Shown one piece after another: positions 1-64,000 of a DNA stretch of 64,000 bases (positions are counted from its first letter, which is position 1; each line of letters opens with the position of its first letter). The stretch covers positions 1-64,000 of the forward strand of contig NZ_CAMLGS010000003.1 of NCBI RefSeq assembly GCF_946479685.1, given 5' to 3'. The notes under the pieces were generated by a model, which did no database searches, was not told the origin of the DNA, and was given only the letters and a program-made list of their open reading frames with translations. A program made the translations under genes and the position numbers. The stretch is from an uncultured Methylotenera sp. (GTDB lineage: Bacteria; Pseudomonadota; Gammaproteobacteria; Burkholderiales; Methylophilaceae).

Positions 1-36
1 CACCTTCTTGCAATTCCCATACTACTTTTTAAGCTG

Positions 37-1236
37 TTACATAATTGTTACATTTGCGAACTTACGCTTACCTACTTGCGCCACTACACTGCTCGCTTTA
101 TTTAACATTAAAGTCTTGTCCGTTACTTTCTCACCATCCAACTTAACGCCACCCTGCTCAATCGCACGGAACGCTTCTGAAGTGCTCGCAACCAAACCAG
201 CTAATTTAAGCAACTGCGCCACACCCACTTGCTCGGCATCAATCGTCACCGCCACTTCAGGCACATCATCAGGGATACCACCTTTTGAGCGCGTTTGGAA
301 ATCAGCCAATGCTTTCTCTGCGTCAGCCTGCGAATGGAAGCGCGCCACAATCTCTTGTGCGAAACGCACTTTAATATCACGCGGGTTGCTACCGGCAGCT
401 ACATCTGCTTTCCATTGTGCAATGGTTTCCAGCGACTCAAATGAAAGCAGCTCTACATAACGCCACATTAATTCATCTGATACTGACATGATTTTAGCGA
501 AGATGGTTTCCGGCGCTTCAGCGATACCTATATAGTTACCTAAAGATTTAGACATTTTATTTACACCATCTAAACCCTCCAGCAATGGCATAGTCAGCAC
601 ACATTGTGGACTTTGCCCCGCCTGCTTCTGCAACTCACGCCCCATCAGCAAGTTAAATTTCTGGTCGGTACCGCCAATCTCAACATCAGCATTTAATGCG
701 ACGGAGTCGTAGCCTTGTAATAAAGGATAGAGAAACTCATGAATAGCAATTGGCTGATTTCCTTTAAATCGCTTAGAGAAATCATCACGCTCCAGCATAC
801 GCGCTACGGTGTGACTGGCTGCCAGCTTAAGCATGCCAGCAGCACCAAGCTCGGTCAGCCACTTAGAGTTGAACACCACTTCGGTTAGCTCAGGCTTCAA
901 TATCTTAAACACTTGCGCGGTATAGGTCTTAGCGTTCTCCTGCACCTGCTCCGCAGTCAACGGCGGACGTGTCGCACTTTTGCCGGTTGGATCACCGATC
1001 ATGCCAGTGAAGTCACCAATCAGGAATAACACCTTATGCCCAAGCTCTTGAAATTGACGCAACTTATTAATAAGCACCGTGTGCCCCAGATGCAAATCTG
1101 GCGCAGTAGGGTCAAAACCTGCCTTAATCTTAAGGGGCTGGCCATTTTTTAGCTTTTCGACCAATTCGGCTTCGATTAGCAGCTCGTCTGCACCGCGTTT
1201 AATCACTGCAAGCTGTTGACTGATTTCAATATTCAC
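37..1236 (-). CDS. tyrS: Tyrosyl-tRNA synthetase
   Basis: Charges tRNA-Tyr with tyrosine in the cytoplasm. The 399-residue protein has the class I signatures HLGH at residues 49-52 and KMSKS at 227-231, and a C-terminal S4-type RNA-binding region from about residue 335 that includes [10 protein letters not shown]. The catalytic domain sequence ([14 protein letters not shown]) resembles the TyrZ-like subgroup rather than classical E. coli TyrS. The start is GTG, preceded by AAGGA nine bases upstream. It diverges from the M23 peptidase gene, and tyrS next to a murein peptidase and anmK is a familiar proteobacterial arrangement. Confidence 0.97.
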
Positions 1237-1297
1237 GTTGTAACGTCCTTAAACTCTATGTATTTTTTACCACTGTTTATTTATACATAGTTTATTT

Positions 1298-1326
1298 GTA
1301 TAAACTCAATTTTCTGTTAGTATCAA
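1298..1326 (-). promoter_or_regulatory. Candidate sigma-70 promoter for tyrS
   Basis: On the minus strand TTGATA and TTATAC are separated by 17 bases, about 60 bases upstream of the tyrS start. An overlapping alternative, TTGAGT with TATAAA at 18 bases, is also present. Seen by eye only. Confidence 0.45.
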
Positions 1327-1356
1327 GAGCTGAAATTATTAAGTAAAGGTTAGCCC

Positions 1357-2739
1357 GTGGATATTAACGAGCCCAATCATCACCAATCACCCCAAAACTC
1401 TATTTTAACGCAAAACGCCAATAAAGCTGAACGCAAGCGACAACGCTTATCAGAGCGCAAATTTAAGCTGCGTTGGGTGCTGGCAATTTCCTGCTTACCA
1501 TTGTTTGGCATTTACACCGCTTTTGGTATTGCACCACAAACCCTAACCTCTAATATTCCGACCTCCATGGTCGTTGAAGAAGTAAGCCTACCGACACTTG
1601 AGCAAGCATCAAACGATGATGCTAATTTAACCGAGAAATTTTGGTATAAAGATTACGTACGCAGGGACGACACACTACAAAGCGTATTAGCCAGAGTTAA
1701 TATCCGCAATCGCGAAGCATTGGAGTTTATCCGCACCGATAGCGTAGCCAGCGAAATTGCGCGCTCTATCATCCCAGGTCGCCAAGTAAAGGCCGAAACC
1801 GATGCGGATGGCAATTTGTTTCATTTTGAATATCAAATCAACGCCGATGCGTTTTTGACCATTACAAAAACTGCTGATGGCTACAGCGCGAAGCAAGATG
1901 ACCGCGTGTTAGAAGTACGCCCGATCTTAAAATCGGCGAAGATTACCAGCTCACTCTTTGGCGCTACAGATGCGGCCAATATTCCAGACAATATCGCGAT
2001 TCAACTCGCAGATATTTTTGAAAGCGAAATCAACTTTCATACCGATTTGCGTCGCGGCGACCACTTCAATGTGATTTATGAGGGCAGCTACGACCAAGGT
2101 GAACTGGTTAAAGTAGGTGAAGTATTGGCAGCAGAGTTTGTGAATGACGGCAAAACTTACCGTGCAGTAGGCTTCCGCGACAGCAACAATCAAATGCAAT
2201 ACTACACCCCTGAAGGCAAGAGCACACACAAGTCGTTCTTACGCTCACCTTTAGAGTTCAGCCGCGTCAGCTCAGGCTTTAGCGTGGCAAGATTCCACCC
2301 TGTACTACAAAGAATGCGCGCGCATAAAGGCGTAGACTTTGCGGCACCTACCGGTACACGCATTAAAGCCTCTGCCGATGCAGTGGTGGATTTTGTAGGG
2401 CAAAAAGGTGGTTACGGCAACGTGATTGTGTTGAAACACGCAAATGGCGTCAGCACTTTATACGGCCATCTATCACGCTTTGCGCCGGAACTACACCGCG
2501 GCGCAAAAATTACTCAAGGCCAGATGATAGGCTTTGTGGGGATGTCAGGCGTGGCCACTGGTCCACATTTGCACTATGAGTTCTTAATCAACGGTCAGCA
2601 CCAAGACCCGATGAAAGTGGCTCTGCCTAAAACCAATATTCTGCAAGGCAGCAGCAAAGCCAAGTTTGAGTCTATCAGCAGCCAAATGACTGCGCAGCTC
2701 AGATTGCTAGGCACCAGTAATATCGCAGCTTTAGAATAA
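1357..2739 (+). CDS. Membrane-anchored M23 family murein endopeptidase
   Basis: Predicted cell-wall hydrolase that cuts peptidoglycan cross-links in the periplasm, as MepM-type enzymes do. The 460-residue protein has a cytoplasmic basic N-terminus, one membrane anchor at about residues 38-60, an OapA/LysM-like middle region, and a C-terminal M23 domain from about residue 310. The zinc site is complete: HKGVD supplies His323 and Asp327, and HLH supplies His404 and His406. GTG is the start, with AAAGG at 1345-1349 at good spacing. anmK follows after 23 bases, so wall cleavage and anhydro-muropeptide recycling appear co-transcribed. Confidence 0.93.
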   Translation: MDINEPNHHQSPQNSILTQNANKAERKRQRLSERKFKLRWVLAISCLPLFGIYTAFGIAPQTLTSNIPTSMVVEEVSLPTLEQASNDDANLTEKFWYKDYVRRDDTLQSVLARVNIRNREALEFIRTDSVASEIARSIIPGRQVKAETDADGNLFHFEYQINADAFLTITKTADGYSAKQDDRVLEVRPILKSAKITSSLFGATDAANIPDNIAIQLADIFESEINFHTDLRRGDHFNVIYEGSYDQGELVKVGEVLAAEFVNDGKTYRAVGFRDSNNQMQYYTPEGKSTHKSFLRSPLEFSRVSSGFSVARFHPVLQRMRAHKGVDFAAPTGTRIKASADAVVDFVGQKGGYGNVIVLKHANGVSTLYGHLSRFAPELHRGAKITQGQMIGFVGMSGVATGPHLHYEFLINGQHQDPMKVALPKTNILQGSSKAKFESISSQMTAQLRLLGTSNIAALE

Positions 2740-2762
2740 CTCAGTAACACCAACCCTCCATC

Positions 2763-3863
2763 ATGGCTAGCGCGTTTTTTATCGGCTTAATGTCGGGCAC
2801 TAGCCTAGATGGGGTGGACGCTGCCTTGGTAACGTTCAACCAAGCACAGCAGCCACAACTGCTGAAAACACATTTTGTGACTTACCCTGCAGAGCTGCGC
2901 ACGCAAATTCTCGCATTACAGCACCCCACCGCAAACGAACTGGAAACAACTGCACTCATGGACAATACCCTTGCCATGCTATATGCAGATGCAGTAAACG
3001 CCTTACTTGCCAGTGCGCAATTAGCACCCAGCGCCATTACGGCAATAGGCTGCCACGGTCAAACCATCAGACACCGCCCCGAACTCGGCTTTACCATGCA
3101 AATTGGTAATGCCGCGCTACTCAGTGAACTCACCGGTATAACGGTAGTAAGCGACTTTAGAAGCAGAGATATTGCTGCCGGTGGCCAAGGCGCACCTTTA
3201 GTCCCGGCGTTTCATCGGGATGTGTTTGGCAGCAACACTCATAATCGCGCCATTATCAATATCGGCGGCATCGCTAATATTACTTATTTGAGCACGGATG
3301 GCGATGTGTTTGGCTTTGATTCGGGCCCAGGCAACATGCTGCTAGACGCCTGGATTAAACAACATTTAGATTTAGACTATGACGCAGACGGACAATGGGC
3401 CAGCACCGGCAACACGATTGAGCCCTTGCTCGCAGCCATGCTAAATGAGCCTTACTTCACAATGGCGCCACCGAAGAGCACTGGTCGTGATTTATTCAAC
3501 ACAACTTGGCTCAATCAACATCTAAACCATGTCCACTATGCAGCCCACGATGTTGCACGCACACTAGTAGCCTTAAGCGCACACTCTATCGTCGATGCCG
3601 TGCATCGATATTGCGGCCAGGTAGATGAAATATATTTATGTGGTGGCGGCGCTAAAAACAAACTACTGCAAAGCGAATTACAAACGTTGATGAGCAGCAC
3701 TCCTATCGCCACCACAGAACAACTAGGCATGGGCGTAGATTGGGTAGAAGCGATTGCTTTTGCTTGGTTAGCCAAGCAATGCATAAGCAAGCAAACAGCA
3801 AACCTACCAGAAGTCACCGGCGCTCAAGGCCTACGCATTTTAGGCGCCATTTACCAAGCTTAG
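2763..3863 (+). CDS. anmK: Anhydro-N-acetylmuramic acid kinase
   Basis: Phosphorylates and opens 1,6-anhydro-MurNAc to MurNAc-6-phosphate, recovering muropeptides released during wall turnover. The N-terminal nucleotide-binding loop LMSGTSLDGVDAAL is intact at residues 9-22. The sugar-kinase-like motifs GCHGQT, IGGIANIT and GFDSGPGN follow in order, with CGGGAKN near residue 294. At 366 residues the length is normal for the family. It follows the M23 peptidase closely in the same orientation, which fits a shared role in peptidoglycan recycling. Confidence 0.96.
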   Translation: MASAFFIGLMSGTSLDGVDAALVTFNQAQQPQLLKTHFVTYPAELRTQILALQHPTANELETTALMDNTLAMLYADAVNALLASAQLAPSAITAIGCHGQTIRHRPELGFTMQIGNAALLSELTGITVVSDFRSRDIAAGGQGAPLVPAFHRDVFGSNTHNRAIINIGGIANITYLSTDGDVFGFDSGPGNMLLDAWIKQHLDLDYDADGQWASTGNTIEPLLAAMLNEPYFTMAPPKSTGRDLFNTTWLNQHLNHVHYAAHDVARTLVALSAHSIVDAVHRYCGQVDEIYLCGGGAKNKLLQSELQTLMSSTPIATTEQLGMGVDWVEAIAFAWLAKQCISKQTANLPEVTGAQGLRILGAIYQA

Positions 3864-3939
3864 TAAGTTATTAACATTCATCTGCTCGCCTTGATAAAGT
3901 ATAATCACAGTAAATGATGATTAGAACTGCAAAAACACC

Positions 3940-5238
3940 ATGAAAAACAACACTAGTACCGCAACCCTCAGCTTTGAAAATGGTAAGTCACCGATTGAAT
4001 TACCAATGCTTTCCGGATCATTGGGCAATGATGTGATTGACATCCGCAGCTTAGGCAAACACGGCGTATACACCTACGACCCTGGCTTTATGTCTACCGC
4101 AGCGTGTAATTCCAACATTACTTATATTGATGGCGAACAAGGCTTACTGTACCACCGTGGCTACCCAATTGAAGAATTGGCTGAGCACTGTGACTACTTA
4201 GAAGTTGCTTACTTGCTGATGCACGGCGAGTTGCCGAACGCGGCTGAGAAACAGCAGTTTACCGACACCATCACCGGCAGCACCATGCTGCATGATCAGC
4301 TTAGCAATATTTTCCGTGGTTTTAGACGTGACGCACACCCGATGGCGGTAATGGTAGGTGTAGTGGGTTCACTGTCAGCGTTCTACTTTGACTCCATGGA
4401 TATTCTTAACCCTAAACATCGTGAGATATCTGCACACCGCCTACTGGCTAAAGTGCCGACCATTGCGGCCTGGAGCTACAAGTACAATATAGGCCAGCCA
4501 TTTATGTACCCGCAGAATCATTTGAATTATGCGGAAAACTTTATGTACATGATGTTTGCCACCCCATGTGAGCAATATGTACCTAACCCGGTACTGGCTA
4601 AAGCATTCGAGCGCATTTTAATCTTGCACGCAGACCATGAGCAAAACGCATCAACATCGACTGTGCGCCTAGTTGGCTCTAGCGGCGCCAACCCGTTCGC
4701 ATGTATCTCTGCAGGTATTGCGTCACTATGGGGCCCTGCACACGGCGGCGCTAACGAAGCCACGTTGAATATGCTGGAAGAAATTGGCGACGTTTCACGT
4801 ATCGGCGAATTTATTAACCGCGCAAAAGATAAGACAGACAGCTTCCGACTGATGGGCTTTGGTCACCGCGTTTACCGCAACATGGATCCAAGAGCAGCCA
4901 TCATGAGAAAGACCTGTCATGAAGTGCTAGATGTATTGGGCCTTAATAATGACCCTATGTTCAAACTGGCACTAGCACTAGAGAAAATCGCTCTGGAAGA
5001 CGAATACTTTGTGTCTCGTAAACTTTACCCTAACGTAGACTTCTACAGCGGTATCGTTATGCGTGCGATGGGCATCCCTAACAGCATGTTTACCGCTATC
5101 TTTGCGCTGGCCAGAACCGCAGGCTGGATTGCTCAGTGGTCTGAAATGCATTCTGACCCAGAAGCTAAAATTGGCAGACCTCGCCAGCTTTACACCGGCT
5201 CGGCAAAACGCCCATTTGTGGAATTGAATAAGAGATAG
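3940..5238 (+). CDS. gltA: Citrate synthase (type II)
   Basis: Condenses oxaloacetate and acetyl-CoA to citrate at the entry of the TCA cycle. The 432-residue protein has the N-terminal extension of the hexameric, NADH-sensitive gram-negative type. The catalytic triad is visible: His268 in [10 protein letters not shown], His309 in [14 protein letters not shown] and Asp367 in YPNVDFYSG. The gene stands alone between anmK and a strong hairpin terminator. In obligate methylotrophs of this family the TCA cycle is often incomplete, so citrate synthase may serve mainly biosynthesis; that is inference and cannot be read here. Confidence 0.97.
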
Positions 5239-5309
5239 TCAGTGGCTCTAGGTGAGCTTAGAGTCATCCAGCTCCATTTAGTCAATGCGCGCACATTGAC
5301 GCGACAATA

Positions 5310-5363
5310 AAAAACACGCTTGGTTATCAGATGCTCAGCACCTGACAACACAAGCGTGTTTTT
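5310..5363. terminator. Bidirectional terminator between gltA and erpA
   Basis: A 13-base arm (5310-5322, AAAAACACGCTTG) is perfectly complementary to 5351-5363. The loop contains a further imperfect pairing, GTTATCAG with CTGACAAC. The A-run on one side and T-run on the other let it act for both converging genes. Confidence 0.85.
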
Positions 5364-5409
5364 GTAAGTTTAGTTAAGGCTAAGCTAAATCTTAAACTGA
5401 GGCCAAACC

Positions 5410-5775
5410 CTAAACTGAGAAAGATGAACCACAACCACAAGTTGTTTGTGCATTTGGGTTACGAATCACAAATTGTGAACCCTGCAAGCTGTCTTGGTAA
5501 TCAATCTCAGCGCCCATCAAGTATTGCAAGCTCATAGGATCAATCAATAAAGTCACGGTGTCTTTTTGCACTTGCGTGTCGTCATCGTTCACTTCTTCTT
5601 CAAACGTAAAGCCGTATTGGAAGCCTGAACAACCGCCGCCGCTTACAAAAACACGTAACTTAAGATCTGGCGAACCCTCTTCTTCAATTAACTCTTTTAC
5701 CTTTTTAGCCGCATTATCGGTAAAAACTAAAGGTGAAGGAATGTCTAATTCCTGAACTTCTGCAACTGTACTCAT
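5410..5775 (-). CDS. erpA: Iron-sulfur insertion protein ErpA (A-type carrier)
   Basis: A-type carrier that delivers Fe-S clusters to apoproteins. The HesB/IscA fold is evident, and the three ligating cysteines are present: Cys49 in [12 protein letters not shown], and Cys113 and Cys115 in [11 protein letters not shown] at the extreme C-terminus. At 121 residues it is normal for ErpA. The location outside an isc operon and next to argC and a bactofilin gene supports ErpA rather than IscA. A shared transcript with the bactofilin gene upstream is possible, since they are 90 bases apart. Confidence 0.92.
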
Positions 5776-5865
5776 GGTGTACTCCTAAAATTTCAATTAA
5801 ATATTCTTTACTAATATGCGACCTAACGCACTGAATTTCAATAGCAAAAGCCTACAAATACCAGC

Positions 5866-6237
5866 TTAATCTGCACTATCATCCAAATAAACTAACTTTC
5901 CCTCGATTACCGCACCGGTGTGCATCTCCAAGGTGTTGTAATAAACATCACCAGTCACACGCGCTTTAGTTTGCAGCTCGATAAACTGCGCAGCTTTCAC
6001 CGGACCAACCACAGTACCGTTCACCACCATCTTAGATGCAGTAATTGCACCTTCAATACGGCCTAACTCACTAAGTATTAGTGTGCTTGGCTGGTCATTA
6101 GGTTCAGTCACAGCACCAATGACTGTGCCATCGATACGCAAACCACCTGCAAAATGGATATTACCTTCAATCCTAGTGCCCACGCCTATCAAGGTGTCTA
6201 TGGTATTCTGCACGCGGTTACTTTTTTTAAAAAACAT
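5866..6237 (-). CDS. Bactofilin family cytoskeletal protein
   Basis: Bactofilins polymerise into nucleotide-independent filaments that position wall-modifying enzymes and other cell-envelope factors. The 123-residue protein is nearly all right-handed beta-helix repeat: GNIHFAGGLRIDGTVIGAV, then GRIEGAITASKMVVNGTVVGPV, and ARVTGDVYYNTLEMHTGAVIEGKL. This is the DUF583 pattern, with short flexible ends. The start has AGAGGA six bases upstream. It lies just downstream of a membrane coiled-coil protein that may be its partner; in other betaproteobacteria these two genes are neighbours as far as I recall. Confidence 0.9.
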   Translation of the reverse strand: MFFKKSNRVQNTIDTLIGVGTRIEGNIHFAGGLRIDGTVIGAVTEPNDQPSTLILSELGRIEGAITASKMVVNGTVVGPVKAAQFIELQTKARVTGDVYYNTLEMHTGAVIEGKLVYLDDSAD

Positions 6238-6314
6238 CGTAAATCCTCTAAACTTTGATAGCTAACTCATTCATAGACTACTACGCATGGTACTGCCATA
6301 AAAAGTAAGTACGA

Positions 6315-6665
6315 TTACCTTTTACTATTGGTCATATTCTTATAAAAAGCTAAATCCTCTTTAATATGAATATTCTCATCCTGCACTTCGCGCAGCTCTT
6401 TAGTTAAAACGCTCTGTGCGGCCTGTTCTATCTGTAACTGCCGCTCTACCTGTATCACTTTAGTATTCAAGGCCTGGTTATCCAGCATCGTCTGGCGCAA
6501 GCTTTCGTTGCCAGTAGCATATTGCCAATAGGCAGCAGCATAGCCCAAACCCACAAACACAAAGGCAGCACTGGTCTGAAAATACCAGGGGCGCTTAGAA
6601 CGCACCGCCACCTGCTTGGCAGTTAACCCAAAATGACGGCGAATTCTACGGCGTACTGGCTTCAT
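6315..6665 (-). CDS. Small membrane-anchored coiled-coil protein (DUF6776-like)
   Basis: A 116-residue protein with a very basic N-terminus (KPVRRRIRRHFG), one membrane segment at about residues 32-48, and a coiled-coil from about residue 55 to 110. The ending, KEDLAFYKNM, resembles the middle of a betaproteobacterial membrane-protein family that I remember as DUF6776, whose members are usually about twice as long. If so, this one lacks the C-terminal half. Only 77 bases separate its stop from the bactofilin start, so no missing piece lies downstream. Function is unknown; an envelope scaffold working with the bactofilin is a guess. Confidence 0.7.
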   Translation of the reverse strand: MKPVRRRIRRHFGLTAKQVAVRSKRPWYFQTSAAFVFVGLGYAAAYWQYATGNESLRQTMLDNQALNTKVIQVERQLQIEQAAQSVLTKELREVQDENIHIKEDLAFYKNMTNSKR

Positions 6666-6681
6666 TTAACGCTTCATTTAA

Positions 6682-7734
6682 CTATGGCAGCAACGGCAAC
6701 ACTTCTAAACCGCTACGCTCATCAAAGCCAAACATGATATTCATATTTTGCACAGCTTGGCCAGCCGCCCCTTTTACCAAGTTATCTTGCACCACCACCA
6801 AGGTTAAATAACCCGCAGCCGGCTGCTTATGCAAGGCGATACGCAACTGATTAGAGCCGCGTACTGAACGCGTTTCTGGCAATGCGCCGGCTGGCATTAC
6901 ATCCACAAAGCGCTCATGCTGATAGCGCTCCTCGTATAAGGCCTGTAAGTCTACAGTTTTAGCAGCATCAGTAAGCTTAACGTAAATGGTAGACAACATA
7001 CCGCGTATCATCGGGATCAGATGCGGTACAAAAATAAACTGCATATCGACATTAGCCAACTGCGTAAGCTGCGCATGAATCTCCGGATGATGGCGATGTC
7101 CCGCTACCCCATAGGCCTTCATGCTATCGCTAGACTCTGCAAACAAGGTTGCAACTTCAGCTTTTCTACCTGCACCAGATACGCCAGACTTAGCATCGGC
7201 CACAATTGGTGCAGAATAATCAATATAACCCTTTTCCAGCAAAGGTGCTAAACCTAACAACACAGTGGTTGGGTAACAACCTGGGTTACCAATTACCTTG
7301 GCTGATTTAATCTGTTCGCGATTAAGCTCAGGGATTCCATACACGGCATCGCGCAATATATCAGGGCAGCTATGCGGCATTTTGTACCATTTTTCAAACA
7401 CCGCGGTATCTTGCAAACGGAAGTCTGCCGCCAGGTCGATCACCTTAACATCGGCATCCAGCAGTGCCTGTGCCTGACTCATGGCCACACCATGTGGCGT
7501 AGCAAAGAACACCACATCGCACGCTGTTAAATTAGCCGTAGCCGGATCAGAGAATGCCAAATCAATATAGCCACGTAAGTTAGGGAACATATCAGCAACG
7601 CGCAAACCTGCATCACCGCGCGAGGTAATCGCCGTTAACTCCACATTAGGGTGCAGCGCCAACAGACGCAACAACTCAACACCGGTATAGCCAGTGCCGC
7701 CAACAATCCCTACTTTAATCTTTTTCGATGCCAT
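6682..7734 (-). CDS. argC: N-acetyl-gamma-glutamyl-phosphate reductase
   Basis: NADPH-dependent third step of arginine biosynthesis, reducing N-acetylglutamyl phosphate to the semialdehyde. Rossmann motif [18 protein letters not shown] is at the N-terminus. The catalytic cysteine sits in GNPGCYPT (Cys153 from this start), and the C-terminal substrate-binding part is complete. An ATG at 7749 in the same frame would add five residues; I prefer the ATG at 7734 because the family normally starts only a few residues before KVGIVGG. Neither has a strong ribosome site. argH, the last step, is at about 33-34 kb in the window. Confidence 0.95.
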
Positions 7735-7794
7735 GTTGTTTATATGCAATTACCATTAATTTATTTATTAAGTGTTCTGATTATAAGCGCACTA

Positions 7795-7822
7795 TTTATA
7801 AGCGCCTATGATTTTCATTCAA
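7795..7822 (-). promoter_or_regulatory. Candidate sigma-70 promoter for argC
   Basis: On the minus strand TTGAAT and TATAAA are 16 bases apart, about 60 bases upstream of the preferred argC start. The -35 box falls inside the first unit of the tandem repeat at 7811-7861. Confidence 0.45.
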
Positions 7823-7861
7823 TAAAGGTTTTTCACCCAATAAAGATTTTCATCCAATAAA
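7811..7861. repeat. Three tandem copies of a 16-18 base AT-rich unit
   Basis: Copy 1 ATTTTCATTCAATAAAGG (7811-7828), copy 2 TTTTTCACCCAATAAAG (7829-7845) and copy 3 ATTTTCATCCAATAAA (7846-7861). The array lies between the rpsI terminator and argC and carries the candidate argC -35 box. It could be a slippage product or a repeated binding site. Confidence 0.7.
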
Positions 7862-7885
7862 AAAGGCCGCCAAAGCGACCTTTTT
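7859..7885 (-). terminator. Rho-independent terminator of rplM-rpsI
   Basis: On the minus strand GGTCGC pairs with GCGGCC (one G-U pair) around a TTTG loop, followed by a run of six T. It starts about 30 bases after the rpsI stop. Confidence 0.85.
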
Positions 7886-7916
7886 CATATCCAACCGCTG
7901 AATAGCGTTTAACGTA

Positions 7917-8309
7917 TTAGCGTTTAGAGAATTGTTTACGGCGACGTGCTTTGCGTAGACCAACTTTTTTACGCTCAACTTCACGTGCATCACGTGTTAC
8001 ATAACCAGCATTTGACAATGCACTTTTCAGTGTCGCATCAAAGTCGATCAAAGCACGTGTGATACCGTGACGAACTGCACCAGCTTGGCCAGACTCACCG
8101 CCACCGATCACGTTAACCATGATGTCGAAGCTAGCTGTGTTGTTTGTTAACTCTAAAGGTTGACGCAAAATCATGCGTGATGTCACGCGTGAGAAATACT
8201 CATCAACTGGCTTGTCATTAACAATGATGTTGCCTTTACCTGATTTCAAGAATACGCGCGCTACAGAGCTTTTGCGGCGGCCCGTACCATAGTTATATTT
8301 ACCGATCAT
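7917..8309 (-). CDS. rpsI: 30S ribosomal protein S9
   Basis: Small-subunit protein whose C-terminal tail reaches the P-site tRNA. The 130-residue sequence begins [20 protein letters not shown] and ends in the conserved basic tail [12 protein letters not shown], both diagnostic. It lies nine bases downstream of rplM, the universal bacterial pairing, and is followed by a clear terminator. Confidence 0.99.
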
Positions 8310-8318
8310 TTTTTATCC

Positions 8319-8747
8319 TTAGATGGTCAATGGTTGCGGTTGTTGTGCCGCATGGTCATGCTCGCTACCTGCATAAACCTTCATTTTTTTGATCATTGCA
8401 TAGCCTAAAGGACCTTTAGGCAACATGCCTTTAACCGCTTTTTCTAAAGCGCGACCTGGGAAACGATCTTGCATTTTAGAGAATGTAGTTGTTGTGATAC
8501 CGCCTGGATAGCCAGAGTGACGGTGATAAAGTTTATCATCCGCTTTGTTACCAGTTACGATTAATTTGTCGGCATTAATAACAACTATATAATCACCTGT
8601 ATCAACATGAGGCGTATAAATTGTTTTATGTTTGCCGCGTAAACGGTGTGCAACTGCGCTAGCTAAACGGCCTAGCACTAGGTCTGTGGCATCAACCACA
8701 AACCAATCGCGCTTCACTTCGTGTGATTTTGCTGAAAAGGTTTTCAT
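8319..8747 (-). CDS. rplM: 50S ribosomal protein L13
   Basis: Early-assembling large-subunit protein. The 142-residue protein opens with [20 protein letters not shown] and contains the conserved [16 protein letters not shown] and [11 protein letters not shown] segments. It is the first gene of the rplM-rpsI operon, with a strong promoter candidate 40-70 bases upstream of its start. Confidence 0.99.
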
Positions 8748-8787
8748 CGTGTTACCAATACTGTGAGCTAAAAAAATTAAGAGGCGG

Positions 8788-8817
8788 ATTTTATGCTAAA
8801 TAAATATGTCTTGTCAA
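8788..8817 (-). promoter_or_regulatory. Strong sigma-70 promoter for rplM-rpsI
   Basis: On the minus strand a perfect TTGACA (8812-8817) is followed after 18 bases by TAAAAT (8788-8793), leaving a leader of about 35 bases before rplM. It lies in the 337-base gap 8748-9084. Apart from this promoter and the sigma-54-like site for the divergent gene, I see only AT-rich sequence in that gap. Confidence 0.75.
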
Positions 8818-8938
8818 ACAGTATTATACTGTTCGCTCAATATTTTTAAGTTTATTGTCGACTGACAATAATATGTTTAGCGCTATATCAAACAACTCGC
8901 GTCCATATATTGCTTGATATTCATACCTAACACTTAAG

Positions 8939-8955
8939 TTGGCATGAGTTGTGCT
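8939..8955 (+). promoter_or_regulatory. Possible sigma-54 promoter for the FimV-like gene
   Basis: TTGGCATGAGTTGTGCT keeps the diagnostic GG and GC exactly ten bases apart and differs from the usual TTGGCAC-N5-TTGCT pattern at two positions. It lies about 130 bases upstream of the FimV-like start. Sigma-54 control of pilus genes is common, but this site is imperfect. Confidence 0.35.
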
Positions 8956-9084
8956 TTTTGCTATGGTAGTGTTACATTGCTTTATAAGCGTGTCACCATA
9001 GGTAGGTCAGCACAAACGAGATTCTAACAGACCGGCTTAACAATGCAATAAAAATTAGCATAACAATTTGAAAACAAACATATT

Positions 9085-11364
9085 TTGAGACTATTCATAT
9101 CCATTATTTTCGCTCTCTACGCCAACACGGGCTTTGCACTAAGCCTAGGTGAAGCTACGCTTAAATCGTACCTGGGTGAATCACTCACTGTTAAATTAAG
9201 CGTCACTGACGTCGAAAAGTCGCCAGATCCCAGCTGCTTCACCATCACAGACACCAACGACACGCCGGCCTTTAAGAAAGCCTTTTCGACAGTAAGCTCG
9301 CAGAAAGAAGGTTATTTACTCACCATCACCACGCAATCGGTGATTAGCGAGCCGATTCTGAATTTACGCGCTTCCTACCATTGCGAACCGCAGTTGCATC
9401 GTGACTATGTTTTACTATTGGACCCTGCCGCCATCCAAGATGAATCTGCCAGCAGCAACACTGCTACCAGCCCGCCAACGGCTGCAACAAAACGCTCTAA
9501 CAAAAAAAGCAAACCTACAAGCAGTGCAGACACCAGCGGCCTAGACAAGACTGCAGCCAGCTACGCGGCTGACGACGCCAGCGACTATGCGCAGCCAGCC
9601 AAGGCCAAACGCAAATCGAAAAAACGCCATGCCAGTGCCGCATCTAGCGCTGATGACAAAATCATGGAAGCCTATGTAGGCAAGCAGCAAAACAGTACCA
9701 AGCAAACACCGGTTACTAGTGAACCTAGCGCAGCGGTGAAACCGGACACAACCAGCAAACCATATTTGAGCATTTCTGGCGGCAGCATGACAACGGATGC
9801 GTCTGGCGCACAACACAATCTTAGCCTGCAGTTTGAAACGCAGCTGGATTTGAACCGCGCACCACCAACTACCACACCTAGCAATACAGACTTACAGGAC
9901 GAGGCGACCATGATGTCGAATCGGTTAGCACACCTGGAAAAGCAGATTATCAACCTGCAAGCGCAAAACACATTATTAAAGAATGAAGCCGAGCAAGCCA
10001 AAAATGCGCTCGCTGAGCAGCAATCTGGCTGGCTTAACTACGCCTGGATGATTGCAGCAGCGGTGCTGGCATTGGCCGCACTTGAGTGGCTACGCCGCAC
10101 CATTATTACCAGACGCCTGATTAAGCAAGAGCAGAACTGGTTTGACGCAAACGAAGACGCAGATAGCGAATCAACCTCGCTCACGGCCGCTATGCAGCCA
10201 ACAACTGATTACAAAGCGAGCAACCAGAGCAGCCCTGCAGACAGCTTTTTTGACGACGATACTGACGATGAATACACGCCAGTGGCATCAACCAAAAGCG
10301 GCATATTGACGCCTGCAGAAAATGTGAATGATGAGCACGATAGCATTATCGACAATGCTGATGTGTTTATCGAGCATGACCGCCCACAACTGGCAATACA
10401 GTTACTGCAAAATCATTTAAATGACTTCCCAACCGAGTCTCCCAAAGTTTGGCTGAAACTGCTATCACTGCTCGCCAAAGAAGGGCCAGAAGCTGAGTAC
10501 ACGGAAACTGTAGTAGAAGCCAACAAATACTTTAACATCAAAGCCCCCGACTTTGGCGACGCCAACAATGAGGATACTTCATCCATAGAGGACTTTTCCA
10601 ATATCGTGGCTAGACTTGAAGGCGCTTGGGGCTCGCCATTTGCGGTTAAGTTCTTAAATGATTTGATTTACGACCAATACGCACAGCCAGCAGAGGGCTT
10701 CTCAGCCAGCAATTTCGAAGAACTATTCTTCTTAAAACGGATTGCCGAACTGCTCAACACGGGTATTGCTGCCAACCAACATACGCCGCATCGAAACACC
10801 ACCGTCACAAAAGCTGAGCGCAGCAGCACAGCACATAGCGCTTTAGATAACTCAGCATTTAATAGCGCTGCGTTTAATAGCGACGCTTTTGATGATGACA
10901 ACCCTTTTGACAACGCGACAACTAGTGAATACGCGAAAAAACCAAGAGCCAGCACAATTAGTGATGCAGATTTCACGGTTGCATCTCTGCCTGAGATGCC
11001 GGAGCAAGCAGCATGGAGCAAGCCTACACAGGAGGAAATGAATACGCAGTTCGCGAACTCACCTTTCCAAAAAGTGCCATCTTACGAAGTGGACATGCTA
11101 GCAGACTTTGATGACCACATTGCAGCTACGGCGCCTACCTTTGGCCATGCGGCAGAAGAACCAACCATGCCAACCGAGGTAAAAACTGCGCCTGCGGAAA
11201 TGGCAGAAGAGTTTCTGTTCCCTTTAGATATTTACGCAGACGAAACAGTGCCAGCAGAAGTTGCAACAGATGAGACAGACAATCAAGCTGTGAGCAAAAA
11301 AGGTAAAGACTCCAATATTATTGAATGGGATTTACCCAACTCTAATAATAACTCCAAACACTGA
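9085..11364 (+). CDS. FimV/TspA-like envelope protein
   Basis: FimV-type proteins link the wall to polar type IV pilus and c-di-GMP-controlled functions. The 759-residue product has a signal peptide (cleavage likely near residue 18) and then SLGEATLKSYLGESLTVKL, an abbreviated version of the FimV N-terminal domain. Next come a low-complexity Ser/Thr/Lys-rich stretch, a coiled coil at about 276-312, one membrane helix at about 315-335, and a long acidic cytoplasmic tail with a TPR-like segment near 430-480. A LysM domain is not evident. The short repeat NSAFNSAAFNSDAF lies near residue 590. Start TTG has no strong ribosome site. The specific symbol is withheld because similarity is weak outside the ends. 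Confidence 0.7.
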   Translation: MRLFISIIFALYANTGFALSLGEATLKSYLGESLTVKLSVTDVEKSPDPSCFTITDTNDTPAFKKAFSTVSSQKEGYLLTITTQSVISEPILNLRASYHCEPQLHRDYVLLLDPAAIQDESASSNTATSPPTAATKRSNKKSKPTSSADTSGLDKTAASYAADDASDYAQPAKAKRKSKKRHASAASSADDKIMEAYVGKQQNSTKQTPVTSEPSAAVKPDTTSKPYLSISGGSMTTDASGAQHNLSLQFETQLDLNRAPPTTTPSNTDLQDEATMMSNRLAHLEKQIINLQAQNTLLKNEAEQAKNALAEQQSGWLNYAWMIAAAVLALAALEWLRRTIITRRLIKQEQNWFDANEDADSESTSLTAAMQPTTDYKASNQSSPADSFFDDDTDDEYTPVASTKSGILTPAENVNDEHDSIIDNADVFIEHDRPQLAIQLLQNHLNDFPTESPKVWLKLLSLLAKEGPEAEYTETVVEANKYFNIKAPDFGDANNEDTSSIEDFSNIVARLEGAWGSPFAVKFLNDLIYDQYAQPAEGFSASNFEELFFLKRIAELLNTGIAANQHTPHRNTTVTKAERSSTAHSALDNSAFNSAAFNSDAFDDDNPFDNATTSEYAKKPRASTISDADFTVASLPEMPEQAAWSKPTQEEMNTQFANSPFQKVPSYEVDMLADFDDHIAATAPTFGHAAEEPTMPTEVKTAPAEMAEEFLFPLDIYADETVPAEVATDETDNQAVSKKGKDSNIIEWDLPNSNNNSKH

Positions 11365-11455
11365 GGCCACATGCTTAAGCGCATATAGCCACATTCAGAC
11401 CACTTAGGCATCAAGTTAGCTATCAAGCGACTAGGCATAACTAAGTAGCAATTTA

Positions 11456-12334
11456 CTAAGTGGCTGATATCCAGTAATGCGTAAGTAATCCAGCGAATAC
11501 AAAGAAGCCAAACCAGTTATTACCTAAAAATGCCTGAAAGCATTTTGCTCTGATGCGCGCTCGAATCAGGTAATAGTGATATACCGCAACGCCTGCCGCC
11601 AAGCCCAAACCAGCATAATACGGGCACGACAGATTAAGCAGGTAACCAGCAACACCCAACAGCAACAAGGTTAAGCCATAACACAGCATAATGGCTACAA
11701 CATCAAAGCGACCGAAAGTAATGGCAGAGGATTTAATGCCTATTTTTAAGTCATCCTCCCTATCCACCATCGCATACTCAGTATCGTAGGCAATCGCCCA
11801 TAACACATTAGCACACAGCAACAGCCATGCCACAGCAGGCACCGCGCCTGTCACTGCGGCGAATGCCATGGGAATACCAAAACCAAAAGCCACACCCAAA
11901 TACGCCTGCGGCATCACAAAAAAGCGCTTAGTTAGCGGGTAAGTCATGGCTAAAAATAAGGCCAGCACAGATAGCTTGATGGTTAATCCATTCAGCAAAC
12001 AAACCAGTCCGAAGGCAATGACACTGAGCACTAACGCCAGCAAGTAGGCCTCTTTTTTAGTTACCTCGTTATTGGGTAAGGGGCGAAACTTGGTGCGCTC
12101 CACCAATCCATCGTACTGACTGTCGGCAATATCATTCATTACACAGCCGGCACTGCGCATCAACACTGTGCCGGTCACGAAGATCAGTACGACTATCCAA
12201 TCCGGCTTACCAGCTGCGGCTATCCATAACGCCCATAGCGTAGGCCAAAGCAGCAGTAAAATGCCAATCGGCTTATCTAAACGCATCAGGCGTTCATAGC
12301 TGTTAATCTTTTTAAATAAATCTTGTATTTTCAT
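11456..12334 (-). CDS. ubiA: 4-hydroxybenzoate polyprenyltransferase
   Basis: Integral membrane prenyltransferase that attaches the isoprenoid tail to 4-hydroxybenzoate, the second committed step of ubiquinone synthesis. The first aspartate motif is NDIADSQYD at residues 67-75 and the second is AYDTEYAMVDREDD near 180-195. Eight to nine hydrophobic segments are spread over 292 residues, the usual size. The start codon overlaps the stop of ubiC by four bases (ATGA), so the two are translationally coupled and their products act in succession. Confidence 0.96.
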   Translation of the reverse strand: MKIQDLFKKINSYERLMRLDKPIGILLLLWPTLWALWIAAAGKPDWIVVLIFVTGTVLMRSAGCVMNDIADSQYDGLVERTKFRPLPNNEVTKKEAYLLALVLSVIAFGLVCLLNGLTIKLSVLALFLAMTYPLTKRFFVMPQAYLGVAFGFGIPMAFAAVTGAVPAVAWLLLCANVLWAIAYDTEYAMVDREDDLKIGIKSSAITFGRFDVVAIMLCYGLTLLLLGVAGYLLNLSCPYYAGLGLAAGVAVYHYYLIRARIRAKCFQAFLGNNWFGFFVFAGLLTHYWISAT

Positions 12335-12879
12335 GGGCTAACGATACTCGGCAAGAAAACTTCAGTGACCATAATACTAGCGCAATTCAGGCTGAACACA
12401 GAACGGCGCGCCCACAGGTAGCTGGGCTTATCGGTTAAATGCTTACTCGCGTGCTGATACAGCACGTGATTGGCGGATAGCTTTTTATAACTTAAGGCAG
12501 TGCGCTTTACTTTAGGATTGGCAAACAAGGTTGCCCCCAGTGGCTTGTTACCCAGTTTACCCAAGCCATGCCATACACCGCGCAAACCCTTGGTGGGTAA
12601 TACGCTGTGTGCAAACACCACAGGCTCAGCCCCGCCGCATAGCAGCACATCACGGATCAAGGCCACTCTATCTGCAGATAAATTGAGCAATGCAACTTCA
12701 TCACGGTTAGGTTTATGTAGCGCTACAGTAAGCGGCTCCACATAAAAATCTACATAAGTTTGCTGTAACTTGGCGGTTAAGGATTGGGCATGGGTCAGCC
12801 ACCGGCGGTAGCCACGGCTGTGCAACGGTTTGATTAACCAGCGATAGCGCGCTTGAGGGGTGCTTTTACGTATCTTCAC
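12331..12879 (-). CDS. ubiC: Chorismate pyruvate-lyase
   Basis: Splits chorismate into 4-hydroxybenzoate and pyruvate, supplying UbiA. The 182-residue protein shows the family landmarks LGATLF near residue 136, LWARRSVF near 155 and the C-terminal VTEVFLPSI. Sequence is otherwise diverged, as is usual for UbiC. The gene overlaps ubiA by four bases and starts 44 bases after the recG stop on the same strand, so it may share the recG transcript. Confidence 0.9.
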   Translation of the reverse strand: MKIRKSTPQARYRWLIKPLHSRGYRRWLTHAQSLTAKLQQTYVDFYVEPLTVALHKPNRDEVALLNLSADRVALIRDVLLCGGAEPVVFAHSVLPTKGLRGVWHGLGKLGNKPLGATLFANPKVKRTALSYKKLSANHVLYQHASKHLTDKPSYLWARRSVFSLNCASIMVTEVFLPSIVSP

Positions 12880-12923
12880 AGCAGAATTATCGCATGTAGT
12901 GAATAAAATCCAGAGCCATGTCG

Positions 12924-14966
12924 CTACACCTTCACCAATTCGCCCGCTGTACTCATCCAGCGGTCTAAATGCCGCTCAACTTCTGCGGGGTAGCTTTGCA
13001 GCAACTTATCCGCTGCGGCTTTGGCTGCTTCCAGCAAATCCACATCGCGTTCTAAATCGGCAATTTTCAGCATAGGCACGCCGCTTTGGCGCACGCCCAG
13101 CAACTCACCTGGACCGCGGATTTGCAAGTCAGCTTGGGCGATAGCAAAACCGTCATTGCTTTCATAAATCACTTTTAATCTGGCACGTGCGGTTTCTGAC
13201 AGTTTGTTCTGATAGAGCAAAATACAAGTGCTTTTTGCCGCACCCCTGCCCACTCGCCCACGCAGCTGATGTAATTGCGACAGCCCCATGCGCTCCGCAT
13301 GCTCAATCACCATTAGGCTGGCATTAGGTACATCCACCCCCACCTCAATCACGGTAGTAGCTACCAAAAGCTGCGTTTGCCCGGCGCTAAACTCGGCCAT
13401 CACCGCCTGTTTCTCTGCCGGCTTCATGCGGCCATGCACCAGGCCAACTTTTAATTCTGGAAACTCTTCTAGCATCAGCGCATAGGTATCATTGGCGGTT
13501 GCCAGCTGCAGCGCCTCTGACTCTTCAATCAGCGGGCATACCCAGTACGCCTGATTACCCTGCAAGCAGGCTTCACGCACGCGCTGCAAGATCTCGTCAC
13601 GCCGCACATCCGATACGATTTTAGTCACAATAGGTGAGCGCCCGGGTGGCAACTCGTCGATCACAGACACATCTAGGTCAGCGTAATAACTCATGGAGAG
13701 CGTGCGTGGAATTGGTGTAGCCGACATCATCAACTGATGCGGCTCAGGTTGGCCTTTTTGGCGCAGCGCCAAGCGCTGATGCACACCAAAGCGGTGCTGC
13801 TCATCAATAATAGCTAAGCCTAGGCTTTTAAACTGCACCGCTTCTTGAAATAAGGCATGCGTACCCACTACCAACTTTGCTTCACCGTTGGCAATAGACG
13901 CCAAGGCAGCGTCACGGTCTTTCTTGTTTTGGCTGCCAGTAAGCCAAGCTATGGTGATATTTAACGGCTGCAGCCAGCTTAGCATTTTACGGTAATGCTG
14001 CTCTGCCAGGATTTCGGTAGGCGCCATCAGGGCAACCTGCCAGCCACTTTCCACGCATTGCAGTGCAGCCATACAGGCCACGATAGTTTTACCGCTGCCC
14101 ACATCCCCTTGCAACAAGCGCTGCATAGGGTGTGGCTGTGTTAAATCGCGCTCGATTTCCAACGCAACCTTTTGCTGTGCGCCGGTTAACGCAAACGGTA
14201 AACTTTTCAGCAGCGCAGAAACCAGCTGCTTGGAGCGCTTGAATTGCGGAGCACTCACGCTGCGGCGCCGTGCATAATGTTTACGCATAGAGAGTTGCTG
14301 TGCCAGCAGCTCATCAAACGCTAAACGCCGCCAGTGCGCGGTGCTTTTATTTTCCAAGGCACGCAGGCTCACCTCAGGATTGGGGTGGTGCAACGCAACC
14401 AGACTTGATGCAAAACCAGGTAGGTTCAAATCTGCATACAATTGCGCAGGCAGGGTTTCATGCATCTCGCTTTGCTGCTGCAAGGCAATGCCAATTGCTT
14501 TACGCAAACTGGCCTGGCTCAGGCCAGCCACTGTCGGGTAAACCGGTGTCAGCGTTTCGGCCACCACGGTTTTCTCTCCTACCGCTTTGCAGGTGGGATG
14601 CACCATCTCATAACCAAAAAAGCCGCTACGCACTTCGCCATATACACGTAACTTATTGCCGACTTTAAGTGTGTTAATCTGGCTGGGGTAGAAATGTAGA
14701 AAACGCAGCGTGAGCTGGCCGCTAGCATCTTCCAATCTGGCAATCAGCGCCTTACGTGGCTTGTAGCTGACTTCGGCGTGGACAATTTCGCCTTCCACCT
14801 GCGCCGACTCGCCCATGCGCAAATCACGCACTGCGGTCACGTGGGTTTCATCAATATAACGTAGCGGTAAATGGAGTAATAAGCCTTGCAGATTACTAAT
14901 GCCCAGCTTTGCCAGATTGGCAATCATGGGTTTAGTGTAGGCTTTAATTTGAGTGAGTTGCGTCAC
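12924..14966 (-). CDS. recG: ATP-dependent DNA helicase RecG
   Basis: Remodels stalled replication forks and branch-migrates Holliday junctions. The 680-residue protein has the N-terminal wedge/OB domain (about 1-150) and helicase motifs: GDVGSGKT Walker A at 287-294, DEQH at 388-391, SATPIPRT, and the motif VI segment HQLRGRVGRG near 570. The length is normal. It is the last gene of the gmk-rpoZ-spoT-ridA-recG series found in many betaproteobacteria, separated from ridA by a structured 126-base spacer. Confidence 0.97.
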   Translation of the reverse strand: MTQLTQIKAYTKPMIANLAKLGISNLQGLLLHLPLRYIDETHVTAVRDLRMGESAQVEGEIVHAEVSYKPRKALIARLEDASGQLTLRFLHFYPSQINTLKVGNKLRVYGEVRSGFFGYEMVHPTCKAVGEKTVVAETLTPVYPTVAGLSQASLRKAIGIALQQQSEMHETLPAQLYADLNLPGFASSLVALHHPNPEVSLRALENKSTAHWRRLAFDELLAQQLSMRKHYARRRSVSAPQFKRSKQLVSALLKSLPFALTGAQQKVALEIERDLTQPHPMQRLLQGDVGSGKTIVACMAALQCVESGWQVALMAPTEILAEQHYRKMLSWLQPLNITIAWLTGSQNKKDRDAALASIANGEAKLVVGTHALFQEAVQFKSLGLAIIDEQHRFGVHQRLALRQKGQPEPHQLMMSATPIPRTLSMSYYADLDVSVIDELPPGRSPIVTKIVSDVRRDEILQRVREACLQGNQAYWVCPLIEESEALQLATANDTYALMLEEFPELKVGLVHGRMKPAEKQAVMAEFSAGQTQLLVATTVIEVGVDVPNASLMVIEHAERMGLSQLHQLRGRVGRGAAKSTCILLYQNKLSETARARLKVIYESNDGFAIAQADLQIRGPGELLGVRQSGVPMLKIADLERDVDLLEAAKAAADKLLQSYPAEVERHLDRWMSTAGELVKV

Positions 14967-14995
14967 ATTGAATTGGCTGAATTGACTGGCTCAAG

Positions 14996-15058
14996 GTCGC
15001 GATTTACTTAATCACGCAACAACCCTCGTCAACAAAACGAGGTAAATAGCGTCGCGAC
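14996..15058. repeat. Nested inverted repeats between ridA and recG
   Basis: Outer arms GTCGCG (14996-15001) and CGCGAC (15053-15058) extend with TTTAC/GTAAA pairing. An inner perfect hairpin, CCTCGT and ACGAGG, lies at 15024-15042. There is no T-run, so it looks like an RNA processing or stability element rather than a simple terminator. Confidence 0.5.
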
Positions 15059-15092
15059 AATAACGCGCGCCCTAAGCCAGCAGATGGTTTTC

Positions 15093-15479
15093 TTAAATCA
15101 CCATCACGGCATCAGCTTCAACCAGCGCGTTGCGTGGCAATGAAGCAACACCTACCGCAGCACGTGCTGGGTATGGTTGGCTAAAGTACTCAGCCATAAT
15201 GGTATTCACCAAAGTGAAGTGGGATAAATCTGTCAGGAAAATATTCAGTTTAGCCACATCCGCCAAGCTGCCACCTGCCGCATCAGCTACCGCTCTGAGG
15301 TTAGTAAATACGCGGTGTACTTGCGCTTCAATGCCATCTACCATTTGCATGGTCACTGGGTCTAGCCCGATTTGACCTGATAGATACACGGTATTACCTA
15401 CTTTAACCGCTTGTGAGTAAGTACCAATAGCTGCTGGTGCGCCTTCTGTCTGAATAATTTGTTTTGTATTAGTTGTCAT
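15093..15479 (-). CDS. ridA: RidA family enamine/imine deaminase
   Basis: Hydrolyses reactive 2-aminoacrylate and related imines before they damage PLP enzymes. The 128-residue protein shows [20 protein letters not shown] near the N-terminus, and near the C-terminus the [10 protein letters not shown] segment with the substrate-binding arginine and the conserved EADAVMVI ending. It follows the RSH gene at 68 bases in the same orientation, the common betaproteobacterial order spoT-ridA-recG. Confidence 0.95.
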
Positions 15480-15547
15480 TTAGTTAAACCACGGTTTGTT
15501 AAAGAAATTTTGCTTTGCTACTGCTGCTTATTTTACTTATTCTATTT

Positions 15548-17794
15548 CTACTGGGAGTATAGTTTTACATTCGCATTTTTACCATTGCCGGCAGCGCTGC
15601 CTTTGGTACGGTTAATACGCACCACATCTGGAATCTTGCGCAGACCACGCATTAGCTCAGCCAAATGCACGCGATTCTTCACCTGCACGGTAAAGTACAA
15701 ATTAGCATAGGCGCTACCATCGGCCTCTTCCACGCTGACGTTATCGATATTAGAGCCCGCATCAGCAATGCCTGCGGCGATTTGTGCCAACATACCAGGC
15801 TGGTTGGCCACGGTAAGATTCAAATTAGTTTTGAATAGACGCGAACTTTCTGGCTCCCACTCTACATCCAGCCATTTATCCGGGTCTAATTTAAATTTGC
15901 GCACACTTGGGCAATCATGAGTATGAATCACCAAACCTTTATCTTTGTTGATAAAGCCTAAAATCGGGTCACCTGGAATCGGTCGGCAGCAAGGCGCAAA
16001 CTGTACCGCCATGCCCTCAGTACCACGAATGGTAATGGTATCCAGCGAGGCCGCCGGGAGCTTGGTATGCCGTTCAGCATGGTCATCGGTCATTGCCACC
16101 AGCTGATGCGCCACCATTACATTTTGACGTTTACCTAAGCCAATATCGGCGAGGATTTCAGATTTTTTCTTCACGCCATAATCGCGGATCAGCTTTTGCC
16201 AATGCTCTTCGGAAATATGGGTAGGGTCTACATGCAAGGCGCGTAGTGCTTTATTTAATAAGCGCTCACCCAAGTGTGCAGACTCTGTGGATTGCTGCGA
16301 TTTTAGGAAATGGCGGATATGCGCACGGGCGCGACCAGTTACCACGTAATTGAGCCAGGCCGGGTTAGGCTTAGCCAAGGAGCCAGTAATAATCTCCACG
16401 TGGTCACCATTATGCATCTCGGTACGCAGTGGCGCCAGGTCGTGATTAATACGTACTGCCACGCAGCTATTACCAATATCAGAGTGCACCGCGTAGGCAA
16501 AATCCACGGCGGTAGCGCCCTTAGGCAACGCCATGATAGAGCCCTTAGGCGTGAACACATAGACCTCATCCGGGAACAAATCGATTTTCAAATGTTCCAG
16601 GAAGTCGAGTGAGTCTACGCTTTCGTTCTGAATATCCAGCAAGCGCTGTAACCATTGGTGCGTTTGCTGCTGCAATGCGGTCAACTGTGCGTCGCTGGCC
16701 TTGTACAACCAGTGCGCGGCCACACCCGCATCGGCAATATTATGCATATCGGCACTGCGAATCTGCACCTCAATCGGCGTACCAAATGGACCAAACAAGG
16801 TAGTATGCAGCGACTGGTAACCATTCGCTTTAGGAATAGCGATATAGTCTTTAAATTTGCTAGGGATAGGCTTATACAGCCCGTGTAGCGCACCTAAGGC
16901 TAAATAGCAGTTGGGTAAATCTTTTACCACAATTCTAAAACCGTAAATATCATATACCTGCGAGAACGGCGTGGCCTTACTCGTCATCTTTTTATACACG
17001 CTGTAAAGATGCTTTTCACGGCCGGATACTTCCGCCTCGATACCAAAGTCGGCCAACTGTTTTTTGATCGACTCTAATATCTTGCTAATGACTTCTTTAC
17101 GGTTGCCACGCGCGGCCATAATCGCTTTAGAAATGGCGTTATAGCGCATTGGGTAAAGATATTTAAAGCTGAGGTCTTCTAACGCCTGATACACATCGTT
17201 TAAACCCAAGCGGTTGGCAATGGGTGCATAAATATCCAGTGTTTCTTTGGCAATGATGCGCTGCTTTTCCGGGCGCATGGCTTCCAGTGTCTGCATATTA
17301 TGCAAACGGTCGGCCAGCTTCACCAGAATCACACGCACGTCTTGCGACATGGCCAATAGCATCTTACGGAAGTTCTCTGCCTGTGCCTGGCTCGCGCTTT
17401 GGAATTCGATTTTATCCAGCTTGGTCACGCCATCTACTAAATCAGCGACCTGTGGACCAAACTTTTGTTTGATATCGAGGGTAGTAATGTCGGTATCTTC
17501 CACCACATCGTGCAGCAGTGCGGCAAGGATAGTGGGCACATCCATGTGTAAATCGGCCAGAATGCAGGCCACAGAAACCGGATGCGTGATATATGGCTCA
17601 CCGGTTTTACGCACCACACCATCATGGGCGGCATAGGCATAGCGATAGCCATCCCATACTAGTTCTATATCTTGAGGTTTTAAATACGAGTTTAAGCGTA
17701 TGCTTAAGGCTGAGCCCTCGCTGTCCGCAGGCAGCAAGGGAGCCGATGTTATTTTTGATAATTCCGCTTTAAGATTGTTTGCGGTTTTTGGCAT
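15548..17794 (-). CDS. spoT: Bifunctional (p)ppGpp synthetase/hydrolase
   Basis: Makes and degrades the stringent-response alarmone. In the 748-residue protein the order is: HD hydrolase domain with HDVVEDTD at residues 95-102, synthetase domain with YGFRIVVKD and the GYQSLHTT substrate loop near 325-331, TGS domain with VYVFTPKG near 410, and a C-terminal ACT domain (about 670-735). The intact HD motif means hydrolase activity is retained, so spoT is the better name than relA. It lies downstream of gmk and rpoZ, linking GTP supply, RNA polymerase omega and ppGpp in one cluster. Confidence 0.96.
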   Translation of the reverse strand: MPKTANNLKAELSKITSAPLLPADSEGSALSIRLNSYLKPQDIELVWDGYRYAYAAHDGVVRKTGEPYITHPVSVACILADLHMDVPTILAALLHDVVEDTDITTLDIKQKFGPQVADLVDGVTKLDKIEFQSASQAQAENFRKMLLAMSQDVRVILVKLADRLHNMQTLEAMRPEKQRIIAKETLDIYAPIANRLGLNDVYQALEDLSFKYLYPMRYNAISKAIMAARGNRKEVISKILESIKKQLADFGIEAEVSGREKHLYSVYKKMTSKATPFSQVYDIYGFRIVVKDLPNCYLALGALHGLYKPIPSKFKDYIAIPKANGYQSLHTTLFGPFGTPIEVQIRSADMHNIADAGVAAHWLYKASDAQLTALQQQTHQWLQRLLDIQNESVDSLDFLEHLKIDLFPDEVYVFTPKGSIMALPKGATAVDFAYAVHSDIGNSCVAVRINHDLAPLRTEMHNGDHVEIITGSLAKPNPAWLNYVVTGRARAHIRHFLKSQQSTESAHLGERLLNKALRALHVDPTHISEEHWQKLIRDYGVKKKSEILADIGLGKRQNVMVAHQLVAMTDDHAERHTKLPAASLDTITIRGTEGMAVQFAPCCRPIPGDPILGFINKDKGLVIHTHDCPSVRKFKLDPDKWLDVEWEPESSRLFKTNLNLTVANQPGMLAQIAAGIADAGSNIDNVSVEEADGSAYANLYFTVQVKNRVHLAELMRGLRKIPDVVRINRTKGSAAGNGKNANVKLYSQ

Positions 17795-17843
17795 GCCGGT
17801 GTCACTTGTACGAAAAAATTAATAAATGACAATGCGCGGCAGA

Positions 17844-18056
17844 TTACGCATGCCCGCGCGCTAAGATTTCCACACCAACTTTACCTGCTGCAATTTCACG
17901 CAGTGCAATCACGGTTGATTTATCGCGTGTGTTTTGCACGTTAACTTGCGGCTCTGAACCATTGTGCAACTGACGTGCACGATAAGCAGCCACTAAAGTT
18001 AATTGGAAGCGGTTTGGGATTTTTTCTAAACAGTCATCTACCGTGATACGTGCCAT
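17844..18056 (-). CDS. rpoZ: RNA polymerase omega subunit
   Basis: Chaperones the beta-prime subunit and forms part of a ppGpp-binding site on RNA polymerase. The 70-residue protein begins [19 protein letters not shown] and has [10 protein letters not shown] and the [15 protein letters not shown] segment typical of the family. It sits between gmk and spoT, 50 bases upstream of the latter, as in most proteobacteria. Confidence 0.97.
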
Positions 18057-18160
18057 GATGATATTTCCTAATGATAAACAAAATTAATAACTTAAAGACC
18101 AGCAAGCGCCTAAATAATTACAGCCAGGCTATACAGATAAGCTGGATAAAACTAAACAAG

Positions 18161-18772
18161 TTAAGTAAGCGCTTGAATTAAACTGTCATAACGTTGCAGT
18201 TGTGCAGTGCCGACTAGGCGTTGAGCGCGGATGATAGCGCGAATGTCTTGCAACGCTATGTCAAAATAGTTGTTAATTGTAACATAATCGAACTCGCTCA
18301 CATGGCGCATTTCAGCGCGCGCAGCGGCAACGCGCTTTGAGATAGTCTCCTGGCTATCCTGACCGCGGCTATTCAAGCGCTGCTCCAGCGTTTCAATAGA
18401 AGGCGGCAACACAAAGATACTGATGGCATTTGGAAATAAACGGCGCACCTGCGCCGCACCTTGCCAATCAATCTCCAGAATCACATCATGACCAGCCTGC
18501 AATGGCGCATCCACAGCTGACTGCGAAGTACCATAACGCGCACCATGCACCTCGGCACTCTCCAAAAAGCGTGCTTCACCTAGCATTTGCAAAAACTCAG
18601 CATCATTCACAAAGTGATAATCCACGCCGTTTTCTTCACCCGGGCGCGGCTTGCGCGTGGTGTGCGAGATGGATAATTTTAAATGCGCGTCTTCAGCCAG
18701 CAATGCCTTAATAAGGCTGGTTTTTCCCGCGCCTGACGCGGCGGTGATGATAAAAAGATTACCTGGAACCAT
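18161..18772 (-). CDS. gmk: Guanylate kinase
   Basis: Converts GMP to GDP. The P-loop AASGAGKTS is at residues 11-19, followed by SHTTRKPRPGEENGVDYHFV and the lid and GMP-binding parts through residue 203, the usual length. In related genomes gmk normally follows yicC directly. Here a 6 kb five-gene cassette separates them, making its upstream junction at 18773-18861 a site to compare between relatives. Confidence 0.97.
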   Translation of the reverse strand: MVPGNLFIITAASGAGKTSLIKALLAEDAHLKLSISHTTRKPRPGEENGVDYHFVNDAEFLQMLGEARFLESAEVHGARYGTSQSAVDAPLQAGHDVILEIDWQGAAQVRRLFPNAISIFVLPPSIETLEQRLNSRGQDSQETISKRVAAARAEMRHVSEFDYVTINNYFDIALQDIRAIIRAQRLVGTAQLQRYDSLIQALT

Positions 18773-18861
18773 TCTAATGACAACTCTCTATAGCGATATG
18801 TTCTAATGAATAAAAAATATGGTGATAAAAATCAGGTTTAAAAATAATCTAATGAGCTAGA

Positions 18862-19596
18862 TTAACACCAATCCGGACTTGGCAACGCGCTAAATACGGA
18901 ACGCAAGCCATCGGCCCAGCCTTGGCGGATTTGTACGTAATACGGGTCGGCCTCGGTAATGCGCTGCTGACAGTCCGCATGCAGGCTATCCGTGCGATAA
19001 ATCAGCAAATCAATCGGTGTGGCTACCGAAACATTGCTGCGTATGGTGGAATCAAACGAAATCAGCACGCATTTCACGGTGTCCATGATGTCGCTGTTTT
19101 GCTCCACCACACGGTCGATAATGGGCTTGCCGTATTTGGTTTCACCTATCTGAAAATACGGCGTCTCCTGCGTGGATTCTATAAAGTTACCCGCCGCATA
19201 AACATTGAACAAACGTGGACGCTCTCCCTTAATTTGACCGCCCACCAGGATGCTGGCATTAAAATCAATCTGATGATTTTTAAGGTGTTCACCATCGCGC
19301 TCAAACGTCGCCCGTAATTCAGCTCCCACCAATTCTGCCGCATCAAACAAGCTATCTACATTATGTAAGTGTTTACTATCAGGCGCATTTTTCGCCACGC
19401 GCGCGCGTAGTGCATTCACCACTGACTGCGTAATCGCCAGATTACCTGCCGTCAGTAGCACGATCACGCGCTCGTTCTTCAGCTCAAAAACATGCATTTT
19501 TGGCGTAGAAGCCACCTGATCCACGCCTGCATTGGTGCGCGTGTCAGAAGCCAATACCAATCCTTGTTTCAGTAATAAACCGACACAATAAGTCAT
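18862..19596 (-). CDS. Anbu, bacterial proteasome/HslV-like peptidase
   Basis: Anbu is an N-terminal nucleophile hydrolase related to proteasome beta subunits and HslV, and forms open helical or ring assemblies. The 244-residue protein begins MTYCVGLLLKQGLVLASDTR. Removing Met exposes the catalytic threonine, and Asp18 (SDTRTNAG) and Lys33 (TPKMHVF) complete the usual Thr-Asp-Lys set. TAGNLAITQSVV and the SFDSTIRSNVSVATPIDLLIY region are typical. It is the last gene of a run with an ATP-grasp, alpha-E, transglutaminase and HPPD-like gene, the neighbourhood in which Anbu is known to occur. Natural substrates are not known. Confidence 0.92.
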   Translation of the reverse strand: MTYCVGLLLKQGLVLASDTRTNAGVDQVASTPKMHVFELKNERVIVLLTAGNLAITQSVVNALRARVAKNAPDSKHLHNVDSLFDAAELVGAELRATFERDGEHLKNHQIDFNASILVGGQIKGERPRLFNVYAAGNFIESTQETPYFQIGETKYGKPIIDRVVEQNSDIMDTVKCVLISFDSTIRSNVSVATPIDLLIYRTDSLHADCQQRITEADPYYVQIRQGWADGLRSVFSALPSPDWC

Positions 19597-19718
19597 AATT
19601 TTTGTTTAATTTGGAAGAATCGCCATCATACCATTTTGCGTCATTGCTCGCTAAAAAACTACGGCATAGTGCCGCCTGCATTTCTGGCAAAAATCAACGC
19701 ATTGCCTACGGTAAACTG

Positions 19719-20927
19719 CTACATAAAACCTGCAGCTTCCGTCAGCTTGGCCACATTGTCTTTGGTGAAAAAACCGTTAAATCGGCCATAACGCTGCACG
19801 TACTCGATAATCAACGACGAGTGTTCGGACGCATTGGAGAAAATCTGTTTCAACCCCTGCTCTTTTGAACCAATCACATCCAGCAAGAAGCCATTGCCAT
19901 TTTGTGAAATCGCATCCACCACAATATCAATATGCTCTTTGCCGTCACGCTCACCGTCTTTGACGGCAACCGCCATATGGTGCAAACGCGGCCCGTAGTT
20001 ACGTACAAACACCTCGGTAGGCGATGGAAAATGCTCTAAATGGCTGATGAAATAAGGCGTGTTATTGGCAGTAAACACTTTGGCTGGCGACTTGGACTCG
20101 GGCAGATGATGTGCACTTTTGGTGATATTGGTCGATGAATTCTGGTCTTTAATGTTATACGCACCCCAGAAGTAATAACTAGACCATGATAGATATTCCA
20201 AAATGGCGACTTCGCGGTTCTGGCTATAAACACGGGTGGCCAGATGGTCTAACGGCAACAGTAAATCGCTAATACCCAGTTTTTTCTGCAAAGCCTTGGC
20301 ATTTTCGTAAGCAAGCTGCGCCTCAGGCCGTATTGTACTCAAGCCCAGTGCATACACCCGCGCCTCATCAGGCAATCGCTCCAAGTACGCCACTACGTTG
20401 TGGGTATAGGGTGAAGGTTTGCTTACCGCCAGATTACCTGGAAGCTCCAGTTTGCGCACATCATCCTGACTAAAAAACCGAAAATCGCGCGCCTGCTGCA
20501 AATCCACCACACTATGCAAATTGCTGACGCGCAACACCTCGCCGATATAGCGACTATTCGGCTTTTTCGCGCCTACCGGATAAACCTCATTCAGGCTGCG
20601 GAAAATATCGCGCACATTAGGGTCTTTGACCTCACGCAACAGAATATCCGGCGAGTTAAGGTCTATGCGCAAAATATGCGTTAAATGCTGCTCGCTCTCT
20701 AGCGTAACCAGGTAATGATAGGGAGTCATTAACGCCAGCTCTGCGATGTACTGAATGGCATGGCCAGGATCCACCGAAATCATTAGCGCATCAATTTCAT
20801 GAATCATTGCAGTCAACCCCAGAGCATCGCGCTCTTCCAGCAGGCGAATCAGGTTTTCTTCAAAGAAGCTGGAGTTTATTTTGTCGCCGTGGCGCTCAAA
20901 TGCAAGTGAGCTAACTGGTTCATTCAT
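19719..20927 (-). CDS. HPPD-like vicinal oxygen chelate protein of unknown function
   Basis: I do not recognise a named gene. The C-terminal half of this 402-residue protein resembles 4-hydroxyphenylpyruvate dioxygenase. LPLDHLATRV (His228) matches the first metal ligand strand, YGPRLHHMAVAV (His317) the second, QIFS matches the QIFT segment, and LIIEYVQRYGRFNGFF (Glu375) matches the FFEIIQR-GF-G end. The spacing from His317 to Glu375 (58) is shorter than in true HPPD (about 80). The N-terminal 220 residues do not look like a VOC domain. No tyrosine-catabolism genes are nearby. It lies between the transglutaminase and Anbu genes on the same strand, so it probably modifies something in that system. 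Function is unassigned; an Fe(II) oxygenase is the leading guess. Confidence 0.75.
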   Translation of the reverse strand: MNEPVSSLAFERHGDKINSSFFEENLIRLLEERDALGLTAMIHEIDALMISVDPGHAIQYIAELALMTPYHYLVTLESEQHLTHILRIDLNSPDILLREVKDPNVRDIFRSLNEVYPVGAKKPNSRYIGEVLRVSNLHSVVDLQQARDFRFFSQDDVRKLELPGNLAVSKPSPYTHNVVAYLERLPDEARVYALGLSTIRPEAQLAYENAKALQKKLGISDLLLPLDHLATRVYSQNREVAILEYLSWSSYYFWGAYNIKDQNSSTNITKSAHHLPESKSPAKVFTANNTPYFISHLEHFPSPTEVFVRNYGPRLHHMAVAVKDGERDGKEHIDIVVDAISQNGNGFLLDVIGSKEQGLKQIFSNASEHSSLIIEYVQRYGRFNGFFTKDNVAKLTEAAGFM

Positions 20928-21018
20928 TAGTAGATCGCTTTCACGTGTGGCTTCTGCATAGTAGGCTTTCGTGGCCAGCTTTCATAATTGGCCTGCATGC
21001 AAGCCTAAGGTTCAAAAA

Positions 21019-21924
21019 CTACTGCTGCTGCGCATACTGCGCCTGCCGCTCCAACGCAGCCTCGGTACGCGCTACGCGGTTTAATTGTGCCTGCTCCAAC
21101 AATTGTACCGCGTTAATTTTACTAGGTGGCGTTTGTGCCAGGCCGGCCTGATTCACGATTACACTAGACGCCATGCCCTCGATGCCGCCACCTGAACGCA
21201 TGCCGCTAATCGGGCTGGCACTGCGGTAATCCAGACCAGTGGCTAGGCGCACATGGGTTTCACCCGCACGGCAGCCATTAGATACATCAAAGCTCTGCCA
21301 GCCAACACCGGCAACAAACACATCTGCCCATGCATGAGTCTGCATTAAACTACCATCTGCTGTAAACAAATATCCACTCACATAACGTGCCGGCAATGCA
21401 ATGGCACGACAGCAGGCAATAAACACATGGGCATGGTCTTGACACACGCCCTGCCCCAACGCAAATGCCTCAACGGCTGAAGTAGTAACCTGCGTTGCGC
21501 CTTTAAGATATTGCACACGCGCTCGCAACGCATGCATCATATCCTCCAACGCAGCATTCTGGCGCTGCGGTTGCAAGTATGCCTGAGCAAACGCGAGCAT
21601 CTCTTCGCTGTACTGCGTAAGCTGCGTATCGCGCAAATAAATAGGCAACGGCAGAGCCAGATGCTGCGACACCGCGTCCAGCCCAGTCTCCACCTGTCCA
21701 CATGCCATAATCAGCAATTCGCTATGTGGCGCATCCACGACTAAAGTATGCGTCATATTGCCATAGGCATCCTGCGAGGGCTGCAGCTCACCATTCACTT
21801 TAATATCCCAATGCCGCACATGCTGACCAAAGCCATGCTGCGGCGTGAGGCGCAGTTCCTGTATGGTGTAGTTCACATCCTCACTATAAGCGTAGCGCGT
21901 GTGATGTTCTATATTAAGTAACAT
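21019..21924 (-). CDS. Transglutaminase-like cysteine protease family protein
   Basis: Papain-like fold protein that could cleave, transfer or amidate peptide bonds. The 301-residue sequence starts with the family's N-terminal beta domain (NIEHHTRYAYSEDVNYTIQELRL). The catalytic triad is Cys161 in GVCQDHAHVF, His197 in THAWADVFV and Asp213 in SFDVSNG. It lies 22 bases downstream of the alpha-E gene, and this pair with a permuted ATP-grasp protein is a conserved set known from amidoligase surveys. A cytoplasmic location is likely, since no signal peptide is visible. Confidence 0.9.
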   Translation of the reverse strand: MLLNIEHHTRYAYSEDVNYTIQELRLTPQHGFGQHVRHWDIKVNGELQPSQDAYGNMTHTLVVDAPHSELLIMACGQVETGLDAVSQHLALPLPIYLRDTQLTQYSEEMLAFAQAYLQPQRQNAALEDMMHALRARVQYLKGATQVTTSAVEAFALGQGVCQDHAHVFIACCRAIALPARYVSGYLFTADGSLMQTHAWADVFVAGVGWQSFDVSNGCRAGETHVRLATGLDYRSASPISGMRSGGGIEGMASSVIVNQAGLAQTPPSKINAVQLLEQAQLNRVARTEAALERQAQYAQQQ

Positions 21925-21946
21925 AATAGTCCTGCCTGAATTGAGT

Positions 21947-22903
21947 TTAAGAAATGCTTAAAAAGGTTTTATGCACTTCCACACCCAATTTGTTATTGGC
22001 GGAAATAAAGTCACTTAAGAACTCATGCAAGCCGCGCTGGAAAATGTCGCGCATTTTGCCAAAGCGTAATTTTGAATGCAGTTCACCCGCCATGCGCCTG
22101 CACTCACCGGCACGTGAGCTGGACAACTGTTCCAGTATCGAAGTAATTTCATCAAAGCAGGCATGTAGTGACCTAGGCATATCGCGCCTGAGTACCAGCA
22201 GCTCTGCCACTCGCCACGGCTCTATGGTGTCGCTGAATATCTTTTGGTAGGCCTGAAACGCAGACACCGAGCGCAGCACTGCACTCCACTCGTAATAGTC
22301 CACCGCACCACCCACCTCTTCTTGCTCTGGCAGCAATAAGTGATACTTCACATCCAGCAGACGCGCTGTGTTGTCGGCACGCTCGATAAACGTACCTAAG
22401 CGTACAAAGCTAAAGGCATCATCGCGCAGCATAGTGCCAAAACACACGCCACGGAATAAGTGCGAGCGCGCTTTCACCCAATCACAAAACTCACTCAAAC
22501 CACTTTGTGATAAATCCTGCCCAAAAAACTGCCCAAACTCCAGCCACAGCGAGTTGATGTTCTCCCAGGTTTCCGAGGTCATGGCCACGCGCACCGCACG
22601 TGCATTCTCCCTAGCGCTGCGTAGCGAGCTATAAATACTGGACGGGTTATTCATGTCCATCGCGAGATAATGAATCACGCCGGCTGCGGTATATTCCTGC
22701 TGGGTTTCATTAAAGTAATCACGCTCATAGGCTTCTACATTGCCAGAAATCTCTAGTGCCGGCAGCCATAGCGCTGCCTCGCTTTCCGCCGCGTTTGGCA
22801 CTAAAGACATGTTGTAGGTCACATCCAGCACACGCGCCATGTTTTCTGCACGCTCAATGTAGCGTGCCATCCAATACAGATGATCTGCCGTTCTGCTTAA
22901 CAT
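21947..22903 (-). CDS. Alpha-E domain protein
   Basis: All-helical protein of the alpha-E family (DUF403), always found with a circularly permuted ATP-grasp protein. The 318 residues open with the diagnostic MLSRTADHLYWMARYIERAE and continue with SLWLEFGQFFGQ and FVRLGTFIERADNTARLLDVKY, an internally repeated arrangement of conserved acidic and arginine residues. The role is not established; it may hold the peptide substrate or act as partner of the ATP-grasp enzyme. Its start overlaps the ATP-grasp stop by seven bases, so both are translated together. Confidence 0.93.
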   Translation of the reverse strand: MLSRTADHLYWMARYIERAENMARVLDVTYNMSLVPNAAESEAALWLPALEISGNVEAYERDYFNETQQEYTAAGVIHYLAMDMNNPSSIYSSLRSARENARAVRVAMTSETWENINSLWLEFGQFFGQDLSQSGLSEFCDWVKARSHLFRGVCFGTMLRDDAFSFVRLGTFIERADNTARLLDVKYHLLLPEQEEVGGAVDYYEWSAVLRSVSAFQAYQKIFSDTIEPWRVAELLVLRRDMPRSLHACFDEITSILEQLSSSRAGECRRMAGELHSKLRFGKMRDIFQRGLHEFLSDFISANNKLGVEVHKTFLSIS

Positions 22904-24387
22904 AGCACTGCCTCCGCTTGATTGATATTAGCCTTGCTAGGCACGGGCATGTCTTCCTCTAGCACCCAGGTATCTTTGGTGCCGCCGCCTTGAGATGAAT
23001 TCACCACCAACGAACCCTCTTTCATCGCCACGCGGCACAACGCACCTGGCACCAAGCTGCAGGTTTTGCCTGATAATACAAATGGACGCAAATCCACATG
23101 GCGCGGCGCAATGCCTTCTGCCACCAAGGTTGGGCAGGTAGAGAGCGCCAGCGTAGGCTGCGCAATGTAGCTGGCTGGGCTAGAGATGATGCGTAAGCGG
23201 AACTCCTCTAGCTCCTGCTTGCTAGCGGCAGTCCCAACCAGCATGCCATAGCCACCGGAGCCTTGTACTTCTTTCACCACCAATTCATCCAGGTGTGCCA
23301 AGGTATAGGCTAAATCATCCTCTTTGCTTAGCTCATAGGTAGGCACGTTTTCCAACAGCGGCTCTTCACCCAAGTAAAAACGGATCATGGCCGGCACATG
23401 AATATAAGTCGCCTTGTCGTCTGCCACACCGGTGCCTACCGCATTAGCCAAGGTCACACCGCCATTGCGGTATACCGATAGCAAGCCTGGAACCCCCAGC
23501 ATGGAGTTGGCGTTAAACACCAGTGGATCGATATAGTCATCATCTATGCGGCGGTAAATCACATCCACACGCTGTGGCCCTTCTGTGGTGCGCATATATA
23601 CCGCATTATTACGTACAAACAAATCCTGCCCTTCCACCAGCTCGACACCCATTTGCTGCGCCAAAAACGCATGTTCAAAATAGGCACTGTTGTAGGCACC
23701 GGGCGACAGCACAACTACCGTAGGTTCTTGTACGTTGGTTTGCGCCACCGCACGCAGGTTGTTGAGCAACACTTGCGGGTAGTGCTCCACCGGGGCGATC
23801 GGATACTGACGGAATAGCTCAGGAAATAATCGCATCATCATTTTGCGGTCTTCCAGCATATAAGACACACCAGACGGCGTACGTAAATTATCTTCCAGCA
23901 CGTAAAACTGTGATTCGCTAGTGCGCACTAGATCCACACCCGCAATATGCGCATAAATCTGGTTAGGCACATCCACACCAAACATCTCCGGGCGGTATTG
24001 GCTATTGGCCAAAATGGTCGCCGGCATGATGCCAGCCTTGATAATGTCCTGGTCATGGTAGATATCATGCAAAAACATATTCAACGCTTTTACCCGCTGA
24101 ATTGAGCCTGCAGACAAATGCCGCCACTCGCTTGCCGACAAAATACGCGGCAGCACATCAAACGGAATCAAACGCTCTGCGCCATCATTCTCGCCATACA
24201 CATTAAAAGTAATACCAACTCGGCGAAACAACAGCTCGGCCTCCATGCGCTTGCTGTTGAGCTGATGCTGCGGCACATTCTTGAGCCACTGGTGATAGGC
24301 TTTATAAATCTCACGCACGCCCTCAGGGCTGCTTGCGGCTAAATCCAGTTGCATCTCATTAAAAAATTGCGGTTGTGATTTTTTCAT
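22897..24387 (-). CDS. Circularly permuted ATP-grasp (type 2) protein
   Basis: Predicted ATP-dependent carboxylate-amine ligase that would join amino groups to a peptide or small molecule. Conserved pieces include RPLIPFDVLPRIL-like residues, the AGVDLVRTSESQFYVLEDN segment, YRRIDDDYIDPL and KEVQGSGGYGMLVG. These place the ATP-grasp motifs in the permuted order of the DUF404/407 family. An upstream ATG at 24411 is open, but GGGAAGGC at 24395-24402 is spaced eight bases from the ATG at 24387, so I take that start (496 residues). It is the first gene of the cassette. Confidence 0.92.
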   Translation of the reverse strand: MKKSQPQFFNEMQLDLAASSPEGVREIYKAYHQWLKNVPQHQLNSKRMEAELLFRRVGITFNVYGENDGAERLIPFDVLPRILSASEWRHLSAGSIQRVKALNMFLHDIYHDQDIIKAGIMPATILANSQYRPEMFGVDVPNQIYAHIAGVDLVRTSESQFYVLEDNLRTPSGVSYMLEDRKMMMRLFPELFRQYPIAPVEHYPQVLLNNLRAVAQTNVQEPTVVVLSPGAYNSAYFEHAFLAQQMGVELVEGQDLFVRNNAVYMRTTEGPQRVDVIYRRIDDDYIDPLVFNANSMLGVPGLLSVYRNGGVTLANAVGTGVADDKATYIHVPAMIRFYLGEEPLLENVPTYELSKEDDLAYTLAHLDELVVKEVQGSGGYGMLVGTAASKQELEEFRLRIISSPASYIAQPTLALSTCPTLVAEGIAPRHVDLRPFVLSGKTCSLVPGALCRVAMKEGSLVVNSSQGGGTKDTWVLEEDMPVPSKANINQAEAVLC

Positions 24388-24733
24388 GATGTAAGCCTTC
24401 CCTTGATACATTAAGCATAAGCAAAGGGCATACCAGATAATTAACTCAATAAAATCATCAAGTTAATAATAGGAAAAATGTTTTATGCAACCTAGCGCCC
24501 ACTATAGGTGCATAAACGAACAGATGCCATCAATTACGCAAGATTAGTGTGCAGGTTGGCGGCGATAGATTCGCCATAGATTAAGCGCTGGATGAATAGC
24601 TAGGCTTAAGCTGAGGAATATAGGGGCGACATGAACTACGTCATGCAAGTAAGGTGCGAAGCATGCAGGTGCAACGCAACAGCACACCCGCATGCTTAAA
24701 GAATTATCTGAATTTACTCAATACTTTTTAGAT
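24388..24733. other. 346-base spacer between yicC and the ATP-grasp cassette
   Basis: No credible gene. It holds a long hairpin at 24659-24697 (AAGCATGC, mismatch, GGTG pairing with CACC and GCATGCTT, loop of 13) about 40 bases after the yicC stop, without a T-run. A small GGCGA/TCGCC hairpin lies at 24561-24575. The side near the ATP-grasp gene is AT-rich and probably holds its promoter, but no clear -35/-10 pair stands out. Confidence 0.5.
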
Positions 24734-25600
24734 TTATTCAATATTTTGAATCTGCTCACGCATTTGTTCAATCAGCACTTTCAGTTCCATCGACACCTGC
24801 GTGGTGTGTACGGACACAGACTTAGAACCTAAGGTATTTGCTTCGCGGTTCAGTTCCTGCATCAAAAAGTCTAGGCGCTTACCTGCTGGCGCGTCGCTGC
24901 TTAAAATACGCTTCACTTCGGACACGTGTGCGGTTAAACGACCCAGCTCCTCATCCACATCAATACGCTGTGCAAACAGCACCAGCTCTTGCGCGATACG
25001 CTCTTGGTCTATGGTTTTTAAAGTTTCATGCAGTTTATGCTCAAGCTTTAACTGATATTCTTTATTTAAAGCTGGCAGTAATGGCTTCACCTTGGCCACC
25101 AAAGCTTCAATCTGCTGAATGCGGTCTAAAATAATCGCTTTCAGCTTTTCACCTTCGCGCTGGCGTGAGGCGTTGAGGTCTTGCAGGCCACGCTCTACCA
25201 ATTGTTTTACATCTTCAATCAAAGACTCCTGGCTAAGCTCATTCTGCATCACCACACCAGGCCAGCGCAGGATATCCGCCACACTGAGCTGACGACTTTC
25301 TGGAAACAAGGTAAGCGTCTTTGCCTGCAATGCCGCCAACTGCTGCATTAGCTGCTCATCCAACTGCGGCGCTTGGCTAGATTGTGCGCGCTGAATCAGA
25401 TTAACCTTACACTCGACCTTGCCACGGCTCAGGCGCGCGGCAATCAGCTCACGTATCGCGGGCTCTAAGCTGCGTATGCTTTCATCCAACTTGAAATGTA
25501 GATCTAAATAGCGGCTGTTAACTGCGCGCAACTCTAATACCAGCGTGGCATTTTCTATCGGCTGCTCTAATGCCGCAAAACCCGTCATGCTAAAAATCAT
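24734..25600 (-). CDS. yicC: YicC family endoribonuclease
   Basis: YicC proteins are stress-associated endoribonucleases active on structured RNA, acting in RNA turnover. The 288-residue protein begins MIFSMTGFAALEQ, the family hallmark, followed by LRAVNSRYLDLHFKL and, near the C-terminus, GKRLDFLMQELNREANTLGSKS. An in-frame TTG at 25615 would add five residues. The ATG at 25600 matches family starts and is preferred. It diverges from the kinase-phosphatase pair. In many relatives gmk follows it immediately; here the cassette intervenes. Confidence 0.94.
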   Translation of the reverse strand: MIFSMTGFAALEQPIENATLVLELRAVNSRYLDLHFKLDESIRSLEPAIRELIAARLSRGKVECKVNLIQRAQSSQAPQLDEQLMQQLAALQAKTLTLFPESRQLSVADILRWPGVVMQNELSQESLIEDVKQLVERGLQDLNASRQREGEKLKAIILDRIQQIEALVAKVKPLLPALNKEYQLKLEHKLHETLKTIDQERIAQELVLFAQRIDVDEELGRLTAHVSEVKRILSSDAPAGKRLDFLMQELNREANTLGSKSVSVHTTQVSMELKVLIEQMREQIQNIE

Positions 25601-25782
25601 CTTCAGATTTTCCAATGAATAAAATAAATTGGCATCATGTTATCAAATACTAGGCATTAAGCACTAAAAATAGCATTGAGCGCTTAGCTTAAATCCAAAC
25701 ATTGCATCAAAAAACTTTAACTTCAGTCCATTACGCGCTATATTGCTGTAGTAAATATAGACAAAAGTAGCCCACTCTGAAA

Positions 25783-26823
25783 ATGCAAGCTTGTGTGCAC
25801 CATGCATACAGCCTTAATGGTAAATATCATCAAAGAAATCAATTTAAAGTGACCTCTACCAAGAACTTAACATCCGCGAACTTAGCATTAACCGCAGGCT
25901 ACAAGTTACAAGATTATGAAATCACCAAAGTGCTAAGCTCTGGCGGTTTCAGCTTTGTCTATTTGGCGCGCGATAAAGACCAAAACATCGTCGCCATTAA
26001 AGAATACTTGCCCACGTCTATCGCCACCCGTGCCGATAGTGCCACCGTACTGCCCAACACGGAAGATGTCGCGCTATTCCGCCACGGCCTAAAATGCTTT
26101 TTTGATGAAGGTTTGGCACTCGCGAAAATTGAGCATAAAAACATCGTGCGCGTGGTCAATTTCTTCCGCGCTAACGAAACGGTATACATGGTGATGCAGT
26201 ACGAGCGCGGCAAATCACTGCAAGAATATATCCTAAGCCAATCAGAGCCGGTGTCAGAAAAGTTTATACGGCGCGTGTTTAGCGAGCTATCTAACGGCCT
26301 GCGCGAGGTACATACACAAAAACTGCTGCATTTGGATATCAAGCCCGCCAATATTTATATTCGCCTAGATGGCTCACCGGTATTGCTGGATTTTGGCTCA
26401 TCCCGCCAAGCGCTCACCGAGAATCAGGCCAAGGTCTCCCCTAGCTACACGCCGGGCTTTGCCCCGCCAGAGCAGTATTACGACAGAAATTTGCTAGGGC
26501 CGTGGAGCGACATTTACAGCATAGGCGCCACCATGTACTCCTGTTTAACGCGCACCTCGCCATTGGCGGCAAACCAGCGCATTAAAAATGATTTACTGGT
26601 GCCAGCAGTTAAAATAGGCAAAGACCATTATTCGCAAGACTTGCTGCAAACCATCGACAAGTGCCTGAGCTTAGATTATCTTAAGCGCCCGCAGAGCGTA
26701 TTCTCACTGCAAAAGTCATTGCTAGAAAACATGCCCAAGACCGACAAAAAGGCTGGCTTGGTGCATAGAGTGATGAATGTTCTAAATAAATCGATCTCGC
26801 TTAGCAGCAATAAATCACAATGA
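25783..26823 (+). CDS. Hanks-type serine/threonine protein kinase
   Basis: Eukaryotic-like Ser/Thr kinase, cytoplasmic, with no membrane segment visible. In the 346-residue protein the glycine loop LSSGGFSFVYLA is at about 51-62, the lysine in VAIKEYLP is Lys73, the catalytic loop HLDIKPAN is at 183-190 and the DFGSS metal motif at 203-207. PEQYY near 230 is the APE-equivalent segment. The start is uncertain: the ATG at 25783 lacks a good ribosome site, and a GTG at 25849 just after AAA is possible. It overlaps the phosphatase gene by four bases (ATGA), so the pair is coupled. Substrates are unknown. Confidence 0.9.
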   Translation: MQACVHHAYSLNGKYHQRNQFKVTSTKNLTSANLALTAGYKLQDYEITKVLSSGGFSFVYLARDKDQNIVAIKEYLPTSIATRADSATVLPNTEDVALFRHGLKCFFDEGLALAKIEHKNIVRVVNFFRANETVYMVMQYERGKSLQEYILSQSEPVSEKFIRRVFSELSNGLREVHTQKLLHLDIKPANIYIRLDGSPVLLDFGSSRQALTENQAKVSPSYTPGFAPPEQYYDRNLLGPWSDIYSIGATMYSCLTRTSPLAANQRIKNDLLVPAVKIGKDHYSQDLLQTIDKCLSLDYLKRPQSVFSLQKSLLENMPKTDKKAGLVHRVMNVLNKSISLSSNKSQ

Positions 26824-27731
26824 AATTTACCATTTTTCAAAATAGCCGTCAGGGCCCACGCCCCTATAATCAAGACCGGCTAGCTTACTCCTATAGTAAA
26901 GATGCACTGCTGCTGGTAGTAGCAGACGGCATGGGCGGTTATCGCCACGGTGAGGTTGCCGCGCAACTGGCCGTGACAACCATGACTGATGCGTTTCAGC
27001 GCTTAGCCTTACCGTCACTCGCCAACCCGGCCAAGTTCTTAACTGATCACATCCAGCAAGTGCACGACATGATAGACCAGATTACGCAGGAGCGAGAGAT
27101 GCTGGAAGCACCGCGCACCACCATCGTGGCAGCGATTGTGCAACGCGGCATATTGTATTGCGCGCATGCTGGAGACTCACGCCTCTACCATTTCCGCGAT
27201 GGGCATTTGCTGTACCGTACCGAAGACCATTCGGTAGTACAGTCGCTATACAATCGCGGCATGATAGATAAAAGCGATATGTCCACCCACCCCTATCGCC
27301 ATAAAGTGTATAGCTGCCTGGGTGGTGACGTACCGCCTAAAATCACGCTTTCAGATCGGCAGGAGCTATTAGAGGGCGATACAGTGCTGCTGTGTACCGA
27401 CGGGGTATGGGGCGCCATTACCGACGACCAAATCAAACACATGCTGAATGGCCCGTCTATTTCAGACAACGTGACCATGCTGCTGGATGAAGCGGAAGCA
27501 GTCAGCCAAGAGCGCGGCGACAATATGAGCGCGATTGGATTACAATGGGGCGATAAACTGCATAGCCAGTTGGCGGTTTCCACCATCACCATGCCACTGG
27601 GCGCCACCACTACCATCATGAACCCGATCACGCGCCCAGACAATCCGGCCAACCTTGATCTATCCGATGATGATATCGAGCGCACCATCGCCGAGATTCA
27701 ACAGGCGCTGCGCAAAAGCAAGCGCGTTTAA
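26820..27731 (+). CDS. PP2C-type serine/threonine phosphatase
   Basis: Metal-dependent phosphatase that likely reverses the action of the coupled kinase. In 303 residues: Asp19 in NQDRLAY and Asp36 in VVADGMGGY supply metal ligands; AGDSRLYHFRDG, LLCTDGVWG and RGDNMSAIGLQW are further PP2C motifs in order. The C-terminal 40 residues are an acidic helical tail. It is followed after 69 bases by rph on the same strand, a familiar order in betaproteobacteria. Confidence 0.94.
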   Translation: MKFTIFQNSRQGPRPYNQDRLAYSYSKDALLLVVADGMGGYRHGEVAAQLAVTTMTDAFQRLALPSLANPAKFLTDHIQQVHDMIDQITQEREMLEAPRTTIVAAIVQRGILYCAHAGDSRLYHFRDGHLLYRTEDHSVVQSLYNRGMIDKSDMSTHPYRHKVYSCLGGDVPPKITLSDRQELLEGDTVLLCTDGVWGAITDDQIKHMLNGPSISDNVTMLLDEAEAVSQERGDNMSAIGLQWGDKLHSQLAVSTITMPLGATTTIMNPITRPDNPANLDLSDDDIERTIAEIQQALRKSKRV

Positions 27732-27800
27732 ACATTTATACTTTTTAACACTCATATAGTGACTAGCAATTTCAAGATTTAACATTTCAGGATTTAACTC

Positions 27801-28526
27801 ATGCAACAAAATATCAGACCTAGCCAACGCGCCTGCAACCAATTGAGACCAGTGGAGATTATTCGTCACTATACCAAGCATGCAGAAGGCTCAGTATTAG
27901 TGAAGTTTGGCGACACGCACGTACTGTGCACCGCGAGTGTGGATGAAAAAGTACCAGGCTTCCTCAAAGGCAAAGGCCAAGGTTGGGTCACCGCAGAATA
28001 TGGCATGCTGCCACGCTCTACCGGCAGCCGTATGGATAGAGAGGCTGCACGTGGCAAACAGTCTGGCCGCACTCAGGAAATTCAACGATTAATTGGCCGC
28101 TCACTACGCGCCATTATCGATTTAGAAAAACTGGGCGAGCGCAGCATACAGATAGACTGTGACGTAATCCAAGCCGATGGCGGCACCCGCACCGCCAGCA
28201 TTACCGGCGCTTACGTTGCCTTGCACGACGCAATTTCATTTTTGTTGAAAAACGGTAAAATCAGCGAATCACCATTAAAAGATTCTGTCGCGGCGATTTC
28301 GGTTGGCGTATATCAAGGCACGCCAGTGTTAGACCTAGACTATATTGAAGACTCTGACTGCGACACCGATATGAACGTAGTGATGACCGGCAAAGGCGGT
28401 TTTGTGGAGATTCAAGGTACCGCCGAAGGCGAACCGTTTGAGCGTGACGCCATGAATGCCATGCTGGATTTAGCAGCCCACGGCATACAGCAACTTATTA
28501 TTGAACAGAACAAAGCACTCGGTTAA
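27801..28526 (+). CDS. rph: Ribonuclease PH
   Basis: Phosphate-dependent 3'-exoribonuclease that trims tRNA precursors. The 241-residue protein begins [20 protein letters not shown] and carries [17 protein letters not shown] with the phosphate-binding arginines, and the [17 protein letters not shown] segment ([20 protein letters not shown]). Length is normal. The next gene, rdgB, starts five bases after its stop. Confidence 0.98.
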
Positions 28527-28530
28527 GCAT

Positions 28531-29154
28531 ATGGCACTCCCATTCAATCAACTGGTCATCGCCACTGGCAACAAAGGCAAGCTGCGTGAAATTCAGCACC
28601 TACTCAGCCCGTTAGCACTGACCATCACCCCGCAATCTGAGCTCAATGTGCCAGAGTGCGAAGAACCATACTGCACGTTTATTGAAAACGCCTTAGCCAA
28701 AGCGCGCCACGCCAGCAAGCATACCGGCCTGCCTGCGCTGGCGGATGATTCCGGTCTATGTGTAGATGCATTGTTGGGCGCGCCTGGTGTGCGCTCAGCG
28801 CGCTATGCTGAAGCAGACCCAAGCACCAACCTTAGCCAAGATGCGCGCAACAACCAGAAACTGCTGAACGCCTTGCAAGGTGAAACTAATCGCCATGCGC
28901 ATTTTTACTGCGTGATGGTACTGGTGCGCCACGAGCATGACCCTGAGCCTATCATTGCAGAAGGCCAATGGGTAGGTGAGATACTCAATGAACTGCGTGG
29001 TACGGATGGTTTTGGTTATGACCCGCTGTTTTTGGATGCAAAAACCGAAAAAACCGTGGCCGAACTACCACTAGAGATTAAAAGCCGCATTAGTCACCGT
29101 GGCCACGCCATGGTCAAACTACTGCAAAAGCTAGAAAGGCTGAGCCATGACTAA
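28531..29154 (+). CDS. rdgB: dITP/XTP pyrophosphatase
   Basis: House-cleaning nucleotide pyrophosphatase removing dITP, ITP and XTP. Motifs: VIATGNKGKLREIQ at the N-terminus, ENALAKARHASKHTGLPALADDSGLCVDAL, and GTDGFGYDPLF near residue 160. The frame is open further upstream from a TTG at 28501 inside rph, but MALPFNQLVIATGNKGK from the ATG at 28531 matches family starts, giving 207 residues. It overlaps the next small gene by eight bases. Confidence 0.96.
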   Translation: MALPFNQLVIATGNKGKLREIQHLLSPLALTITPQSELNVPECEEPYCTFIENALAKARHASKHTGLPALADDSGLCVDALLGAPGVRSARYAEADPSTNLSQDARNNQKLLNALQGETNRHAHFYCVMVLVRHEHDPEPIIAEGQWVGEILNELRGTDGFGYDPLFLDAKTEKTVAELPLEIKSRISHRGHAMVKLLQKLERLSHD

Positions 29155-29368
29155 GCCAGAACAAGCATGGCCTAAATGGTTACGTGATGACGGCAGCGTC
29201 GTTTCCTGCACGGAAAAAGTAAAAGTGATGACAGAAAACTTTGATGAACTGAAACAGATTGCACAAGATGCACTGGAAGACGGTTTATTGATGGAAGTAT
29301 CCGAGCAGCAAATGCGTGAAGCGCTACACCAATTGGTAGATGCGCTGATCAATCCCTACCAAAGGTAA
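29147..29368 (+). CDS. Small acidic protein between rdgB and hemW
   Basis: A 73-residue cytoplasmic protein beginning MTKPEQAWPKWLRDDGSVVS and ending INPYQR. The rest is one or two acidic helices (LKQIAQDALEDGLLMEV). AAGG lies seven bases before the ATG, and it overlaps rdgB by eight bases, so it is almost certainly translated. As I recall, a similar short frame sits at this place in other betaproteobacteria, but I cannot verify that here. No function can be given. Confidence 0.75.
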   Translation: MTKPEQAWPKWLRDDGSVVSCTEKVKVMTENFDELKQIAQDALEDGLLMEVSEQQMREALHQLVDALINPYQR

Positions 29369-29373
29369 GTACC

Positions 29374-30618
29374 ATTAAAAAGATTATTGAAATCAAGGCT
29401 GCAGCTGAATTTAAGCCGCAGCCGATTAACACCGTAGCACCACTGACCGGTGAGGCAACGCTGTCCGGCCTGAGCAATCCACCGCCGCTGTCTTTATACA
29501 TCCACATTCCGTGGTGCGTGCAGAAATGTCCGTATTGTGACTTTAACTCCCACGAAAGTCGCTACAAAAACGGTGAACTTCCAGAAAAAACCTATGTAGA
29601 AGCACTGGTTAAAGATTTAGAGCTAGCCACACCCAAAGTGTGGGGCAGAAAAATCAAAAGTATCTTCTTTGGCGGCGGCACCCCCAGCTTATTTTCACCT
29701 GAGTCCATCGATACTATCTTAAGCCAGGTGCGCGCACTCACACCCTTGGAGTACGACGCAGAAATCACACTGGAAGCCAACCCTGGCACCGTGGATATCG
29801 CCAACTTTGCCGGCTATAAACAGGCAGGGGTAAACCGCCTGTCACTAGGTATACAAAGCTTTAATGCTGGCTACTTAAAAGCATTAGGCCGTATTCACGA
29901 CGACAAACAGGCCATTAAAGCTGCCGAACTAGCGCTCGCCACCTTTGACCGCGTAAATCTGGATGTAATGTACGGCTTGCCGCAGCAATCACTGGCCGAT
30001 GCGCTGGCTGATGCAAAACAAGCGGTGACGCTCAACCCTGACCATCTGTCGTTTTATCATTTGACGCTAGAGCCGAATACGCCGTTTTACCACACGCCAC
30101 CCAGCTTGCCGGACGACGACACCAGCGCTGAGATGCAGGTGGAGATTGAAAACTTCCTAGCGCAGCACGGCTACGAACATTACGAAACCTCAGCCTTTGC
30201 CAAAAAAGGCAGCCAGGCGCGGCATAACCTCAATTACTGGCAGTTCGGGGACTACCTAGGCATAGGCGCAGGTGCGCATAGTAAATTAAGCTATCACGAC
30301 AAAATCACCCGCGAAACCCGCCCTAAGCACCCCAAAGCTTATATGGAGCAGGCACTGCAAGGCAATGCTGTAGAGCGCGCATCCATCGTGGAGCAAGATG
30401 CACTGGGCTTTGAGTTTATGATGAACGCGTTGCGACTGATAGACGGTGTACCGCTCAACTTATTCCAACAGCACACCGGGCTTAACCTGATTACGCTGGA
30501 GCCTGCCATCAAAGCCGCGCAGCAGAAAAAACTACTCGCGATTGAAAATGGCTACATTAAACCTACACTGCTCGGCCAACGCTACTTGAACGAGCTGCTC
30601 CAATTCTTTTTAGACTAG
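29374..30618 (+). CDS. hemW: HemW, heme chaperone / radical SAM coproporphyrinogen oxidase-like protein
   Basis: Radical SAM family protein that inserts heme into respiratory enzymes (HemW, formerly HemN-like). The cluster motif CVQKCPYC must be included, with PLSLYIHIP ahead of it. The only ATG/GTG/TTG in frame downstream of the stop at 29317 is the GTG inside that motif (29518), which would remove its first cysteine. The best upstream start is ATT at 29374, with AAAGG at 29361-29365 and an eight-base spacer. That gives 414 residues with Cys48, Cys52 and Cys55. FFGGGTPSLF and the LGIQSFN segment follow. A start-codon change or a base error are alternatives. Confidence 0.85.
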   Translation: MKKIIEIKAAAEFKPQPINTVAPLTGEATLSGLSNPPPLSLYIHIPWCVQKCPYCDFNSHESRYKNGELPEKTYVEALVKDLELATPKVWGRKIKSIFFGGGTPSLFSPESIDTILSQVRALTPLEYDAEITLEANPGTVDIANFAGYKQAGVNRLSLGIQSFNAGYLKALGRIHDDKQAIKAAELALATFDRVNLDVMYGLPQQSLADALADAKQAVTLNPDHLSFYHLTLEPNTPFYHTPPSLPDDDTSAEMQVEIENFLAQHGYEHYETSAFAKKGSQARHNLNYWQFGDYLGIGAGAHSKLSYHDKITRETRPKHPKAYMEQALQGNAVERASIVEQDALGFEFMMNALRLIDGVPLNLFQQHTGLNLITLEPAIKAAQQKKLLAIENGYIKPTLLGQRYLNELLQFFLD

Positions 30619-30764
30619 CTACACGCTAAATCAACTCAGCCGCCCCGCCGGGCAGCTGAATATTCAAAGCATATGGCACTGCATCGCCCATCCGTGCGCT
30701 GCAGTTGCCCTACCCCTACACTCGACTCACACCTCGATTATCCCACCCAACACCACCGCTCGCG

Positions 30765-30780
30765 TGGCACATATATTGCT
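30765..30780 (+). promoter_or_regulatory. Sigma-54 promoter for amt
   Basis: TGGCACATATATTGCT matches the -24/-12 consensus, with GG and GC exactly ten bases apart. Transcription would begin near 30790, about 38 bases before the amt ATG. It implies nitrogen control through NtrC, though I found no convincing NtrC site in the 145 bases upstream. Confidence 0.8.
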
Positions 30781-30828
30781 TTTGTATAACGACAAAATAA
30801 TCATGCCTCTATATAGAACAGGTCTTTT

Positions 30829-32166
30829 ATGCAGAAAAATACTCGTTTATTGCTAGCCAGCATCTCCTTAGCATTGCTGCTACCCTCTGCAGCTTTAGCC
30901 GGTGCTGTAGGCGGTGCGACTACCCAGCCTGCAGCATCTACCGTTGCCATCAATAGCGTATGGGTAGTACTGGCAGGCGCCTTGGTATTCTTGATGCAAG
31001 CCGGCTTTGCCATGCTGGAAACCGGCATGTCACGCTCTAAAAACGCGGTGAACATTATGATGAAAAACTACATGGACCTATGCGTAGGTTCTGTGCTGTT
31101 CTGGCTGGTAGGTTACGGCCTGATGTTTGGCCTCAACCCAACCGGCTGGCTGGGCACCGACCATTTTGCGCCTGATTATGGCGGAGATTGGGAGTTCACG
31201 CTGCTGTTCTTTCATATCATGTTTGCCTCTACCGCCGCCACCATTGTAAGTGGCGCCATGGCGGAGCGCACCAATTACTTATCTTATCTGCTAGGCGCGG
31301 TGGGCATTACCGCGGTAATCTACCCGGTATTAGGCAGCTGGATCTGGAACAGCAACGGCTGGCTGAAACAGATGGGTTTTATTGACTTTGCCGGCTCTAC
31401 CGTTGTTCATTCACTGGGCGGCTGGTGCGCACTAGCGGGTGTTATCTTGCTAGGACCGCGCCTAGGGCGCTTCAGTGCCACTGGTACCATCCACCACATC
31501 CCTGGCCATAATATCGGCATGATGGGCTTAGGCGGTTTTATTTTATGGTTTGGCTGGTTTGGTTTTAATGCTGGCAGCACGCTAGAAGCAAGCACCAACA
31601 TTGGGCTAATTACGCTTAACACGCAACTATCTGGGGCAGCAGGTGCCATTAGCGCACTGCTGACCAGCGTCATTTTACGCAAGCCAATTTTAATCAGCAG
31701 CACGGTGAATGGTAGCATTGCCGGACTGGTAGCGGTTACCGCCGGCTGCGCCACCATGGATGCACCTTATGCGGCATTGACCGGCTGTATCGGCGGCATT
31801 ATTTCAGTACTGGGCGTGTTACTGCTGGAAAAAGTGCGGATTGATGATGTAGTGGGCGCCGTGTCGGTTCATGGCCTAGCTGGCGCCTGGGGCACGCTGG
31901 CTGCAGGCATGTTCTTAAAAGGCAATATGTACAACGGCGACCAAATCATCGTACAGCTGATAGGCATTAGCGCGACCTTTATTTGGGTGTTTTTCGCGGC
32001 ACTGGTGATGTACGGTTTAATCAAGCTCACTTTTGGTTTACGCGTGAGCACTATGCATGAGCAGCGCGGGTTGGACATTACCGAGCATGGCGAGATAGCC
32101 TACCCGGAGTTCACGCACCATGCCGCGTACAAGGCTGAACACCTGCCTCACCTACAGAAACTATAA
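30829..32166 (+). CDS. amt: Ammonium transporter
   Basis: Trimeric Amt/MEP channel that conducts ammonium into the cytoplasm under nitrogen limitation. The 445-residue protein has a signal peptide (about 1-24) and eleven membrane spans. Diagnostic segments include AGFAMLETGMSRSKNAVN, FHIMFASTAATIVSGAMAER and VSVHGLAGAWGTLAAG, which bring the two pore histidines, and HIPGHNIGMMGLGGFILWFGWFGFN. The usual partner glnK is not adjacent. A sigma-54 promoter lies upstream and an unknown 213-residue protein follows 21 bases downstream. Confidence 0.97.
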   Translation: MQKNTRLLLASISLALLLPSAALAGAVGGATTQPAASTVAINSVWVVLAGALVFLMQAGFAMLETGMSRSKNAVNIMMKNYMDLCVGSVLFWLVGYGLMFGLNPTGWLGTDHFAPDYGGDWEFTLLFFHIMFASTAATIVSGAMAERTNYLSYLLGAVGITAVIYPVLGSWIWNSNGWLKQMGFIDFAGSTVVHSLGGWCALAGVILLGPRLGRFSATGTIHHIPGHNIGMMGLGGFILWFGWFGFNAGSTLEASTNIGLITLNTQLSGAAGAISALLTSVILRKPILISSTVNGSIAGLVAVTAGCATMDAPYAALTGCIGGIISVLGVLLLEKVRIDDVVGAVSVHGLAGAWGTLAAGMFLKGNMYNGDQIIVQLIGISATFIWVFFAALVMYGLIKLTFGLRVSTMHEQRGLDITEHGEIAYPEFTHHAAYKAEHLPHLQKL

Positions 32167-32187
32167 ACAGAAGCGATAAGAGTCATC

Positions 32188-32829
32188 ATGGATTTAGTAT
32201 TAAAACGCCGAGCCGTATACACTGGCCTCAAGCCATTTTTAAGCTCTAATGAAATGGCACCTGCGCTAAGCCTATGGGAAACCGAGTTTTCATCAAAACC
32301 CACTTATGCCTTAGCTAGCTTTGTCACCCGCTGCTGCACCACAGATGAATTAAGAAGAATACGTACGCAGATTTTAAGTGCAATCATTGCCGCACTAGAA
32401 TCTCCCGAATCACTATTATTAAGCGACCCTGGCTCACAAGTGGGCAGGCTGACCATGTCCCATGCTGACAGTTACCAAGTTGTGCTGGATGCAAAAAACT
32501 CTATATTTATCGCACTTTCTAGCAGACTGTGGGCGGCCGTTGATGAAATCACCGAGAAAAGCATTATCGACTTCATTTTAAGAAACCTGGCGCACCTGAA
32601 ACTAAGCAGTGAGCATGCTGGCAACCTCAAAGACTGGTTTATTAACCGCAACGCAGCGTTTCCATGTAACTTTGAGTTGGCAACCTTGCAAAAGCTAATT
32701 AACCTTAACTACATAGCGCTGTGCGAATATTACGGCCCAGTCAAGGCAGACAGGCTGTTATCGCAAGCCACGCATGCGGTTGAACCAGAGGCTATGCAGC
32801 TGCAATTTAACCTGCATGATTTATTGTAG
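32188..32829 (+). CDS. Unrecognised 213-residue protein in the amt transcription unit
   Basis: I do not recognise this protein. It has no signal peptide or membrane span and looks largely helical. Landmarks are WETEFSSKPTYALASFVTRCC near residue 40, DELRRIRTQILSAII, the DPGSQVGRLTMS segment, and the C-terminal YYGPVKADRLLSQA. It starts 21 bases after amt, so it should respond to the same sigma-54 promoter. A role in nitrogen signalling or in regulating Amt is only a positional inference. Its composition matches the neighbours, giving no hint of recent transfer. Confidence 0.75.
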   Translation: MDLVLKRRAVYTGLKPFLSSNEMAPALSLWETEFSSKPTYALASFVTRCCTTDELRRIRTQILSAIIAALESPESLLLSDPGSQVGRLTMSHADSYQVVLDAKNSIFIALSSRLWAAVDEITEKSIIDFILRNLAHLKLSSEHAGNLKDWFINRNAAFPCNFELATLQKLINLNYIALCEYYGPVKADRLLSQATHAVEPEAMQLQFNLHDLL

Positions 32830-32937
32830 ATGGCGATAACGCCCAGATTTAAAAATTAAGAGATAAAGATTAAGAAAAGTCGGAATTAAGAATAAAACCA
32901 AGACAACGCCAAGCAACACGATTAGCGCGGCAAACCA

Positions 32938-32983
32938 GCACCAAGCCAGACACTTTACTGCCTAGTGCCTAACGGTTTGGTGC
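32938..32983. terminator. Possible hairpin between the amt unit and argH
   Basis: GCACCAAGCC at 32938-32947 pairs (one G-U) with GGTTTGGTGC at 32974-32983, and an inner CAC/GTG pair is present. There is no T-run on either strand, so termination is possible but not secure. It lies in the convergent interval just after the argH stop. Confidence 0.35.
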
Positions 32984-32996
32984 CAGCTAATACCTA

Positions 32997-34439
32997 TTAC
33001 TTTTCCAGTAGTTTTCTTGCGCGGGCAATAGCAGCCTTTACCTGTGCCGGCGCAGTGCCGCCAATATGGTTACGGCTATTCAGTGAGCCATCCAAGGTCA
33101 GCACAGCATACACATCATCACCAATTTCTTGCGCAAATTCTTGCAGCTTGGCTAATGGCAAGTCACTTAAATCCACATTTTGGTCTACTGCGTAACGTAC
33201 AGCCAAAGCAACGGCTTCATGCGCATCCCTGAACGGCATGCCCTTTTTCACCAGATAATCGGCCAAATCCGTCGCGGTAGCAAAGCCTTCGCTCGCTGCC
33301 TGACGCATATTGTCTTTATTCACGGTAAAGCCGGCTTTCACCACCACGCCATTTTCCACCACTGGCAAGCGCAGCATGTCTGCATAAATCTCCAGTGTTA
33401 CCAGCAGCGTATCCGCGGTATCAAACAAAGGCTCTTTATCTTCCTGGTTGTCTTTGTTGTAGGCCAGCGGCTGACCTTTCATCAACGTCAGCAATGAAGT
33501 CAAATGACCGTACACACGGCCAGTTTTGCCGCGTACCAACTCTGGCACGTCTGGGTTCTTTTTCTGCGGCATAATAGATGAGCCGGTACAGAAACGATCA
33601 GCAATATCAATAAATGCGAATCGTGGTGAGCTCCATAAAATCAGCTCTTCTGATAGTCGTGACAAGTGCATCATCACGGTAGATGCGGCAAAGGTAAACT
33701 CAATCGCAAAATCGCGGTCAGACACCGCATCCAGTGAGTTCTCACACACGCCGGCAAAGCTCAAGCTTGCCGCTACGTTTTCGCGGTCAATTGGGTAACT
33801 AGTGCCAGCCAATGCCGCTGCGCCTAATGGCAGCATATTCATGCGTTTTTTACAGTCTTCAAAACGTGAAATGTCACGCTTAAGCATTTCGTAATACGCC
33901 ATTAAGTGGTGACCAAATGTCACCGGCTGCGCTACTTGCAGATGAGTAAAGCCTGGCATTACCGTATCAAAATTAGCTTCTGCCAAATCCAACAGGCTGG
34001 TCTGCAGGTTAAATAAACCAGCAATCACTTGCTGGCAAGTCGCACGCAGCCACAAGCGCACATCGGTAGTTACCTGGTCGTTACGGCTTCTGCCGGTATG
34101 TAAACGCTTACCTGCATCACCTATCTTGTCGGTTAAGCGTTTTTCAATATTGAGATGCACATCTTCCAAATCTAGCGACCATTCAAATTGGCCCGCCTCG
34201 ATTTCTGCCAGAATCTCCAGCAAACCGGTTTCAATCGCGCTGAAGTCTGCCGCTGAAATAATGCCCTGCCCGCTCAGCATGCGTGCATGCGCGATAGAGC
34301 CCTCGATATCGTAAGGAGCCAAGCGGTAATCAAAACCTATCGATGCCGTATATTTCTTTACCAGTTCTGCCACTGGCTCGTTAAAACGCCCAGACCAACT
34401 GGTATCTTTTTTATTGAGCGCGCTAATTTTCTCTGTCAC
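32997..34439 (-). CDS. argH: Argininosuccinate lyase
   Basis: Final step of arginine synthesis, splitting argininosuccinate to arginine and fumarate. The 480-residue protein carries the fumarase-superfamily signature [12 protein letters not shown] near residue 285 and [18 protein letters not shown] near residue 117. The start is GTG with a weak ribosome site. It diverges from the algZ-like sensor gene. The order argH-algZ-algR-hemC-hemD is shared with Pseudomonas, so this is an old gammaproteobacterial/betaproteobacterial neighbourhood. Confidence 0.97.
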
Positions 34440-34714
34440 TTTATTTGCCTATCTAGTATTAACTGGTCGTATCCTCTCCATGATAAAAATGCTTAAAAGC
34501 ACACGCTGCCGCGTTAAGCCTACGCTAGACTTAGTTGAGCGCGTCTTTTCATTTTCACGTCTGAGGAAATTAAATTGCGATTGTTGTACAAATTTTATTC
34601 AACATTAAAAAAATGCTTAATAACAATATACTTATATGCATTAGTATAATGCAAAATAAAGTCATTTAAGATAAAGCTATAGTACTAGGCGACATAAATG
34701 CAGATAAAAAGCCG

Positions 34715-35716
34715 ATGAAAAATACCAGCCGCTTGCCCAATCTACGTAATTTAGGCGTTGCTTTACGCATACTCATCATCGCTAATTTAGCCCTGATATT
34801 AGCGGCTTTCATGCTGAGTGATGGCACTAATGCGTTTATGTATCAGCTCACCGGCATCTCCACCTTCGCCCAGCCCATCCTGCTGCTCTGCCTGTTTTTG
34901 CTGTACGGCGGCTATCATGCTCTGAGCAAAATATCTTATCGCCACGCCATTATCGCTGTATTCGTGCTGGTCGCACTCAGCGCGGTGGCAGTCCATGCGC
35001 TATTCGCACAACTCTGGATTTTTAGCGAGCAGCCTTCACTCACGCGCATGGTGATATATGCATGGCTAATCAGCGCACTGACTTTGTACTATTTCGACCT
35101 GCATCATCGCGCCTACTCACCCGCCGTCACCGAGGCCAGATTGCAGGCCTTACAAGCGCGTATACGCCCACACTTTTTGTTCAATAGCTTAAATGCCGTA
35201 CTGTCACTGATTCGCGACCAGCCCAAACAGGCTGAAACCGCGCTGGAGGATATGGCAGATCTATTCCGGGTATTGATGGCTGAAAATCGCGACTTAGTGC
35301 CTATCGCGCAGGAAATCGCGCTCTGTCGCCAATACTTGGCGCTTGAAAAACTGCGCCTGGACGAACGGCTACATGTGGAATGGCTGATTGATGATGTGCC
35401 GCCAGATATTTTAATCCCACCGCTGCTCTTACAACCACTGATTGAAAATGCGGTATATCATGGTATAGAGCCATCTGCCAGCGGCGGTACCATTACCATT
35501 CAGATTTACACCAAGCAAAATGAGGTGCATTTGCTGTTAAAAAACCCATACACCACGCAAGGCAAGCACCACAACGGTAATAATATGGCCCTTAAAAATA
35601 TCAAAGAGCGGCTGACGCTGCACTTTGATTTAGAAGCATCACTGAAAAGCAAACAACTAGGCGACACTTACGAAGTGCACATTACTTTGCCAAGCCAACA
35701 AAAGACCTATGCTTAA
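34715..35716 (+). CDS. AlgZ/LytS-type sensor histidine kinase
   Basis: Membrane sensor of the LytS-like class. In 333 residues about four membrane helices occupy residues 15-125. The phosphoacceptor segment IRPHFLFNSLNAVLSL has His153, and the ATP-binding region LQPLIENAVYHG follows near 245. The G-box region is degenerate (NNMALKNIKERL), as in AlgZ of Pseudomonas. It overlaps the regulator gene by eight bases, so they form a pair. The equivalent in Pseudomonas controls pili and exopolysaccharide; the local target is unknown. Confidence 0.88.
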   Translation: MKNTSRLPNLRNLGVALRILIIANLALILAAFMLSDGTNAFMYQLTGISTFAQPILLLCLFLLYGGYHALSKISYRHAIIAVFVLVALSAVAVHALFAQLWIFSEQPSLTRMVIYAWLISALTLYYFDLHHRAYSPAVTEARLQALQARIRPHFLFNSLNAVLSLIRDQPKQAETALEDMADLFRVLMAENRDLVPIAQEIALCRQYLALEKLRLDERLHVEWLIDDVPPDILIPPLLLQPLIENAVYHGIEPSASGGTITIQIYTKQNEVHLLLKNPYTTQGKHHNGNNMALKNIKERLTLHFDLEASLKSKQLGDTYEVHITLPSQQKTYA

Positions 35717-36473
35717 TCACACTAATCTCAATATTTTAATTGCGGATGATGAAGCCCCGGCGCGGAATCGCCTGCGCACGTTATTGGGAGACATTCCCAA
35801 CACGCAGGTACTGGCAGAAGCCAAAAACGGCAAAGAACTGCTAGAGATGATTAATCAGGCGTCAAATACACAAACCGTCAACATCGTGTTGCTGGATATC
35901 CGCATGCCGGAAATGGACGGCATAGAAACTGCCCAACATTTACAAAAACTACCGCAGCCACCTGCCATCATCTTCACCACAGCCTATGACAACTACGCCA
36001 TACAGGCTTTTGATATCAGCGCGGTGGATTACCTATTAAAGCCGATTCGTTTGGAGCGCCTGCAAACCGCACTGCACAAAGCACGTGCACTTTTACCTAG
36101 CCAGCTGGAAACACTGACGCCACTCAGCCCCAAACGCAGCCATCTCAGCATTAACGAGCGCGGCCGTATTTTATTGGTTCCTATCAGCGACATCATTTAC
36201 CTACGCGCAGAACTGAAATACATCACGGTACGCACAGCCGAGCGTGAATATTTGATAGAAGAATCGCTCTCGCACCTAGAGCAGGAATTCAGCCACATCT
36301 TCACGCGCCTGCACCGCAACTGCCTGGCCGCCAACGCCTATATTCTGGGGTATGAGAAGCGTCACCACGATGACCACGCTGAAAAACAGTGGGTGGCATT
36401 ACTCAAGCATGTGCCTGAAACCATCAGCGTTAGCCGCAGGCAGCAGCATTTGATTCGCCAGACTACGCTGTAG
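35709..36473 (+). CDS. AlgR-type LytTR response regulator
   Basis: Receiver plus LytTR DNA-binding protein of 254 residues. The phosphoacceptor is Asp63 in VLLDIRMPEMDG; the acidic pocket is in IADDEAP and the lysine in YLLKPIRL. The LytTR domain covers about residues 145-250, with FTRLHRNCLAA and the end ISVSRRQQ. It is translated with the sensor kinase through an eight-base overlap. It could regulate pilus genes such as the FimV-like gene in this window, but no operator was located. Confidence 0.92.
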   Translation: MLNHTNLNILIADDEAPARNRLRTLLGDIPNTQVLAEAKNGKELLEMINQASNTQTVNIVLLDIRMPEMDGIETAQHLQKLPQPPAIIFTTAYDNYAIQAFDISAVDYLLKPIRLERLQTALHKARALLPSQLETLTPLSPKRSHLSINERGRILLVPISDIIYLRAELKYITVRTAEREYLIEESLSHLEQEFSHIFTRLHRNCLAANAYILGYEKRHHDDHAEKQWVALLKHVPETISVSRRQQHLIRQTTL

Positions 36474-36492
36474 AATAAAACCGCACCGCCAG

Positions 36493-36527
36493 AAAAAAAA
36501 GCGCGTGCGGCATTAATCCACACGCGC
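36493..36527 (-). terminator. Rho-independent terminator of the CmpX-like gene
   Basis: On the minus strand GCGCGTG pairs with CACGCGC (36501-36507 and 36521-36527), extended by three inner pairs, and is followed by a run of eight T. It lies about 60 bases after the stop of the CmpX-like gene. Confidence 0.88.
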
Positions 36528-36586
36528 CTAAGCCAAACTCGAAGCTCCTAGCTCTTAACTTATTTATTTCTCGGTTTATTTTTCAG

Positions 36587-37267
36587 CTATTTATTTTTTA
36601 AACGGTTCGCATCTAGTTCGGCGATGGTTTTGGCTGCCCAATCTTTACCGCCTAAACCAAATGCTAGCGCCAAGGCCAAGAAAATAGCGCCAAATACAAT
36701 TACAAACAGTGAATGTATCAACTGCATGCCGATGCCTAACTGCTCTAACGCCACAAATATCGCCAGGATTTGAATGCCATATTCTGCCGAAGTGCTCACA
36801 GTAAGTGCTGCAAAGAACTTAATGCTATGCAGCCAGGCAAACACCAGCTTATTCACAAAGCGCGCTAGTAAGGTACCGAAAATAATCACTAAAATCGCCA
36901 GGATAATGCGTGGCAGGTAACCAGCCAGCTGCTGCAACAAACTAGCCACTTCGCTGAGACCCAGCATGCTGGCGCCAGTGGTAATAAATAAAATAATCAC
37001 CAGCCAATACACTACCTGGCTAATAATGCCGCTCATGGTGACATGCATATTGCCACTGTTCATAAAAGCCTCAAGACCAGAGCGCTGTGCAAATCGATCA
37101 AACTGCATCAGCACCAACAAACGCTTCACTACTAATCGCACCACTTTTGCAACGATCCAGCCAAAAAACAGTATCACCACGACCGCTAATAATTTAGGTA
37201 CAAATTGCACAAGCTGTAACCAGAACTGGTTGAGGGATTCAATAAAAACTTCAAATTGATATTGCAT
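36587..37267 (-). CDS. CmpX-like/TM-helix repeat membrane protein
   Basis: A 226-residue integral membrane protein with about five helices, related to the N-terminal part of MscS-type channels (TM_helix family). The helices LLAVVVILFFGWIVAKVVR and LPRIILAILVIIFGTLLARF are internal repeats of this family, and GLGGKDWAAKTI near the C-terminus is its conserved ending. The beta domain and pore-lining helix of full MscS are absent. It is transcribed on the opposite strand between algR and hemC, which interrupts the usual algZR-hemCD order. Confidence 0.82.
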   Translation of the reverse strand: MQYQFEVFIESLNQFWLQLVQFVPKLLAVVVILFFGWIVAKVVRLVVKRLLVLMQFDRFAQRSGLEAFMNSGNMHVTMSGIISQVVYWLVIILFITTGASMLGLSEVASLLQQLAGYLPRIILAILVIIFGTLLARFVNKLVFAWLHSIKFFAALTVSTSAEYGIQILAIFVALEQLGIGMQLIHSLFVIVFGAIFLALALAFGLGGKDWAAKTIAELDANRLKNK

Positions 37268-37422
37268 GCTTACCTCCTTAACGCGGTTAAAAGTGTACTT
37301 TCCTTTTCGATTTAATCTGAACTAAGTCATCAACTTAGCGCATAGCCTAACATCATTTAAACACGAAACGGAAACTTTCGTCGCCTAATGCTTGCCTGCA
37401 ACGGCTGTGTTAAAATCACCGA

Positions 37423-38364
37423 ATGCAAAATTCAAACCTACACACCCCGCCTAAAAAATTAGTGATTGCTTCACGCGAGAGCGCACTTGCCATGTGGCAG
37501 GCGCGCCATATTCAAAGCCGCTTGCAAGCACTGTACCCTGAAACAGAAGTCACGATTTTGGGCATGACCACCACCGGCGACCAAATTCTGGATACGCCCT
37601 TAGCCAAAGTAGGCGGTAAAGGTTTATTTGTAAAAGAATTAGAAACCGCACTAGCTGATGGCCGTGCCGATTTGGCAGTACACAGCATGAAAGATGTGCC
37701 GATGAACCTGCCAGAGGGTTTTATCTTGGCCGCAACCGGCGAGCGTGAAGACCCTCGCGATGCATTTGTATCAAATGACTATGCATCACTGGAAGACCTG
37801 CCAGCTAACAGCATCGTGGGCACCTCCAGCCTGCGCCGCCAAAGCCAGCTACAGGCACGTTTCCCGCATCTTAAAATTGAATCACTGCGCGGCAACTTGC
37901 AAACCCGTCTGCGTAAGCTGGACGAAGGCCAATATGCTGCCATCATTCTGGCAGCTGCGGGTTTAATTCGTCTGGAACTAGGTAGCAGAATTCGCCAATT
38001 TATCGCTCCTGAGCATAGTATTCCTGCGGTAGGCCAAGGCGCATTAGGCATAGAAATCAGCGCAGATCGCCCGGACCTCATTGCCACACTCGCACCACTT
38101 AACCACCCGGACACGCAAGTGTGCGTAGAGGCCGAGCGCGGCATGAGCCGCACCTTGGCTGGCAGCTGCACCGTACCACTAGGCGCCTACGCCGTATGTG
38201 AGGCAGATAACATTCGCATCACAGGCTTTGTGGCTAGTGTGGATGGCAAACAAATGCTGGTAGAAACCGCAGTTGGCAGCAGAGCCAATGCTGAAGCACT
38301 AGGCAAAACCCTGGCCAAGCAATTAGTCGCCAAAGGCGCAGACAAGATTCTCGCGGCGCTATAG
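37423..38364 (+). CDS. hemC: Porphobilinogen deaminase (hydroxymethylbilane synthase)
   Basis: Joins four porphobilinogens into hydroxymethylbilane. The 313-residue protein has [22 protein letters not shown], and SSLRRQSQ with substrate-binding arginines. Cys249 in [11 protein letters not shown] carries the dipyrromethane cofactor. It heads hemC-hemD-hemX-hemY on one strand. TAAAAT just before the start may be a -10 box, but the spacing to the ATG would leave almost no leader. Confidence 0.98.
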
Positions 38365-38398
38365 TCAGACCAGACCGTCACATTAGACCGGCTTACCC

Positions 38399-39175
38399 AT
38401 GCGTACCGACCATCTATTGAGCAACTTACATATTGCGGTAACCCGGCCGCTAGACCAAGCCGCGAGTCTGAACCTTGCGATTGCCCAGCACGGCGGCACC
38501 GCAATTTCTTTCCCTTTGCTGGCGATTGCCGCCTTGGATGACTATCAAGCGTTTGAGCAACAGCTCGATCGCATCCACAGCACAGACTGGGCGATTTTTA
38601 TCAGCTCCAATGCGGTGGATTACGCCATGCCGCATTTAATCAAAAAATTTGGCAAGATTCCTGAGCATTTAAAATTTGCCGCAATAGGCCACCAAACCGC
38701 AAAAGCGCTGGCACAGTATGGCGCGCATGAGGTGCTGGTTCCACACACCCGCTTTGACAGCGAAACCTTGCTGGCGCTGCCGGAGCTGCAAGACGTATCA
38801 GCACAAACTATCGCCATCTTTCGTGGCGTAGGCGGCCGTGAGCTGATGGCAGACACCCTGAAAGCCAGAGGTGCCGACGTTTACTTTGCAGAAAGTTACC
38901 GCCGTATCAATCCGCAGCAGAATGCAGACCTGCTCGATGCACAATGGCGTCAAAACAAACTGGATGCGGTCATTGTCACCAGCAGTGAAGCCATGCGTTA
39001 CCTGTTACAGCTGGCTCCACACGCAGAATGGTTGACGCATGTCACATTATGCGTAAATCATGAGAGAATCGCAGAACAGCCTAGGCAGTTAGGCTTAAAA
39101 GTACTGGTCGCCAGCGCACCCGGAGATGAAGCCATGCTGCAATGCTTAGCACAACTTGTAAAACACCATGACTAA
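38399..39175 (+). CDS. hemD: Uroporphyrinogen-III synthase
   Basis: Closes hydroxymethylbilane with D-ring inversion to make uroporphyrinogen III. The 258-residue protein shows the typical weakly conserved pattern: VTRPLDQAASL at the start, WAIFISSNAVDYAM near 60-75, AAIGHQTAKAL, and IVTSSEAMRYLLQL in the second half. It lies directly after hemC and overlaps hemX by eight bases. Confidence 0.93.
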   Translation: MRTDHLLSNLHIAVTRPLDQAASLNLAIAQHGGTAISFPLLAIAALDDYQAFEQQLDRIHSTDWAIFISSNAVDYAMPHLIKKFGKIPEHLKFAAIGHQTAKALAQYGAHEVLVPHTRFDSETLLALPELQDVSAQTIAIFRGVGGRELMADTLKARGADVYFAESYRRINPQQNADLLDAQWRQNKLDAVIVTSSEAMRYLLQLAPHAEWLTHVTLCVNHERIAEQPRQLGLKVLVASAPGDEAMLQCLAQLVKHHD

Positions 39176-40205
39176 CACCAGCGACGCCCCATTTGTAGAA
39201 AGACCCAGACCATCCATGCTTGCCGTCGGCACCATGGCCTTGGTCATCATCGCCATTTTGACCTTGGCTTGGCAATGGCTGAACACGCGCCACCGCTTCA
39301 ACGAGATTGAAAAATCACTCAGCATCAAACTAGAGACATATCAAGCACTGAACCAGCAAAGCCTAGCACTGGCCAAACAGGCAGAGGAGCGCAGCACGCA
39401 GGCCAATGCACGCACGGTGATTTTAGAGCAGAAGCTAGCCGAGTCGCGCGACCAACAAGAGGCACTGCAAACCCTGTACACGCAGCTTGCGGAGAATCGC
39501 GAAGCTACCGCCGTGGCTGAAGTTGAACAACTGTTAAACATTGCCAAACAACAATTGCAGCTTGCCAGCAATGTTAAATCCGCCTTGCTGGCACTAGAAG
39601 CAGCAGACCACAGGCTAGAACCACTGGACCTACCAAGGGCAGCCCAATTGCGCCAAACCCTGCAGCTGGAAATCGAAACCCTGCGCGACTTACCGCAAAT
39701 CGACATGATTGCGCTCAGTGCACAGCTCACCTACCTGACCGAGCTTTGCAACACCATTCCACTGATTAGCGAGCGCCAGCCTACCTTGAACAGTAATGCA
39801 GGCAAAAACTCGGCAACGGCGCAACCACTACATGGCGTACAGAAATTCTGGTCAGCAATTTGGGACGACATTAGAAACCTAGTCACGGTTGAGCGCATCG
39901 ACAAGCCGGAGCCTCCACTGCTATCACCAGATCACGCTTTATACCTGCGCGAAAACGTAAAGTTGCGCTTACTCACAGCGCGTATTGCGCTGCTGCAGCA
40001 CGATGAAAGCACCTACAAAGCAGACCTTGGCATGGTGAAAACCTGGCTAAACCAATATTTTGATACCAAACACCCGGACACCATCAAGGCGCTGGTACTG
40101 CTGAATAAGCTTTCCAGCAATAACATCAGTCTGGAACTGCCGCAATTAAGCGACAGCTTGGCCGCCGTTAACAGCTACAAGCTCATGCTCGAGAAAAGCG
40201 AGTAG
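39168..40205 (+). CDS. hemX: HemX-like membrane-anchored protein
   Basis: Betaproteobacterial HemX homologue (uroporphyrinogen-III C-methyltransferase-like family, but lacking the methyltransferase fold). One membrane helix at about 17-40, then a long coiled coil to about residue 120, and a globular helical periplasmic part to 345. AKQQLQLASNVKSALLALEAAD and the WDDIRNLV segment are family landmarks. Its exact role is unknown; it is placed between hemD and hemY and overlaps hemD. Confidence 0.88.
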   Translation: MTNTSDAPFVERPRPSMLAVGTMALVIIAILTLAWQWLNTRHRFNEIEKSLSIKLETYQALNQQSLALAKQAEERSTQANARTVILEQKLAESRDQQEALQTLYTQLAENREATAVAEVEQLLNIAKQQLQLASNVKSALLALEAADHRLEPLDLPRAAQLRQTLQLEIETLRDLPQIDMIALSAQLTYLTELCNTIPLISERQPTLNSNAGKNSATAQPLHGVQKFWSAIWDDIRNLVTVERIDKPEPPLLSPDHALYLRENVKLRLLTARIALLQHDESTYKADLGMVKTWLNQYFDTKHPDTIKALVLLNKLSSNNISLELPQLSDSLAAVNSYKLMLEKSE

Positions 40206-40240
40206 GCCTAAATGAGCAACTCAAGAGTGGGTAAACCAGC

Positions 40241-40657
40241 ATGCTGAAAAACAGATTCTTCTGGTGGGCGTTCACATTATTCGCCATCCTGCTTATCGTA
40301 TGGCTGGCCAGCAACAACCAAGGTTATGTGCTGATCATACGTTCACCGTATCGCATCCAGATCTCGTTTAACTTCTTTTTACTGGTGTTTGTACTCAGCG
40401 TGTTTGGCCTGCACCACTGCCTAAGATTTTTACGCTTTTTGCGACACTTGCCCGCAATCAGGCAAAGCAAAAAAGATGCACTGCGCTTGAAAGCAGGCAA
40501 TACTGCACTGTTAGAAGGGATGCACGCACTGGCCGCAGGTGACTTTGAAGCGGCAGAGACATCGGCTAAATTAGCGCAGGAATTGATACAGAACTCCGAC
40601 CTGGAAACGCTAATCCAAAAACTTGCCGCAGAGAAAAATAAACGCCAAACTCTCTAA
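40241..40657 (+). CDS. hemY: Shortened HemY-like membrane protein
   Basis: Two membrane helices (about 6-24 and 43-62) with the HemY N-terminal pattern VLIIRSPYRIQISFNFF followed by a helical start of a TPR region (LLEGMHALAAGDFEAAE). Normal HemY has about 390-400 residues with many TPRs; this one ends at 138. The remaining 101 bases before the next gene, which is on the opposite strand, cannot hold the missing part. So the TPR region appears truly lost, either by lineage reduction or by an old frameshift. Confidence 0.85.
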   Translation: MLKNRFFWWAFTLFAILLIVWLASNNQGYVLIIRSPYRIQISFNFFLLVFVLSVFGLHHCLRFLRFLRHLPAIRQSKKDALRLKAGNTALLEGMHALAAGDFEAAETSAKLAQELIQNSDLETLIQKLAAEKNKRQTL

Positions 40658-40758
40658 TTAAAAGCCAAGCTCAAATTAGACGCGAAACTAAAACAACGTT
40701 TAATTTAGAGCTTAGCCACCCGCTTTACTACAAACGAGTTTACGACAGACAACCTTAG

Positions 40759-41793
40759 CTAAACAGTTGGCGCCGCACTCGGTACAGGTTTCGCGTAGTT
40801 AAACGCATCGGAATAGAACGCGCCTTCCGGCAAACCAGCTTGCGCGAAGCTGGCATGCGCCACTTCCACCATAGCTGGCGCACCGCAACAATACACTTCC
40901 ACACCGCTTAAATCACTAAAGTCGTCTAACACGGCCTGATGTACCAGTCCGCTACGGCCTTGCCAGTTGTCTTGCGGCAAGGCGTCAGACAATACCGGAA
41001 TAAACTCGATATTAGGATGAGCCTCCGCCCATGCCTGCGCTAGCGCTGGCATGTACAAGTCTTCCAACGCACGTGCGCCCCAATACAAAGTCACTTTGCG
41101 CTTAATGTCGTTGTGTATCATGTGCTCGATAATCGCCTTAATGGGTGCAAAGCCAGTTCCGCCAGCCACCATCACCATCGGCTTTTCCGAGTCACTTCTG
41201 TAATAAAAGCTACCAAATGGCGCCTCTATGCGCAAAATCGCCTTGTCAGGCATCTCATTAAACACGTACTCGGTAAATTGCCCGCCTGGAATCAAGCGCA
41301 AATGCAGCTCTAGCAAGTTATCGGCATGTGGCGCATTGGCCAATGAAAAAGCGCGGCGCTTGCCGTCTTTCAGCAAGAATTCCACATATTGCCCAGCCAT
41401 AAACTGTAAGCGCTCGCTGCTTGGCAATTTTAAGAACAAAGCCATCACATCGTGTGATAGCTGCTCTTTGCGCTCCACACGAGCCGGCAGAATGCGTGGT
41501 GGAATCACCCCGGAGTTGATTTCCCTGCATTCAATGGTTAAATCCGTCAGTGGTCGTGCACAGCAAAATAAAGCTTTACCGGCAGCTCTATCCGCATCCG
41601 TCAGCGCACTGCTGGCATAATCGCCATGATCCACCTCGCCGCTTAACACCGTACCCTTGCAGCTACCGCAAGCGCCATTACGACACCCGTATGGGATATT
41701 AAAACCGGCTTCGATGGCTGATTCAAGCACGGTCTCATAAGCTTTTGCCTGATAGCTATGGCCACTTGGCTGAATAGTAATTTGATATGTCAT
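40759..41793 (-). CDS. 2Fe-2S ferredoxin/FAD/NAD(P)H oxidoreductase (CDP-6-deoxy-glucoseen reductase-like)
   Basis: A plant-type ferredoxin fused to a ferredoxin-NAD(P) reductase module. Cluster ligands are Cys37, Cys42, Cys45 and Cys77 in PYGCRNGACGSC and FCCARPLTD. The FAD region follows near 150 (RAFSLANAPH), and the NAD(P) motif GGTGFAPIKAI lies near 205. 344 residues. Proteins of this kind are often annotated as CDP-6-deoxy-delta-3,4-glucoseen reductase in betaproteobacteria; the true electron acceptor is uncertain. FxsA lies just upstream on the same strand. Confidence 0.87.
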   Translation of the reverse strand: MTYQITIQPSGHSYQAKAYETVLESAIEAGFNIPYGCRNGACGSCKGTVLSGEVDHGDYASSALTDADRAAGKALFCCARPLTDLTIECREINSGVIPPRILPARVERKEQLSHDVMALFLKLPSSERLQFMAGQYVEFLLKDGKRRAFSLANAPHADNLLELHLRLIPGGQFTEYVFNEMPDKAILRIEAPFGSFYYRSDSEKPMVMVAGGTGFAPIKAIIEHMIHNDIKRKVTLYWGARALEDLYMPALAQAWAEAHPNIEFIPVLSDALPQDNWQGRSGLVHQAVLDDFSDLSGVEVYCCGAPAMVEVAHASFAQAGLPEGAFYSDAFNYAKPVPSAAPTV

Positions 41794-41826
41794 GTCGTAG
41801 GTTTCTATTTATTTAAATATGTCTAA

Positions 41827-42231
41827 TTAGTCTTCGCGGCGGAACTCGCCTTCAATCACGTCATCATTTGCGGCCTGGCCAGCTTGGTATGGTGACTGCG
41901 CATTGGGTGCTGCGCTATGTTTAATCGGCACCAGCAGTAGAATCACTGCAATCATATCAGTAATCACGCCCGGTATTATTAACAACACACCGGCAATAAT
42001 ATTGCGCGCACTGCCAAAAATCGCCTTCACCGGATGGTTACCGGCACTTAAAGTTTGCATCATACGCCCGGTAAACAATGCCTTTTCTTCTCTAATCAAG
42101 CGTAAACCTAACACAGCAATACCCACCAGATACACAAGCAGCCACCAACCATATTGTTGACCCAGCTCAACCAACAGCCATATCTCAGCCACTGGAAAAG
42201 CGAGTAAAATCAAACCTATTAACAAACGCAT
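41827..42231 (-). CDS. fxsA: FxsA family membrane protein
   Basis: A 134-residue membrane protein with four hydrophobic segments. It opens MRLLIGLILLAFPVAEIWLLVELG and contains GGWLLVYLVG-like and LRLIREEKALFTGRM segments and GVLLIIPGVITDMIAVILLLVP, the FxsA pattern. In E. coli it lessens F-exclusion of phage T7; its normal role is unclear. It diverges from cutA with 34 bases between starts, leaving little room for promoters. Confidence 0.9.
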   Translation of the reverse strand: MRLLIGLILLAFPVAEIWLLVELGQQYGWWLLVYLVGIAVLGLRLIREEKALFTGRMMQTLSAGNHPVKAIFGSARNIIAGVLLIIPGVITDMIAVILLLVPIKHSAAPNAQSPYQAGQAANDDVIEGEFRRED

Positions 42232-42265
42232 ATGTTGTTATCCTAATAATATCGAAGCCAGAATA

Positions 42266-42595
42266 ATGTCAAACCCAGAGAATATTCTATTAGTGCTCAC
42301 CAACGTACCCGATGCAGCCACAGCTAACCGTATCGCTGAAACGCTGGTAACGCAAAAGCTCGCAGCGTGCGTCAATGTATTAAGTCCATGCCAATCCACC
42401 TACATGTGGGAAGGCAAACTAACGCACGACAGTGAAATACCGATGCTTATTAAAACCACCCAATTACAGTATCATGCACTGCAAGAAGCGATTATAAAAG
42501 CACACCCGTATGAACTTCCTGAAATAATCTCTATCAACGTAGATGGTGGCTTACCTCAATATTTACAATGGGTAAGCACGCAATTATCTGCGTAA
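42266..42595 (+). CDS. cutA: Divalent-cation tolerance protein CutA
   Basis: Trimeric ferredoxin-like-fold protein of 109 residues, named for copper tolerance though the biochemical role is unsettled. Landmarks are VLTNVPDAATANRIAETLV, KLAACVNVL, YMWEGKLTHDSEIPMLIKTT and HPYELPEII. It lies eight bases upstream of dsbD, the same order as in E. coli (cutA-dsbD), so both may respond to redox or metal stress. Confidence 0.96.
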   Translation: MSNPENILLVLTNVPDAATANRIAETLVTQKLAACVNVLSPCQSTYMWEGKLTHDSEIPMLIKTTQLQYHALQEAIIKAHPYELPEIISINVDGGLPQYLQWVSTQLSA

Positions 42596-42603
42596 GGAAC
42601 AAA

Positions 42604-44451
42604 ATGTTTAAAAGATTCTCGTATTTTTTGCTAGTTAGCTTTTTTATACTTTCAGCGTCCATCGGCCACGCAGGTAATGCAAGCAGCAGCCTGAAAAACT
42701 TATTCACCGGAGAATCTACAGAAGACGAGTTCTTATCTCCAGATGCGGCATTTGGCGTGAGCATTAAACAAGACGGGCAAAACGTACGCACCAACTTTAC
42801 CGTTGCCCCTAATTACTACCTGTATAAAACACGCACTAAATTTGAGTTCACACCCGCGCAAACGTTCGATGTTGATTTACCTAAAGCGGATATTAAAAAT
42901 GACCCCAACTTTGGGCAAATGGAAGTCTACCATCAGGATTTTTCTGCCAACTTGCGCATAAAAGAGCAGATTAACGCACCAATTAATCTCAAAATCAGCT
43001 ATCAGGGCTGTAGTGAAAAAGGCTTGTGCTACGCACCACAGCACAAAAGTTTTACCATCACACCCGCTGGCGCCAGCTCAGCATCTGACGCCACATCCAC
43101 CCCTGCATTAGCCTCAGACGACGCTTCCGTTAGCGATAGCCAAGCTGCCAACTTGCTCAAAAGTGGCAAATGGTGGCTGATTATTCTTGGCTTCTTCACC
43201 GCTGGCCTATTACTCGCGTTCACCCCCTGCGTATTTCCGATGATACCTATCCTCTCTTCTATCATCATCGGCAAAAATGCACATGTGTCACGCCTGCATG
43301 CGTTTAACCTATCACTAGCCTATACCTTGGGCATGTGCCTCACCTACACCCTTGCTGGCATTGCTGCCGGCCTTTCCGGGCAAATGCTCAGTAGCGCCCT
43401 GCAAACACCGTGGGCATTAGGATTCGGCGCACTCATCTTTGTATTGCTGGCGCTTTCCATGTTTGGTTTTTACGAGCTCAAACTCCCCAGCGGCATGGAA
43501 AATGGCCTGATGAACCTCAGCCGCCGCATCAAGGGCGGACGCTTTTTCAGCGACTTCCTGATGGGGGTACTGTCCGCGCTGATTATCAGCCCATGCGTGG
43601 CAGCGCCGCTCGCTGGCGCATTACTCTATATCAGCAAGACCAATGACGTAGTACTGGGCGGCGTTGCACTATTTTCACTCTCTGTCGGCATGGGCACACC
43701 GCTACTGCTGATAGGCGCATCGGCTGGCACGCTGCTACCTAAAGTCGGCAGCTGGATGAACGCAGTACGTAATTTATTTGGCGTGCTGATGCTGGGCGTT
43801 GCCATCTGGCTCATCTCCCCAGTGATTCCTATGCAAGTACAGCTGGCATTATGGGCGGCAATATTGATAGTACCTGCCATTTTTATGCATGCGCTGGATA
43901 GCCTGCCTACCGGCGCCAAAGCCGCGCTCAAGTTTTGGAAAGGCATAGGCGTGATGATGGTAGTCACCGGTTTAGCACTGCTGATTGGCGCGCTATCCAA
44001 TGCCAAGTCACCGTTACAGCCGTTAAGCGGTTTGGTAGCCAGCAGCGCCAAGGTACAGCCGCATAACAACCTTAACTTTCAGCAGATTAAAAGCATTGCG
44101 GATTTGGAAAATGCACTCAAGCAGGCCGGCGGCAAGCCCGTGATGCTGGATTTTTATGCTGATTGGTGTGTAGCATGTAAAGAGCTGGAGCAATTTACCT
44201 TTAGTGATGCACGCGTGCAATCAGCATTAAAAGACACCGTGCTACTACAAGCAGATGTCACTAACAATACCGAAGACGATAAAGCCTTAATGCAGAAATT
44301 CAACGTCTTTGGCCCGCCGGGTATCGTGTTCTTCGATGCCCATGCCAAGGAAGAAAGCCAATTAAAAGTGGTCGGTTATAAAGATGCGGATACCTTTTTG
44401 CAAATTCTGAATCAGCGCGGCAGTTGCCTGCCAGAAACCATTGCATGCTAA
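42604..44451 (+). CDS. dsbD: Thiol:disulfide interchange protein DsbD
   Basis: Moves electrons from cytoplasmic thioredoxin across the inner membrane to periplasmic partners such as TlpA-like proteins. From the ATG at 42604 (AAGGA five bases before; an internal upstream ATG lies within cutA) the 615-residue protein has a signal peptide, an N-terminal domain with GCSEKGLCYAP, and eight membrane helices bearing FTPCVFPMIP and ISPCVAAPLA. It ends in a thioredoxin domain with DWCVACKELE. All three cysteine pairs are present. It overlaps tlpA by seven bases. Confidence 0.96.
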   Translation: MFKRFSYFLLVSFFILSASIGHAGNASSSLKNLFTGESTEDEFLSPDAAFGVSIKQDGQNVRTNFTVAPNYYLYKTRTKFEFTPAQTFDVDLPKADIKNDPNFGQMEVYHQDFSANLRIKEQINAPINLKISYQGCSEKGLCYAPQHKSFTITPAGASSASDATSTPALASDDASVSDSQAANLLKSGKWWLIILGFFTAGLLLAFTPCVFPMIPILSSIIIGKNAHVSRLHAFNLSLAYTLGMCLTYTLAGIAAGLSGQMLSSALQTPWALGFGALIFVLLALSMFGFYELKLPSGMENGLMNLSRRIKGGRFFSDFLMGVLSALIISPCVAAPLAGALLYISKTNDVVLGGVALFSLSVGMGTPLLLIGASAGTLLPKVGSWMNAVRNLFGVLMLGVAIWLISPVIPMQVQLALWAAILIVPAIFMHALDSLPTGAKAALKFWKGIGVMMVVTGLALLIGALSNAKSPLQPLSGLVASSAKVQPHNNLNFQQIKSIADLENALKQAGGKPVMLDFYADWCVACKELEQFTFSDARVQSALKDTVLLQADVTNNTEDDKALMQKFNVFGPPGIVFFDAHAKEESQLKVVGYKDADTFLQILNQRGSCLPETIAC

Positions 44452-44993
44452 AAAAAACACTAAAAGCAATTTTCTTTATCGCCCTAGCATTCTGTCTAGC
44501 GCTAACCCTCGCCATCCTGCTACGCTACTTTGCAGAGCAGAACGCCAGCAACAAACCAGATAGTGCAGCCCTGTATGCGGCCAACCTACCCGATATTTCC
44601 GGAAAAATACAAAACCTTGGGCAATACCAGCACAAAATCATTGTAGTTAACTTCTGGGCAACCTGGTGCCCACCGTGCAGAGAGGAAATGCCAGAACTGG
44701 TTGCGCTGCAGCAAGCCTACAAGGATAAAAATGTCGTGGTACTAGGCATTGCGTTAGATGAGCCGGCACAAGTGGCCCAGTATTTAAAAAATACCCCGGT
44801 CAATTACCCTATCGTGGCCGATGATATGGCAGGCAGTTTGCTCGGTGAGCAATTGGGCAATGACAAAGGCGTTTTGCCCTACACAGTCATTATTGATGCT
44901 GATGGCAAAATTGCACGCGCCCACTTTGGACGCATTACTAAAGCCATGATTGAAGCAAGTCTGCAGCCTTTGGTGTCAGCTTCCGCACATTAG
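44445..44993 (+). CDS. TlpA/ResA-type thiol-disulfide oxidoreductase
   Basis: Membrane-anchored periplasmic thioredoxin-like protein, 182 residues. The anchor is at about 8-27 and the active site WATWCPPCREEMPEL has Cys75 and Cys78. PYTVIIDADGKIA supplies the cis-proline side. Its start overlaps the dsbD stop, so DsbD is a plausible reductant. Such proteins commonly reduce apocytochrome c heme sites, or help assemble cytochrome oxidase. Upstream ATG at 44424 gives seven more residues inside dsbD but is unlikely. Confidence 0.92.
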   Translation: MLKKTLKAIFFIALAFCLALTLAILLRYFAEQNASNKPDSAALYAANLPDISGKIQNLGQYQHKIIVVNFWATWCPPCREEMPELVALQQAYKDKNVVVLGIALDEPAQVAQYLKNTPVNYPIVADDMAGSLLGEQLGNDKGVLPYTVIIDADGKIARAHFGRITKAMIEASLQPLVSASAH

Positions 44994-45183
44994 CCGCAAG
45001 CACAATCCATGCATTTTCGCAGAAATTAAGCTACCCGCTTAGCATAGAGAATACCCGAAATCAACTCAGGCAAATTCGCTTATATTCTCTAAAGTTGCTG
45101 GACAAAACCCTTTAACTTCGGCAAACTCGCGTTTATGAATTATAGTAATTTATGCATAAATTGTTTAAAACAGGTGAGTCGTC

Positions 45184-45633
45184 ATGGCAGCTAAGAGTAT
45201 TCTGGTATTACATGGCCCTAATCTGAACCTATTGGGTTTGCGCGAACCACAACATTACGGCAACGCTACACTGGATAGCATCAACCAAACCCTAAGCAAT
45301 AAAGCAAAATTAGCTAACATCACGCTAGAGAGCTTCCAAAGCAATTCCGAAGCAGATCTTGTCGATAAAATTCAGTCTATTGCAACCAAAAGCGTAGATT
45401 TCGTCATCATCAACCCCGCAGCATTCACACATACATCCGTTGCTATGCGTGATGCATTAAGTGCGGTTAAGGTTCCATTTATAGAAGTACATCTGTCAAA
45501 TGTGTTTGCGCGCGAAGCATTTCGTCATCACTCATATTTTACAGATATCGCTGTAGGCATTATTAGCGGGCTAGGTGCAAAGGGTTACGAACTTGCACTG
45601 GATTTCGCTATTGAAAAAATCAATCATTCTTAA
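45184..45633 (+). CDS. aroQ: 3-dehydroquinate dehydratase type II
   Basis: Third step of the shikimate pathway. In 149 residues: [18 protein letters not shown] includes the catalytic Arg and Tyr loop; [17 protein letters not shown] and [18 protein letters not shown] follow. The catalytic Glu-x-His (EVH) and the arginines are intact. Two usually conserved spots differ: AAF instead of GAY in the NPGAYTHTS segment, and Phe where the second His of NIHARE normally lies. AGGTGAG is placed well before the ATG. It leads aroQ-accB-accC. Confidence 0.95.
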
Positions 45634-45668
45634 AATAATAATTTATATCGAATTAGTTAGGGGTCATC

Positions 45669-46127
45669 ATGGATTTACGTAAACTAAAAAAGCTTATTGA
45701 TCTGGTAGAAGAATCAGGCATTTCAGAACTAGAACTGACAGAAGATGGCGAAAAAGTACGCATTAGCCGTAACTTTACCGCCAGCATGCCAGCACCAAGC
45801 TACAACCATTACATTCCTCAGCAGCAACAAGCACCTGCACCACAAGCAGCAGCGCCTGCGGCAGCAGCTGAAGCTGCACCAGCAGTAGACGAAGGCCATG
45901 CGGTTAAATCACCAATGGTAGGTACCTTCTACCGTTCACCATCTCCAGATGCTAAAGCGTTTGTTGAGGTAGGCGATACCGTGGCAGTAGGCGACACACT
46001 ATGCATTATCGAAGCGATGAAGCTATTAAACGAGATTGAAGCAGACAAAGCTGGCGTCATCAAAAAAATCTTGGTGGATAACGGCCAAGCCATTGAATAC
46101 GGCGAGCCACTATTTATCATTGGCTAA
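45669..46127 (+). CDS. accB: Biotin carboxyl carrier protein of acetyl-CoA carboxylase
   Basis: Carries carboxybiotin between AccC and the carboxyltransferase in fatty-acid initiation. The 152-residue protein starts with a conserved helical part ([17 protein letters not shown]), followed by an Ala/Pro/Gln-rich linker (about 40-75), and a biotinyl domain. Its biotin lysine is Lys118 in [11 protein letters not shown]. The start has a good ribosome site (AGTTAGGGGTC region). accC follows after 83 bases; the aroQ-accBC order is common in betaproteobacteria. Confidence 0.98.
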
Positions 46128-46210
46128 TTACAGTTAGCCTTACTCAATTACTGCTTAAATTCATTAGGTCTTACCTCAAGGCTAAGACCTAAATACTAGG
46201 ATTCACTTTC

Positions 46211-47566
46211 ATGGCAATGTTTGACAAAATTTTAATCGCCAATCGCGGCGAAATCGCATTGCGCGTACAGCGTGCATGTCGCGAACTCGGCATCAGAACG
46301 GTAGCGGTACACTCCGAAGCCGACCGTGAAGCTAAATATGTAAAATTAGCGGACGAGTCAGTTTGTATCGGCCCAGCGCCTTCTGGCCAAAGCTATTTAA
46401 ATGTTCCTGCGGTGATCAGTGCTGCTGAAGTGACTGATGCACAGGCGATTCACCCAGGTTATGGCTTCTTATCAGAAAACGCGGACTTTGCAGAACGCGT
46501 AGAACAAAGCGGCTTTGTATTCATTGGCCCACGTGCTGAAACCATCCGCCTGATGGGCGACAAAGTATCAGCGAAAGATGCAATGCGTAAAGCCGGCGTG
46601 CCTTGCGTACCAGGCTCAGATGGCGCACTGCCGGATGACCCAAGCGAAATCATCAAAATCGCTAAACAAATTGGCTACCCAGTGATTATTAAAGCGGCTG
46701 GCGGTGGCGGTGGTCGTGGTATGCGTGTAGTGCATACCGAAGCAGCGTTACTGACTTCAGTAAACATGACCAAAGCCGAAGCACAAGCGGCCTTTGGCAA
46801 CCCGATGGTTTACATGGAGAAATACCTGGAGAAACCACGCCACATCGAAATCCAAGTATTGGCTGACCAGCACGGCAATGCGGTATTCTTGGGCGAGCGT
46901 GATTGCTCTATGCAACGTCGTCACCAGAAAATTCTGGAAGAAGCACCAGCACCGTTACTGAACGCACGTTTACGCGACAAAATCGGTGAACGTTGTGCGG
47001 AAGCTTGCCGTAAGATCAAATACCGCGGCGCGGGTACTTTTGAGTTCTTATATGAGAACGGCGAGTTCTACTTCATTGAAATGAACACACGTTTGCAAGT
47101 AGAACATACCGTGACTGAAATGATTACCGGTATTGACCTAGTGCAACAACAGATTTTCGTTGCTGCCGGCGAGAAGCTACAGTTCCGTCAAAAAGATATT
47201 CAGTTACGCGGCCACGCGATTGAATGCCGTTTGAATGCAGAAGATCCTTACAATTTTGTGCCGTCACCGGGCAAAATCAGCAAGTTCCATATGCCTGGCG
47301 GCCCTGGTGTGCGTATTGATACGCATGCATATGCTGGCTATACCGTGCCACCGCACTACGACTCTATGATTGGCAAGCTAATCACTTACGGCGACACGCG
47401 CGATCAAGCGATTGCACGTATGCGCATTGCATTGTCAGAAATGATGATCGAGGGCATTAGCACCAACATCCCGTTACATGCTGACCTGATGGCAGATGCA
47501 GCGTTCCACTTAGGTGGCACCAGCATCCACTACCTAGAGCAAAAACTAGGCATTTATAACAAGTAA
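46211..47566 (+). CDS. accC: Biotin carboxylase subunit of acetyl-CoA carboxylase
   Basis: ATP-dependent carboxylation of the biotin on AccB. The 451-residue protein has [17 protein letters not shown] at the start, the ATP-grasp glycine loop [11 protein letters not shown] near residue 165, [13 protein letters not shown] and [13 protein letters not shown] near 295. Length is normal. A 15-base-pair terminator follows the gene. Confidence 0.98.
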
Positions 47567-47586
47567 TTGTTATTAAGCAGCACCTA

Positions 47587-47624
47587 AAATACGCGTATAC
47601 CGCAGTTGTGGTATACGCGTATTT
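47587..47624 (+). terminator. Terminator after accC
   Basis: AAATACGCGTATACC at 47587-47601 is perfectly complementary to 47610-47624 with an eight-base loop, followed by an AT-rich but not pure T tail. It separates the accBC unit from prmA. An AT-rich interval with a TATATAT-type palindrome (47627-47650) lies in the spacer and may be the prmA promoter. Confidence 0.8.
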
Positions 47625-47701
47625 GCATATATATGGTTAAACTATATATAGTTAGAAAACATCATACAGAATTAAAATTTAAGTATTAGATAGGTTGAAG
47701 C

Positions 47702-48598
47702 ATGGCGTGGGTATCATTAAAGATTGAAGCACAAGACAATAATGCTGATTTAATTAGCGATACGCTGATGGAGCTAGGCGCGCTGTCCGCCATTATTGAA
47801 GATGCCAATGCTGAAACCATTGATGAGCAGCCTATTTTTGGTGAGCCAGGCGACCCGCCACCAGGCATCTGGCAGCAGAACCTAGTCAGCGCCTTGTTTG
47901 ATGAAGGTGTGGATATCCCTGCTGTGCTTGAAGCACTGCTGCTGCAGGCCAAACTAGGCAAGCTCAACTACACTACCGAAACCATAGAAGAACAAGATTG
48001 GGTACGCGCCACACAATCGCAGTTTGACCCAATCAGAATCACCGATACACTGTGGATAGTACCAACCTGGCATGAATCACCTAACCCAGACGCCATCAAT
48101 ATCGTATTAGACCCAGGCTTGGCCTTTGGTACCGGCAGCCACCCAACCACCCACTTATGCCTAGCTTGGCTGACGCAAACCGTGACAGCTGGTAGCTCAG
48201 TGCTGGATTACGGCTGCGGCTCAGGTATTTTAGCGATTGCCGCAAAGAAACTAGGCGCAGCTGAAGTCGTAGGGACCGATATTGATACGCAGGCGATACA
48301 ATCCAGCTTATATAACGCAGAACAGAACCAGGTGGAAGCTAAGTTCTACGATGCAAATGAATATCAATCCAAAGAGTTTGATATTGTGGTTGCCAATATC
48401 TTATCCAGTGCCTTGAGCGTACTGGCACCAGCATTGGCAAAATCATGCAAGGCTGGCGGCAAGATTGCGCTTTCAGGAATTTTACGCGAACAAGAAGCCG
48501 CTGTTTCTGCCATTTATGCTGAATGGTTTGATATGGGCGCACCACAGTACATGGATGCATGGGTGTTGCTCACAGGCACGAAAAAATGCGCGACATAA
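47702..48598 (+). CDS. prmA: Ribosomal protein L11 methyltransferase
   Basis: SAM-dependent trimethylation of ribosomal protein L11. The 298-residue protein has an N-terminal L11-binding domain (MAWVSLKIEAQDNNADLISD) and a Rossmann methyltransferase domain with LDYGCGSGILAIAAKKLGA near 165. VANILSSALSVLAPAL is the catalytic NILxxPL-like motif. It overlaps the next gene by 13 bases. Confidence 0.95.
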   Translation: MAWVSLKIEAQDNNADLISDTLMELGALSAIIEDANAETIDEQPIFGEPGDPPPGIWQQNLVSALFDEGVDIPAVLEALLLQAKLGKLNYTTETIEEQDWVRATQSQFDPIRITDTLWIVPTWHESPNPDAINIVLDPGLAFGTGSHPTTHLCLAWLTQTVTAGSSVLDYGCGSGILAIAAKKLGAAEVVGTDIDTQAIQSSLYNAEQNQVEAKFYDANEYQSKEFDIVVANILSSALSVLAPALAKSCKAGGKIALSGILREQEAAVSAIYAEWFDMGAPQYMDAWVLLTGTKKCAT

Positions 48599-49617
48599 CC
48601 CATTGCCCCAATTGCCAAACCCAATTCTTTGTTAGTGAAGACCAACTCCGGCAGCATGGCGGCTTGGTGCGCTGTGGGCAATGTCTGCATGTATTCAATG
48701 CCAAAGAGCAATTCGTCCCCACCAGCACCCCTAGCCCCGACAACACTACTTCAGACAGTGTTAACCCTGTAGAACCTAGCCCTGCGCCAGCAGCCGTAAC
48801 GACAACAGCCGGTAACGCGACCCATTCTGGCTGGCCTAAAATTGATTTAGACCTTGAAGAAGCTATGCCAACTAGTCATAGCCCAGAGGCTAATCCGGCA
48901 CCACAGGCAACCACGCAACCAAGTTTTCCACCTACTCCGAGCACAGCGGCTAACGCCACGCCAGTGAGTGAGCAGCACTCCCCTGCGACACATACCGGTG
49001 CATTGGCTGAACTGCCGCATGACACCAGCAGCATCGCGGAACATCCGCCCCACGACACTGGCAAACTACACATTTCTCATCATCAAGCCAACGATTTTAA
49101 TGAGCTAGCCAAACACGCAAAAAGGGATGGTAAGAAGAGTAGCAACCGTCGATGGCCTTGGATGCTGGGTACACTGCTATTAGTGTTAGCCGTCGTAGGA
49201 CAAAGCGCCTATTTTCTGCGCAACAGCATAGCCATTTACTACCCCAAACTTAAACCACAGCTTGTGCAGGCATGCGAGCATCTAAAATGCAGCATAGAGC
49301 TACCCAAGCAGATAGAATGGATAGTGATTGATGACTCTGACATGCAGGAAGACCTGGCGCATAGCGGTGTGATGCACCTGAGCAGTAGCCTCTTTAACAA
49401 AGCCGGCTTTGTGCAAGCCTACCCTAACCTAGAGTTAACTTTGACCAATACGGACGACAGTCCGGTATTAAGACGCGTATTCAAACCTACAGAATACCTA
49501 GCGCCGAATACCGACATTGCCGCTGGCTTTAGTGCTGGCAATGAAATCAAGGTGAAGCTGGCCATCACCACGCAGGACGTCAGCGTTGCAGGCTACCGTC
49601 TGTACGTTACTTACTGA
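48586..49617 (+). CDS. Zinc-ribbon and DUF3426 membrane protein
   Basis: A 343-residue protein starting at the ATG at 48586, inside the prmA end. An MJ0042-type zinc ribbon is formed by Cys7, Cys10, Cys30 and Cys33 (HCPNCQTQFFV and RCGQCLHVF). A long Pro/Thr/Ser-rich linker follows, then one membrane helix near 190-212 and a C-terminal DUF3426 domain in the periplasm with the typical LTNTDDSPVLRRVFKPTEYL. An earlier in-frame ATG at 48559 is less likely. Role unknown; the place behind prmA is conserved in betaproteobacteria. Confidence 0.88.
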   Translation: MRDITHCPNCQTQFFVSEDQLRQHGGLVRCGQCLHVFNAKEQFVPTSTPSPDNTTSDSVNPVEPSPAPAAVTTTAGNATHSGWPKIDLDLEEAMPTSHSPEANPAPQATTQPSFPPTPSTAANATPVSEQHSPATHTGALAELPHDTSSIAEHPPHDTGKLHISHHQANDFNELAKHAKRDGKKSSNRRWPWMLGTLLLVLAVVGQSAYFLRNSIAIYYPKLKPQLVQACEHLKCSIELPKQIEWIVIDDSDMQEDLAHSGVMHLSSSLFNKAGFVQAYPNLELTLTNTDDSPVLRRVFKPTEYLAPNTDIAAGFSAGNEIKVKLAITTQDVSVAGYRLYVTY

Positions 49618-49700
49618 TAGCCTGCATCTATTAGCTTAATCCAAGTGTAAACCGGCGCTAAAGCTATGCCGACAGCGCCTGCCAGCAAAATGTCTGCAAG

Positions 49701-50603
49701 CTAGTTAAGCATCTGCAAGCAATCTGAATTAATAGCCTGTATCGCATCCGCCACGCACATCACCGCCAAATCCCGAGCATAGCTTTTACGCCAGGCCAAT
49801 GCCACCCTGCGTACAGGCACTGGGTCGGTAAAAGGGATGACTCGCACTAATGGATTTAAGTAGCGCTCGGTAGCTGCGCTGCATGGCAATACGGTAATCC
49901 CTAGGTTTGAAGCCACCATATTACGTATGGTTTCTAAGGAGTTACCCTGCAACACCTGCCCTTTGCGCGATAAGTCTGGGCATGCCTGCAACACTTGATG
50001 GCTGTAACAGTGGCCGCTATTGAGCAGCAGTACATTTTCATCCGCCAGCTCATCAGCGCTCACCGAGGCACGGCCAGCCCAAGGGTGGTTGACCGGCACC
50101 ATGACCAGATACTGTTCATCGTAAAGCGGCAGGGTATTGATACCAGCCACATCAAACGGCAGCGCTACCACCGCTGCATCAATCACGCCATTTTTCAGCT
50201 GCGCCTCTAATTGCAGCGTCAGGTTCTCTTCAATATCCAGCGGCATGTCCGGTGCGCTCTGCCGCAAAACAGGGATAAGTTCAGGTAGCAAATATGGCCC
50301 CACAGAATAAATTAAACCCAGGCGAAACACGCCGCCCAGCTGGTTATTGCCTTGCTGCGCAATCTCGCGGATATAGTTCACTTCCTCTATCGCTTTAATC
50401 GCCTGTTCAATAATCTTTTCACCGATCGGGGTCGGACTAATGTCGGTACGGCTGCGCTCAAAGATCTGCACGCCTAAATCCTCTTCCAGCTTTTTAATCG
50501 CTAAACTCAGCGCGGGCTGGCTGACGTAACACTTTTCGGCGGCGCGCCGAAAGTTGCGCTCTTTAGCCACTGCCACAACAAAACGTAATTCACTTAGGGT
50601 CAT
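49701..50603 (-). CDS. oxyR: Peroxide sensor regulator OxyR
   Basis: LysR-type activator that senses hydrogen peroxide by disulfide formation. The 300-residue protein has an N-terminal winged helix (NFRRAAEKCYVSQPALSLAIKKLE) and an effector domain. GHCYSHQVLQAC places the redox cysteines at residues 199 and 208, exactly the E. coli numbering and spacing. It diverges from katG across 402 bases that carry a candidate OxyR operator, so it likely activates katG and represses itself. Confidence 0.96.
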   Translation of the reverse strand: MTLSELRFVVAVAKERNFRRAAEKCYVSQPALSLAIKKLEEDLGVQIFERSRTDISPTPIGEKIIEQAIKAIEEVNYIREIAQQGNNQLGGVFRLGLIYSVGPYLLPELIPVLRQSAPDMPLDIEENLTLQLEAQLKNGVIDAAVVALPFDVAGINTLPLYDEQYLVMVPVNHPWAGRASVSADELADENVLLLNSGHCYSHQVLQACPDLSRKGQVLQGNSLETIRNMVASNLGITVLPCSAATERYLNPLVRVIPFTDPVPVRRVALAWRKSYARDLAVMCVADAIQAINSDCLQMLN

Positions 50604-50631
50604 TCACTGCATCCGAATTTTTTGACTATTG

Positions 50632-50668
50632 ATAAGTTTAGCATATCAATCAGATTGAAACATTCAAT
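50632..50668. promoter_or_regulatory. Candidate tandem OxyR operator
   Basis: Two 15-base half-sites, ATAAGTTTAGCATAT (50632-50646) and ATTGAAACATTCAAT (50654-50668), are seven bases apart, the period expected of an OxyR tetramer. Each loosely follows the ATAG-N7-CTAT pattern. The array begins 28 bases upstream of the oxyR start and ends near where a -35 for TATACA (50690-50695) toward katG would fall. Confidence 0.65.
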
Positions 50669-50762
50669 TATACAAATCAATCTTCGACCTATACACTGGT
50701 CTCACTTGCTGCTCAACACTGCTTTCCAAACCATAGAGATAGCAATATAAATGGAGAAAAAA

Positions 50763-50834
50763 ATGAACAACTATTTATACGAGTTACAAGAGATTTTTAC
50801 TGAAATGTTTGCGCAATACGCCTTAAGCCAATAA
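50763..50834 (+). CDS. Micro-ORF of 23 codons upstream of katG
   Basis: A short frame reading MNNYLYELQEIF at its start and ending ALSQ, with TAA stop. GGAG at 50753-50756 is six bases before the ATG, an excellent ribosome site. It lies about 65-70 bases downstream of the candidate katG promoter and ends 171 bases before katG, so it would be carried on the katG transcript. The peptide is acidic-amphipathic with many aromatics. No function or homologue is known to me. It could also be a non-functional frame. Confidence 0.55.
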   Translation: MNNYLYELQEIFTEMFAQYALSQ

Positions 50835-50909
50835 CCAACAACACGTGCCACCTGCGCCTGAATTTACACAGCCTAGAACTTTACGTAGCTAAATGTAATT
50901 GCCATGTAA

Positions 50910-53201
<2,292 letters not shown>

Positions 53202-53289
53202 TTGCCTTGGTCTGCTTGATGATTTAGGTCTGCTTAACTATCTGGGTTTAGCGCTAAGGCCGTAAGATATTAAGAGCGCACGATAAAAT

Positions 53290-53316
53290 AGCCTCAACCT
53301 AATCCAGGTTGAGGCT
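53290..53316. terminator. Terminator between katG and the ETF-quinone oxidoreductase gene
   Basis: AGCCTCAACCT at 53290-53300 pairs perfectly with AGGTTGAGGCT at 53306-53316 around AATCC. T-rich but mixed tails flank it on both strands, so it may serve both converging genes. Confidence 0.75.
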
Positions 53317-53362
53317 CTTTATCTATTATTAAACACCTACTATTTATAAACAGTATGCACTG

Positions 53363-55021
53363 CTACATGCTCATATAAGTCGGGCCGCTGCCACCTTCAG
53401 GCGGTACCCACACGATATTCTGCGTAGGGTCTTTAATATCGCAGGTTTTGCAATGGATGCAGTTTTGCGCATTAATGTGCAGGTAGCTCGCATCGTGTGA
53501 CTTCACGATTTCATACACGCCAGCTGGGCAGTAACGTTGCTCAGGCGCATCATAATTGGCCAAGTTAATACGGATAGGTACGTCTTTATCCCGCAACGTC
53601 AAATGGCAAGGCTGGTTGGCATCATGTGCAAGATTACTTAAGCTGATAGAGCTTAAGCGGTCAAAACTATATACACCATCGTGTTTGCCATAGTGAATCA
53701 CCGGCATTTCAGACGCTGGCTTGGTGCATTCATGGTCGGCTTTCTTATGCAGCAATGTCCACGGCAAACGCACATGCAGCGCATGCAGCCACATCTCAAG
53801 GCCACCCAGCATCGTACCGCCCCAGCTGCCAAACCTTGATAACAGCGGTTTTACATTACGCACCGCGTCTAAATCTTTCCACACCCATGAGGCTTTAAGG
53901 GCTTGTGGATATGCGGTCAGCAAGCGGCCGACAGGCTGCTCAGCCTGCGTTAACGCATCAAATACCGCTTCAGCTGCCAACATGCCAGACTTCATGGCAT
54001 TGTGGCTGCCTTTGATGCGCGGCACATTAACCATGCCAGCGCTACAACCAATCAGTGCGCCGCCTGGGAAAATCATTTCTGGCCACGACTGCACGCCGCC
54101 TTCACTAATCGCGCGCGCACCATAGCTAAAGCGCTCACCATCTTTTAACAAGGCTTTAATTTCAGGATGGGTCTTAAAGCGCTGGAACTCTTCGAATGGA
54201 GACAGATGCGGATTTGCGTAGTCTAAATGCACTACAAAACCGATAGACACCAACTGCTCACCGTAATGGTAGATAAACGAGCCGCCGCCAGTATCTGCTT
54301 GCAATGGCCAGCCTATGCTATGCTGCACCAGCCCTGGACGGTGCTGTGCCGCAGGTACGCGCCAGACCTCTTTGAAGCCCAAGCCATATTTCTGTGGCGA
54401 AGTACGTAACGCATACTTACTCTCTAGCTCACGCGTTAACGAGCCACGTGTACCTTCTGCAATCAAGGTATATTGCGCCCTGATTTCTATACCCAGCGTG
54501 AATTGGGCGGTTTCCTTACCGTGTGCATCACGCCCCATATCGCCGGTAATCACACCAACAACTTGCTGATTTTCGTCGTACAACATAGATTGCGCAGCAA
54601 AACCAGCATAAATTTCCACGCCCAAGGCATCCGCCTGCTCACCCAGCCAACGGCTTACATCACCCAGGCTCACAATATAATTGCCCTGATTACTCATCAA
54701 CGGCGGCATCAGCCAATGTGGCACCGACCAGGACTTAGTTTGCCCTAATAGCAGGAACTCATCTTCATTCACGCTGGTATGCAGTGGCGCGCCTTTTTCA
54801 CGCCAATCCGGAATCAGCTCATTCAATGCAATCGGGTCGATTACCGCACCGGATAAAATATGCGTGCCCACCTCGGCCGCTTTTTCCAGCACACATACGC
54901 TGAGCTCTTGCCCAGCTGCATTCGCCAGCTGTTTCAGCCGAATCGCTGCCGCTAAGCCCGACGGCCCAGCCCCTACAATTAACACATCGTAATTCATTAC
55001 ATCGCGTTGCACATCTGTCAT
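53363..55021 (-). CDS. Electron transfer flavoprotein-ubiquinone oxidoreductase
   Basis: Passes electrons from ETF to ubiquinone at the inner membrane. The 552-residue protein starts with an FAD motif VGAGPSGLAAAIRL and carries LAEGTRGSLTREL-like (LIAEGTRGSLTREL) and GCSAGMVNVPRIKGSHNAMKSG segments. The 4Fe-4S ligands lie at the end in NCIHCKTCDIKDP. Length is normal. It lies next to a LysR regulator and near etfBA, forming one functional block. No acyl-CoA or amine dehydrogenase donor lies in the window. Confidence 0.96.
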   Translation of the reverse strand: MTDVQRDVMNYDVLIVGAGPSGLAAAIRLKQLANAAGQELSVCVLEKAAEVGTHILSGAVIDPIALNELIPDWREKGAPLHTSVNEDEFLLLGQTKSWSVPHWLMPPLMSNQGNYIVSLGDVSRWLGEQADALGVEIYAGFAAQSMLYDENQQVVGVITGDMGRDAHGKETAQFTLGIEIRAQYTLIAEGTRGSLTRELESKYALRTSPQKYGLGFKEVWRVPAAQHRPGLVQHSIGWPLQADTGGGSFIYHYGEQLVSIGFVVHLDYANPHLSPFEEFQRFKTHPEIKALLKDGERFSYGARAISEGGVQSWPEMIFPGGALIGCSAGMVNVPRIKGSHNAMKSGMLAAEAVFDALTQAEQPVGRLLTAYPQALKASWVWKDLDAVRNVKPLLSRFGSWGGTMLGGLEMWLHALHVRLPWTLLHKKADHECTKPASEMPVIHYGKHDGVYSFDRLSSISLSNLAHDANQPCHLTLRDKDVPIRINLANYDAPEQRYCPAGVYEIVKSHDASYLHINAQNCIHCKTCDIKDPTQNIVWVPPEGGSGPTYMSM

Positions 55022-55035
55022 TTAAAGACCGTCCT

Positions 55036-55962
55036 TTAAGCTATTTCTGGCAAATTCACTTGGTCGCTGCGCTCGGCGCCCACCACCATTTTTTTGCACA
55101 ACATGATAAATTCACGCATACCTGTTGTTTGATATTTCTGCTTATGCCAAAGAAAGTAAAAATATCTTCCTAAATTTAGTTCTGGTGTCGATAACGGCAC
55201 CAAGCTACCACGGCGAAAAGCGTCTTTCAACGCCAAACGCGAGATACAGCCTATTCCCAGCCCAGATTCTACTGCGCGTTTAATTGCCTCGGTGTGCTCT
55301 AGCTCCAGGCGTATATGCAGCCCGGCATTGTTATTATGAAAAGCACGATCAAAAGTGGCGCGAGTACCAGAGCCCTGCTCTCTTAAAATCCATTGCTCTT
55401 GCAGTAGCTGTTCTACAGAAATTGCTTTTAACTGCGCCAATGGGTGATTAGGTGCGGCAAACACCACCAGCTCATCCGCCACCCAGCGCTGCACCTCGAT
55501 ATCCGGGTGGTTGCAATCGCCTTCAATCAAGCCCAGATCCAGCTCATGATTGGCTACCTGCTGCACAATGGTACTGGTATTATGTACTTGTAATTGGATG
55601 CGGCTTTCTGAATGATCCTGCAAGAACTTTGCCACCAGCATCGTAGCTAGATAATTGCCCACCGTTAAGGTAGCGCCTATTTTCATATAGCCAAAGCCTA
55701 CATGGCCGCGCAGCAGATTTTCTATCTCACTAGCACGGTCTAATAGTTCTACCGCCTTGGGTAGCAGTTGCAGCCCGGTTTCATTGATACGTAGTGTTTT
55801 ACCCACACGATCGAACAGCTGCAGGTCGAATTGTCGTTCCAGCTCACTCAGCGCGGTACTGGTTGCCGATTGCGAGAGAGCCAAAGCATCGGCGGCGCGC
55901 GAAACGCTTTCGGTGCGACTGATGACAACAAAGATCTCCAGTTGTCTTAGGGTATATTTCAT
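55036..55962 (-). CDS. LysR family regulator, likely of etfBA
   Basis: A 308-residue LysR-type regulator with a winged helix (ESVSRAADALALSQSATSTALSELE) and an effector domain resembling the CysB/CbbR-like group (VGFGYMKIGATLTVGNYLATML). It diverges from etfB; the 102-base spacer holds a three-half-site palindrome next to a -35/-10 pair, the arrangement of a LysR target. The ETF-quinone oxidoreductase gene lies 14 bases downstream of its stop, so they may be one transcript. The effector is unknown. Confidence 0.88.
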   Translation of the reverse strand: MKYTLRQLEIFVVISRTESVSRAADALALSQSATSTALSELERQFDLQLFDRVGKTLRINETGLQLLPKAVELLDRASEIENLLRGHVGFGYMKIGATLTVGNYLATMLVAKFLQDHSESRIQLQVHNTSTIVQQVANHELDLGLIEGDCNHPDIEVQRWVADELVVFAAPNHPLAQLKAISVEQLLQEQWILREQGSGTRATFDRAFHNNNAGLHIRLELEHTEAIKRAVESGLGIGCISRLALKDAFRRGSLVPLSTPELNLGRYFYFLWHKQKYQTTGMREFIMLCKKMVVGAERSDQVNLPEIA

Positions 55963-55969
55963 ACACTCC

Positions 55970-55998
55970 TATATCTATTTCGCAGATATATAATATCT
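55970..55998. promoter_or_regulatory. Candidate LysR operator of the lysR-etfBA region
   Basis: TATATCT (55970-55976) and AGATATA (55984-55990) form a perfect inverted repeat with a seven-base spacer. A third half-site, ATATCT (55993-55998), makes AGATATATAATATCT a second palindrome. The site lies just upstream of the etfB -35 box and eight bases before the lysR start. Confidence 0.65.
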
Positions 55999-56025
55999 TT
56001 ACAATCTAATTTATATATATTATAC
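55998..56025 (+). promoter_or_regulatory. Candidate sigma-70 promoter for etfBA
   Basis: TTTACA at 55998-56003 and TTATAC at 56020-56025 are 16 bases apart, about 40 bases before the etfB start. The -35 touches the operator, which fits activation by the divergent LysR protein. Confidence 0.55.
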
Positions 56026-56064
56026 GCTGATGTAAAATACGCAGCAATTACTGAGGAAATTGCC

Positions 56065-56817
56065 ATGAAAATACTGGTCGCAATAAAACGTGTAGTAGAT
56101 TACAACGTCAAAGTACATATCAAGCCTGATGGCTCAAATGTAGAGATTGATGGCGTAAAGATGAGTGTAAACCCATTTGATGAAAATGCAATCGAAGAAG
56201 CCTTAAAACTAAAAGAAAAAGGCGTTGCAACTGAGATCGTTGCCGTGTCACTAGGCACTGCCGCGAATCAAGACGTATTAAGACACGGTCTAGCCATGGG
56301 TGCAGACCGCGCTGTGCTGATTGAGAGCGATGAAGAACTACAGCCATTGGCCGTTGCCAAATTACTGAAAGCTTTGGTAGAGCGTGAGCAACCAGGATTG
56401 GTGATGCTGGGCAAACAAGCCGTGGATGATGACGCAGGGCAAACTGGACAGATGCTAGCTGCATTGCTCAATTACCCACAAGCCACTTACGTTTCTGCAC
56501 TGACTGTTAACGGTAACGAAGTAGTCGCTACCCGTGAAGTAGATGGCGGTACCGAAACGATAGGTTTGAACCTGCCGGCAGTAATTACCGCAGACTTGCG
56601 TTTAAACCAACCACGCTTTGTAAAACTGCCTAACTTGATGATGGCGAGAAAGAAACCGATTGAAACCATCAAGGCTGCTGACTTGGGTGTAGATACCAAG
56701 CCACGCCTGCAGTTATTAAAAGTATCAGAGCCGCCAGCCAGAAAAGCTGGTATTAAAGTAAGCAGCGTACAAGAGTTGCTGACTAAGTTGCGCGAGCATG
56801 AAGGAATACAACTATGA
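56065..56817 (+). CDS. etfB: Electron transfer flavoprotein beta subunit
   Basis: Small subunit of ETF, holding AMP and helping bind FAD. The 250-residue protein begins MKILVAIKRVVDYNVKVH and contains the GVKMSVNPFDENAIEEAL segment, GKQAVDDDAGQTGQM and LPAVITADLRLNQPRF, diagnostic of EtfB. It overlaps etfA by four bases. Its ribosome site GAGG lies nine bases before the ATG. ETF collects electrons from flavin dehydrogenases; the donor in this organism is not in the window. Confidence 0.97.
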   Translation: MKILVAIKRVVDYNVKVHIKPDGSNVEIDGVKMSVNPFDENAIEEALKLKEKGVATEIVAVSLGTAANQDVLRHGLAMGADRAVLIESDEELQPLAVAKLLKALVEREQPGLVMLGKQAVDDDAGQTGQMLAALLNYPQATYVSALTVNGNEVVATREVDGGTETIGLNLPAVITADLRLNQPRFVKLPNLMMARKKPIETIKAADLGVDTKPRLQLLKVSEPPARKAGIKVSSVQELLTKLREHEGIQL

Positions 56818-57746
56818 AAACCCTAATTCTAGCCGAACATAACGGCAGCACACTGAGCGCATCAGTTTACCAAGCGGTAACCGCAGCTCAAGCATGGAGC
56901 ACGCCTATTGAAATCCTGGTCACTGGCAGCAACGTCAGCAATATCGCACAACAAGCTGCTTTGATTGACGGCGTAGCACGCGTGATCCAAATCAACGCTG
57001 AGCATTTAGCACACCAATTGGCTGAAGATGTTGCTCCGCTAATTGCCAATACAGCCAATGAATACAGCGTAGTATTAGCGGCACATTCATCATTCAGCCG
57101 CAATATTCTGGCTCGCGCTGCGGCGTTGCTGGATGTAGCCATGATTTCTGATGTGTTAGAGATTAAAGGTGACAACACCTACGTGCGTGCAGTGTATGCA
57201 GGCAATATCCTCACCACCGTACAAAGTGCAGACCGCATACAACTATTGACCGTACACGGCAGCAACTTTGGCGCGGCCAATGCCCGCACACAAAGCGCGG
57301 AAATCAGCACAGTTGCAGCGCCAGCAGCACAGCAGCAAACGCGCTGGTTGTCTGAAACACGCACCACATCAGACCGCCCAGCCTTGAGCACCGCAAAAAT
57401 CGTGATTTCTGGCGGCAGGTCATTAGGTAGCGCAGAAACTTTTGAACAAGTACTAGCGCCACTCGCAGCTAGACTGGGCGCTGCACTTGGCGCCACCAGA
57501 GCGGCTGTGGACGCAGGCTACGCCCCTAACGATATTCAGGTAGGCCAAACCGGCGTGACCGTGGCCCCTGATTTATATATCGCGGTAGGCGTTTCCGGCG
57601 CGGTACAGCATACTTACGGCATGAAAGACAGCAAAGTGGTAGTGGCAATTAACCAAGACCCAGATGCACCGATCTTCCAAGTGGCAGACTACGGGCTAGT
57701 GGCCGACTTGTTTGAAGTGATCCCAGAACTCACTGCAGCAATTTAA
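56814..57746 (+). CDS. etfA: Electron transfer flavoprotein alpha subunit
   Basis: Large subunit carrying most of the FAD site. The 310-residue protein has a variable N-terminal half and a conserved C-terminal FAD domain: VISGGRSLGSAETFEQVLAPL, GATRAAVDAGYAP, QVGQTGVTVAPDLYIAVGVSGA and INQDPDAPIFQVADYGLVADL. The start codon overlaps the etfB stop. Together with ETF-quinone oxidoreductase it feeds electrons to ubiquinone. Confidence 0.97.
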   Translation: MKTLILAEHNGSTLSASVYQAVTAAQAWSTPIEILVTGSNVSNIAQQAALIDGVARVIQINAEHLAHQLAEDVAPLIANTANEYSVVLAAHSSFSRNILARAAALLDVAMISDVLEIKGDNTYVRAVYAGNILTTVQSADRIQLLTVHGSNFGAANARTQSAEISTVAAPAAQQQTRWLSETRTTSDRPALSTAKIVISGGRSLGSAETFEQVLAPLAARLGAALGATRAAVDAGYAPNDIQVGQTGVTVAPDLYIAVGVSGAVQHTYGMKDSKVVVAINQDPDAPIFQVADYGLVADLFEVIPELTAAI

Positions 57747-57786
57747 AAAATTTAAACTAAAAATCTGAACTAAAGAAAAATCAACT

Positions 57787-58563
57787 ATGAGTAAATATTC
57801 GACCGAGCGCATTTTAAGTGTCCACCACTGGAACGACACCCTTTTCAGCTTTAAAACCACACGTGACCCAGGCTTACGCTTTGAAAATGGTCAGTTTGTA
57901 ATGATTGGACTTGAAGTCGACGGTCGCCCGCTGACACGCGCTTACAGTATCGCCAGCCCTAACTATGAAGAGCATTTAGAGTTTTTCAGTATTAAAGTGC
58001 CAAATGGCCCATTAACATCAAGACTACAACACTTGAAAGTAGGCGATGACTTGCTGGTAAGTAAAAAACCGACCGGCACTTTGGTTACACACGATTTGAA
58101 ACCAGGTAAAAATCTGTATTTCCTTTCTACCGGTACTGGTTTAGCGCCATTCATGAGCCTGATCCAAGACGTAGAAGTATATGACCGCTTTGAAAAAGTA
58201 GTGTTAATCCACGGTGTACGCCATGTGAACGAGCTGGCTTATGCTGACTTTATTGAAAAAGAACTACCAAACAACGAGTTCTTTGGTGAAGAAGTGCGTA
58301 AGAAACTGATTTACTACCCAACAGTGACTAGAGACCCATTCCGCAATCAAGGCCGTTTAACCGACCTGATCAACTCTGGCAAACTGTTTGAAGACATCGG
58401 CCTGCCACCGCTGGACCCAGCGCACGACAAAGCCATGATTTGCGGCAGCCCGCAAATGCTGAAAGACACCGAAGAACTACTGGATTCAAGAGGCTTTATC
58501 GTGTCACCGCGCGTAGGTACACCAGGTGACTACGTGATTGAACGCGCTTTCGTCGAAAAATAA
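57787..58563 (+). CDS. fpr: Ferredoxin-NADP+ reductase
   Basis: FAD enzyme exchanging electrons between NADP(H) and ferredoxin or flavodoxin. The 258-residue protein has the FAD motif RAYSIASPNYEEHLEFFSIKV-like region and the NADP motif STGTGLAPFMSLI near 117. It ends GDYVIERAFVEK, with the C-terminal aromatic-containing tail of bacterial Fpr. It follows etfA by 40 bases on the same strand and may share its transcript. Linkage with oxyR/katG nearby suggests redox-stress relevance, but this is only positional. Confidence 0.95.
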   Translation: MSKYSTERILSVHHWNDTLFSFKTTRDPGLRFENGQFVMIGLEVDGRPLTRAYSIASPNYEEHLEFFSIKVPNGPLTSRLQHLKVGDDLLVSKKPTGTLVTHDLKPGKNLYFLSTGTGLAPFMSLIQDVEVYDRFEKVVLIHGVRHVNELAYADFIEKELPNNEFFGEEVRKKLIYYPTVTRDPFRNQGRLTDLINSGKLFEDIGLPPLDPAHDKAMICGSPQMLKDTEELLDSRGFIVSPRVGTPGDYVIERAFVEK

Positions 58564-58590
58564 GGCGAAATAAGACAGTAGCAACCCCTA

Positions 58591-58629
58591 TCTCAAGCAC
58601 GTGAACGTGATGTAATCATGTGCTTGAGA
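58591..58629 (+). terminator. Possible terminator hairpin for fpr inside the dedA 3' end
   Basis: TCTCAAGCAC (58591-58600) pairs perfectly with GTGCTTGAGA (58620-58629) around a 19-base loop. It overlaps the last codons of the converging dedA gene and has no T-run, so its role is unproven. Confidence 0.35.
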
Positions 58630-59225
58630 AACACCCAAACCGCAGGCAAGCTAGGAATCACAATCAGCGCCAGCGCCACCAAAGAGAAGTTAGCCTGTAC
58701 CCAAGGGTGATTTCCCACCAAGAAACCGATACCGGTTAAACCACACACCCAAAGCAAGCCACCCATCACATTATAAAATGCAAATTTGGCATAGGTCATT
58801 TGCGCCACACCGGCCACAAATGGGGTAAAGGTACGGATAAACGGCAAGAACCTGCCGACTACGATCGTAATCGCGCCATGTTCTTCATAAAACGCATGCG
58901 TCTTGTTAAACGCATCTTTATTAAACCAACGTGAATTTTCCCAGGCAAATACCTTATGCCCTACCCACTTACCAACCGCGTAATTAACGGCATCACCGGC
59001 AATCGCCGCCACGGATAGCAACGCCATTAGCGCTGGCAAGCTCATACCACCCACGGCTGCAATCGCACCGGCGACAAACAATAAAGAGTCACCTGGCAAG
59101 AAAGGCATGGCCACCAAACCGGTTTCTATAAAGATAATCAGGAACAGCAGCACATAAATCCACAGCCCCCAGGTACTGGCAACTACCGCTAAATGTTTAT
59201 CCAGGTGTAAAAATAAATCCATCAT
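58593..59225 (-). CDS. DedA/SNARE-associated family membrane protein
   Basis: A 210-residue integral membrane protein of the DedA family, which includes undecaprenyl-phosphate and phospholipid translocases. FLPGDSLLFVAGAIAA near residue 42, NYAVGKWVG and GRFLPFIRTFTPFVAGVAQM near 125 are the family signature with its conserved arginines and prolines. It lies downstream of a bidirectional terminator separating it from gnd. Which lipid it moves cannot be inferred. Confidence 0.92.
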   Translation of the reverse strand: MMDLFLHLDKHLAVVASTWGLWIYVLLFLIIFIETGLVAMPFLPGDSLLFVAGAIAAVGGMSLPALMALLSVAAIAGDAVNYAVGKWVGHKVFAWENSRWFNKDAFNKTHAFYEEHGAITIVVGRFLPFIRTFTPFVAGVAQMTYAKFAFYNVMGGLLWVCGLTGIGFLVGNHPWVQANFSLVALALIVIPSLPAVWVFLKHMITSRSRA

Positions 59226-59290
59226 ATTTTGTATATCCGTTGGTTAAAGCTAATCTTATTCAGTCCGCCACATTATAGCGTTCAGGCAAT

Positions 59291-59318
59291 AAAAAACCCG
59301 CCGTGAAGCGGGTTTTTT
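59291..59318. terminator. Bidirectional terminator after gnd
   Basis: AAAAAACCCGC (59291-59301) and GCGGGTTTTTT (59308-59318) pair perfectly around CGTGAA. For gnd it lies 16 bases after the stop and gives a T6 tail; it precedes the dedA start. Confidence 0.92.
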
Positions 59319-59333
59319 ATTAGTAACAGCTAA

Positions 59334-60845
59334 TTACACTTCTAACTGTGGACGACCAGCTTCTGGCCAATCCAAGTGGAAGAATTCGCCACGTGGCTGA
59401 TCTTTACGCTCATAAGTATGTGCGCCGAAGTAGTCACGTTGACCTTGTAACAAGTTTGCTGGCAAGTCTGCACTGCGGTAGCCATCGTAGTAAGCCATTG
59501 CAGAAGCAAAACCTTGTGCTGGAATGCCGTTAGTCACTGCCAAGGCAATCACTTTACGCCAGCCTGCTTGACCTTCGTTCATCGCATTGGTGAAGTATGG
59601 GTCTAACATCAAGTTTTTCAGACGTGAGTTCAATGCATAAGCATCAGTGATTTTTTGCAAGAAACGTGCACGAATGATACAACCACCGCGCCAGATTTGT
59701 GCGATCTCACCGAAGTTCAATTTCCAGTTGTAAGCCACTTGTGCTTTGTCGATCAATTGGAAGCCTTGTGCGTATGCGCAGATTTTTGAGCAATACAAAG
59801 CGTTTTTAATCGCTTCGATGATTGCTTTCTTGTCTGACTCAACTTTAATTGCTGGGCCTTTCAAGATTTTGCTTGCTTCAACACGCTCTTCTTTTAAGCT
59901 TGAAAGTGCACGTGCGTACACTGCAGCTGCAATCGCGTTAGCTGGTGCGCCAAGCTCTAAAGCGTTAGCAGCAGTCCATTGACCTGTACCTTTTTGACCA
60001 GCAGTATCCAGGATTTGATCAACCAAGAAACCTTTACCCATTGGGTCTTTTTGTTGCAAGATATCAGCAGTAATTTCAATCAAGAAGCTTGATAGTTCAC
60101 CTTTGTTCCACTCTGCAAATACTTTACCGATTTCGTCCGCTTGCATACCAAGCAGGTTCTTCATCAACCAGTAAGCTTCACAGATCAATTGCATATCGAT
60201 GTATTCGATACCGTTGTGCACCATTTTTACGTAGTGACCAGCACCGTCTGGACCGATGTATTCAGCACATGAGAAGCCGCCTTCTACTGGCTTACCTGGT
60301 TTGCCGCCTTCTAATGGCTCACCAGTCACTGGATCAACCTTAGCTGCGATATCACGCCAGATTGGCTCTAAGCTAGCCCAAGCTTTACGTGTACCTGATG
60401 GCATCAATGATGGACCGAAACGTGCGCCAGTCTCACCGCCTGAAACGCCAGAACCGATGAAATCGATACCTTTAGCCGCTAATTCTTTTTCGCGACGGAT
60501 AGTATCTGTCCACAATGCGTTACCACCATCAATGATGATGTCGCCTTGCTCTAAGAACGGTAATAGTGCGTTGATAGTTACATCAGTTGCGCTACCAGCT
60601 TTAACTAGCAAGATGATTTTACGTGGGCGTTTGATGCTTAAAACAAAAGAAGCCAAGTCAGCATGACCAACAACGTTGGCATGTGAAGGTTCGTTTTTTT
60701 TGCAATCTTCAATGAAATTCACCATTTTTTTTGGGTCACGGTTATAAACCGCAATGGTGTAGCCATGATCGGCAATATTTAGAGCCAGGTTCTGGCCCAT
60801 AACAGCTAGGCCAACTAGGCCAATATCAGCATTCTTCGTAGTCAT
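59334..60845 (-). CDS. gnd: 6-phosphogluconate dehydrogenase (decarboxylating)
   Basis: Oxidises 6-phosphogluconate to ribulose 5-phosphate, making NAD(P)H and supplying acceptor sugar for the ribulose monophosphate cycle, the route of formaldehyde assimilation in methylotrophs of this group. The 503-residue protein has [18 protein letters not shown] at the start. [28 protein letters not shown] with the catalytic lysine, and the [25 protein letters not shown] core follow. The length is that of the long tetradecarboxylating type rather than the short GndA form. AGAGAAG precedes the ATG. Confidence 0.96.
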
Positions 60846-60895
60846 TTATCTTCTCTTTTGGAGTTGTTTAATGGAAAGGTTTTTTGGTAGGCAAG

Positions 60896-60924
60896 ATTAT
60901 AGAACTTTTTTCTTAATTCATTAA
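60896..60924 (-). promoter_or_regulatory. Candidate sigma-70 promoter for gnd
   Basis: On the minus strand TTAATG and a perfect TATAAT are 17 bases apart, leaving a leader of about 45 bases before the gnd start. Confidence 0.6.
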
Positions 60925-60960
60925 CTGAAAATTGACATAGATCAGAGAATTATTTTCGAT

Positions 60961-60981
60961 TTATGACAATATCCGTCATAA
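60961..60981. promoter_or_regulatory. Perfect palindrome upstream of gnd
   Basis: TTATGAC (60961-60967) and GTCATAA (60975-60981) are perfect inverted arms with a seven-base spacer, centred about 50 bases upstream of the gnd -35. It is a candidate activator site for an unknown regulator. Confidence 0.55.
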
Positions 60982-61031
60982 AGACCTGAAGCCACCTATA
61001 AAGTTTGGTTTTATAGCCAAAATAAAGTCAG

Positions 61032-61127
61032 CGCCGCACGGATAAACCCCGGCGGTGATTGAGATGTAGACGCTGTGAATACAGCATTGAGAGGATAGAT
61101 GCTACGTTATTTTTTAACGACGTAGCA
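61032..61127. other. Two hairpins in the gnd upstream interval
   Basis: CGCCG/CGGCG at 61032-61054 and TGCTACGT/ACGTAGCA at 61100-61127. The second lies 14 bases after the stop of the small zinc-ribbon gene and may terminate it, although no T-run follows. No gene is seen in 60846-61140. Confidence 0.4.
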
Positions 61128-61140
61128 ATAAAAATGTGAC

Positions 61141-61359
61141 TTAATAATCGCTGCTTCTGCCAGTGGAATAGCCGGCCGGCACATCATGCTGCCATGCGCC
61201 GCAATCAGCACAGCAATGATCGTGCATACTGGGGCTTAACACCAGATGTATGCTGTTACACACCTTACAGTGGGGGACGTTTTCTGCGGCCACCTTATGA
61301 TGCAAGTAATGATGCTGAGTCGCTACTTTACTGCTACCTAATCCGTACTTATTATCCAT
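61141..61359 (-). CDS. Small zinc-ribbon protein
   Basis: A 72-residue protein starting at the ATG at 61359, chosen because GGAG lies six bases upstream; an earlier ATG at 61371 lacks a site. It carries Cys31-x2-Cys34 and Cys50-x2-Cys53 (HCKVC and CADCG), so it probably binds one zinc, and is His-rich near residue 15-30. No named family comes to mind. It stands between gnd and the GGDEF-EAL gene with its own stop and no close partner. Confidence 0.7.
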   Translation of the reverse strand: MDNKYGLGSSKVATQHHYLHHKVAAENVPHCKVCNSIHLVLSPSMHDHCCADCGAWQHDVPAGYSTGRSSDY

Positions 61360-61508
61360 GGCAAACTCCATGTTCAGATTTCAGTTCACGGTAATAAAGT
61401 TACGCTTCTTTTATCATTGCCGCAAGTCATTTAACACTAGATGATTAAGCCATCATACCAGCGCTAGCTAAGTGCAAGACGCACTTAAGCTGCCAACCAC
61501 GCTACCGA

Positions 61509-64000
61509 CTAAACCAGCCCTAGCGTCCAGCCCGGGGCCTGCTGATAAGACTCCACCCACTGCTGCACTTCATCTGCGCGCATCGGGCGCGCCACGCCAT
61601 AACCCTGCACCACAGAACAACCCATACGCAACAGCCACAAGCCCTGCTCGGAGTTTTCCACACCTTCGGCCACCACTTTACGCTTAAAGTCACGGCTCAA
61701 GCTAATCACGCCTGCCACCACGGCCAAGTCATCCACGTCTTGCAGCATATCGCGCACAAACGATTGGTCAATCTTAATGGTTTCTACCGGCAGTCGGCGC
61801 AGATAAGTCAGTGAAGAGTAGCCCACACCGAAGTCATCCAACGCAAAACTGATGCCTAACTGTTTGCAAGTGTTAATGGTATTAGCGACACCAGATACAT
61901 CCTCAATCGCGGCAGTTTCGGTAATTTCCAGCTCAATTTTATGCGGGGCGATCTCCGGGAACTCTGCCAGCAACAAGATGAGGCGCTCGGTAAAGTTAGA
62001 TTGCACGATATGCCGTGCCGCAATGTTCACACTGACCTGGAAATCCAACCCAGCAGCCTGCCACACGCGGATTTGCCCTAAAGCCTCGCGAATCACCCAC
62101 TCACCCAATGAAATAGATAAGTCAGTATTTTCTACAATAGGCAGGAAAGTTGCAGGTGAACGCAAACCTAACTCTGGATGCTCCCAACGAATCAAAGCTT
62201 CCATGCCCACCACTTTACCTTGGCGCAAATCAACCTTAGGCTGGTAGAACAGGCGGAACTCTTGATTAGCCAACGCTGCCTCTACGCGCTCGCGATCTTG
62301 ACGCAAACCTCGGAATTGGCGGTCATGGTGCGAATCAAACTGCTGAACACGGCTGCCGCCATTCAGCTTAGCCTGATACATGGCGTGGTCAGCGTGTCTG
62401 AGCAAGGTATCCGGCTCGCAACCATCATCAGGGAATATGGTATAGCCTATGCTAGAGGATACCGTCACCGATTTGTCGCCTATGCTATATGGCGTTTTAA
62501 TCACGCTCAGCAAGCGCTCTAGTGTCTGCACGCATTCATCTACATTTTGCAGGCCACATAACAGCACCGCAAACTCGTCACCGCCCAAACGTGCAACCGT
62601 ATCGCTATCACGTAAACAGGCACTCATGCGTACCGCCAGCTGTACCAACAAATAGTCGCCGGCTTCGTGCCCCAGAGTATCGTTGACCGGTTTAAATCCA
62701 TCCAAATCCAGACAGCAAACTGCCAATAGTTCGCCTGAGCGCTCCGCTCGCGCCAATGCTTGCTGCAAGCGATCCGACAGTAAAGCGCGGTTAGGTAATT
62801 GCGTGAGCGGGTCATGGTAAGCCATGCGCTCCAGGTTCTGCTGCTGCTCTTTGGCCTGAGTAATATCCGAGAACAAGCCAACAAAGTTGCGAATCTGATT
62901 CGCTTCATCGCGCACGCAAAATATATCGAGCCATGTAGCGTACACGTCACCGTTTTTACGGCGGCACCAGGTTTCACCGCGCCACTCGCTGTTACTTTCT
63001 GCCTGTAGCCACAGCATATCCAGCATGCTGTCGTCATAAGTAACGAAACCCAACGCTTGTGGCGCGTAGCCTATCGCATCATCACGTGAATAGCCGGTAA
63101 TTTGGGTAAAGGCATAGTTGACCTCCACAATATTGGCATCGGCATCGGTAATAAAAATACCGTCATGCGCATGGTCAAACACACTGGCAGACAAGCGCAT
63201 ACGCTCCGCATTCTGACGCAAGGTATCGATAGACTCACGCAGCTTTTGGCGCATCTCCAGCACGCTCGCCATTAGGGTATCGGGCTTGGCATCCAGGCCG
63301 TCCTGCGCTAAATCACCCGCTGCAATACGTTTTACCACATCAATCGCTAATGCAGGGTCCCCGCCGATAGGGTTCAGAATCAAGCGCCGTAATTGCCACA
63401 GGATAATCACTATCAATAAAGTGCCGAGCAAGATGCCGGCAAACACGACAAACCATGCATTAGCCAAGCTCACTGCACGCGCTTCACCAAGCGGGTAGGC
63501 CACGATTACATTAAAGCCCCATGTGGGCACGCGCTCAGTGACAAACTCCCAGTTATCTGGCCTGGTCTCCAGCAAGTTCGTGGCTTTAGCCGCGGTGACA
63601 TGTGAGGAAAGGAAGCGAATGTTATTGGTTTCATCCAAGATCATGGCAAAACCGGTGGTGAGTTGGCGCATGTTTTGTACGGTGTCGCGCAGCACTTTAA
63701 TGTCAACTTTATAGCCGATATAGTAAGCACCAATCACCTGCCCACTGGCATCAACCAATGGGTCGTAGCGAGTGATGTAAGGCTGACCCAGAATATCCAC
63801 TACACCGCTATATGCTTTGCCCGCCAGCAGAGAGCGAATCACCTTGCCTTTGGGGTTAAGCAAGGTGCCGACAGCGCGGCTACCATTATCGTGCTTGACG
63901 TTAGTGGCAACGCGCACGAAGCTGTCGCCAGAGCGGACAAACATGGTGGCAGTACCACCAAACAAGTCACTGACACCATCCACCAGATCAAAATACCCGG
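61509..64000 (-). CDS. Cache-PAS-GGDEF-EAL cyclic-di-GMP protein, 5' end cut by the window
   Basis: Membrane sensor with both c-di-GMP synthase and phosphodiesterase domains. The frame stays open to the window end, and the first visible residues (FDLVDGVSDLFGGTATMF) are inside a periplasmic Cache domain, so the N-terminus is missing. Counting from GTG at 63983: Cache about 1-165, membrane helix about 173-198, HAMP about 200-250, PAS about 260-378, GGDEF at 467-471 with an RxxD inhibition site at 458-461, and EAL at 595-597 with DDFGVGYSSL near 717. Both catalytic motifs are intact. Confidence 0.94.
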   Translation of the reverse strand, partial: GYFDLVDGVSDLFGGTATMFVRSGDSFVRVATNVKHDNGSRAVGTLLNPKGKVIRSLLAGKAYSGVVDILGQPYITRYDPLVDASGQVIGAYYIGYKVDIKVLRDTVQNMRQLTTGFAMILDETNNIRFLSSHVTAAKATNLLETRPDNWEFVTERVPTWGFNVIVAYPLGEARAVSLANAWFVVFAGILLGTLLIVIILWQLRRLILNPIGGDPALAIDVVKRIAAGDLAQDGLDAKPDTLMASVLEMRQKLRESIDTLRQNAERMRLSASVFDHAHDGIFITDADANIVEVNYAFTQITGYSRDDAIGYAPQALGFVTYDDSMLDMLWLQAESNSEWRGETWCRRKNGDVYATWLDIFCVRDEANQIRNFVGLFSDITQAKEQQQNLERMAYHDPLTQLPNRALLSDRLQQALARAERSGELLAVCCLDLDGFKPVNDTLGHEAGDYLLVQLAVRMSACLRDSDTVARLGGDEFAVLLCGLQNVDECVQTLERLLSVIKTPYSIGDKSVTVSSSIGYTIFPDDGCEPDTLLRHADHAMYQAKLNGGSRVQQFDSHHDRQFRGLRQDRERVEAALANQEFRLFYQPKVDLRQGKVVGMEALIRWEHPELGLRSPATFLPIVENTDLSISLGEWVIREALGQIRVWQAAGLDFQVSVNIAARHIVQSNFTERLILLLAEFPEIAPHKIELEITETAAIEDVSGVANTINTCKQLGISFALDDFGVGYSSLTYLRRLPVETIKIDQSFVRDMLQDVDDLAVVAGVISLSRDFKRKVVAEGVENSEQGLWLLRMGCSVVQGYGVARPMRADEVQQWVESYQQAPGWTLGLV

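What the first reader, a model, noticed from the sequence alone, without database searches (positions are those of the whole stretch)
19719..20927. HPPD-like protein with plausible His-His-Glu iron site inside the Anbu cassette
The C-terminal half shows three HPPD-type landmarks in order with His228, His317 and Glu375 as candidate Fe(II) ligands, yet it is not a tyrosine-degradation context and the N-terminal 220 residues lack a VOC look. An oxygenase joined to a ligase, transglutaminase and proteasome homologue would suggest oxidative tailoring of a peptide. This pairing is not one I know to have been described.
Basis: partly seen in the sequence, partly recalled or inferred. Interest (0 to 1): 0.8.

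Follow-up and report, generated by a model that had tools for sequence, protein, structure and literature searches.

The report
HPPD-fold enzyme in the Anbu cassette
A bacterial protein of unknown function next to the proteasome relative Anbu is predicted to be built like a known iron-and-oxygen enzyme of tyrosine breakdown, keeps its three metal-binding residues, and travels with a puzzling set of peptide-bond-making genes whose product is not known.

Summary

X lies within 5 kb of ATP-grasp, Alpha-E, transglutaminase or Anbu genes in 46 of 65 loci, in 25 arrangements. Its partner is the whole ATP-grasp/Alpha-E/transglutaminase system, not Anbu alone. X is not HPPD: two pocket glutamines are replaced, and an Arg four residues after the first ligand resembles the acid-binding Arg of HglS.

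Best reading: an Fe(II), 2-oxo-acid-consuming oxygenase for an acidic substrate, serving this pathway. Iron, oxygenase chemistry, substrate and any peptide target are untested. The searches I could run found no published account.

The parts
19719..20927 (-). X: 402-aa HPPD-fold, two-domain VOC protein with a candidate His-His-Glu metal site
   Evidence: ORF; fold; conservation
20379..20804 (-). X residues 42-183: N-terminal VOC-like domain
   Evidence: secondary structure of the model; coordinates
19791..20261 (-). X residues 223-379: C-terminal VOC domain with the candidate metal site
   Evidence: coordinates
20244..20246 (-). codon of His228, candidate metal ligand 1
   Evidence: 281 of 281 rows; on HPPD ligand His; codon
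20232..20234 (-). codon of Arg232, proposed to bind the far acid group of the substrate
   Evidence: 280 of 281 rows; same offset as the Arg of HGLS proteins; role inferred
19977..19979 (-). codon of His317, candidate metal ligand 2
   Evidence: 280 of 280 rows; codon
19803..19805 (-). codon of Glu375, candidate metal ligand 3
   Evidence: 280 of 280 rows; codon
18862..19596 (-). Anbu-like proteasome homologue; Thr1, Asp17 and Lys32 kept in 11 of 11 aligned Anbu sequences
   Evidence: Pfam Proteasome; alignment
21019..21924 (-). transglutaminase-like protein; candidate triad Cys161, His197, Asp213
   Evidence: Pfam; sequence; positions; the triad assignment is from recalled family knowledge
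21947..22903 (-). Alpha-E protein
   Evidence: Pfam PF04168
22897..24411 (-). circularly permuted ATP-grasp type 2
   Evidence: Pfam PF14403/PF04174

Best explanation
X is a new HPPD-fold branch of the VOC superfamily: a mononuclear non-heme Fe(II) enzyme with His228, His317 and Glu375 as ligands. It most likely binds a 2-oxo acid through its keto and carboxylate oxygens, activates O2, releases CO2 and hydroxylates the rest of the same molecule, as HPPD, hydroxymandelate synthase and HglS do. Arg232 near the metal suggests that the far end of the substrate carries an acid or amide group. X serves the ATP-grasp/Alpha-E/transglutaminase(/Anbu) pathway, probably by making or tailoring the carboxylic acid that the ATP-grasp enzyme activates. 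Shown here by computation: fold, ligand conservation, genomic association. Inferred: iron, O2 use, 2-oxo acid, acidic substrate, step in the pathway.
Against: No coordinates were available, so the geometry of the three residues was not measured. Profile similarity to HPPD is weak (20% probability). His-His-Glu sites also occur in VOC enzymes that are not oxygenases (recalled, e.g. FosA). 14 of 50 X loci with full flanks have no cassette gene within 5 kb, and the five Haliea-type loci have none in the flanks held. One short HGLS protein, L138, lacks the Arg, so the motif is not strict there. The Arg argument also needs that HglS Arg74 is four residues after a ligand His, which I recall (His70).
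Confidence: 0.55

Rival explanations
1. X is a metal-dependent VOC enzyme that is not an oxygenase (isomerase, lyase or transferase in the style of glyoxalase I, methylmalonyl-CoA epimerase or FosA), acting on a cassette intermediate.
For: The only sub-threshold Pfam hit is Glyoxalase_4, and the profile aligned weakly (E 0.8) with a glyoxalase, 3oa4. Use of a His-His-Glu site by non-oxygenase VOC enzymes is recalled.
Against: Two-domain, full-length match to HPPD with all 50 shown rows HPPD or HMS; the C-terminal EYVQR...GFF...N region aligns with the HPPD C-terminal region.
Confidence: 0.2
2. X tailors a peptide or a ligase-bound peptide: the 2-oxo acid group is part of a peptide-like cassette product.
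For: Neighbourhood; published suggestions that the cassette makes or tags peptides (PMC5666114, PMC6376114, passages).
Against: No precursor peptide was seen and none was searched for; the characterised relatives act on small 2-oxo acids (PMC7286885 passages).
Confidence: 0.12
3. X is a catabolic 2-oxo acid oxygenase (for instance acting on 2-oxoadipate as HglS does) that merely sits beside the cassette.
For: HGLS-like D-H-x-A-x-R motif; 14 of 50 loci unlinked; Haliea-type relatives without the cassette in the flanks held.
Against: 25 arrangements around the same few gene families and no other family recurring in more than four of the 42 loci plus window; no PF07063 match and no significant profile match to HGLS.
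Confidence: 0.08
4. X is a non-catalytic binding or regulatory protein that kept the HPPD fold.
For: The Gln positions of the HPPD pocket are replaced; N-terminal invariant residues (GDK, H81, E99, R126, Y127, E130) are unexplained.
Against: Complete conservation of the metal ligand set and many polar residues of the C-terminal domain.
Confidence: 0.05

Closest known systems
4-Hydroxyphenylpyruvate dioxygenase (HPPD, TIGR01263) and hydroxymandelate synthase
   Same: Two-domain VOC fold over nearly the full length; His-His-Glu in the same order and strands; N289 and Q361 at the HPPD Asn and Gln positions
   Different: No TIGR01263 match; Gln before the second ligand is His316, Gln of the (S)QI motif is Pro303, Asn after the first ligand is Arg232; no HPPD in 26 of 26 genomes tested
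HglS / DUF1338 (PF07063), 2-oxoadipate oxygenase
   Same: D-H-x-A-x-R at the first ligand; same general chemistry proposed (PMC7286885 passages)
   Different: No PF07063 match; profile comparison not significant; one short HGLS, L138, lacks the Arg; HglS has one central VOC domain (PMC7286885 passages), X two
Four-gene Anbu operon (ATP-grasp, Alpha-E, transglutaminase-like, Anbu)
   Same: All four genes, in the published order on one strand (PMC6376114 passages)
   Different: X is inserted between transglutaminase and Anbu; elsewhere it accompanies the cassette in other orders, or the long cassette with DUF2126

Membership tests
VOC superfamily | paired strand-helix-three-strand modules | tested here: met
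   predicted structure only; best structural matches are VOC enzymes
HPPD (TIGR01263) | curated family score | tested here: not met
   no NCBIfam family at E 0.1
HPPD (TIGR01263) | overall two-domain fold | tested here: met
HPPD (TIGR01263) | His-His-Glu ligands in register | tested here: met
   side-chain geometry not measured
HPPD (TIGR01263) | conserved pocket glutamines (three, recalled) | tested here: not met
   one kept (Q361), two replaced (P303, H316)
HPPD (TIGR01263) | Fe(II)- and O2-dependent turnover of 4-hydroxyphenylpyruvate | not testable with these tools
   needs purified protein
HGLS / DUF1338 (PF07063) | PF07063 match | tested here: not met
   no match at E 1 in 12 members or at E 0.01 in 64 members
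HGLS / DUF1338 (PF07063) | Arg four residues after the first ligand His | tested here: met
   280 of 281 rows; HGLS side
Anbu operon | ATP-grasp, Alpha-E, transglutaminase and Anbu together | tested here: met
Anbu operon | X co-transcribed with the four genes | not tested
   same strand; gaps of 22, 91 and 122 bases and one 7-base overlap from the coordinates; no transcript data

The most novel reading that the evidence does not exclude
X founds a new family of Fe(II), O2-dependent oxygenases for an acidic 2-oxo acid (or a ligase-made conjugate of one) that supplies missing chemistry of the ATP-grasp/Alpha-E/transglutaminase pathway, so that this pathway makes an oxidatively modified amide or peptide which Anbu then processes.
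Probability: 0.3. Interest if true: 0.85.

Novelty: new variant of a known kind. Interest (0 to 1): 0.7.

Why it matters
The product of the Anbu-type ATP-grasp/Alpha-E/transglutaminase cassette is unknown in the papers of which I saw passages: no peptidase activity was found for Anbu, and the ATP-grasp protein was only shown to release phosphate from ATP (PMC6376114). A conserved companion with recognisable chemistry gives a handle: a small 2-oxo acid and oxygen-uptake screen could name the first substrate of the pathway. It would also add a family to the intramolecular 2-oxo-acid oxygenases that Pfam and NCBIfam do not yet recognise.

Tried and rejected
X as canonical HPPD: rejected (no family match; pocket glutamines replaced). 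X as an HGLS/DUF1338 protein: not supported beyond the short motif. Defence system: no PADLOC match for the five cassette proteins at E 0.01. Plasmid-borne: no match in the plasmid collection. Viral relatives: nothing at E 1e-3 in BFVD. PDB by sequence: no hit for the single protein; the 12-sequence profile gave two insignificant rows, a ribosomal protein (E 0.059) and a glyoxalase (E 0.8). Anbu as the only partner: rejected, since L018 and L111 show only the long cassette in the flanks fetched and no Anbu was found in 3 of 29 genomes with X proper (assemblies may be incomplete). HGLS structures are not among the 50 VIA-align rows shown; that absence shows nothing. A consensus scan found a terminator-like hairpin between X and Anbu, but such sites were as frequent in shuffles (9 found, mean 8.9).

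Literature: ten searches. None listed a paper on an HPPD-like partner of this cassette. One search (HPPD with Anbu) listed one paper, a salt-stress transcriptome, seen in the listing only. One search had 58 papers, 25 listed; of these I saw passages of one (PMC8665760). Iyer et al. 2009 is not held and was not read.

Full report
What is there. The finding lies on the minus strand: a 402-codon ORF at 19719-20927, called X here. Upstream on the same strand are a circularly permuted ATP-grasp ligase (22897-24411), Alpha-E (21947-22903) and a transglutaminase-like protein (21019-21924); downstream come an Anbu-like proteasome homologue (18862-19596) and guanylate kinase. The closest named relatives are in Methylotenera: L001 and L002 have 91% identity and the same gene order. 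X has no match in Pfam or NCBIfam at E 0.1 and none in the PDB by sequence. Among the 120 relatives listed of 2831, any name given by a source is 'hypothetical protein'.

Metal site. In 282 aligned rows (241 proteins from two capped searches, 41 ORFs from loci and the window, some duplicates) H228 is in 281 of 281, H317 in 280 of 280 and E375 in 280 of 280 rows with a letter. Of 17 His in X only H81, H228, H316 and H317 are kept in 279 or more rows. 77 of 402 columns are at least 99.5% conserved, so conservation alone is not proof. Place in the fold is the stronger argument: H228 lies in strand 223-232, H317 in strand 316-322 and E375 in strand 373-379. A profile-profile alignment with ten HPPD sequences from genomes puts D227-H228 on the HPPD D-H, H316-H317 on Q-H and E375 on the Glu of FFExIQR, with low probability (20%, E 0.0011). 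The C-terminal half alone gives E 2.0e-4 to 2.6e-4, against about 0.07 for an unrelated Anbu profile. Side-chain geometry could not be measured.

Why it is not simply HPPD. In one search the Gln before HPPD's second ligand corresponds to H316 and the Gln of its QI motif to P303; both are invariant in X. HPPD has Asn four residues after the first ligand in 10 of 10 sequences; X has Arg in 280 of 281 rows. Arg at that offset occurs in HGLS/DUF1338 proteins: 15 of 16 distinct short ones fetched have D-H-x-A-x-R (for 15, picked with a pattern that asks for this Arg but losing none of the 15; the sixteenth, L138, reads D-H-F-A-I-I), and 16 of 16 long ones have R-H-G-A-I-R. [quoted passage not shown] that Arg74 lies four residues after a ligand His rests on my recall of His70 and on the motif. 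This suggests, but does not show, that X takes an acidic 2-oxo acid. Overall profile similarity to HGLS is not significant (E 0.04 to 0.2). The canonical HPPD model was over its cut-off in 0 of 26 genomes with X (25) or its Haliea-type relative (1), against 11 of 56 in a class sample that itself includes six of the genomes with a match.

Association. Left out: the five Haliea-type loci L033-L037 and the short loci L039-L086. Some of the 65 carry only a fragment of X or a broken copy (for instance L103, L109-L112). A homologue of ATP-grasp, Alpha-E, transglutaminase or Anbu lies within 5 kb in 46 of 65, and in 36 of the 50 with complete flanks; 14 of those 50 have none. There are 25 gene-order strings, some differing only by truncation or by the distance limit, with X before, after or between the other genes and on either strand. 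One link, L030, rests on a transglutaminase match alone. If a genome holds about ten such genes, an assumption, chance would give about 3%. In an all-against-all clustering of neighbours in 42 of these loci plus the window, the families recurring in 17 or more loci were X itself, ATP-grasp, Alpha-E, transglutaminase, Anbu and a protein of about 1100 aa that is a transglutaminase-DUF2126 fusion in the two members scanned; no other family occurred in more than four. In the class sample 30 of 369 genomes had a match to the X profile. Anbu was found in 26 of the 29 with X proper (some of these hold only fragments of X), in 0 of 1 with the Haliea-type relative, and in 4 of 15 genomes without X taken from the listed negatives (Fisher p 4.5e-5; the genomes are not independent). 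A phylum-wide draw had 7 of 398. X is thus an optional but specific companion of the cassette, seen in records named as beta-, gamma- and zetaproteobacteria, and not of Anbu alone.

Haliea-type branch. A relative at about 40% identity occurs in Halieaceae and, by source names, in Kiloniellaceae, Myxococcota and Planctomycetales. In the five loci seen no cassette gene matches in the flanks held, which are short on one side in some. By my reading of the translations, L033 lies beside genes for Der, BamB, HisS and IspG, and L093, L095 and L096, which carry X proper, share several of these neighbouring families. This suggests that the two branches are vertically related and that the cassette link arose in one of them.

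Most likely working. Inference: Fe(II) is held by H228, H317 and E375; the 2-oxo acid chelates the iron; O2 splits off CO2 and the oxo-iron hydroxylates the remainder; Arg232 fixes a distal acid or amide. The product would be a carboxylic acid, the natural input of an ATP-grasp ligase. The alternatives and their tests are listed under rivals.

Known or new. The four-gene Anbu operon and its suggested role in peptide synthesis or tagging are in print, with no activity found for Anbu and phosphate release by the ATP-grasp protein (PMC5666114 and PMC6376114, passages); no function was known in 2021 (PMC8665760, passages). Searches for HPPD with Anbu, for ATP-grasp with VOC and transglutaminase, for HPPD with ATP-grasp, and for the DUF names returned nothing on an HPPD-like partner. 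The library lacks most subscription papers and Iyer 2009, so this is absence from what I could search.

Noticed in passing
L011:11971-18001; L027:10358-13663: A long form of the same system: an ATP-grasp-Alpha-E fusion (about 850 aa; one scanned, L011) and a transglutaminase-DUF2126 fusion (about 1100 aa; two scanned) beside or near the short cassette.
   Followed up: partly
window 19661-19675 (-): Terminator-like hairpin with T stretch between X and Anbu; such sites are no commoner than in shuffled sequence, so it may mean nothing.
   Followed up: no
L093, L095, L096; L033, L036, L037: X proper and the Haliea-type relative share neighbouring housekeeping families (by eye der, bamB, hisS, ispG); an aminotransferase-family gene lies near X in L093, L095 and L096, as in L022, whose copy is Pfam Aminotran_1_2.
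   Followed up: partly
L033:6310-7998 and 10727-11119: Haliea-type relative lies between a ThDP-enzyme gene and a bacterial globin gene; an oxo-acid and oxygen theme that may be chance.
   Followed up: no
L021, L109, L111, L112: Interrupted or partial copies of X in some genomes (stop in L021; two frames in L109, partial matches with stops inside in L111 and L112); assembly error or decay not distinguished.
   Followed up: no
window 19719-20927 (-), residues 14-16, 81, 99, 126-130: The N-terminal domain of X has its own nearly invariant polar residues (GDK, H81, E99, R126, Y127, E130), with no known role.
   Followed up: no
G011 (L025 and L118): One genome carries two X copies, each in a cassette with a different gene order.
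   Followed up: no
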